This document shows, piece by piece, positions 1-33,762 of a DNA stretch of 33,762 nt. The number at the start of each line of letters is the position of its first letter. Position 1 is the stretch's first letter. This DNA is from a bacterium (lineage in GTDB: Bacteria > Actinomycetota > Acidimicrobiia > Spongiisociales > Spongiisociaceae): positions 1-33,762 of the forward strand of contig JAPPGV010000038.1 in the NCBI GenBank assembly GCA_028821235.1, written 5' to 3'. Under the pieces are notes generated by a model. That model saw nothing but the letters and a program-made list of their open reading frames with translations. It did no database searches and was not told the origin of the DNA. Position numbers and translations under genes: made by a program.

Positions 1-62
1 CGCTGTACGTGAACCACATCTTTGTGAGCGCGGACAACATCGACCAGTTCTACCCAGGCTGA
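1..62 (+). CDS. Sugar ABC transporter substrate-binding protein, C-terminal end (partial)
   Basis: Only the last 19 codons are in the window (frame starting at base 3, TGA at 60-62), ending in VSADNIDQFYPG. The tail alone does not prove the family. The call rests on position: it is followed on the same strand by an RbsC-type permease and an RbsA-type ATPase, and periplasmic sugar-binding proteins commonly sit first in such operons. A tail with an Asn-Ile-Asp-x-Phe/Tyr pattern is compatible with that family. The hairpin just downstream, before the permease, is also usual at this place in sugar ABC operons. Confidence 0.55.
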   Translation, partial: LYVNHIFVSADNIDQFYPG

Positions 63-81
63 GGTAGACAGTAAGCAAACA

Positions 82-122
82 GGGGGCGGCGCAAGCGAGT
101 CTTGTTGCCGCCCCCGCTTTTC
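82..122 (+). terminator. Hairpin between binding-protein gene and permease gene
   Basis: A perfect 9-bp inverted repeat (GGGGGCGGC at 82-90, GCCGCCCCC at 107-115) can be extended inward by CAAG/CTTG (92-95 with 101-104), leaving a five-base loop. It is followed by GCTTTTCC, a short T run. It could be a partial terminator or an mRNA-stabilising hairpin that lets the binding protein be made in excess over the membrane subunits. That role is inferred from comparable operons. Confidence 0.6.
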
Positions 123-143
123 CGTTAGGAGCGAGAGCAGGTT

Positions 144-1160
144 ATGGACGAAACGCCGGTCGGAGAGGGTGGGGCCGGCTCGCCGGATGCCGCGCCAGTA
201 GCAGGCATCAGCGGGCGGGCCCGGATCGCTCGCATATTCGTGGCGATGCCGCCCGAAGTCGTTCTCATCGTGGTCCTGGTGATCCTCGGGTTCATCTTCT
301 GGCAGGGCAGCGAGTTCTTCCTCACCACCCGCAACATGCGCAACGTGCTGCTCTCGGTCTCGGTCCTGGGCATCCTCGCCGCACCGGGCACCCTGCTACT
401 CATATCGGGCAACTTCGACCTGTCGGTGGCGTCAGGGGCTGCGCTGTGCGGCTGCATCGCAGGCGTCGTGGCCGAGGAGAACAGCGCCGCGGCCGCCATC
501 CTGGCCGCCCTCGCCGTAGGCCTTCTGGCCGGGATATTCAACGGGGTGCTCTCCGCCTACGCGGGTATCGCCTCGATCGTGGTCACCCTTGGTACCTGGC
601 TGGGATACAGGGGGCTGGCGCGCCTCTTCTCCAACGGCCAGACGATCAGGATGAACGGCAAGGTCGATTTCATCACCAACGACATCCTCGGTGTACCGGC
701 CCAGATCGTCATGTTCGTCCTGATAACCGTGCTGGCGTGGTTCGTGGTCCGCTACACGCGCTTCGGCCGATCCGTGTACGCGATCGGTAGCAACCCGACG
801 GCGGCCCGGCTGTCCGGTATCCGCCAGAAGCCGACCATCTTCGTCATGTTCATCATCAGCGGTCTCCTGGCCGGCCTGGCCGGGCTGATCCTGGCGTCCC
901 AATTGGACGCCGCCTCCGGGAACGCAGCGACGGGCGTGGAGCTCGAGGTGGTGGCCGCCATCATCCTCGGTGGCGCCAGCCTCTCCGGCGGGCGGGGCAC
1001 CATACCGGGTACGGTCCTCGGTGTCTTCATCCTCGGCATCATGCAGAACGGGCTGACCCTGCTGAGCATCTCGTCGTTCTGGCAGGACGTCGCAACGGGT
1101 GTGGTCCTGGTGGCGGCGGTGGGGCTCGACCAGGTGAGGCTGCGGCTGAGCGGATCATGA
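144..1160 (+). CDS. Sugar ABC transporter permease (RbsC/BPD_transp_2 family)
   Basis: This 338-residue inner-membrane subunit forms the channel of a sugar importer. About 30 polar N-terminal residues precede a series of hydrophobic helices beginning with VVLIVVLVILGFIFW. The family pattern is clear: a GNFDLSVAS-type segment near residue 90, SNPTAARLSGI near 215, and the conserved cytoplasmic loop GGASLSGGRGTIPGT near 275-290, which contacts the ATPase. Length fits the family (about 320-340). ATG 144 follows TAGGAG at 126-131, a rather long spacing. The stop overlaps the ATPase start as ATGA (1157-1160), so the two are translationally coupled. The substrate cannot be read from the sequence; a pentose, deoxysugar or related polyol is likely given the neighbouring sugar-acid enzymes. 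Confidence 0.9.
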   Translation: MDETPVGEGGAGSPDAAPVAGISGRARIARIFVAMPPEVVLIVVLVILGFIFWQGSEFFLTTRNMRNVLLSVSVLGILAAPGTLLLISGNFDLSVASGAALCGCIAGVVAEENSAAAAILAALAVGLLAGIFNGVLSAYAGIASIVVTLGTWLGYRGLARLFSNGQTIRMNGKVDFITNDILGVPAQIVMFVLITVLAWFVVRYTRFGRSVYAIGSNPTAARLSGIRQKPTIFVMFIISGLLAGLAGLILASQLDAASGNAATGVELEVVAAIILGGASLSGGRGTIPGTVLGVFILGIMQNGLTLLSISSFWQDVATGVVLVAAVGLDQVRLRLSGS

Positions 1161-2707
1161 CGTCAGAGAACGGAGCGCTGAACCAGAGGCTCGAACTCCG
1201 GGCTACCGGACTCCGCAAGAGCTTCGGCGGGGTGGAGGTTCTCCACGGCGTGGACATCACGGTGGAGGGTGGAGAGGTCCTGGCTCTCCTGGGCGAGAAC
1301 GGCGCCGGTAAGTCGACCGCCATCAAGATCCTGGCGGGTGACTACAAGCGGGATGCCGGCGTCATAGTGATCGATGGCGAGGAGGCGGACATCCGCAGCC
1401 CGCGCGACGCCGGCGCCTACGGGCTCCGGGTCATCTACCAGGAGTTCTCGGACGCGCCCGATCTCACGGTGGCCGAGAACCTGTCTCTGGGCCGGCTGCC
1501 GCGCAACCGTTTCGGCCTGGTGGACTGGTCCCGGGTGCGTCGCGACGCGAGGGAGATCCTCGAAAAGCTCGGCATAGAGTTGCCCATCCGTGCTCTGGTG
1601 GGCAACCTCGGGGTGGCCGAGCGCCAGGTGCTGGAGATCGCCCGGGCGCTCGCCGGAAGCGCCCGCCTCCTGATCCTGGACGAGCCGACTTCGGCGCTGA
1701 CCCTCGAGGAGACGGATGCGCTCTTCGCCTTCATAGAACGTTTGAAGGCCCGAGGCGTGGCCATCATCTACATAACCCACCGGCTCGACGAGGTGGAGCG
1801 GATCGCCGACAACGTGCTGGTCTTCCGGGACGGGGACGCGGTCGCCGAGGGACCGGTCAGCAAGTTCGGCCGCAAGGAGATGGTCGAGGCCATGGTCGGG
1901 CACGAACTGGTGGAGGAGGTCGCCTCCCTGCGCGGGGAAGGCCACGAGATCGGCGAGCCCGTCCTGACCATCGAAGGGGCCACGTCGGAGGGGGTCTTCA
2001 AGGATGTGGACCTGGAGGTTCGGGAGGGGGAGATCCTCTCGCTCTTCGGGAGGATCGGCTGCGGAGCCTTGGAACTGGCCGAGGCGGTCTTCGGCCTCCG
2101 CGAGATGACCGCCGGCTCCATGCGCGTGGGCGACCGGAGCGGCCAGCCCACCTCGCCCAAGGATGCCATCGCCCGCTTCGGGATCGGGTTCGTCCCGATC
2201 GACCGCAAGACCGACGGGTTGCTCACCGTCCTGAACGTGGCCGAGAACCTGAGCGTGGCGTCCTGGCCGTGGATGACGAAGGCCGGTCTGCTGCCCCCGA
2301 TGGCCACCGCCAAGGTGTTCGAGAGGTGGTACGAGACCCTGGACATCCGAGGCAAGGGAGGCGCCACCCAGATCGTCGACACCCTGTCCGGGGGAAACCA
2401 GCAGAAGGTGGTATTGGGGCGCTGGCTGGAGCGCGAGTCGAGGTTGCTGGTGCTGGCCGAGCCGACGCGCGGGGTGGACGTGGGCGCCCGAGCGCAGATA
2501 TATCACGTGCTGCGGAGGTTCGCCGATGAGGGCATCGCGGTGCTCATCGTCACGTCGGACATCGAGGAAGTGGTCAGAATCTCCGACACCATCGTGGTCA
2601 TGTCACGGGGCCGCGTCGTTGCGCGCCACCGGGCGAGCGAGGTGGACCGGGCCCAACTCATCCGCCAGGCCGCTGAGGACACCGTAGAGGCTGCCGCGGC
2701 CGGGTAG
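1157..2707 (+). CDS. Sugar ABC transporter ATP-binding protein (RbsA/MglA type, two ABC domains)
   Basis: This 516-residue tandem ATPase powers the importer. The N-terminal domain has Walker A GENGAGKST (46-54), a signature-like LGVAERQVLEIARAL, Walker B LLILDEPTSAL and the ITHRLDE switch region. The C-terminal domain has a degenerate Walker A (GRIGCGALE), as is normal for RbsA-type proteins. Its signature LSGGNQQ (410-416) is intact, followed by a Walker B-like VLAEPTRGVDVGA. In that last motif Ala434 replaces the usual Asp before the catalytic Glu435. Length fits the family (about 500-515). It overlaps the permease gene by four bases and is probably the last gene of the transport operon. 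Confidence 0.92.
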   Translation: MTSENGALNQRLELRATGLRKSFGGVEVLHGVDITVEGGEVLALLGENGAGKSTAIKILAGDYKRDAGVIVIDGEEADIRSPRDAGAYGLRVIYQEFSDAPDLTVAENLSLGRLPRNRFGLVDWSRVRRDAREILEKLGIELPIRALVGNLGVAERQVLEIARALAGSARLLILDEPTSALTLEETDALFAFIERLKARGVAIIYITHRLDEVERIADNVLVFRDGDAVAEGPVSKFGRKEMVEAMVGHELVEEVASLRGEGHEIGEPVLTIEGATSEGVFKDVDLEVREGEILSLFGRIGCGALELAEAVFGLREMTAGSMRVGDRSGQPTSPKDAIARFGIGFVPIDRKTDGLLTVLNVAENLSVASWPWMTKAGLLPPMATAKVFERWYETLDIRGKGGATQIVDTLSGGNQQKVVLGRWLERESRLLVLAEPTRGVDVGARAQIYHVLRRFADEGIAVLIVTSDIEEVVRISDTIVVMSRGRVVARHRASEVDRAQLIRQAAEDTVEAAAAG

Positions 2708-2811
2708 ATAACGCCGCTCCCCTGCGGTGGTTCATCGGCAACTCGAAGACGAGGGTCCGAGCCGACACTATCCTCGCTACAGGAGTGACGAGCCTGTGAA
2801 GGGGCGTTATC
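2707..2811. repeat. Distant 9-bp inverted repeat downstream of the transporter operon
   Basis: GATAACGCC at 2707-2715 is matched by its exact complement GGCGTTATC at 2803-2811, 87 bases apart. The pair brackets the gap between the ATPase gene and the GNAT-like gene. It could be a bipartite binding site or the base of a long mRNA stem, or it may be chance. Confidence 0.3.
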
Positions 2812-2855
2812 GGGGTCGTGCCCCGCGGCAATGGAAACCGCTCTCGGGAGGTGAC

Positions 2856-3341
2856 GTGGCGAGGCTCATCCCGCGTGACATGGAGGTCCCATACGGGGTC
2901 GAGACCAAGAGCTTCAGGATCCGGCCGATAACGATCCATGACACCTTCAAGGACTATGACGCGGTGATGACCAGCGTCGATCACCTCAGGGGTTGCCTAT
3001 TCAGCTCTCCCGGTTGGCCGAGCCATGACCTGACGCTGACGCAGGACATGATCGATCTGGCTTGGCACCAGAAGGAGGGCCAACTCCGTCGATCCTTCGC
3101 CTTCGTGGTAATGAGCCTCGACGAGAGCGTACAACTCGGTTGTCTCTACATCGACCCGCCATCCAAAGAGGGGTTTGACGCGGAGGCATCGATGTGGGTT
3201 CGAGCGAGCGAGGCGGACACCCGACTCGATGCGGAACTCTACGAGACGGTGCGTCGGTGGGTTGATGACGAATGGCCGTTCGACCGGGTGGCATATCCCG
3301 GCCGGCAATACACCCGGGAGCAGTGGGATGCTCTTCCCTGA
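2856..3341 (+). CDS. GNAT-family N-acetyltransferase-like protein
   Basis: A soluble protein of about 161 residues. The N-terminal part carries FRIRPITIHDTFKDYDAV, a typical first strand and helix of a GNAT fold. A central beta strand, FAFVVMSLDESVQLGCLYIDP, looks like the GNAT strand 4 region, followed by AEASMWVRASE. The canonical acetyl-CoA loop (Q/RxxGxG/A) is not evident, so catalytic activity is uncertain. GTG 2856 was chosen because GGGAGG lies at 2846-2851, although the spacing is tight. ATG 2880 is the alternative, and an upstream extension to 2727 is open but lacks a ribosome site. The substrate is unknown. It stands between the transporter and a dehydrogenase gene, about 45 bases before the latter, so they may be co-transcribed. 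Confidence 0.6.
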   Translation: MARLIPRDMEVPYGVETKSFRIRPITIHDTFKDYDAVMTSVDHLRGCLFSSPGWPSHDLTLTQDMIDLAWHQKEGQLRRSFAFVVMSLDESVQLGCLYIDPPSKEGFDAEASMWVRASEADTRLDAELYETVRRWVDDEWPFDRVAYPGRQYTREQWDALP

Positions 3342-3386
3342 CCGCTTTAGTAGACCGGGCGACCCTTCCGTTCGAAGGAGCAACAG

Positions 3387-4262
3387 ATGACCGAGATGGT
3401 TGGAGTAGTCGGGCTCGGGGTCATGGGCTCAGCCATGGCGACCAACCTGGTTGCGGCCGGTCACACGGTCGTAGGGTTCGATATCGACCCGCGGCGGAGA
3501 TCCTCCGCAGCCGAAGCCGGTGTCCGGATCGAGGATTCGGCGGGGGCCGTGGGAGCCGCCTCCGGGATCGTTATCTTCTCGTTGCCCACCCAGTCGGCCC
3601 TGGCCGACGTTGCCTCCCAGGTGGCGGCCCGAGCCCGCGAGGGCCTGCTCTGCCTGGAGACCGGGACCTTCCCCCTCGCAGCCAAGATCGCGGCCAGGGA
3701 TGTCCTGGCAGCGTCCGGTATCGAACTGATGGATACCCCGGTCTCAGGAACCGGGCTCCAGGCGACCGAAGGCACCCTTGTGGTGTTCGCATCCGGGAGT
3801 CGCGAGGGCTTCGACCGGGCCCGCGCAGTGTTCACGGCCATCGGCCGGTCGAGTCACTACCTGGGGGAGTTCGGGAACGGGTCGAAGATGAAGTACATCG
3901 CCAACCTATTGGTGGTGGTGCATACCCTGGTTGCCGCGGAGGCCCACGTTCTGGGCATGGCAGCTGGCATGGACCCGGCGACCGTGCAGCGACTGGCCGA
4001 GGACAGTACCGGCTCCTCGAAGATGTTCGAGATCAGGGGTCCGATGATGGTGATCGATGACTACCCGCCGGCGGGCCGCCTCGACCTCCTCGTCAAGGAC
4101 GCCGAGATCATCAAGGACTTCGCGACAAGCGCCGGCTCCCCTACGCCGCTGCTCGACACGGCGCTCGAGGTCTACCGCCGTACGAGCGCCGCCGGCATGG
4201 GGGACTTCGACGCCGCCGTCCTCTGTAGCCATCTCGAAACCGAGGCCGGTCTCGAGAGGTGA
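3387..4262 (+). CDS. NAD(P)-dependent oxidoreductase, 3-hydroxyisobutyrate dehydrogenase family
   Basis: A 291-residue cytosolic beta-hydroxyacid dehydrogenase. The N-terminal Rossmann fold starts with VGVVGLGVMGSAMATNL (GLGVMG at 9-14). The substrate loop DTPVSGTGLQATEGTL (near 116-131) corresponds to the family's DAPVSGG segment. The catalytic Lys is Lys169 in GNGSKMKYIANLL, where the second Asn of the usual K-x-x-N-N survives as Asn173 and the first is Ala. GAAGGAGC just upstream gives a good ribosome site for ATG 3387. Relatives act on 3-hydroxyisobutyrate, tartronate semialdehyde or 2-keto-3-deoxy sugar-acid products. Its place after a sugar transporter suggests reduction or oxidation of a small hydroxy-acid intermediate. 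The exact substrate is open. Confidence 0.85.
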   Translation: MTEMVGVVGLGVMGSAMATNLVAAGHTVVGFDIDPRRRSSAAEAGVRIEDSAGAVGAASGIVIFSLPTQSALADVASQVAARAREGLLCLETGTFPLAAKIAARDVLAASGIELMDTPVSGTGLQATEGTLVVFASGSREGFDRARAVFTAIGRSSHYLGEFGNGSKMKYIANLLVVVHTLVAAEAHVLGMAAGMDPATVQRLAEDSTGSSKMFEIRGPMMVIDDYPPAGRLDLLVKDAEIIKDFATSAGSPTPLLDTALEVYRRTSAAGMGDFDAAVLCSHLETEAGLER

Positions 4263-4268
4263 TCGGGT

Positions 4269-4451
4269 TCATCTGACGAGGAGAGACACCACCAACGTGA
4301 CAGCCCCGATTGTGAGCCCCGCGGAGGCGAATATGGCCATGATCGTCCACCGTATCCAGCGGCTCATGGTCTGTTCCACGTCCAAGAGCGTCCGGGTCCG
4401 AGCTTCGTCCGCCCGGGCATCCACATAGCCTTCGGTAGCTGTTGCCATCAT
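4269..4451 (-). CDS. Small single-pass membrane protein, unknown function
   Basis: About 60 residues. A charged N-terminal helix rich in Ala, Asp, Glu and Arg is followed by one strongly hydrophobic C-terminal segment (WTIMAIFASAGLTIGAVTL, then VVSLLV) ending in Arg. ATG 4451 or 4448 is preferred over the longer frame starting at 4481, because GGAG (complement of 4454-4457) lies just upstream of these two adjacent ATGs. The gene converges on the dehydrogenase with six bases between the stops. I recognise no family. The helix-plus-anchor layout would suit a small regulator or membrane adaptor, but that is speculation. Confidence 0.45.
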   Translation of the reverse strand: MMATATEGYVDARADEARTRTLLDVEQTMSRWIRWTIMAIFASAGLTIGAVTLVVSLLVR

Positions 4452-4613
4452 CACTCCAAGTGAATCCAGGTTAGCGCTCATGGCGCTCGTCGCGTTTGTT
4501 GACAGGCAATATGCAACAACGATGCCACTGTTTCAACCCCCTTCCGGAGCACAATTGGCGGGCGCGCGGCTGCGAGGCGGAGCCATGTCGCCAACCGCAT
4601 CGGGCCGATTCGG

Positions 4614-4619
4614 TACGAT
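4614..4619 (+). promoter_or_regulatory. Candidate -10 box for the phosphotriesterase-family operon
   Basis: TACGAT fits the TAnnnT pattern of actinobacterial sigma-70-type -10 boxes and would give a leader of about 50-55 bases before ATG 4680. No convincing -35 is visible. The same hexamer occurs just upstream of the NCS2 permease gene (9087-9092). Confidence 0.3.
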
Positions 4620-4679
4620 CACCGACTAGCTGTAGCTGCATCCCGCAGTGTTGAGGAGCAGTAGAGAGGACATCCCCGA

Positions 4680-5762
4680 ATGACCGCAGTTGTCCAGACC
4701 GTCACCGGGGCGATCGCCCCGGAGGAACTCGGGGTGACGATGCCGCACGAGCATCTGCTGTTGCTCAACCCCTCGTTCGTGGAGCCGTTGGAGGCTTCGG
4801 AGCGCCACCGGGCCTACGAGCCGGTATCGGAGCGGAACATCGAGTGGGTGCGCCAGTACTGGACCTCCAACGTGGACAATCTAAAGCTCTACGACGAGGA
4901 GACCGCCCGGGAGGAGGCTGCCTGGTACTACCGGGCCGGGGGTGACACGCTCATCGACCCCACCACTCGCTACATCGCCCGCGACCCGCGCGCTCTGGTG
5001 CGGATATCGCGGGGGAGCGGGGTCCGGATCGTGGCCGGTACCGGCTTCTACGTCGCCGAGACCCATCCTCCGGACATGGGCAGCCGCTCGGAAGAGGATC
5101 TGGCAGCCGAGATGATCGGGGAGCTCACCGAGGGCATCGACTACACGGGGGTGCGGGCCGGGTTCATCGGTGAGATAGGTTGCTTCTGGCCGCTGCGCGA
5201 CGACGAGCGGAAGGTCCTCCGTGGCGCTGCCTTGGCCTCGATCGAGACCGGCGCCGCCGTGATGGTCCATCCGGGTCGCCATCCCCACGCCCCGGCCGAG
5301 ATACTGTCCGTCCTCACCCAGGTCGGGATGCCGACGGACAAGATCATCATGGCCCACATGGACCGGACCATCCTGGAGGCCGACGCAGTGCTCCGGTTCG
5401 CGGAGAGCGGCTGCTACATGGAGTACGACCTGTTCGGCGCGGAGACCTCCATGTACCCCACGGTGGCGGAGAGGACACCGGCCGGCCTCGTTCCCAGCCG
5501 GCCGCCCGGACTCTCCATGATCAGCGACGCCGAGCGGCTCGACTGGCTGGACCTGTTGATCGAGCATGGCCACGCGGAGAGGCTCTTGATCTCCATGGAC
5601 ATCTGCACCAAACACCGGCTCCACCGCTACGGCGGACACGGCTACGACCACATCCTCGAGAACATCGTCCCCTGGATGAGACGGCGGGGGACCACCGAGG
5701 AGGTCTTGCGAACGCTCCTGGTGGAGAACCCCCGTCGGGTGTTCCCCATGAACGCGCACTGA
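4680..5762 (+). CDS. Phosphotriesterase-family amidohydrolase, likely lactonase/esterase
   Basis: A 360-residue (beta/alpha)8 metal hydrolase. The binuclear metal site is readable: HEH at 23-25 (TMPHEHLL), Glu165 in FIGEIGCF where bacterial phosphotriesterases have a carboxylated Lys, His197 in MVHPGRHP, His226 in IMAHMDRT and Asp307 in SMDICTKH. A Glu bridge is known in the E. coli PHP subgroup and does not argue against activity. Many such proteins hydrolyse lactones rather than phosphotriesters, and the two downstream dehydrogenases make a sugar lactonase plausible. AGAGAGGA lies about nine bases before ATG 4680. It is first in a three-gene operon; the next gene begins 18 bases after its stop. 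Confidence 0.88.
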   Translation: MTAVVQTVTGAIAPEELGVTMPHEHLLLLNPSFVEPLEASERHRAYEPVSERNIEWVRQYWTSNVDNLKLYDEETAREEAAWYYRAGGDTLIDPTTRYIARDPRALVRISRGSGVRIVAGTGFYVAETHPPDMGSRSEEDLAAEMIGELTEGIDYTGVRAGFIGEIGCFWPLRDDERKVLRGAALASIETGAAVMVHPGRHPHAPAEILSVLTQVGMPTDKIIMAHMDRTILEADAVLRFAESGCYMEYDLFGAETSMYPTVAERTPAGLVPSRPPGLSMISDAERLDWLDLLIEHGHAERLLISMDICTKHRLHRYGGHGYDHILENIVPWMRRRGTTEEVLRTLLVENPRRVFPMNAH

Positions 5763-5780
5763 GCCGGACGGGGCGGTTCC

Positions 5781-6851
5781 ATGGCGAGGCTCAGGGCCGG
5801 TGTGATCGGGGCGGGATCTTGGGCTGTCGCCTCGCACATTCCCAACCTCGCGCAACGATCGGAGGAGGTCGAACTCGTCGGGGTGGCCCGCCCCGACCGC
5901 GAGTTGCTCGACTGGGTGGCCGGTGAGTTCGGCTTCCGGATGGCGGCCACCGACTACCGCGAGGTGCTCGATCAGCAACTCGACATCTGCATCGTCTCGA
6001 GCCCCAACCGGTTCCACTACGAGCATGCCATGGCGGCGATGCTCTCCGGCGCCCATGTCCTGGTCGAGAAGCCGTTCACGCTGGACCCGGTGGAGGCGTG
6101 GGACCTGGTGGAAACGGCAGACCGTCTCGATAGGCATCTGCTGCTGGCATTGGGTTGGAACTACAAGCCGATGGTCCTTCGGGCCAAGGAACTCGTCGAG
6201 GAGGGGGGTGGGTTCGGTGAGGTGGAGCACATCATGATCGACATGTCCTCGGCCGCCCGTGAACTGCTGGCCGTCGGGGCTCCGTACGAGGCCGGGTCGT
6301 CAGTGGCGACCGCCCGGCCCGAGACCTACATGGACCCCACCGTGTCCGGAGGGGGCTACGCGCAGGCCCAGCTCTCCCATGCCCTAGGGCTGGCCTTCTG
6401 GCTGGCTGAGGATGTGCGTGCCACCGAAGCGTTCGCCTTCATGTCATCACCCCTTCAGGCGCCGGTGGAGCTGCACGACGCCATCACCGTCCGCTTCTCG
6501 AACGGAGGGATCGCCACCGTCTCGGGAAGTTCTTGCCACTTGGGCTACTACGGCAACAAGCACGTGTTGGCGGTCCGGATCATCGGGTCGGAGGCGATGG
6601 TCTCGGTGGATGTGGGCCGTGAGCTGGTGTACTGGTACCGAGGGGGAGGTGACGCGGTCCGGCTCGATCTTGACGAGTATGCCGGGGACTACGACTGCGA
6701 CGGGCCGGTGCACGCCCTGGTCGATCTGGCTCTCGGCCAGGATGTGCGGAACTGCTCTCCGGGGCATGTGGGAGCGCGGGCCGTCGAGGTAACCGAGGCG
6801 GCCTACCGCAGCACCCTGACCGGCGAGGCGGCCCGGGTGGATCGCCGATGA
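5781..6851 (+). CDS. Gfo/Idh/MocA family NAD(P)-dependent oxidoreductase
   Basis: A 356-residue two-domain dehydrogenase. The N-terminal Rossmann fold carries VIGAGSWAVASHIPNL with the G-x-G-x-x pattern at 10-13. The family hallmark EKP is at 96-98 (HVLVEKPFTLDP); its Lys is usually catalytic. The C-terminal alpha/beta domain includes YMDPTVSGGGYAQAQLSH, matching the conserved Gly-rich turn followed by the Asp/His region of this family (typically GGGxxxDxxxH), though here the Asp position reads as Gln/Ala. Such enzymes oxidise a sugar, inositol or sugar derivative at one carbon. The stop overlaps the next start as ATGA (6848-6851). With the upstream hydrolase and downstream SDR it looks like one oxidative pathway. 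Confidence 0.88.
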   Translation: MARLRAGVIGAGSWAVASHIPNLAQRSEEVELVGVARPDRELLDWVAGEFGFRMAATDYREVLDQQLDICIVSSPNRFHYEHAMAAMLSGAHVLVEKPFTLDPVEAWDLVETADRLDRHLLLALGWNYKPMVLRAKELVEEGGGFGEVEHIMIDMSSAARELLAVGAPYEAGSSVATARPETYMDPTVSGGGYAQAQLSHALGLAFWLAEDVRATEAFAFMSSPLQAPVELHDAITVRFSNGGIATVSGSSCHLGYYGNKHVLAVRIIGSEAMVSVDVGRELVYWYRGGGDAVRLDLDEYAGDYDCDGPVHALVDLALGQDVRNCSPGHVGARAVEVTEAAYRSTLTGEAARVDRR

Positions 6852-7555
6852 CGTCCCGTACCGCGCTGGTAACCGGAACCGCCCAGGGGATCGGGCGGGC
6901 GATCGCCGGGCAACTGGCCGCCTCCGGCCTCCGGGTGGTGGGTATTGACATCAAGCCCCACTCGGATACCGCTCTAGCCGACGTGATCGTGGCCGACCTG
7001 AGCCGGATCGACGAGTGCCTGCGGGTGGTTTCCGAGGCAGGGGAGGTCGACGTCCTGGTCAACAACGCGGCGGTCCTCGTCCAGGAACCGCTAGAGACGT
7101 TCGACATGGGCGATTACGAGCACGTGATGGCCGTGAACCTGCGAGCGCCGTTCCTGCTGGGCCGCGAACTGGGTCCGCTGATGGCGGACCGGGGATGGGG
7201 CCGGATCGTCAACATCTCGAGCATCGGCGCCCGCACTGGCGGTCTGGCGGACTCGGCTGTCTACTCGGCCGCCAAGGCCGGTCTCGTCGCCTTCACGAAG
7301 AACTTCGCCCGTAACCTCGGGCCCAGGGGTGTGACGGCCAACGCCATCACGCCGGGGGCGATCCTCACCCCGATGGCAGCCGGCATCTTCGAGCGTGACC
7401 CTTCCATCGAAGCCAGGATCACCGCCGACATCCCCCTGCGCCGCTTCGCCCGGCCGGTGGAGGTGGCCACCGTGGTGGCGTTCCTCGCATCCGACGAAGC
7501 CGCCTACGTCAACGGCGCCACCATCGACGTGAACGGCGGCTGGATCATGACCTGA
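6848..7555 (+). CDS. SDR family oxidoreductase (classical, NAD(P)-dependent)
   Basis: A 235-residue classical short-chain dehydrogenase. The cofactor motif TGTAQGIG is at 9-16, followed by NNAAV (the NNAG-type strand) and the Ser-Tyr-Lys triad with NISSIGA and Tyr139-x3-Lys143 (YSAAK). The C-terminal end, GATIDVNGGWIMT, is typical of FabG-like sugar or polyol dehydrogenases. It is coupled by ATGA overlap to the Gfo/Idh gene and ends the operon. About 170 bases without a recognisable gene follow before the convergent MFS gene. The substrate is inferred only as a hydroxyl of a sugar or sugar acid. Confidence 0.9.
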   Translation: MTSRTALVTGTAQGIGRAIAGQLAASGLRVVGIDIKPHSDTALADVIVADLSRIDECLRVVSEAGEVDVLVNNAAVLVQEPLETFDMGDYEHVMAVNLRAPFLLGRELGPLMADRGWGRIVNISSIGARTGGLADSAVYSAAKAGLVAFTKNFARNLGPRGVTANAITPGAILTPMAAGIFERDPSIEARITADIPLRRFARPVEVATVVAFLASDEAAYVNGATIDVNGGWIMT

Positions 7556-7724
7556 GACCTCCTGGCCTTGCCCCGGCGCTGCGCGCTGCGTCTCAATCTT
7601 TTGTGGATCTCGGCTCGGTGGGTCGGGACTGGTTTTTTTGGCCAGATCCGGCGGAAGCGGGAGTCGATACGCGCAGGCGGGCGCGTTATAGCAGTGTCGG
7701 GCCTTGGTGGTGCGCGCGAACGAT

Positions 7725-8948
7725 TCAACGGGCGGGTTCGGCGACCGGCATCGTCCCAAATGTGAGCGCTGATAGTGCGAAGAGGATCGCTGCGTAGGTG
7801 GCTACCGTGCCGAATCCCCGTGCCTGATAGAGCACGCCGGCGATGAGCGGGGAGGCCGCGGCCATCAGACCGCCCGAGAAGGAGACAAGGCCCAGGGCGG
7901 TGCTACCCACGTCCGGTCCCACGAGATCGAAGACCGAAGCGGTCAGCACAGGCTGGTCGGGATAGAGGAACAGTCCGAGCAGGGCGACAGCGGCGGTGAG
8001 GGGCACGCCCGTGTCGAATACGGTCAAGGAGAGTGCCATCGCCGCGGACCAGACTAACCCCGGAACCATCACCTGCTTGCGTCCCAACCGGTCTGACAGG
8101 TAGCCGACCACCGGTTTGGTCAAGAGCCCTATGACGATGAGCAGTCCGACGTGGAACCCCCGGGAGGCCGGGCTCAGCGCCAGTTCGTTGTCGAGGTAGA
8201 GAGGCAGGATGGTGACGAGGGCCACCAACGCCATGGCCCGCAGGCCGTAAACGAGGGCCAGCCGCCAGAGGACGGGGTTCTTCACCAGCCGGCTGGTGAG
8301 TTCCATCCGCTGCCCGACCGCCGGCCCGTGGGGGGTGGGTGTGCGGCCGGTGTGGCTGTAGGCCCAGATGGCGATCGCCCCCAGACCGAAGGCCGCCAAG
8401 GAGTAGGTGGTCAGCAACTCCCGCCAGGTCATGATCAGCAGGAGGGCCCCGGTGGCGATGGGACCGAGGGCGTCCCCCACGCCGCCCCCGATGCCATGGA
8501 ACGACAACGCCATCCCGCGCCGGAGCCGGAAGTGATGCGACAGCGATGCGGACGCGGGCATGTGCCATACCGAGTGGGCGATTGTCACGGTGATCATTCC
8601 GGCCACGACCGGGGCGTAGCTGTTCGAGACTCCGATGACGAGAGCTCCCGACCCGCCCGCTACCAGACATGCGGCCAGCAGCCAGCGCCAGTATCTTGCC
8701 AGGGCGTCGGACGCCACCCCCGCCGGTATCTTCACCAGGCCGCTGGCCAGTTCCCGAGCGGACAGGATGCCACCGACGGCGACGCTGCTGAGGTTGAAGG
8801 CCTGCTGGATCTCGGGAAGCACCACCACAAAGCTCTGCGCGATCCAGTGGAAGACCGAGTGCCCGACCACCAACCCCGGAATCATCAACCATCCGGGGGA
8901 CGCACGAACTGTTTCGCCATGCTCAGTGTGCGGATCAGGACCGACCAT
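7725..8948 (-). CDS. MFS transporter
   Basis: About 407 residues with roughly twelve hydrophobic helices in two six-helix halves. The loop GYLSDRLGRKQ in the second half is a clear MFS motif A, and the first half has the weaker GVASDALARYWRW at the matching place. ATG 8948 (MVGPDPHTEHGE) is preferred to the TTG-started frame reaching 9065, which would overlap the divergent permease promoter region. The Shine-Dalgarno for 8948 is weak, and ATG 8888 (MIPGLVVGHSVF) is also possible. Sequence features do not fix substrate or direction. It is a single-gene unit, divergent from the NCS2 permease and convergent with the SDR operon. Confidence 0.85.
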   Translation of the reverse strand: MVGPDPHTEHGETVRASPGWLMIPGLVVGHSVFHWIAQSFVVVLPEIQQAFNLSSVAVGGILSARELASGLVKIPAGVASDALARYWRWLLAACLVAGGSGALVIGVSNSYAPVVAGMITVTIAHSVWHMPASASLSHHFRLRRGMALSFHGIGGGVGDALGPIATGALLLIMTWRELLTTYSLAAFGLGAIAIWAYSHTGRTPTPHGPAVGQRMELTSRLVKNPVLWRLALVYGLRAMALVALVTILPLYLDNELALSPASRGFHVGLLIVIGLLTKPVVGYLSDRLGRKQVMVPGLVWSAAMALSLTVFDTGVPLTAAVALLGLFLYPDQPVLTASVFDLVGPDVGSTALGLVSFSGGLMAAASPLIAGVLYQARGFGTVATYAAILFALSALTFGTMPVAEPAR

Positions 8949-9086
8949 CAACCCGTCCAAGTGGATGAGTTCACCGGTCGGAGAGTAGACGCCTGGCCAT
9001 AGGCCTCGCTCTACACCGATGGGTGCCGGTCCCGCAACCTGGCCTTGGAACGGCCTTATGGGCAACGGGGGCTAACGTCGTCCGCG

Positions 9087-9092
9087 TACGAT
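9087..9092 (+). promoter_or_regulatory. Candidate -10 box of the NCS2 permease gene
   Basis: TACGAT lies eight bases before an in-frame GTG at 9101 and 26 bases before ATG 9119. If the +1 base falls at 9099-9101, the transcript would be leaderless from GTG 9101. No clear -35 is visible. Confidence 0.3.
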
Positions 9093-9118
9093 CCCGAGCG
9101 GTGGTCCGTGGCGGCGAC

Positions 9119-10867
9119 ATGGCGGATGGAGTACGGAAGGTGCGAGTCAACGAGAACATCCGGTACGAGTCCGATGACTGGTGCCCGCTCCCGTTAACGG
9201 CCGGTGTTGCCATCCAAGGCGTCATGCTCATCCTGCCGACTGCGGTGGTCATCGTGGCTGTTATCGCCGGGGCAGCCGGCCAGCCCGACAGTTACCTCGA
9301 ATGGTCGGTGTTCGCAGCCCTGCTGGTGGGCGGGCTCACCACGGCTCTCCAGGGGGCCCGGATTGGCCGGTTGGGCACCGGGCACCTCGTCGTAGCTCTC
9401 GTTTCGCCGAGCTATATAGCGGTCTCCCTCCTGGCGCTGTCCAGAGGGGGGATGGCATTGCTGGCCAGCTTGCTCCTAGTTGCGGCCCTGATCCAGTTCG
9501 GGCTGGCAGGGTGGCTCTCCTCGCTGCGGGTTCTGATAACCCCGGTGGTCACTGGCACGGTGCTGATGCTCATCGCGGCCACCATCCTTCCGGTCGCGTT
9601 CGACAGGTTGGATGAAGTTCCGTCCGGCGCGCCGCCCGCGGCCGGGGTGGTCATCGCAACCGTCACGCTGGCGGTGATCGCCGGGCTTGTCCTGCGTGGT
9701 GTCGGCATCTTGCGGCTCTGGACTTCGCTCATCGGGATCGTGGTCGGTTGTATGACGGCGGTGCTGATGGGGAGCTACGACTTCGGGCCGGTGCTTGACG
9801 CTCCCTGGCTGGGTATCCCCCGGATCCAGTTGCCCGGACTCGACCTGACGCCGGGTGCGGAGTTCTGGGGCCTCGTGCCGGCCTTCGTGATCATCAGCGT
9901 GGTGGTCGGTATCAAGAACATCGGGGACGGCGGAGTCATCCAGCAGGTGTCGCGACGGCAACCTCGGACCAGCGACTTCCGGATGGTCCAGGGACTCCTG
10001 AACGCCAACGGGGCGGGTTCGCTCCTGTCCGCGATCACCGGCATCCCTCCCATGTCCGTGGGCTCTGCGACGACCGCGGGCCTTGCCGGTTTCACCGGGG
10101 TGGCGTCCCGCCGGGTCGGGTACCTGATGGGTGCGTTCCTGGCGGTATTCGCGTTTCTGCCCAAGCTGGTGGCTTTCCTACTGACCATTCCGAGGCCTGT
10201 CATGGGGGCCTACCTGCTCGTTCTAATGGGAATGCTCTTCGTGGAGGGCATAAGGACGGTGCTCCGCGACGGTCTCGACCACCGGAAGGCCCTCGTGGTG
10301 GCGCTGGCGTTCTCGATCGGCGTCGGCATGGACGGTCGGGGTGTCTTCAGTGACCTGCTCGGCGAGACTTGGGGCGCCTCGCTGGACTCCGGGATGACGT
10401 TGGGAGCGCTGATCGCCCTTGGCCTTACCCTGTTCATCGAGGCCACCGGTCGCCGCCCGGCTCGTCTCGAGGTCCGGCTGGACATGTCCGCCCTGCCCGA
10501 GATAGATCGCCACCTCACCGAGGTAGCTACCGGAATGGGGTGGAACGCGGCCTCGACCGATCTGCTGCGGGCCGCCGGCGAGGAAACGCTGTCGAGTTTG
10601 TTACAACCCGCAGACCCGCAACCGGCCGATGATGCTCCGGCCCGCCTGGTCATAGTGGCGCGTCCCGATCAAGGAGCCGTCGAGTTGGACTACATCACCG
10701 TCTATGTGGAGGACAACCTGGAGGATCGCCTTTCCTACCTTGACGAGCGGAGCGATCTACCGGACGAGCGGGAGATTTCCTTCCGTCTCCTGCGGCACTA
10801 CGCCACCTCCATACGCCACCGGAAGTATCACGGCGCGGAGATCGTCACCGTGCGGGTCGAGGTCTAG
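9119..10867 (+). CDS. NCS2-type purine/uracil/xanthine permease with extra C-terminal domain
   Basis: About 582 residues. Residues 20-440 hold roughly twelve or more hydrophobic segments with NCS2 features: a GVAIQGVMLILPTAVV first helix, NIGDGGVIQ in the middle and NANGAGSLLSAITGIPPMS, the signature stretch of nucleobase permeases. After the last helix (LGLTLFIEATGRR) come about 140 soluble residues that the core family lacks. There, a helix reading LLRAAGEETLSSLL resembles the N-box of RsbW/HATPase proteins, but the Asn is replaced and no DxGxG box follows. ATG 9119 is the conventional start with little ribosome site; GTG 9101 is an alternative leaderless start. The gene ends inside a shared CTAG with the convergent PPTase gene. 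Confidence 0.8.
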   Translation: MADGVRKVRVNENIRYESDDWCPLPLTAGVAIQGVMLILPTAVVIVAVIAGAAGQPDSYLEWSVFAALLVGGLTTALQGARIGRLGTGHLVVALVSPSYIAVSLLALSRGGMALLASLLLVAALIQFGLAGWLSSLRVLITPVVTGTVLMLIAATILPVAFDRLDEVPSGAPPAAGVVIATVTLAVIAGLVLRGVGILRLWTSLIGIVVGCMTAVLMGSYDFGPVLDAPWLGIPRIQLPGLDLTPGAEFWGLVPAFVIISVVVGIKNIGDGGVIQQVSRRQPRTSDFRMVQGLLNANGAGSLLSAITGIPPMSVGSATTAGLAGFTGVASRRVGYLMGAFLAVFAFLPKLVAFLLTIPRPVMGAYLLVLMGMLFVEGIRTVLRDGLDHRKALVVALAFSIGVGMDGRGVFSDLLGETWGASLDSGMTLGALIALGLTLFIEATGRRPARLEVRLDMSALPEIDRHLTEVATGMGWNAASTDLLRAAGEETLSSLLQPADPQPADDAPARLVIVARPDQGAVELDYITVYVEDNLEDRLSYLDERSDLPDEREISFRLLRHYATSIRHRKYHGAEIVTVRVEV

Positions 10868-11604
10868 CACGCCGCGGGTTCGCCAGTAGGCGCGGACTCC
10901 GGAAGCACTTCACGGGCTACTGCAGCCGCGAAGTTCTCGTTGCCGATGTTGTCCAGTTGCCAGGTCACCGTCGGGAGGTCCGGAAACCGGAAGGTGCCTC
11001 GCTTCATCCCGCGTTGCATCGCCGGTGGAATCTCGAACGTGGCGGGGTCGGTGTACAAACCGGTGCCGAGAGCCTTGATGAGCGCTTCCTTCATGGTCCA
11101 GAAGTCGAGGAACAGGTTCGTTCGATCTCGACCCTCCGTGGTTGTGAAAGCCGCCTGTTCCGTCTCGGTGAAGACCGTCTCGATCAGCAGGTCCATGTGC
11201 CGGCGGGGTTGGCGCTGCTCGATATCTACCCCTAGACGTCCCCGGGGCCTGACCGCTATCAACCCGTGATCACCGCTGTGGCTGATATTGAAGCTGATCG
11301 CAGCCGGGACGTCATCGACCACGGCGAAGGGCTTCTTGTGATCGCCGGCGCCGAACGTGATGCGTTCGCTACGGCACGCCAGCCGGTTCGCCAGCACTTT
11401 TCGCAGTGCCGCCCGGCACAGGGCAAACCTCCGCGCCGGGCCGGGGATCCGGAACTTCTGCAGCCTGATCCGCTCCGCCTCGTCCAGCCAGGCGAGCGCT
11501 TCCGCCTTGTGATCGGCATGGGGCCTCAGGTCGACATGGAAGACGGTGGCGTCGTCGATCCGCCGGTAGGGCCGCCACCAGGATCCGGTACCGGACTCGG
11601 TCAC
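10864..11604 (-). CDS. 4'-phosphopantetheinyl transferase (Sfp type)
   Basis: About 246 residues in a pseudo-dimeric Sfp/AcpT fold. The enzyme moves phosphopantetheine from CoA to a Ser of a carrier protein. All three signature regions are present: FNISHSGDHG (ISHSGD at 107-112), GVDIE with Mg ligands Asp127 and Glu129, and FWTMKEALIKALGTGL (Trp169, Lys172, Glu173). GTG 11604 begins just after the upstream creatininase-family stop (TGA at 11608-11606). The open frame reaching 11694 would overlap that gene by about 90 bases, so the shorter form is preferred. No carrier protein, polyketide or peptide synthase lies in the window, so its partner is elsewhere. It shares its TAG stop with the convergent permease gene. 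Confidence 0.88.
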   Translation of the reverse strand: MTESGTGSWWRPYRRIDDATVFHVDLRPHADHKAEALAWLDEAERIRLQKFRIPGPARRFALCRAALRKVLANRLACRSERITFGAGDHKKPFAVVDDVPAAISFNISHSGDHGLIAVRPRGRLGVDIEQRQPRRHMDLLIETVFTETEQAAFTTTEGRDRTNLFLDFWTMKEALIKALGTGLYTDPATFEIPPAMQRGMKRGTFRFPDLPTVTWQLDNIGNENFAAAVAREVLPESAPTGEPAAC

Positions 11605-11605
11605 A

Positions 11606-12700
11606 TCACGCTCGGAGGGAGCCTCGAGCGCCGATCTCCATGACGTCGGCGAGCACGAAGCGGGCCTCCACCTCGTGGTTCCCTGATCCGGCACGGGCGT
11701 GCGGGAGGGTGATGACCATCCTCTGGTCCCGGCGTATGTAGAAGCCGGTGAGCGGACCCAGCCTGTCGACGTGGGTATTGGTGTGGCCCTCGCCGATCGA
11801 TGGATTGGCGAACGTCGCGCCGGTCAGATCGACCTGATGCCCGTCGATGGTCAGCGAGTCGATCGCCGTGATGTACTTGGATTGCGGGTGCGGGTTGTAC
11901 AGCTCGAAGCTCACCGATCCGTTACGGATCCGGCCCGAGTCCTCGACGACCTCCAGATCGCCCGCCTGCAAGCGCTCCACGAGCTCCCGGAGCATCATCC
12001 AGCTGTCGGCCCTCTCGCCCTTCGAGAACCCCTCGATGAGCCGGGCAAGACGCCCGACGGCGTGGTCCGACATGGTCCTGCCCCACTCCCGGCTGGCGGT
12101 GAAGCGGGGGTTGGCGGCGTAGATGCCGACATGTTCGGCCTCCGGATCGTCCTCGAGGGTGGCGAGGTCGACGGTGTCGGGATGGAACTCCATCAGGTAG
12201 GAGGTCTCCACCTTGGCGCCGTGGTCGTGGATGTCGCCCTCCATGCCGGCGTTGAGCTCGTTCCACACCGTGGTGAGGGCGTTCACGTCCGGGAACTCGT
12301 CCATCAGCCGGTCGGTCTCCTTCCGGAGCACGTGGAGATGGTCGAGGGCCCCGTGCCCGGAGAAGACCACGATCACCTTGAAGCCGCCCTCGGCAAGCTG
12401 GCGCAGGATGGGCCGGACGACCGCCCGGAGCACGCTCACATCGACCACTATTCCGTGCGGCAGCGGCAGCACGCCCGACGCCAGCCAGAGGGGCGGGAGG
12501 ACCACGCCGCCCGTGACGGCGGCGGTCCGGTGGCAGAGGTTGTCGGCGGTCAGCATGTCCACGCCGAGCGGGAGGTGAGGCCCGTGGTACTCGACGCACC
12601 CGACCGGGAGGAAGGCGATGGGTGCCTCCTCCAGTACCTCCCGCATCCGGGCCGGGCGCACGAACTCGTAAGCGGTGGGGTCGAGGGACGGATCGGCCAC
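11606..12700 (-). CDS. Creatininase-family amidohydrolase with C-terminal extension
   Basis: A 364-residue protein. The N-terminal two thirds match the creatininase fold: [16 protein letters not shown] with Glu37, His39 and Asp48 as metal ligands, [11 protein letters not shown] with His116, and [15 protein letters not shown] with His160 and Glu165. The family also includes MftE-type peptidases, formamide hydrolases and other cyclic-amide hydrolases, so creatinine itself should not be assumed. The usual length is near 240-260; here about 100 further residues follow, with beta-rich segments such as [22 protein letters not shown] 12700 is preceded by a weak TAGGAT. It is immediately upstream of the PPTase gene and probably co-transcribed. 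The divergent VapBC promoter lies behind it. Confidence 0.85.
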
Positions 12701-12745
12701 GGGCGTATCCTAGGAGCACCTCGAAGAACGGTTCTTACACCAAGC

Positions 12746-12765
12746 TACACATAGTGGTGTATTAT
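12746..12765 (+). promoter_or_regulatory. vapBC promoter with overlapping palindrome (probable autoregulation site)
   Basis: TATTAT at 12760-12765 is a near-consensus -10 box and ends six bases before ATG 12772, which fits a leaderless transcript. TACAC at 12746-12750 and GTGTA at 12757-12761 form an inverted repeat across the -10, and a further TACAC occurs at 12736-12740. VapB antitoxins usually bind palindromes at their own promoter, so this is the natural operator candidate. The binding itself is inferred. Confidence 0.5.
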
Positions 12766-12771
12766 CCGGGG

Positions 12772-13002
12772 ATGGCTCGGACCAACATCTACATCGACGA
12801 TGATCTCGTCAACCGCGCCATGCGGACCTTCGGACTGCGCACCAAGCGTGAAGCGGTGCACCTCGCGTTGGAACGCCTCCTCGGGGGCGGACCGATGAGC
12901 GTCGAGGAGCAGCTGGGTATGGAGGGCGTCGGGTGGGACGGAGACCTGGACGCCATGCGGTCGAACCGGTTCGGCGGCTGGGACGAGGGTGCTGATAGCT
13001 GA
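12772..13002 (+). CDS. vapB: VapB-family type II antitoxin
   Basis: A 76-residue protein. The start [20 protein letters not shown], followed by [17 protein letters not shown], is a classic VapB ribbon-helix-helix DNA-binding N-terminus. The acidic and Trp/Gly-containing tail (ending GGWDEGADS) would wrap the toxin's active site. ATG 12772 is set by the family start and by the -10 box just upstream; the open frame extends to 12622 but that part is low-complexity. It overlaps the toxin gene by 14 bases, so the pair is translationally coupled. The protein is expected to neutralise VapC and repress the operon. Confidence 0.88.
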
Positions 13003-13381
13003 CACGTCCGCCTGGATCGAGTTCTTGAGAGGGACCGGTTCCTTCCCGGCGGGACGTTTACGGCAGGCCATCTCCGCAAGCGAGGTGATCGTCATCGACC
13101 CGATCCTGATGGAGGTGATGGCGGGCTCCCGCCGCGACGCCGTGGCGCGCACGCAGCGACTGCTGGAAGCACAACATTTGGAGGCGTTGTCCCCCAAGCT
13201 CGATTGGCTCGATGCCGCAACCATCTACCGGGAGCTCAGATGGCGCGGAGTGGTGGTTCGCTCGCAGATCGACACCTTGATCGCGGCCACCGCAATCCGC
13301 CTCGATGTGCCGGTGCTGCACCATGACCGCGACTTCGGGCACATCGCCAGGCACACACCACTCCGGATGGTCACAACCTGA
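12989..13381 (+). CDS. vapC: VapC-family PIN-domain ribonuclease toxin
   Basis: A 130-residue PIN domain. Acidic catalytic residues are at the expected places: Asp5 ([12 protein letters not shown]), Glu42 ([11 protein letters not shown]), Asp95 ([12 protein letters not shown]) and Asp113 (HHDRDF). Length is typical for VapC (about 125-135). These toxins cut tRNA or rRNA at specific sites when the antitoxin is degraded; the actual target cannot be read here. GTG 12989 lies within the end of the vapB gene. With all four acids present the toxin should be active, so the locus looks intact. Confidence 0.92.
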
Positions 13382-13446
13382 CGCGGGTGGAGTCTCGGAG
13401 CCTCGACAGCGCCTAAGGTATCGGACGCCGGAGAGAGGACCACAGA

Positions 13447-14187
13447 ATGGGATCACGACCGCGGGCGATGGTGACGGGAGCGGCGAGCGGGATCGGGGAG
13501 GCGGTTGCCCGACGGTTGCTCGATGAGGGATGTTCTGTCATCGCCGTCGACGTCAACGAGGCGGGGTTGGAGCGGATCACCGCGGCCGGTGCCGAGCCGC
13601 TGGTGGCCGACCTGGCCGACCTCGAGGATCGGATGAGGGCCATCGAGGCGGGCCAGGGGATCGACTACCTGGTCAACGCGGCGGGGATCATCCGCCTCAA
13701 GGCCCTGTCCGAGTTCACGGTCGACGACTGGCGCGACATCTTCACCATCAACGCCGAGGCAATCTTCTTCCTGTGCCAGGGAATCGGGCCGACCATGCCG
13801 CCGGGCAGCGCCATCGTCAACCTGTCCTCCAGCTCCGCCAAGCTGTCCAACACGGTGGAGGCGGCGATCTACGCGGCCTCGAAGACCACCATCCTGTCGA
13901 TCACCCGCTCCTTCGCCTACGGGCTCGCCAAGATCCCGGTCCGGGTCAACGCGGTGTGCCCCGCCATCATCGACACCCCGATGCAGGACAGGGTGCTCGA
14001 GCAGGTGGCGCCTCTCCGGGGCATGACCGTCGAGGAGCTGACCGTTGCCCGCAATGCCTCCGTGCCGCTGGGGAGAACCGCCTCGGCTGAGGAACTGGCC
14101 GGGTTGATATGGTTCCTGCTCGGCGAGAAGCCCGGATACATGACCGGCCAGTCGGTGAACTACGGAGGAGGCTACGTCACATGGTGA
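13447..14187 (+). CDS. SDR family oxidoreductase
   Basis: A 246-residue classical short-chain dehydrogenase, first of a four-gene operon. The cofactor motif TGAASGIG is near residue 10, VNAAGI follows near 76, and the triad comprises NLSSSSAKLS and Tyr142-x3-Lys146 (YAASK). The Asp in VIAVDVNEAG, at the end of beta-2, suggests NAD rather than NADP. The C-terminal end SVNYGGGYVTW is FabG-like. GAGAGAGGA at 13431-13439 is a good ribosome site for ATG 13447. The stop overlaps the VOC gene by seven bases. By context it should oxidise a sugar or sugar acid handled by the enolase-superfamily enzyme downstream, for example an aldose to its lactone. Confidence 0.9.
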   Translation: MGSRPRAMVTGAASGIGEAVARRLLDEGCSVIAVDVNEAGLERITAAGAEPLVADLADLEDRMRAIEAGQGIDYLVNAAGIIRLKALSEFTVDDWRDIFTINAEAIFFLCQGIGPTMPPGSAIVNLSSSSAKLSNTVEAAIYAASKTTILSITRSFAYGLAKIPVRVNAVCPAIIDTPMQDRVLEQVAPLRGMTVEELTVARNASVPLGRTASAEELAGLIWFLLGEKPGYMTGQSVNYGGGYVTW

Positions 14188-14645
14188 TCGAGAACCTGCG
14201 GCGGATACACCACATCGGCATAACCGTTCGAGACGTGGGCCGGTCAGTGGAGTTCTGGCGCTCCTTCCTGGGCATCGAGGAGCGTTGGCGCCAAGTCCTC
14301 GGCGCCCCCTACCTCGGCCGGGTGACCGGCTATCCCGGTGTCAGTATCGACGTCGCCATCATCGACCTCCCCGGCGGTGCCGTGCTCGAGATCCTCGACT
14401 ACCAGGTCGACGACAAGAACCCCAACCCTCCGGAGACCGCCAATCCCGGCAACGTCCACATATGCATCGAGGTGGACGACATCGAGGAGATGTGGGATCG
14501 GGCCATCCGGAGCGGCGCCACCCCGATCAGCCCGGGCCCGGTGGAGGTGACCGCCGGTCCCAACACCGGGGTGAAGGCCTGCTACCTGCGCGATCCTGAC
14601 GGCATCACGCTGGAGTTGTTCAAGCCGGTGGGGGCCGGCCGGTAG
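14181..14645 (+). CDS. VOC (glyoxalase/dioxygenase fold) family protein
   Basis: A 154-residue protein with two beta-alpha-beta-beta-beta modules. The metal ligands of the fold can be placed: His11 in RIHHIGITVRDV, His93 in NVHICIEVDD and Glu145 in GITLELF. A possible fourth, Glu53 or nearby in the ISI/AVLEIL region, is less certain. This resembles methylmalonyl-CoA epimerase or lactoylglutathione lyase relatives more than extradiol dioxygenases. ATG 14181 has GGAGGAGG directly upstream inside the SDR gene, giving a seven-base overlap. Located between a dehydrogenase and an enolase-superfamily gene, it may isomerise or epimerise a keto or acyl intermediate. The reaction is not determined. Confidence 0.85.
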   Translation: MVIENLRRIHHIGITVRDVGRSVEFWRSFLGIEERWRQVLGAPYLGRVTGYPGVSIDVAIIDLPGGAVLEILDYQVDDKNPNPPETANPGNVHICIEVDDIEEMWDRAIRSGATPISPGPVEVTAGPNTGVKACYLRDPDGITLELFKPVGAGR

Positions 14646-14684
14646 CATCGCACGACTACGAGCAGGCGAATCCGCAGGAGACCC

Positions 14685-15821
14685 ATGAAGGTTGCAAGAG
14701 TCGAAGCCATCCCGGTCAGCTACCCCGAACCGAACGACTTCAACGCCATCCGCCATCTCTGCCTGGTGAAACTGACCACCGACGAAGGGACGGTGGGTTG
14801 GGGCGAGTCGGTCACCATGTGGCCCGAGTCGAGCTTCGCCACGGCGTCGATCATCGAGGGTATGTCGGATCTGGTGATCGGCAAGAACCCGGTTCACAAC
14901 GACGTGATCTTCCGGTCCCTGAAGGACCGCGCCTGGTGGTACGGCTACGAGGGCGGTATCGCCAGCTTCGCGATCGCGGCGCTCGACATCGCACTGTGGG
15001 ACCTGAAGGGCAAGGCCCTCGGCGCGAGCGTTCTCGACCTGCTGGGTGGGCCGGTCCACGAACGGTTGCCGGGCATCGCATCGTCCCACGCCCACTACGA
15101 GTCGATCCCCGAGATGGCCGAGGAGGCAGTCGAGTGGCTGTCCACCGGTCTCCAGGGTGTGAAGGTCGGCTTCGGCAAGCGGGGCAACGCCCACCTCGGG
15201 TTCGAGCACGATCGCGATGTCGAGTACGTGCGCCAGATGCGGGAGGCGATCGGACCCGACAGGAGCCTCATGATCGACCTGGGATGGGTGATCAAATGGG
15301 ATGTGATGACCGCCATCAAGCGGACCCAGGCCTTCGACGAGTACGACGTCGACTGGATAGAGGAACCCCTGGGTGACTGGGATCCCGAGGGCTACGCCAA
15401 CCTCCGTTCCAAGACCAAGACCCTGATCGCCTACGGCGAGAAGGAGTGGACGCTGCGGGGCTTCGAGCGGGTGCTGGCGACCGGGACGGTCGACGTGGTC
15501 GGGTGTGATCCCGGCCGGGCGGAGGGCATAACCGGGTTCAAGAGGATGGCCGACCGGGTCGAACACCACCGGCGGCAGGCCAACGCCCATACCTGGTCGT
15601 CTTCCATCGTCACGGCGGCCAGCTTGGCGGTGAGCTTCAGCAGCAGCGCCTGCAAGCTGTTCGAGTTCAAGCCGCTCGAGAACCCGATGCAGCACGAGTT
15701 GGTGGCCGAGCCGTTCGACCACGAGGACGGCTGGGTGTACCCGCCGTCGGGCCCTGGTCTGGGGATCGAAATCGACGAGAGGGTCGTGGACCGCTACCGC
15801 ACCCAACGGGTGCTCGGCTGA
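14685..15821 (+). CDS. Mandelate racemase/muconate lactonizing enzyme family protein (enolase superfamily)
   Basis: A 378-residue enolase-superfamily enzyme, probably a sugar-acid dehydratase or racemase. The N-terminal capping domain (about 1-125) ends with ALDIALWDLKGKALG. The barrel shows Lys160 and Lys165 in GVKVGFGK, metal ligands Asp198 (MIDLGW), Glu226 (WIEEPLGDWD) and Glu252 (YGEKEW), and His302 in NAHTWSSS at the position of the general acid/base of this superfamily. The usual KxK pair is incomplete, since the first position is Gly; that may narrow its chemistry. GCAGGAGACCC precedes ATG 14685. The gene lies 39 bases after the VOC gene and 16 before the next SDR gene, in one operon. 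Confidence 0.88.
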   Translation: MKVARVEAIPVSYPEPNDFNAIRHLCLVKLTTDEGTVGWGESVTMWPESSFATASIIEGMSDLVIGKNPVHNDVIFRSLKDRAWWYGYEGGIASFAIAALDIALWDLKGKALGASVLDLLGGPVHERLPGIASSHAHYESIPEMAEEAVEWLSTGLQGVKVGFGKRGNAHLGFEHDRDVEYVRQMREAIGPDRSLMIDLGWVIKWDVMTAIKRTQAFDEYDVDWIEEPLGDWDPEGYANLRSKTKTLIAYGEKEWTLRGFERVLATGTVDVVGCDPGRAEGITGFKRMADRVEHHRRQANAHTWSSSIVTAASLAVSFSSSACKLFEFKPLENPMQHELVAEPFDHEDGWVYPPSGPGLGIEIDERVVDRYRTQRVLG

Positions 15822-15837
15822 GCACGAAGGAGAGAAC

Positions 15838-16605
15838 ATGACGTGGAGCGTGGCTTCCGGGCTCGAAGGGCAGGGCGTGATAGTCACCGGGGCCGCCGGA
15901 GGGATCGGGCGGGCCGCGGCCGAGGCCCTTGCGACCGCCGGGGCGCGGGTGATGGCGGTCGACCTCCACCAGGCAGCCGCTGACGAGGTGGTGGCCGGGA
16001 TGGAAGGCGATGGGCACCTAGCGGTGGGTCTCGACCTGAGGGATCTGGATGCTCATGGCGCTCTGATCGCCCGGGCGTATGACGAGTTCGGCAGCCTCAA
16101 GGCGCTGGCCCACCTGGCGGCGGTGCTGTCCCGCCAGGACTCGGTGGACGACGTGACCGAGGCCGATTGGGACTTCCAGCTGGACACCAACCTCAAGGCC
16201 AGCTTCTTCCTGTGCCGTGCGGCGGCCGACGCGATGATCGAGGCCGGCAACGGCGGAAGCATCACCCTGTTCTCCTCCCAGGGTTGGTGGACAGGCGGCT
16301 TCGGGGGCTCGGTCGTCTACTGCGCCTCCAAGGGTGGCATCGTCTCGATGGCGAGAGGCCTGGCCCGCACCTACGGTCCTCACCAGATCCGGGTCAACGC
16401 CATCGCCCCCGGCCTGGTCGACACCCCCATGCTCATGGACGACCTGGCGCCAGAGGTGTTCGAAGCCCTCAAGGAGGCAACCCCGCTCAAGCGGGTCGCC
16501 GATCCGTCGGAACTGGGAGGGGTGGTGGTGTTCCTGGCCAGCGACCACGCCTCCTACGTCAGCGGCGCGACCCTGAACGTCAGTGGCGGCTTCCTGATGT
16601 ACTGA
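15838..16605 (+). CDS. SDR family oxidoreductase
   Basis: A 255-residue classical SDR and last gene of the sugar-acid operon. VTGAAGGIG lies near 16-24, AVDLHQAA gives the beta-2 Asp expected for NAD preference, LFSSQG supplies the catalytic Ser, and Tyr161-x3-Lys165 is in YCASK. The C-terminus SGATLNVSGGFLMY is typical. AAGGAGAG precedes ATG 15838. In pathways where an enolase-superfamily enzyme makes a 2-keto-3-deoxy acid, a second SDR often oxidises that product, which would fit here. An alternative is that it is the first-step sugar dehydrogenase. Confidence 0.9.
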   Translation: MTWSVASGLEGQGVIVTGAAGGIGRAAAEALATAGARVMAVDLHQAAADEVVAGMEGDGHLAVGLDLRDLDAHGALIARAYDEFGSLKALAHLAAVLSRQDSVDDVTEADWDFQLDTNLKASFFLCRAAADAMIEAGNGGSITLFSSQGWWTGGFGGSVVYCASKGGIVSMARGLARTYGPHQIRVNAIAPGLVDTPMLMDDLAPEVFEALKEATPLKRVADPSELGGVVVFLASDHASYVSGATLNVSGGFLMY

Positions 16606-16629
16606 CGGGGACCCAAGACTCGACAGATC

Positions 16630-16656
16630 TTGCCGTCACGTAAAGCCCTATAGGCT
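16630..16656 (+). promoter_or_regulatory. Candidate promoter of the lipoprotein gene
   Basis: TTGCCG at 16630-16635 resembles a -35 box and TAGGCT at 16651-16656 fits a TAnnnT -10 box. The 15-base spacer is short, so confidence is low. The 95-base gap after the sugar-acid operon and the different gene type support a separate promoter here. Confidence 0.3.
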
Positions 16657-16700
16657 ATGCCAAGTGTTGCACCGAGCTGTATCGAGAGGTAGGTGGAACG

Positions 16701-17255
16701 TTGAAGAGAAGGTTGGCATCGGTCATCTTGGTGCTGTCCGTCGTGCTGGCTGCGTGCGGTGGCGGCGCCGAGGAAGCGTCTGATGACGAGGTTTCCGAAA
16801 CGCCCGTATCCGTGCAGACGGTTCCTGACACAACTCAAGCGGAGCCCGAGACCACCGGGACTGCCGAGACTGCCGAGACGACCGAGACCGGCGACACCAC
16901 CGATCCCGCATCGGGGGAAACCGTCTCGGGCGACTTGGACATTGTGGAACACCTTCGCGAAAAGACCATGCGGCTGTGGGAGGTCTACAACACGCACGAC
17001 GCGGACGCTCTGGAGGTCTTCTACGAGGAGAACTACTGGAAGGAGCAGGAGGAGGAAATCCGGTCCAACATGGAGTCCTTCAGGAACTTCGGCATGGCCA
17101 TCAATGCCCAGGAGATGACTCCGCCCACCGAAATCGCCCCAGGCAAGTGGGAGACCGAACACTCCGGGCGCTTCTCCGGAGGTTCAGTGCACATGGTGTT
17201 CATCTACGAACAATTCGACGGGGAGTGGCTGCTCACTTACGCGGAAGACCATTAG
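16701..17255 (+). CDS. Lipoprotein with Thr/Glu-rich linker and NTF2/SnoaL-like tail
   Basis: A 184-residue exported lipoprotein. It begins with a signal peptide (KRR, then a hydrophobic stretch) and the lipobox LAAC with the lipidated Cys at 19. Residues about 20-75 form an extended Thr, Glu and Pro linker. The remaining 110 residues, from HLREKTMRLWEVYNTHDADALEVFY to SVHMVFIYEQFDGEWLLTY, have the helix-strand layout of DUF4440/SnoaL proteins of the NTF2-like fold. TTG 16701 is the start, with AGGTAGGTGG just upstream. The function of the extracellular domain is unknown; ligand binding is usual for the fold. It is monocistronic and convergent with the DUF3224 gene. Confidence 0.8.
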   Translation: MKRRLASVILVLSVVLAACGGGAEEASDDEVSETPVSVQTVPDTTQAEPETTGTAETAETTETGDTTDPASGETVSGDLDIVEHLREKTMRLWEVYNTHDADALEVFYEENYWKEQEEEIRSNMESFRNFGMAINAQEMTPPTEIAPGKWETEHSGRFSGGSVHMVFIYEQFDGEWLLTYAEDH

Positions 17256-17297
17256 GGGAGCGCGGACAGGGGACACCAGGCGCGGCAGATCCGGATA

Positions 17298-17311
17298 GGC
17301 GGGTGACCGCC
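17298..17311. terminator. Small hairpin between convergent genes
   Basis: GGCGG at 17298-17302 pairs with CCGCC at 17307-17311 around a four-base loop, in the gap between the convergent lipoprotein and DUF3224 genes. It has no T run and the stem is short, so a terminator role is only possible. Confidence 0.3.
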
Positions 17312-17319
17312 CCGCGCGC

Positions 17320-17709
17320 CTATGCCAACTCGTAGTCGAGGACGTAGGAGTGCTGTCCCTCGTTGTGGATCTCGAGCGTCCCGGAGATTCCGGCCAGGTC
17401 GCCAGTACCCGAGTCGGGCACGATCGTCACCTTGAGTCGGCCGTCGCCCCTGGTCATCACCCCGCTGTGCTGGAGCACGAACGAACCCGACCTCCCGCCC
17501 ACCGAGCCGGTGAAGTGCTCGATGGCCACGTAGCCCGCCGAACCGGGAGTAGCGGTAAAGGCCGCGATCATCTGCGCCTCCGAGGCGCCGACCATGTCGC
17601 CCGAGAACACCTTGCGTACCACGTTACGGTTGAGCTTCAGCCCGTCCTGATCCAGGTACGGGGGCTCGCCCTCGATGTTCACGTCCATGGGTCCGCGGGC
17701 GGTGGGCAT
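17320..17709 (-). CDS. DUF3224 family protein
   Basis: A 129-residue small beta-barrel-like protein. The segments GSFVLQHSGVMTRGDGRLKV, VPDSGTGDLAGISGTLEI and the HSYVLDYEL end are the conserved pattern of DUF3224, a domain found widely in actinobacteria and fungi with allene-oxide-cyclase-like folds. Length is typical (about 125-135). ATG 17709 is supported by GAGAGG eight bases upstream on the minus strand. No enzymatic role is established for the family. It is divergent from the methylamine/sarcosine cluster and shares the 17710-18044 gap with it, but nothing ties its function to that cluster. Confidence 0.85.
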   Translation of the reverse strand: MPTARGPMDVNIEGEPPYLDQDGLKLNRNVVRKVFSGDMVGASEAQMIAAFTATPGSAGYVAIEHFTGSVGGRSGSFVLQHSGVMTRGDGRLKVTIVPDSGTGDLAGISGTLEIHNEGQHSYVLDYELA

Positions 17710-18044
17710 GACAACCTCTCTATGTCGTACTCGATAGGTGCTCGACGACCGGTGCCCCGTATTCGGGACGATCGTGCCACCGGCTCGCCTCCGGCGACCG
17801 ACTCTAACTCCAGGGGCTGCTGTGCTGACCCGAGTGGGACGAACCGCTGACGGTGGAGAGGGCCGAACAACTGGCGTGGTGGTGTCCGAGAGGCGCGGTC
17901 GCCGGGTCTATCACCGGACGTGGCCCGGCGGCTCGTCACCTCAGCCGGATCCTGCAATCCTGACTCGAGGCCCTGCCGGTCGGCTGTTTCACGCCGTGGC
18001 AACTACCCCAGATGGTGCGGGAGCACCGTTACCATGCGCGACCG
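17710..18044. other. Divergent intergenic region upstream of the SoxB-type gene
   Basis: About 335 bases separate the divergent DUF3224 and SoxB-type genes. Frames crossing it are short and low-complexity on both strands, and I see no gene. TACCAT at 18030-18035 fits a TAnnnT -10 box and lies nine bases before ATG 18045, so the first gene of the operon may be transcribed without a leader. No strong palindrome was found. Confidence 0.4.
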
Positions 18045-19334
18045 ATGAAGCGACGCCCCCCTCGATACTCCGCGGCCCGGCTCGTCAGCCGGGGCGCCCG
18101 CAAGAGGGCATGGCCGCGGGCGTGGCGGGAGGTACCGCTGCGGGACAGCTACGACGTGGTCGTCATCGGCGGCGGCGTCCACGGATTGGCCACGGCCTAC
18201 TACCTGGCCGCTAACCACGGCATTACCAATGTGGCCGTGCTCGAGAAGTCGTATCTGGGAAGCGGGGGCTCCGGTCGCAACACGGCCATCCTGCGGTCCA
18301 ACTACCTCACGCCCGAGGGAGTCGTCTTCTACGACCGCTCGCTGGAGCTGTACAGGACTATGGCCATCGACCTGAACATGAACGTGATGTTCTCGAGGCG
18401 CGGTCACATAACGCTGGCGCACAGCGACGCCTCGCTCCGGACCATGCACTGGAGGGCGGAGGTCAACAAGCTCCAGGGGGTCGACTCGAGCGTCATCGGG
18501 CCTGCCGAGATCAAGAAGCTGGCGCCGGCGCTCGACACGTCGAGCCATCCCCGCTACCCGATCCTGGGCGCTCTCTACCACCCGCCAGGCGGCATCATCC
18601 GCCATGACGCCGTGGTGTGGGGCTATGCGCGCGGGGCCGACGCCCTGGGCGTGGAGATGCACCAGAAGACGGAGGTCTTGGACATCATGGTCACCGGTGG
18701 CGACGGCCCCGGCGGCAAGGGTCCCGGCGGTCGGGTCACCGGCGTCCGCACCAACCGCGGCGACATCTCCGCCCCGGTGGTCGTGAACTGTACGGCGGGA
18801 TGGGCCACCCTGACCTCGGACATGGCCGGCGTCGGGCTTCCCATCAGCACGCGCCCCCTGCAGGCCGCGGTCACCGAGCCGGTGAAGGTGTTCCTGCCCG
18901 TGGTGGTGGTATCCGGGACCCTGCATGTCTACGTCAGCCAGACCGCCCGGGGCGAGCTGGTGTTCGGTGCCTCGGTAGACCCCTACAACACCTACGACAT
19001 CCGGGGTTCCCTCGACTTCGCCGAGGGGACGGCGGGTCACCTGCTCGAGCTCATGCCGGGTATCTCCCGCATGCGCCTGCTGCGGCAGTGGGCCGGCCTG
19101 TGCGACATGACCCCCGACTACTCCCCGGTGATGGGCTTCACCCCGGTGGAGGGCTTCCTCTGCGATGTCGGGTGGGGCACCTACGGTTTCAAGGCCGGAC
19201 CCGTGTCGGGCGAGCAGATGGCCGAGGCGATTGCCACGCACAAGACCCCCGAACTGATCGCACCCTTCTCCCTGTCCCGCTTCGAGGGCGATGCCCTCGT
19301 CGGCGAAAAGGGCGCCGCGGCGGTCGGCCACTAG
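18045..19334 (+). CDS. mgdA/soxB: N-methylglutamate dehydrogenase subunit A / sarcosine oxidase subunit beta (SoxB family)
   Basis: A 429-residue flavoprotein subunit that oxidises an N-methyl amino acid. The dinucleotide motif VVVIGGGVHGLATAYYLA follows a 35-residue lead typical of SoxB. The FAD-linked segment SGGSGRNTAILRSNY and the C-terminal DVGWGTYGFKAGPVSG, which closes the flavin site, are present. GGIIRHDAVVWGYA contains His187, about where heterotetrameric sarcosine oxidases bind FMN covalently (by recall, not alignment). ATG 18045 (MKRRPPRYSA) gives the usual SoxB N-terminus; ATG 18012 would add 11 residues. It starts the four-gene operon B-D-A-G, the canonical order of both soxBDAG and mgdABCD. 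The nearby mgs and gmaS genes favour N-methylglutamate as substrate. Confidence 0.85.
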   Translation: MKRRPPRYSAARLVSRGARKRAWPRAWREVPLRDSYDVVVIGGGVHGLATAYYLAANHGITNVAVLEKSYLGSGGSGRNTAILRSNYLTPEGVVFYDRSLELYRTMAIDLNMNVMFSRRGHITLAHSDASLRTMHWRAEVNKLQGVDSSVIGPAEIKKLAPALDTSSHPRYPILGALYHPPGGIIRHDAVVWGYARGADALGVEMHQKTEVLDIMVTGGDGPGGKGPGGRVTGVRTNRGDISAPVVVNCTAGWATLTSDMAGVGLPISTRPLQAAVTEPVKVFLPVVVVSGTLHVYVSQTARGELVFGASVDPYNTYDIRGSLDFAEGTAGHLLELMPGISRMRLLRQWAGLCDMTPDYSPVMGFTPVEGFLCDVGWGTYGFKAGPVSGEQMAEAIATHKTPELIAPFSLSRFEGDALVGEKGAAAVGH

Positions 19335-19350
19335 TCGTGGTAGCCGGCCA

Positions 19351-19623
19351 ATGCTGATCGTCCCCTGCCCGAACTGCGGTCCGCGGAACGCCGCCGACCT
19401 GAGATACGTGGGCGAGTCGCGGCCCAGGCCCGATCCCAACTCGGCCTCGCCCAAGGAGTGGCGCTCCTACCTGTACGAGAGGGCGAACCCGGCCGGGATG
19501 TTGCGCGAGACCTGGTACTGCCGCTCCGGATGCCGCCGGTACTTCACACTCGAACGGGACACCGTCAGCAACGAGTTCACCAACCCGCCGACACCCGTAG
19601 CCAAGCTCGGGAAGAGGCCATGA
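19351..19623 (+). CDS. mgdB/soxD: N-methylglutamate dehydrogenase subunit B / sarcosine oxidase subunit delta (SoxD family)
   Basis: A 90-residue zinc-binding subunit of the heterotetramer. MLIVPCPNCGPRNAADLRYV is the family start, with Cys6 and Cys9. The second half of the zinc site is WYCRSGCRRYF, with Cys57 and Cys61. Family members usually have His-x3-Cys here, so the site is four Cys instead of three Cys and one His. ATG 19351 is fixed by this N-terminus, though no clear ribosome site precedes it; coupling from the SoxB-type gene 16 bases upstream is likely. The stop overlaps the SoxA-type start as ATGA (19620-19623). Confidence 0.88.
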   Translation: MLIVPCPNCGPRNAADLRYVGESRPRPDPNSASPKEWRSYLYERANPAGMLRETWYCRSGCRRYFTLERDTVSNEFTNPPTPVAKLGKRP

Positions 19624-22463
19624 CGCGCCTCCCACCCCAGCCCGGCGAGGTGATCGACCGGTCCCGTCCCGTCGGCTTCACCTGGAATGGGCGGGCGATG
19701 TCGGGTTTCGCGGGCGACACCATCGCCTCGGCGCTCACGGCGGGAGGGGTGCGGGTCGTCTCACGGTCGATGAAGTACCGGCGACCGCGGGGCTACATGA
19801 GCAACGACTACTGGGATCCCAACGGGCTGGTGCAGGTGGGAGACGATCCCAACGTCCGTTCGGCGCACCGGTTGATCGCGCCGGGCATGGCGGTGGAGGC
19901 CCAGAACGTGTGGCCGTCGCTCGAACGCGACCTGAGAGCGGTCACCGGGCTGGCCTCTCGGTTCCTGACCGCCGGCTTCTACTACAAGACCTTCATGCGT
20001 CCCATGTGGCTCTGGCCGACCTACGAGAAGGTGCTGGCCACCTTCTCGCCCGGAGGGAGGATCGACCTCGACACCCCGCACCGTTACCACGACAAGCGCT
20101 ACACCCACCCCGACGTGGTCGTGGCCGGGGGAGGCCCGGCCGGGATGGCCGCTGCGCTCGCGGCGGCCGAGGCCGGAGCGAGGGTGCTTCTGGTGGAGCA
20201 TGGCCACCGGCTGGGGGGCCACCTCCTCTGGGGAGACGAACACGATCGGGCGCTGGCCGCCGAACTCGCGGCTGCGGTCGAAGCCGCCGGAGTGGAAGTC
20301 CTGGTCGATTCGACCGTCACCGGCCGATATGAGGACAACTGGACGGCCATCGTCCAGCGCAACCACCCTGTCGCGGTGGAGCGCCTGGTAAAGGCCCGCG
20401 CCAAGGTGCTGATCGCCGCGCCGGGTCTGATCGAGCGGCCCTACGTTTTCGACGGCAACGACAAGCCCGGTGTGATGTTGTCGGGCGCGGTCCGCCGGTT
20501 CGTGAACATGCGCGCGGTGAGACCGGGCAGCACCGCGGTGGTGTTCACGGCCAACTCCGACGGGGACGCCGCCGCCGTCGACCTGGAGCGGACGGGCGCG
20601 GAGGTGGCGGTGGTCGACGCACGCCGGGGCGGAGATATCGTGCGAGCCCGAGGGGGATCGAAGAGCGTCAAGGGTGTGGAACTGGCCGACGGCAGGACCC
20701 TGGACTGCGATCTGCTGGTCACGGCTGCCGGCTGGACCGCTCCCACGTCCCTGCTGAACATGTCCGGGGACCGACCTGTCTACGACGAGGCAACGGCCCG
20801 CTTCTTCCCGTCGGTCCAGATCGGCAACGTCCTGGCAACCGGAGGTCTGGTGGGCGACGGCAGCCCGGATGAACTCATCGAGCACGCCAGGGCTACCGGT
20901 CGGCTGGCCGCGGCCAGGGCGCGGGCGGTGAGCCATCGACTGCAGGCCGCCACAGCCCGTGCCCGGCCGGTAAGCGGTGAAGAACCCGAGTGGCCGCCGG
21001 ATATTCGCCCGGCCCTGCCCCGGGATTCTCATCCGGCCCTCTTCCGGTCGACCACGCACGGGGTGGTCGACTTCTCCGAGGATGTGAGTTCGAAGGACAT
21101 GGTGGGAGCGGCGGCCGAGGGATACGACTCCGTCGAACTGCTCAAGCGCTACACGACCGCCACGATGGGCCCGAGCCAGGGCAAGCTGGAGACCGTCAAC
21201 ACGGTGGCGGTGCTGGCTGAGGCCAGGGGACAGACGATCGCCGAGGTCGGGACCACCGTGTGGCGGCCGCCGTACGCGCCGATCACCATGGGCGCCCTGG
21301 GCGGGCGCTTGTTCGAGCCGGTGCGGGTGTCGTCGGTCCATCCCTGGCACGAGACCAACGGCGCGACATTCATGCTGGCCGGCCAGTGGATCCGCCCCGA
21401 TCACTACGGAGACCCGGCCGGCGAGGTGCGCAACACGCGGCAGAACGTCGGCATCATGGACGTCACCCCGCTCGGCAAGCTCGATCTCCGCGGCCCCGAC
21501 GTTCCGAAGCTGCTGAGCCACCTCTACACCAACAAGTGGATGAAGCTGGCGGTGGGTTCGGTGCGTTACGGGATCATGTGCGCCGAGGACGGCGTGATCC
21601 TCGACGACGGCGTGACGGGTCGGCTCGGCGATCAGCACTACATGATGACCACCACCAGTTCCGGCGCCGCGACGGTGTGGGAGTGGACCGAGAACTGGCT
21701 CCAGACCGAGCATCCCGAATGGCAGGTTCACGTCACCCCGGTCACGTCCGGGTACACCAGCATCAACGTGGCGGGGCCGAAGTCACGGACGCTCATGCGG
21801 CGCCTGGCGGGGGATGTCGACCTCGATCCTGATGCCTTCAGGTACATGCAGGTGCGCACCGCGACGGTGGCCGGCATCCCGGACTGCTTCATGTGGCGCA
21901 TCGGCTTCACCGGGGAGCTCTCCTTCGAACTCCACGTTCCCGCCGGCCATGGCCTGGCGGTGTGGGAGGCTCTGCTGGAAGCCGGCGAGGATCTCGGTAT
22001 CAGGCCGTTCGGCGTGGAGGCCCAGCGCATCATGCGGCTGGAGAAGGGCCACTTCATCGTGGGCCAGGACACGGACGGGCTTACCAAGGCCCCAGCCGTA
22101 GGACTTCGGCACCTCATCAAGCTCGACAAGCACGACTTCGCCGGCAAGCCCGAGTTGGCCTGGGCCCTGGAAGACACATCGGCGCCCGTGCTGGTAGCCA
22201 TCCAGCCCCCCGAAGGCCGGGTCGTGCCGGACGAGGCTTCGCAAATCGTGCGGCCCGGCACCGACGAGATCATCGGCCGGATCACCTCCTCTCGCATGTC
22301 CCCGTCCCTGCACCGCGCGGTCTGCCTCGGCCAGGTGCTGCCGGAGGTCTCGGACCCCGGTACGGAGCTCACTGTGGTCCTGCTCGACGGCCGCCGCATC
22401 ACCGCTCGGGTGATGGAACACCACGCCCACTTCGACCCGGATGGAATGCGGGTCCGTGGCTGA
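19620..22463 (+). CDS. mgdC/soxA: N-methylglutamate dehydrogenase subunit C / sarcosine oxidase subunit alpha (SoxA family)
   Basis: A 947-residue large subunit. The N-terminal ferredoxin-like domain (VGFTWNGRAMSGFAGDTIAS, then SRSMKYRRPRG) precedes a dinucleotide domain with VVVAGGGPAGMAAALAAAEA near 163-182. This part carries NAD and, in sarcosine oxidase, helps FMN/FAD electron transfer. The C-terminal 400 residues are an aminomethyltransferase (GcvT) fold, beginning near ETNGATFMLAGQW, which binds tetrahydrofolate and captures the methyl carbon as methylene-THF. ATG 19620 overlaps the SoxD-type stop; the in-frame extension to 19458 lies inside that gene and is rejected. Length is close to the usual 960-1000. 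It overlaps the SoxG-type gene by eight bases. Confidence 0.9.
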   Translation: MTRLPPQPGEVIDRSRPVGFTWNGRAMSGFAGDTIASALTAGGVRVVSRSMKYRRPRGYMSNDYWDPNGLVQVGDDPNVRSAHRLIAPGMAVEAQNVWPSLERDLRAVTGLASRFLTAGFYYKTFMRPMWLWPTYEKVLATFSPGGRIDLDTPHRYHDKRYTHPDVVVAGGGPAGMAAALAAAEAGARVLLVEHGHRLGGHLLWGDEHDRALAAELAAAVEAAGVEVLVDSTVTGRYEDNWTAIVQRNHPVAVERLVKARAKVLIAAPGLIERPYVFDGNDKPGVMLSGAVRRFVNMRAVRPGSTAVVFTANSDGDAAAVDLERTGAEVAVVDARRGGDIVRARGGSKSVKGVELADGRTLDCDLLVTAAGWTAPTSLLNMSGDRPVYDEATARFFPSVQIGNVLATGGLVGDGSPDELIEHARATGRLAAARARAVSHRLQAATARARPVSGEEPEWPPDIRPALPRDSHPALFRSTTHGVVDFSEDVSSKDMVGAAAEGYDSVELLKRYTTATMGPSQGKLETVNTVAVLAEARGQTIAEVGTTVWRPPYAPITMGALGGRLFEPVRVSSVHPWHETNGATFMLAGQWIRPDHYGDPAGEVRNTRQNVGIMDVTPLGKLDLRGPDVPKLLSHLYTNKWMKLAVGSVRYGIMCAEDGVILDDGVTGRLGDQHYMMTTTSSGAATVWEWTENWLQTEHPEWQVHVTPVTSGYTSINVAGPKSRTLMRRLAGDVDLDPDAFRYMQVRTATVAGIPDCFMWRIGFTGELSFELHVPAGHGLAVWEALLEAGEDLGIRPFGVEAQRIMRLEKGHFIVGQDTDGLTKAPAVGLRHLIKLDKHDFAGKPELAWALEDTSAPVLVAIQPPEGRVVPDEASQIVRPGTDEIIGRITSSRMSPSLHRAVCLGQVLPEVSDPGTELTVVLLDGRRITARVMEHHAHFDPDGMRVRG

Positions 22464-23055
22464 TCTCCCCGCCTTCGAGAGTCCTGTCAGCAGGAGCTTC
22501 GTGTCCCAAGAGGGGGCATCGATGGAGCCCGGCCAGCCCGGCGAGGCGCTAACCCTCCATGATGTCTCCGCTACCACCAAGATCATCGTGAGGGCCGGAC
22601 CTGAGACGGCCGCCCACGACCAGATGGACGCCTCCTTCGGCACCAGCCGGACCGAGGAGGGTGTGCTCGTTGTAGGCCAGCGCCCGGACGAGTGGATCAT
22701 CCTGGGTCCGGCCGCTGCGAGCCGGGCCCTGGTCGACAGGTTGGACCGCTCCGGCCATGTCAGCGTGATCGATCACACCCACAGCCGGGCCCTGTTCCGG
22801 CTGACCGGAGCAGAGGCGGCTTCGGTGCTGGAGAAGCTGTGCAGCCTCGACTGCAACGACCACATGACGCCCGACGGCGCCGCCGTCTCGGCCCCGGTGG
22901 CGAAGGTGACCTGCGACATCGTCCGCAACGATGTCGACGGCACCCTCTCCTACCTGATCTCCTGCGACCGGTCCTACGGCCAGTACCTGTTCGACGCCAT
23001 ACTCGACGCCCGCCACGAGTTCGGTATCAATCCCAAGGAAGTAATGGGCAGTTGA
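22456..23055 (+). CDS. mgdD/soxG: N-methylglutamate dehydrogenase subunit D / sarcosine oxidase subunit gamma (SoxG family)
   Basis: A 199-residue subunit with a GcvT-related fold and no own cofactor. Family features are VIDHTHSRALFRLTGAEAA, LEKLCSLDCND and a Gly-Gln-Tyr segment (RSYGQYLFDAILDA) near the end. GTG 22456 overlaps the SoxA-type stop and removes a short upstream extension that lies inside the previous gene. It ends the operon. About 180 bases without a gene follow before the tandem-repeat protein. SoxG subunits diverge strongly, so the call leans partly on operon position. Confidence 0.85.
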   Translation: MADLPAFESPVSRSFVSQEGASMEPGQPGEALTLHDVSATTKIIVRAGPETAAHDQMDASFGTSRTEEGVLVVGQRPDEWIILGPAAASRALVDRLDRSGHVSVIDHTHSRALFRLTGAEAASVLEKLCSLDCNDHMTPDGAAVSAPVAKVTCDIVRNDVDGTLSYLISCDRSYGQYLFDAILDARHEFGINPKEVMGS

Positions 23056-23235
23056 TCCGCTACGGACCGGGGCGGACAGGCGGGAGAATCGACCAAGGTG
23101 GGCCACTTCAGGTCCCCCATGATCTGATCAGTGTTTTGTGCATATCCGCGGGTCAACTGGTTCCTTCCCTACACCATTTCCGCACGTTCTGTTACTGTCG
23201 GAGACCGAGAACTTCTAACGAGTGAATGACTGCCA

Positions 23236-24144
23236 ATGGAACCCCATACACCAGTCCCAGCCCCCACATCCGACGGACCCGGACGCAAAGGCGGAGGGTG
23301 TCGTCGGATCGCAATGTGGGCGGCCATGGTCGTTGGTGGTGTCTTGGTGCTCGGCGTGGTTCTCTCCTTGGTCGGTGGGGACGATGAGTTGACAACGCCA
23401 CAGGAGGAAGTGACCGGTGGTGACGCCGTTTCGGTTACGACAGCCACTCAGGCCACGACAACCACTCAGGCCACGACAACCACTCAGGCCACGACAACCA
23501 CGACCGAGCCGCTGATCCTGGACTATCCAGCAACCAGGGTGGCTGGTCGCGGGACTCGTGTTGCGGATCTGGAGATCATCGGCGGTGGGTTGTGCACGAT
23601 TACCGTAACCGTCAATGATAATGTTGACTCGTCCTTTGGTAGCGATATTGAGAGCAACTTCGCCGTTATTCAGGTTGATCCTCCCGGCGGCTTTGATGCT
23701 CTGTGGGTGAACGAGATTGCCCGGAGCGGAACATGGGAGAAAGCTGTCCGTTACGAAGTCGGCAGCGGGTGGGTAACAGTCCAGGTTGAGGCCGAGGGGG
23801 ACTGGGTTATCGAGTCCGACTGCAGCACACGGGTGGCCACTAGCTCCAGGGTGGCTGGTCGCGGGACTCGTGTTGCGGATCTGGAGATCATCGGCGGTGG
23901 GTTGTGCACGATTACCGTAACCGTCAATGATAATGTTGACTCGTCCTTTGGTAGCGATATTGAGAGCAACTTCGCCGTTATTCAGGTTGATCCTCCCGGC
24001 GGCTTTGATGCTCTGTGGGTGAACGAGATTGCCCGGAGCGGAACATGGGAGAAAGCTGTCCGTTACGAAGTCGGCAGCGGGTGGGTAACAGTCCAGGTTG
24101 AGGCCAAGGGGGACTGGGTTATCGAATCAAACTGCCGCGGTTAG
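23236..24144 (+). CDS. Membrane-anchored protein with two identical tandem domains, unknown function
   Basis: A 302-residue protein. A short Pro/Gly/Lys/Arg-rich cytosolic tail precedes one transmembrane helix (IAMWAAMVVGGVLVLGVVL, about 26-47). A Thr-rich linker follows, containing three TQATTT repeats, and then two copies of a ~98-residue beta-rich domain (RVAGRGTRVADLEIIGGG at the start, GDWVIES at the end), each with two Cys that could pair. The copies differ at a few residues near the end only. I recognise no family. Base and codon use is clearly less GC-rich than the neighbours, as in NDNVDSSFGSDIES encoded with AAT, GAT and ATT. ATG 23236 has a poor ribosome site. It sits between the mgd and mgs operons, convergent with the latter. 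Confidence 0.7.
   Translation: MEPHTPVPAPTSDGPGRKGGGCRRIAMWAAMVVGGVLVLGVVLSLVGGDDELTTPQEEVTGGDAVSVTTATQATTTTQATTTTQATTTTTEPLILDYPATRVAGRGTRVADLEIIGGGLCTITVTVNDNVDSSFGSDIESNFAVIQVDPPGGFDALWVNEIARSGTWEKAVRYEVGSGWVTVQVEAEGDWVIESDCSTRVATSSRVAGRGTRVADLEIIGGGLCTITVTVNDNVDSSFGSDIESNFAVIQVDPPGGFDALWVNEIARSGTWEKAVRYEVGSGWVTVQVEAKGDWVIESNCRG
23446..23499 (+). repeat. Three 18-bp repeats encoding a TQATTT linker
   Basis: ACTCAGGCCACGACAACC occurs three times head to tail (23446-23463, 23464-23481, 23482-23499). It encodes the Thr-rich spacer between the membrane helix and the repeated domains. Exact repetition makes copy-number change by slippage likely. Confidence 0.85.
23534..23828 (+). repeat. First copy of a ~295-bp tandem repeat (domain 1)
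   Basis: This segment is repeated 312 bases downstream. The first 260 bases (23534-23793) are identical to 23846-24105. The first difference is G23794 versus A24106 (Glu to Lys), with further changes only in the last ~30 bases. Confidence 0.95.
23846..24140 (+). repeat. Second copy of the ~295-bp tandem repeat (domain 2)
   Basis: This is the second copy, 312 bases after the first. A 17-base spacer encoding RVATS-like residues separates them. The lack of even silent changes over 260 bases points to a very recent duplication or to gene conversion. Confidence 0.95.
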
Positions 24145-24184
24145 GTGGTGCCTCGGAACAGTGAAGGCCAATGGAAGGTGGGCA

Positions 24185-25519
24185 TTAACGCTTCCGTCTG
24201 GCGCCGGGGATCCAGTTGGTGCCGGCTACCGGTACCTGGGCCATGGCGGCTGCTTCCACGGTGAGGGCGGCGAGGTCCTCCGGTTCGAGGTTGGAGACGT
24301 GCGACTTGCCGCAGGCCCGGGCGATGGTCTGGGTCTCCATGGTCAGCACCTGTAGGTAGTTGGCCAGGCGGCGTCCCGCGATCACGGGATCGAGGCGGGC
24401 GGTCAGCCGAGGATCCTGGGTGGCGATGCCGGCCGGGTCGGTCCCGTCCTGGAGGTCGTCCCAGAAACCCGCTGCCGAGCCCAGCTTGCGGTACTCGTCG
24501 TCATAAGCGGGATCGTTGTCGCCGAGGGCGATCAGCGCCGCGGTGCCGATCGAGACCGCATCCGCCCCGAGCGCCAGGGCCTTGGCCACGTCGGCGCCCG
24601 ATCGGATACCTCCCGACGCGATCAGCTTCACCGAGCCGCGGTGCACGTCGAGGTCCTGGAGGGCTCGGGTGGCTTCGGGGATGGCGGCGATGGTGGGTAT
24701 GCCCACGTGCTCGATGAACACGTCCTGGGTGGCGGCCGTGCCCCCTTGCAGGCCGTCGACCACCACCGCGTCGGCGCCGGCCTTGACGGCCAGGGCCGTG
24801 TCGTAGAAGGGTCGGGCCGCACCGATCTTGACGAAGATCGGGACCTGCCAGTCGACGATCTCGCGAAGCTCGTGGATCTTGATCTGCAGGTCGTCGGGTC
24901 CTGTCCAGTCGGGATGGCGGCAGGCCGACCGCTGGTCGATCCCGGAGGGCAGCGTGCGCATCCCCGCCACCCGCTCGCTCACCTTCTGGCCGAGGAGGAT
25001 GCCGCCCCCGCCCGGCTTGGCGCCCTGGCCCACCACCACCTCGATGGCGTCGCCTCGGCGCAGGTCGTCGGGATTCTGCCCGTATCGTGAAGGGAGGTAC
25101 TGGTACACGAGCTTCGATGAGTGCTCCCGCTCCTCCGGCAGCATCCCACCGTCCCCGCTCGTGGTCGAGGTGCCCATCGCGCTGGCGCCCCGGCCCAGTG
25201 CCTCCTTGGCCCGGGCGGATAGCGAGCCGAAGCTCATGCCGGCGATGGTGATGGGGATGTCGATCCGGAGGGGCCGGGCCGCCCGCTCCTCGCCGATGAC
25301 GAGATCGGTCCCGCACGACTCCCGGTAGCCCTCAAGGGGGTAGCGCGACATGGACGCCCCGAGAAACACCAGGTCGTCGAGGATCGGCATCTTCCGCTTG
25401 GCGCCCCAGCCCCGGATCCGGTAGACGCCGGTGTTGGCCGCCCGGTGGATCTCGGCGATCACATGGCGGTCGAACGTGTACGACTCACGCAGGCGCCAGC
25501 TGTCTCCTGGGCCGTTCAT
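24185..25519 (-). CDS. mgsC/glxD: N-methylglutamate synthase subunit C / FMN-binding glutamate synthase family protein (GlxD type)
   Basis: A 444-residue protein with the FMN/central barrel of glutamate synthase. Signature segments are MSFGSLSARAKEALGRGA, QGAKPGGGGILLGQKV, VKIGAARPFYDTAL, VDGLQGGTAATQD and LIASGGIRSGADVAKALALG, which hold FMN and the glutamate-like product. The Cys cluster that binds 3Fe-4S in GltB is absent: the matching region reads DDLQDGTDPAGIATQDP with no Cys. This absence is, as I recall, normal for the GlxD/MgsC group. In the pathway it would turn 2-oxoglutarate plus a methylamine-loaded donor into N-methylglutamate. ATG 25519 has GAGGAGAG upstream and overlaps the previous stop as ATGA. 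Confidence 0.87.
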   Translation of the reverse strand: MNGPGDSWRLRESYTFDRHVIAEIHRAANTGVYRIRGWGAKRKMPILDDLVFLGASMSRYPLEGYRESCGTDLVIGEERAARPLRIDIPITIAGMSFGSLSARAKEALGRGASAMGTSTTSGDGGMLPEEREHSSKLVYQYLPSRYGQNPDDLRRGDAIEVVVGQGAKPGGGGILLGQKVSERVAGMRTLPSGIDQRSACRHPDWTGPDDLQIKIHELREIVDWQVPIFVKIGAARPFYDTALAVKAGADAVVVDGLQGGTAATQDVFIEHVGIPTIAAIPEATRALQDLDVHRGSVKLIASGGIRSGADVAKALALGADAVSIGTAALIALGDNDPAYDDEYRKLGSAAGFWDDLQDGTDPAGIATQDPRLTARLDPVIAGRRLANYLQVLTMETQTIARACGKSHVSNLEPEDLAALTVEAAAMAQVPVAGTNWIPGARRKR

Positions 25520-26223
25520 CCGGCTCTCCTCGCTACTTCGGCGTTGATGTCGTCGATGTGGAAGTTGTAGAGGTTGCGGGCCGATCCGTACCGCTTGAAG
25601 TCCCACGGGTCGGCCTCCATGCCGGCGGCGGCGAGCAGCCCGGCAAGGGTCCGGGCGTGTTCGGGCCGCATGTCCTTCGCGATGGCGTCCGCGCCAAGGC
25701 TCTCCACCTCGCCCCGCACGTACATGTTGGCCTCGTATACGGAGTCCCCGAGATCGGCGCCCGCGTCACCGAGCACTGCCAGGTTCCCGGCCTGGGCCAT
25801 GAACGCGCTCATGTGGCCCACGTTGCCGCCCACCACGATGTCGGCGCCCTTCAGCGAGATACCGCACCGGGCCCCGGCGTTGCCCTCGATCACCACCAGC
25901 CCGCCGTGGCCGGTGGCGCCGGCCGACATGGTGGCGCTGCCGGTGATGCGCACGGTTCCCGACATGATGTTCTCGGCCAGCCCGGTGCTGGCGTTGCCGT
26001 CCACGTACACCGATCCCTTCTGGTGCATGCCGGCGCAGTAGTAGCCGACCGAACCGTGTACCTCTACGGCGATGTCGGCGTCGATGCCGCACGCGACCGC
26101 ATGGGCCCCGCGCGGGTTCAGCACCCGGAACGAGCCTTGCCGGGCCTGGTGGAGCGTCCGGTTGAGGTCGCGCAGCGGTGTCTCCGCTAGGTCGACCGTG
26201 GTGACCGGGTGCGGTGTGCTCAC
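25516..26223 (-). CDS. mgsB/glxC: N-methylglutamate synthase subunit B / GXGXG-motif protein (GlxC type)
   Basis: A 235-residue subunit corresponding to the C-terminal GXGXG beta-helix of the glutamate synthase large subunit. Repeating Gly patterns run from GSVGYYCAGMHQKGSVYVDG through GGLVVIEGNAGARCG, VVGGNVGHMSAFMAQ and VLGDAGADLGDSVYEA. It is structural, positioning the amidotransferase and FMN subunits. GTG 26223 overlaps the stop of the amidotransferase gene as GTGA (26223-26220), and its own stop overlaps the next start. The frame extends to 26820, but that part lies inside the amidotransferase gene and is rejected. Three-gene order A-B-C matches mgsABC and glxBCD. Confidence 0.87.
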   Translation of the reverse strand: MSTPHPVTTVDLAETPLRDLNRTLHQARQGSFRVLNPRGAHAVACGIDADIAVEVHGSVGYYCAGMHQKGSVYVDGNASTGLAENIMSGTVRITGSATMSAGATGHGGLVVIEGNAGARCGISLKGADIVVGGNVGHMSAFMAQAGNLAVLGDAGADLGDSVYEANMYVRGEVESLGADAIAKDMRPEHARTLAGLLAAAGMEADPWDFKRYGSARNLYNFHIDDINAEVARRAG

Positions 26224-27119
26224 GCAGCCCTGGTCCACGTGTAGATGACGCCCGGCGCCGGCTCCCACACGGTGGCGTGGCCGGAGTCGGGAAGGTGGGT
26301 GATGGCCCGGTACTCCGAGGACATGGCCACCCAGTCGTCGGTCTCGGCGACGATCGCCGGCTTGCAGGCGATGGGGTCCCTCAGGATGGCGAAGCCGTCC
26401 TCGATGCCGATCGCGAACGTGAAGAACCCGTCCAGGGCCAGCAGGGCGCGCTCGAGGGCCTGCTTCAGGCTGTCGCCTTCCCGGAGCCGCCACGCCAGGT
26501 AACCGGCGGCGACTTCGGAGTCGTTCTCGGTCTGGAACATCTCGCCCTGCCGCTCGAGCCGGGTCCGGAGCCAGTTGTAGTTCGACAGGGATCCGTTGTG
26601 GACGAGGCAGGTGTCGGCTCCGGTGGCGAAGGGGTGGGAGCCGTTGGTGGTGACCGCCGACTCGGTCGCCATCCGCGTGTGGGCGAGGGCGTGGGTTCCG
26701 GAGCGGGAGCGGAGGTCGTAGTTGATGGCTACCAGATCGGGATCGCCGACCGCCTTGTATATCTCGATCTGGGTTCCATAGCTGAGGACATCGAGTTCGG
26801 GGGAGTTGTCGATCAACCACTGGCGGGCCCGGCTGCCGTCGCCCGCGGTCTCGAGAACGGCGTGATCCCGGATCGGCCGGACCGACACTTCGGCCTCCAG
26901 AACGTTCTCGAGGTCGGCCCCGGTCCGGCTCCAGTCGGGCCTCTGTCCTTCCGCCAGCACGGTTATGCGGGTCGTCCCGGCTCGACCCTGGTCGTAGACG
27001 GCGAAGCCGGCGCTGTCGGGGCCGCGGTCACGCATCTCGTGCAGCATGCTGGCAGTGAGTTCTCCCAGCCTCGGCTGGAACCGTTCGGTCTTCAAGAAGA
27101 GGCCGACGATGCCGCACAT
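26220..27119 (-). CDS. mgsA/glxB: N-methylglutamate synthase subunit A / class II glutamine amidotransferase (GlxB type)
   Basis: A 299-residue Ntn-type amidotransferase. After Met removal the nucleophile is Cys2 in MCGIVGLFLK. RDRGPDSAGF, HNGSLSNYNWLR and TENDSEVAA are the oxyanion and glutamine-binding motifs of class II enzymes. In glutamate synthase this domain releases ammonia from glutamine. In the N-methylglutamate pathway it is proposed to release methylamine from gamma-glutamylmethylamide. ATG 27119 is fixed by the Cys2 requirement and by GGGAGGG just upstream on the minus strand; the longer frame from 27173 is rejected. It is first of the minus-strand operon and divergent from the glutamine-synthetase-family gene. 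Confidence 0.88.
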   Translation of the reverse strand: MCGIVGLFLKTERFQPRLGELTASMLHEMRDRGPDSAGFAVYDQGRAGTTRITVLAEGQRPDWSRTGADLENVLEAEVSVRPIRDHAVLETAGDGSRARQWLIDNSPELDVLSYGTQIEIYKAVGDPDLVAINYDLRSRSGTHALAHTRMATESAVTTNGSHPFATGADTCLVHNGSLSNYNWLRTRLERQGEMFQTENDSEVAAGYLAWRLREGDSLKQALERALLALDGFFTFAIGIEDGFAILRDPIACKPAIVAETDDWVAMSSEYRAITHLPDSGHATVWEPAPGVIYTWTRAA

Positions 27120-27157
27120 GGTGCCCTCCCGATCGGATCGCCCCAGCACCGCGGGGC

Positions 27158-27186
27158 TAATGTAGCCTCGCACACTACTAGCGAGG
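27158..27186. promoter_or_regulatory. Palindrome and overlapping -10 boxes in the mgs/gmaS divergent promoter
   Basis: CCTCGC at 27166-27171 and GCGAGG at 27181-27186 form a 6-bp inverted repeat with a nine-base spacer. Directly beside it, 27159-27164 reads TACATT on the minus strand, a TAnnnT -10 box giving a leader of about 30-35 bases for mgsA. The plus strand reads TAATGT at 27158-27163, which could serve gmaS. A regulator at the palindrome would sit between -10 and -35 of the mgs promoter. This is inference from spacing only. Confidence 0.4.
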
Positions 27187-27233
27187 TCCCGTTTCCCAGC
27201 AGCCCTCGCCGGGGTTCCGTAGCTGTCTCGATT

Positions 27234-27260
27234 GCCGGGAAGCTGCCTGCCGGGAAGCTG
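27234..27260 (+). repeat. Two 12-bp direct repeats upstream of the gmaS-type gene
   Basis: GCCGGGAAGCTG occurs at 27234-27245 and 27249-27260, a 15-base period. The second copy ends just before the ribosome site GAGGAGG (27264-27270) of the GTG 27276 start. It may be a regulator or RNA-structure element, or a simple local duplication. Confidence 0.5.
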
Positions 27261-27275
27261 TCTGAGGAGGTTGAC

Positions 27276-28634
27276 GTGGGCTCAGTGGAGGACATCCGGT
27301 CCCGAATCGAAGCGGATGGCGTGGAGTTCATCTACGCCATGTTCGTGGAGATGCACGGCAAGCCGTGCGCGAAGCTGGTGCCCGTCGAGGCGCTCGACGG
27401 CCTGATGGCCGACGGCGCCGGGTTCGCAGGTTTCGCGGCCGGTCCCATGGGCCAGGACCCTTCCGCGCCCGACATCCTGGCGATACCGGACCCCGCCTCC
27501 TACACCCAACTCCCTTGGCAACCGAACGTCGCCGTCATGCAGTGTGATCCCACCGTGGAGGGCGAGCTGTGGCCCTACGCCCCCCGGGTCATCCTGCGCA
27601 ATGCCCTGGACTCGCTGGCGGAGCGCAACCTGGTCCTCAAAGCCGGTTTCGAAGCCGAGTACTCCATGGTGGCTCGTGGCGATGACGGCACGATCCGGGT
27701 TGCCGACCCGCTCGACACCGATCCGCGACCCTGTTACGACGCCCGCCTGCTCACCCGCATGCTGCCCCATCTGACCGAGGTGTCGAAGCACATGAACGCC
27801 ATGGGTTGGGAGAACTACGCCAACGACCACGAGGACGCCAACGGCCAGTTCGAGCAGAACTGGAAGTACTCGGATGCCCTGACCACAGCCGACCGGCTCA
27901 TCCTGTTCCGCTTCATGGTCCATACGCTGGCCCAGCGGGACGGGCGCTTTGCGACCTTCATGCCCAAGCCGTTCGCCGACCGGACCGGGAACGGGCTCCA
28001 TGCCCACATGAGCCTGTGGACCGGGGACACGGACGAGCCGCTCTTTCCCGCCGGTGATACGGATAGCAAGGGTCTGGGTCTCAGCGAGCTGGCCTACCAG
28101 TTCACTGCCGGCCTGCTGGCCAATGCCGAGTCGCTGGTGGCGGTGGCGTGCCCGATCGTCAACTCGTACAAGCGGATGGGTGTGGGCGCGCCCACCTCCG
28201 GAGCGACCTGGGCGCCGGCCTATGCGGCCTACGGCGGCAACAACCGCACTCACATGATCCGGGTACCCGAGCCGGACCGGATCGAGATCCGGCTTCCCGA
28301 CGGCGCCGCCAACCCCTACCTGCTGTTCGCCGCCATCCTGGCCTGCGGTCTCGACGGTGTCGACAACCAGCTGGATCCCGGCGCGCCCAACACCGACAAC
28401 CTCTTCACCCTCTCGAGCGAGGAGGTGGCCGCCCGGGGCATCAGGACCCTGCCGCCGACGTTGCTGCACGCGGCGGACAACCTGGCCGGCAACGACGTGC
28501 TGCGCGCCGGCCTGGGCATGACGGCCGACGGGCCCTACAGCGACTACTTCGCGGTGGTCAAGCGGCAGGAGTTCCTCGACCACCACCATCAGGTAACCCG
28601 ATCCGAGGTGGACCAATACCTCACGCTGTTCTGA
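27276..28634 (+). CDS. gmaS/glnT: Glutamine-synthetase family protein, probable gamma-glutamylmethylamide synthetase
   Basis: A 452-residue GS-fold ligase. Metal and nucleotide motifs include FEAEYS, NDHEDANGQFEQNW, GNGLHAHMSLW, SYKRMGVGAP, NRTHMIRVP and RIEIRLPDGAANPYL. The YDARLLTRMLP segment and overall length match the GlnT/GMAS branch rather than GlnA, which is usually near 470 with an adenylylated Tyr loop that I do not see. GMAS joins methylamine to glutamate with ATP. GTG 27276 follows GAGGAGG at five bases; an upstream extension runs through the mgs promoter and is rejected. Divergent from mgsABC and near mgdABCD, its best reading is gmaS. Sequence alone cannot exclude a true glutamine synthetase. 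Confidence 0.85.
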   Translation: MGSVEDIRSRIEADGVEFIYAMFVEMHGKPCAKLVPVEALDGLMADGAGFAGFAAGPMGQDPSAPDILAIPDPASYTQLPWQPNVAVMQCDPTVEGELWPYAPRVILRNALDSLAERNLVLKAGFEAEYSMVARGDDGTIRVADPLDTDPRPCYDARLLTRMLPHLTEVSKHMNAMGWENYANDHEDANGQFEQNWKYSDALTTADRLILFRFMVHTLAQRDGRFATFMPKPFADRTGNGLHAHMSLWTGDTDEPLFPAGDTDSKGLGLSELAYQFTAGLLANAESLVAVACPIVNSYKRMGVGAPTSGATWAPAYAAYGGNNRTHMIRVPEPDRIEIRLPDGAANPYLLFAAILACGLDGVDNQLDPGAPNTDNLFTLSSEEVAARGIRTLPPTLLHAADNLAGNDVLRAGLGMTADGPYSDYFAVVKRQEFLDHHHQVTRSEVDQYLTLF

Positions 28635-28721
28635 CCGCTTCAGCGCCATCGGTCCCGGGGGTGTCAGCGAGTCCGGTGACATGAGCCGGTGCCGGGAGTC
28701 CCGTATAGGGGTGAGGTCGAA

Positions 28722-29198
28722 GTGCCGGTGACGTGGTCGGCTTTCCGAGAGGCCGCGCCCGGTCTGGCTGCCGCCGTCCAGGAAAGATTCGAGAGCCACC
28801 GCCACGCGGTGATGGCGACCCTGCGGCGTGACGGGGCACCACGTCTCTCGGGTATGGAGGCTCCTATCCGGGATGGCCACCTGTGGCTGGCGATGGACAC
28901 CGGTTCGCGCAAGGCAGACGATCTCCGGCGAGATCCGCGTTTCTCGGTGCACAGTGCCCCCGACGGGGAGGACCTGGCTTCGGGTGACGCCCGGATCGAG
29001 GGGCGGGTCGTGCCGGCGCTGGAAACAGACGTGGCCCTCTTCGTAGGAGGCCATCGATTCCCGATCGACGATCCCTCGACCATGGCGCTGTTCACGGCCG
29101 ACGTCAGCCGGGTGGTCCTCGCTCGCGTGGTGGATCGGTCCTTGGCTGTGACTACGTGGACGCCGGAGGGCGGGATAGCCGAGATCCGCTTACCCTGA
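28722..29198 (+). CDS. Pyridoxamine 5'-phosphate oxidase (PPOX) family protein
   Basis: A 158-residue split-barrel protein. FESHRHAVMATLRRDGAPRLSG is the family's first strands, followed by HLWLAMDTGSRKADDLRRDPRFSVHS, where the Lys and Arg normally hold FMN or F420 phosphate. Length is that of the small PPOX/F420-binding group common in actinobacteria, not of PdxH. GTG 28722 has GAGG five bases upstream; GTG 28689 would add 11 residues. Cofactor (FMN, F420 or heme) is undetermined. It begins 87 bases after the gmaS-type gene, so it might be read from the same promoter, but a link to C1 metabolism is not shown. Confidence 0.8.
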   Translation: MPVTWSAFREAAPGLAAAVQERFESHRHAVMATLRRDGAPRLSGMEAPIRDGHLWLAMDTGSRKADDLRRDPRFSVHSAPDGEDLASGDARIEGRVVPALETDVALFVGGHRFPIDDPSTMALFTADVSRVVLARVVDRSLAVTTWTPEGGIAEIRLP

Positions 29199-29306
29199 CC
29201 CCTATCCGGTTCGGGTCAAAGGTGTCACGCGGAGAGGTGTCTTCAAACCGATCCGGACCCGTTCGCGTCCCCGCCTTGGCAAGCCCACCACGGGTAGCTC
29301 GATCGA

Positions 29307-30011
29307 TCAAGTTGATCTATGGCTCCCTGTTCGGCCTGTCTTGATCAACTTCCAACCCAACAGACCCATGTAGACGATCCCGCCCAGCGACATCCCTGCG
29401 AAAGCGGGCGCCAGCGCCAGTTCCAACGTGTTCGAATGCCACGCGGCGATGAACAGCCCCAGCGCCGCCACGGACAGCACCGCAACGACCAAGTTCAGCA
29501 CCGGGGGAATGCGCAAGGGCTCAGGCCGCAAGGCCAGTCCCAGTGCCAAGATCGCCGCTCCGGTAAAGCCCACGACTATCGAGGTGAATTGCAGCCCGAA
29601 CACCAGGCGCTGCATCTCGTGGGCCGATTGGAGCCACTCCTGTTCTCGCTCCCCACTGGTCTCCAGCGCCGCCACTCCCAAGCCGGTGATCATGTAGTCG
29701 AGGCCTCGCATCACCATCTGCAACACCAGGCCGAAGACCATCCCCAGAAGGCCGAGTTGTGCCAGAGGGTCGACATGCCCTCGAAGGGTCAGGAGGCCAT
29801 GAAACATGAGCAGGCCGCCCAAGAGGATCAAGAGAGGGACGGTGTAGGAGAGCTCCTGGTTGCGCGCCATCGCCAGCGTGAGGTCGGTGAGGCTGGTGCT
29901 CGGCACGGTGTCCACAGCGCCGCGGCCCGGCGAGAGGGCATAACCCAACGCCACCGCCGCGGTCCCTAGCAGGAGTGACCAGCCGCCGAGCTGCCTTTCG
30001 GACAAACGCAT
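29307..30011 (-). CDS. Six-helix integral membrane protein, unknown function
   Basis: About 234 residues with six hydrophobic helices: WSLLLGTAAVALGYAL, VPLLILLGGLLMFHGLL, LGLLGMVFGLVLQMVM, SIVVGFTGAAILALGLAL, LNLVVAVLSVAALGLFI and AGMSLGGIVYMGLLGW. Loops are short, and a soluble loop holds REQEWLQSAHEMQRL. No catalytic motif or transporter signature is evident. ATG 30011 (MRLSERQLGG) is preferred because upstream codons to 30101 lie in the divergent promoter region of the DUF885 gene; its ribosome site is weak. It is monocistronic. Confidence 0.65.
   Translation of the reverse strand: MRLSERQLGGWSLLLGTAAVALGYALSPGRGAVDTVPSTSLTDLTLAMARNQELSYTVPLLILLGGLLMFHGLLTLRGHVDPLAQLGLLGMVFGLVLQMVMRGLDYMITGLGVAALETSGEREQEWLQSAHEMQRLVFGLQFTSIVVGFTGAAILALGLALRPEPLRIPPVLNLVVAVLSVAALGLFIAAWHSNTLELALAPAFAGMSLGGIVYMGLLGWKLIKTGRTGSHRST
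29309..29351. repeat. 9-bp inverted repeat at the end of the six-helix membrane protein gene
   Basis: AAGTTGATC (29309-29317) and GATCAACTT (29343-29351) can form a stem with a 25-base loop spanning the last codons of the minus-strand membrane protein. It lies between convergent genes and could help termination, though no T run is seen. Confidence 0.35.
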
Positions 30012-30105
30012 GGTAGGTCCCACGTTACTCCCAAGGCCGACGGGGTAGTGAACGCTCACCATCAACCCAGCGTCAGCGCCACCGACGGTCAGCCTCGCCA
30101 ACCGG

Positions 30106-30111
30106 TACGCT
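30106..30111 (+). promoter_or_regulatory. Candidate -10 box of a leaderless DUF885 transcript
   Basis: TACGCT fits TAnnnT and ends eight bases before ATG 30120, while no Shine-Dalgarno precedes that ATG. This spacing fits transcription starting at or next to the start codon. Confidence 0.4.
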
Positions 30112-30119
30112 CTGGTCCG

Positions 30120-31784
30120 ATGAACGTCACCGCTCAGGAGTTAGCCGACGAGTACTGGGAGTTCCGGCTCGAGCACTGCCACTTCGCCAACCTCGCCCGC
30201 GGCGAGCTGAGTCGTCTTGAGCGGTGGGACGACCTCTCCGCCGACGGACTGGCGGGCTCCAGGGAGACATTCCTCGGGTTCGCCTCCAGGGCGGCCCACG
30301 TGACCGTCGAGGAGGACTCCGATCGGATCCTCGCGGAGACCGTCGCCGCGGCCGCCTTCATGGATGCCAGCGTGAGGGTCTGGTGGCCGCAGCTACAGGC
30401 GACCAGCACTCAGAGCGGGCTGCTGGGAGCACTGATTCCGGCGCTCTACCTTCAACCTCTGGTGACCGCTGAGCATGGAACCCGGTATCTGGAGAAGCTG
30501 CGTGGCTTCCCGGCGATGGTCGACCAACTGGTGGAACGCCTTCGGGAGGGCCGGGCCGCCGGGTTGGTTCCCCTCGCCCGCCATGTCCGCCAGACCATGG
30601 GGAAGCTCGAACAGGTCCTCGCCCGGCCACCGGCCGAAGACCCGATCGCAGACCAGCCCCCTCCCACCGAATTCGGTCCGTATGAGGCCGCCCGGTGGCG
30701 GTCCGACGTGGTGAAGGCCATCGAGACGGGCCTGCGTCCCGGCCTGGCCGGCTTCGCGGAAGCACTGGGTGAGGTCACCCTTCCCTCCGGACGTCCCGAT
30801 GAGCAGCCCGGTCTCTGCCACCTGGCCGGCGGCGACGAGGTGTACCGGGACATGGTGAGAGGACACACCACGCTGGACATGGAGCCCGAGGCCATCCACC
30901 GTCTGGGCCTGGAGCGAGTCAGTTTGCTGGAGGACGAGTACAGGCGCATCGCCGGACCCCTGCTAGGCACCGGTGAAGTCGACGAGATCTACACCCGGCT
31001 GCGCGATGATCCCCAACTCCGGTATGCAAGCCCTGAAGAACTGGTGTCAGACTCTCTCCGATGTCTCGGCAAGGCCGCCGCGGTGATGGGCGGGTGGTTC
31101 GATCCCGTCCCCGAGGCGCCGTGTGTGGCCCATCCCATCGACGTGGGGGCCATGGCCTACTACTACCCGCCGTCGACGGACGGCGTCCGACCGGGCACCT
31201 TCTTCTTCAACGTGGCGGACCCCACCGCCTGGGCGAGGTTCCAGATTCCCGCCGTCGCCTATCACGAGGGCATACCGGGCCATCACCTCCAGATGGCTCT
31301 GGCCATCGAGAACCCCGACATCCACGACATCCACCGCGACTACCTGCCGGCTTTCGGCGAGGGGTGGGGCCTGTACACCGAGCGCCTCTCCGACGAGATG
31401 GGCTTGTACGAGGACGACTGGGAGCGGATCGGCATGCTGACCGCCGACTCCTTGCGGGCCGGCCGACTGGTGGTGGACACCGGGATCCATGCGCTCGGCT
31501 GGTCTCGCCGCAGGGCCATCGGGTTTCTTGCCGCCCACTCGCCCATGTCCCTCCATGAGATCACCGAGGAGGTCGACCGGTATATCGCAACCCCTGGCCA
31601 AGCTCTCTCCTACATGCTCGGGCGCCTCGAGATCGAGTCCCTGCGCGCCGAGTCCGAGGCACAGCTGGGAGCCGCATTCGACATCAAGAGCTTCCACAGG
31701 ACCGTACTCGGCAGCGGCTCCATCCCACTCGCTACCCTCCGATGGCTCATCCGCGCCGGCCTTGGAGAGGCTCTGAATGGGTAG
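30120..31784 (+). CDS. DUF885 family protein (zinc metallopeptidase-like)
   Basis: A 554-residue, mostly helical protein. The hallmark of DUF885 is seen at 382-388, HEGIPGH, in [19 protein letters not shown], an HExxxGH-type zinc site. Further conserved regions are [15 protein letters not shown] before it, and [19 protein letters not shown] after it, whose Glu could be the third ligand. Family members are proposed carboxypeptidases or dipeptidases related to M32, but substrates are poorly known. No export signal is evident in the chosen form. ATG 30120 is preferred over 30048, which overlaps the promoter region. The stop lies eight bases inside the next gene (31777-31784), so it is coupled to the L-fuconate dehydratase. 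Confidence 0.82.
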
Positions 31785-33090
31785 AAGGATCATCGCCGCA
31801 GAGGCGTTCGACGTCAGGTTCCCGACGTCCGAGCACCTTGACGGGTCGGATGCGGTCCATACCGATCCCGACTATTCGGCCGCGTACGTGATCCTCCGGA
31901 CCGATGCCGGCGATGGCGTCGAGGGCCACGGGTTCTGCTTCACCCTGGGTAGGGGGAACGAGATCGAGGTGGCTGCGCTCGAGGCGCTAGGCCCGCTGGT
32001 CGTCGGGCTCGACCTGGACGAGATCGTGGCCGACTCGCGGTCCTTCTCCCGCCTCCTCACCCAGGATTCCCAGATGCGCTGGCTCGGTCCCGAGAAGGGC
32101 GTCGTCCACATGGCCGCGGCGGCCATCACCACGGCCGTCTGGGACCTCGCCGCCAAGGTGGCGGGCAAGCCCTTATGGAAGTACCTGGCCGATCTCTCGC
32201 CGGAGGAACTAGCGGCGATGGTGGACTACCAGTACCTGTCGGACGTGCTCACCGAGGACGAGGCGGTCGAGATGTTTCGTCGTGCCGAAGGCGGTAAGGC
32301 GGCCAGAGAGCGCCTGTTGCTGGAGCGAGGGTATCCGGCGTACGCAACGAGCCCGGGGTGGCTGGGCTACTCCGACTCCAAGCTGGTGCGGCTGTGCCGT
32401 GAGGCGGTCGATGACGGCTTCACGCTCATCAAGCTCAAGGTGGGCGGTTCCATCGAGGACGACCAGCGGCGCCTGCGGCTGGCCCGCGAGGCGGTGGGGC
32501 CCGACGTGCTGATCGCCGTGGACGCGAACCAGAAGTGGGACGTGGGGGAGGCCATCGAGTGGATGGGCGAGCTGGCGTCGCACTCCCCCTACTGGATCGA
32601 GGAGCCCACCAGCCCGGACGACATCCTCGGCCACGCCGCCATCCGGCGGGCGGTCGCTCCGATAAAGGTCGCCACGGGCGAGGCGGTTCAGAACCGGGTC
32701 GTGTTCAAGCAGCTACTCCAAGCCGGAGCGATCGACATCATGCAGATCGACGCCACGAGGGTGGCCGGGGTGAACGAGAACATCGCCAACCTCCTGCTGG
32801 CCGCCAAGTTCGGGGTTCCGGTGGTCCCGCACGCGGGAGGGGTGGGGCTGTGCGAGCTGGTCCAGCACATGGCGATGCTCGACTTCGTAGCGATCGGTGC
32901 CGAGATGGAAGGACGATCCATCGAGTTCGTAGATCACCTGCATGAACACTTCGTGGATCCGGTGGTGGTCATCGACGGGTGCTACGTCGCGCCGACCCGG
33001 CCGGGGTTCAGTTCCGAGATCCGGAGCGCGTCACGCGACGAGTTCCGCTATCCCACGGGTCCCGCCTGGCGCGGGACGAGCGCGCGATAG
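31777..33090 (+). CDS. fucD: L-fuconate dehydratase (enolase superfamily, ENOSF1/FucD type)
   Basis: A 437-residue enzyme that dehydrates L-fuconate to 2-keto-3-deoxy-L-fuconate in oxidative L-fucose breakdown. Family-specific stretches are [38 protein letters not shown] and [18 protein letters not shown]. Catalytic Lys219 and Lys221 (IKLKVGG), metal ligands Asp249 (VDANQKW), Glu275 ([10 protein letters not shown]) and Glu302 (TGEAVQN), and His352 are all present. They match by one residue offset the Lys220 and His351 described for Xanthomonas FucD, as I recall. Length fits (about 435-440). GGAGAGG precedes ATG 31777. The upstream overlap with the DUF885 gene is odd for this pathway. Confidence 0.92.
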
Positions 33091-33102
33091 GCGCTGCAAG
33101 GG

Positions 33103-33129
33103 CTCGACCCCGGCTGGGCCGGGGTCGAG
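33103..33129. terminator. Strong hairpin after the L-fuconate dehydratase gene
   Basis: CTCGACCCCGGC (33103-33114) and GCCGGGGTCGAG (33118-33129) form a perfect 12-bp stem around a TGG loop. It lies between two convergent genes and would stop transcription from either side as an I-shaped terminator. No T run follows on the plus strand. Confidence 0.75.
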
Positions 33130-33154
33130 TAGGGAGGAGCTTGGGGTTGAGGTT

Positions 33155-33762
33155 CTACGAACCGCCGCCCTCGGAGCCGTGACCCTCTCCTCTTCCCTCG
33201 CCTGATCCTTCGGAGCCCTCGCCGGCCCCTTCGCCTCCGGTGCCCTGGTCGGTGCCTTGGTTGCCCACTTCGGCGTGGGCGACCCAGGTGTCGAAGGGTT
33301 GGGTGGTGGCGTCCAAGCGCACGTCCACGATCTCTCCGGGTGCTAGGTCGATGGGGGTTGTGGGTCCGAGTTCCACTCCGTTGGAGAGGTGGATCTCGAT
33401 CCGGACGTTGGTCAGGGTGGTGTTGGTGGTGTTCTCCACCGTCCCGATGAAGGCGTTGGCTGCCGGGTCGTAGTTCATGATGAGCCGTGACCCGGCCCGG
33501 ACCTGGTCGAAGGTGTCGTTGAGTCCGTACTGGGTGGTGTTTTCCTCACCGCCTCCGGCACCGGTCTCCGTACCCTCGCCGGCCCCTTCGGTTCCTTCAG
33601 GACACTCACTGGCCCCTTCGCCTCCGGTGCCCTGGTCGGTGCCTTGGTTGCCCACTTCGGCGTGGGCGACCCAGGTGTCGAAGGGTTGGGTGGTGGCGTC
33701 CAAGCGCACGTCCACGATCTCTCCGGGTGCTAGGTCGATGGGGGTTGTGGGTCCGAGTTCCA
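33155..33762 (-). CDS. Repetitive extracellular protein, C-terminal part (5' end outside window)
   Basis: At least 202 codons; the frame is open to the window edge. It contains a full ~85-residue beta-sandwich-like domain (from TFDQVRAGSRLIMNYDPAA to WVAHAEVGNQG) with the pattern FIGTVENTTNTTLTNVRIEI. This recalls FxLYD or other small beta domains that bind or space at the surface; no close family is assured. Gly/Glu/Thr-rich linkers separate the units, and the tail is a Gly/Glu/Ser-rich run with His and Arg. The beginning of the partial frame repeats the same domain's second half, so copies continue upstream. The repeat period is 387 bp (129 residues). No catalytic motif is seen. Confidence 0.75.
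   Translation of the reverse strand, partial: ELGPTTPIDLAPGEIVDVRLDATTQPFDTWVAHAEVGNQGTDQGTGGEGASECPEGTEGAGEGTETGAGGGEENTTQYGLNDTFDQVRAGSRLIMNYDPAANAFIGTVENTTNTTLTNVRIEIHLSNGVELGPTTPIDLAPGEIVDVRLDATTQPFDTWVAHAEVGNQGTDQGTGGEGAGEGSEGSGEGRGEGHGSEGGGS
33224..33762 (-). repeat. 387-bp-period tandem repeat in the surface-protein gene
   Basis: 33224-33375 is identical to 33611-33762, 152 bases without a mismatch and reaching the window edge. The offset is 387 bp, an exact multiple of three. The full number of units lies outside the window. Confidence 0.92.

Follow-up and report, generated by a model that had tools for sequence, protein, structure and literature searches.

How does a predicted bacterial surface protein come to end in two domains that agree base for base over most of their length, when other pairs in the same family are diverged? 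The question is posed by one gene in a 33,762-nucleotide stretch of DNA (hereafter the window), which comprises positions 1 to 33,762 of the forward strand of contig JAPPGV010000038.1 in assembly GCA_028821235.1, from a member of the Spongiisociaceae (Acidimicrobiia, Actinomycetota). Elsewhere in the window, at 12772-13381, lies a small VapBC-like toxin-antitoxin pair, an antitoxin-like frame followed by a PIN-like one, recognised by eye only. The gene under study encodes a single-pass membrane protein with a threonine-rich stalk and two near-identical C-terminal domains, and it is the only member of its family in its own genome. Its parts are as follows.

23236-24144, + strand: open reading frame of 302 codons (302 residues), free of stops
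23308-23376, + strand: predicted membrane segment, approximately residues 25-47 (Kyte-Doolittle maximum 2.54 at residue 25)
23377-23529, + strand: threonine-rich stalk, with three 18-bp repeats (TTQAT) within 23437-23501
23534-23826, + strand: domain copy 1, exact core 23534-23793 and tail 23794-23826
23827-23845, + strand: unique inter-domain spacer of 19 bp (CSTRVATSS region), read from the sequence
23846-24138, + strand: domain copy 2, exact core 23846-24105 and tail 24106-24138

A basic N-terminus without a lipobox precedes the membrane segment, and the protein would be anchored in the membrane with its domains displayed at the cell surface. Copy 2 runs up to the stop codon and is separated from copy 1 by seven residues, a spacing within the range of the family. 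Each domain has two cysteines (C20 and C96), conserved within the window's sub-branch and compatible with an extracellular disulfide.

The extent of the repeat is as the preliminary description gave it: comparison of the sequence with itself confirmed both its coordinates (23534-24140) and its 260 identical bases, with 23534-23793 matching 23846-24105 at an offset of 312. Over the whole 293-bp unit (23534-23826 and 23846-24138) the copies are 98% identical in DNA and 97% in protein, and all five mismatches (23794, 23814, 23817, 23818 and 23824) fall inside the last 33 bp. The exact core contains approximately 63 silent sites, all of them unchanged between the copies (upper limit 0.047 per site at 95%). 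Similarity of the proteins alone is insufficient to account for this, because in 50 shuffles of the gene's synonymous codons the longest exact repeat averaged 15 bp and reached no more than 26 bp. Sampling 753 kb of this genome, with runs of N ignored, turned up no longer exact close repeat, and the runner-up, at 152 bp, also lies in the window. This second tandem repeat (33224-33375 and 33611-33762, offset 387) belongs to a gene on the minus strand (33155-33760) for a glycine- and glutamate-rich probable surface protein with a weak DUF7507 match. The assembly broke there, since the contig ends exactly where the second copy ends.

Such a repeat invites the suspicion of an assembly error, whether the doubling of a single-copy gene or the fusion of alleles from two strains. 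The assembly is in draft form, with 162 contigs and gaps of N, and this very contig ends exactly at another repeat. Against this, approximately 50 bp (23794-23846) take in the copy-1-specific tail bases, the unique spacer and the point where copy 2 begins, and the reading frame is kept through both tails. A pure artefact is unlikely because the junction between the copies is unique sequence that single reads would span, and we regard artefact in either form as quite improbable. Two copies is nevertheless a lower bound, since an exact 260-bp repeat may conceal more. Repeats were also seen at two further loci. At L122 (G000:C67, 1896-2150), a 108-bp repeat rich in histidine, aspartate and glutamate adjoins a 100-N scaffold gap and is probably a collapsed array, and at L074 (G000:C33, approximately 3400-4300) a very long cadherin-like protein has repeats of approximately 300 bp, partly homogenised in places (exact stretches of 71, 45 and 41 bp).

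If both copies are real, their identity must be set against a clock. Between the window and the nearest sampled genome, silent divergence (dS) ranges from 0.07 in mgsC to 0.21 in soxA, compared with zero in the core of the repeat, which supports the earlier proposal of a recent duplication or of maintenance by gene conversion. Taking the homologue in the congener G008 as outgroup, copy 1 is ancestral at all four in-domain differences, and copy 2 is derived at each, every change being to A and all falling within 25 bp. Were mutation uniform, all five mismatches would be confined to the final 33 bp of the 293 with a probability of 1.4e-5. Conversion of the core that spared the 3' edge of copy 2 would be the simplest account, and the pattern suggests it; a local cluster of mutations or recombination between strain alleles are possible alternatives. 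A single, very recent tandem duplication without any conversion, its 3' differences being a patch of mutation or the end of the duplicated unit, would equally leave zero silent changes across 260 bp, and four changes confined to copy 2 and all to A resemble one mutational event. This reading is tentatively possible, yet it must contend with the improbable clustering under uniform mutation and with the spacer, where TRVA imperfectly repeats the domain start, differing from it at silent sites. This partial repeat is perhaps a weak trace of an older array, which would not fit a single recent event. We therefore favour duplication followed by conversion of the core, as the reading suggested by the mismatches.

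The history of the pair becomes clearer when the domain is placed among its relatives. The preliminary description recognised no family for it, and this was borne out, as the protein matches no family at a meaningful score in Pfam, NCBIfam or PHROG; searches of the literature on this gene or domain likewise found nothing. In the homologue search of congeners, many matches were threonine-rich low complexity (E above 1e-6) and were dropped. A profile built from the window and its relatives picked up the domain across the phylum, in 36 of 396 genomes (E up to 1e-4), and tblastn added haloarchaeal plasmids, three phage records and a TM2 protein on an Arthrobacter plasmid. The window copies match this unnamed LLVNEIG-type paired domain (consensus G-x-GDdVv...tHdG-x-SNFAVw...LLVNEIGxYxG...LEvxAdGxWxI) over the whole domain, and alignment and tree concur. 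Profile comparison of the window domain with that of G017 gives 1.5e-25, and the A3 profile scores the two copies at 3.5e-22 and 1.0e-21, these profiles including the window row itself. The window shares with the wider family a C-terminal position for the domains, a membrane anchor or lipobox-like N-terminus and a low-complexity linker. Its sub-branch differs in having an insertion near residue 30 and the two cysteines.

Comparison of domain number across relatives revealed a family that is normally paired. Among 38 family rows, some of them near-duplicates, 34 (the window included) have exactly two domains, lying next to each other; a single domain is found in three rows, and three domains in one. 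Outside the window, paired domains are 24-54% identical in protein, compared with 97% for the window copies, the exception being a 76% pair in the three-domain protein (L050, from G020), whose domains 2 and 3 agree at 76% in both protein and DNA and represent another, older duplication. The tree sorts first from second domains strongly (6 changes, compared with 22 after shuffling), which makes pairing an old trait, though possibly one of multiple origin. Relatives with two old, diverged domains, which the preliminary description had named as evidence against a recent duplication, are thus present in the family, though none belongs to the sub-branch of the window itself. The window's closest relatives, G008 and G282, carry a single domain that ends CRG-stop as copy 2 does, and the window, G008 and G282 domains all fall among the second domains (support 89/82 and 91/88), on a branch that is long (2.13) and of moderate rather than strong support. 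The window's pair is not a combination of old first and second types, as both of its copies are nearest to second domains in the tree. Since G008 and G282 have a single domain each, it appears that the window returned to a pair by copying the only domain it had. One might instead suppose that two copies are ancestral, held identical by continuous concerted evolution, and that the single-domain relatives each lost one: identity at silent sites can date no more than the latest homogenisation, and two domains are what most members of the wider family carry. We consider this improbable, given that G008 and G282 are single-domain with ends like that of copy 2, and that divergence in the family's other pairs shows concerted evolution not to be the general rule.

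The gene also appears to be of foreign origin. Its surroundings are as follows.

22441-23055, + strand: left neighbour, sarcosine-oxidase-gamma-like mgd subunit (mgdG/soxG), with Pfam GCV_T and SoxG matches
23056-24184, no strand: variable cargo slot between the convergent mgdG/soxG and mgsC stops, defined by comparison with relatives
24185-25540, - strand: right neighbour, convergent mgsC-like glutamate-synthase-type subunit, from its open reading frame

The gene has a GC content of 58.6% compared with 66.4% for the window, bearing out the lower GC noted earlier, and its third-position GC is 62.7% compared with 85.3 +/- 4.1% in the 27 other window genes, 5.5 standard deviations lower. The junction between the mgd and mgs operons is empty in four congeners (G001, G004, G006 and G007), in three of which (G004, G006 and G007) the convergent stops lie 4 bp apart, and the nearest sampled genome also lacks the gene at this site. 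In other relatives the junction holds different cargo: a PhdYefM/ParE pair (G003), a protein kinase (G002), an SLH plus possible metallopeptidase gene (G005), or sequence without an assigned identity (G008 and G010). Only one of nine congeners searched has a convincing homologue (G008, 2.5e-44), on another contig, where it is flanked by an IS21 IstB gene on one side and an IS1595 transposase on the other. Bin names hint that the sister assemblies may come from sponges. At the window's own junction neither a target-site duplication nor an integrase was seen. It is nonetheless well supported that the gene is foreign cargo inserted at a permissive junction, because its third-position GC, the empty or variable site and the IS-flanked homologue all point that way; the idea of import in the preliminary description draws its support from the same three observations, the homologue being in a sister species. 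A phage origin was rejected, the window's sub-branch having no match in IMG/VR or phage records. Lying between two convergent metabolic operons, the junction offers a clear instance of a slot for gene exchange.

Cargo in such a slot might serve defence, and the G003 toxin-antitoxin pair occupies this same position. The whole protein also approaches the immunity family Imm7 (PF15585) at 24.6 bits, just below the Pfam cut-off of 25. That match bridges the border between the domains and falls to E 0.05 on one domain alone, a membrane anchor and stalk are atypical of such proteins, and no toxin gene neighbours it. The Imm7 identity was rejected on its sub-threshold score and its weakness on a single domain, and an immunity-like or other defence role is very improbable.

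Taken together, these observations can be joined in one account. A low-GC cargo gene for a membrane-anchored surface protein would have entered the convergent mgd/mgs junction, a probable spot of repeated gene exchange in the genus. Its ancestor would have carried one jelly-roll domain of the second-domain type atop the threonine-rich stalk, and in the window's lineage that domain would have been duplicated in tandem with a seven-residue spacer. The copies may then have been kept or made identical over 260 bp, either because the duplication is extremely recent or, as is more likely, because intragenic gene conversion passed over the 3' tail of copy 2 and left it diverged, and the duplication would have restored the two-domain unit of the wider family. 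Import, single-domain ancestry, tandem duplication with conversion and a role in binding together form an account that we hold to be reasonably probable. Weighing against it, the single-domain ancestor rests on two relatives placed by a long, moderately supported branch, two is a minimum copy number, and the fold matches are generic for jelly-rolls. To the earlier picture this adds pairing as the normal state of the family, a window branch that appears to have become single-domain, and a duplication that restores the pair. Whether pairing is functionally required, such that a lineage that lost its first domain rebuilt the pair from its second, is a more speculative step and one we hold only tentatively. 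If true, this would be a two-domain architecture re-formed and caught in the act on a mobile surface gene. The duplication in any event serves as a dated case, polarised by an outgroup, of how bacteria come to have two-domain surface proteins; if pairing is necessary, comparing the single-domain relatives with the window protein would directly test why. The case is clear but modest in evolutionary terms. The LLVNEIG-type family, unnamed in the libraries searched, could be given a definition on the basis of the present alignments.

Predicted structure, compared with fold databases as the preliminary description had suggested, gave a jelly-roll with generic fold matches. AF2 models the single domain as an all-beta sandwich of jelly-roll type (pLDDT 85), and the two-domain model reaches a pTM of 0.79, which hints at a fixed arrangement of the predicted domains. 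Jelly-rolls are common folds, and such matches give no function. Anchor, stalk and fold make the binding of an extracellular glycan or protein ligand the most likely role, for which doubling could provide avidity or a shared two-domain interface or site, and selection may have favoured pairing. Three known systems offer comparison. Modules of the CBM6/CBM22 type are jelly-rolls, often in tandem (Z approximately 7), to which the window protein stands in contrast in having neither an attached enzyme nor identified binding residues. In the extracellular tandem beta domains of SIDT1 and SIDT2 both domains align jointly with the window's (VIA Z 9.6, rmsd 4.3, 178 residues) at 7% identity; as SIDT proteins are multi-pass membrane proteins of animals, the likeness is likely to be one of shared arrangement only. 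The s3a-s3b collagen-binding domains of ColG (PPC, PF04151) head the Foldseek matches for the two-domain model (E 1.5e-5), yet with a TM-score of only 0.33, a VIA Z of 6.1 for the domain, which is the generic jelly-roll level, and no significant match in sequence. A PDB sequence search with the window protein returned nothing significant, and the PPC Pfam profile was not listed for the window domain, while the relative L051 matches PPC weakly (E 0.081). What ColG-type domains and the window's pair may have in common is a build as tandem jelly-rolls, borne in the ColG type on secreted proteins.
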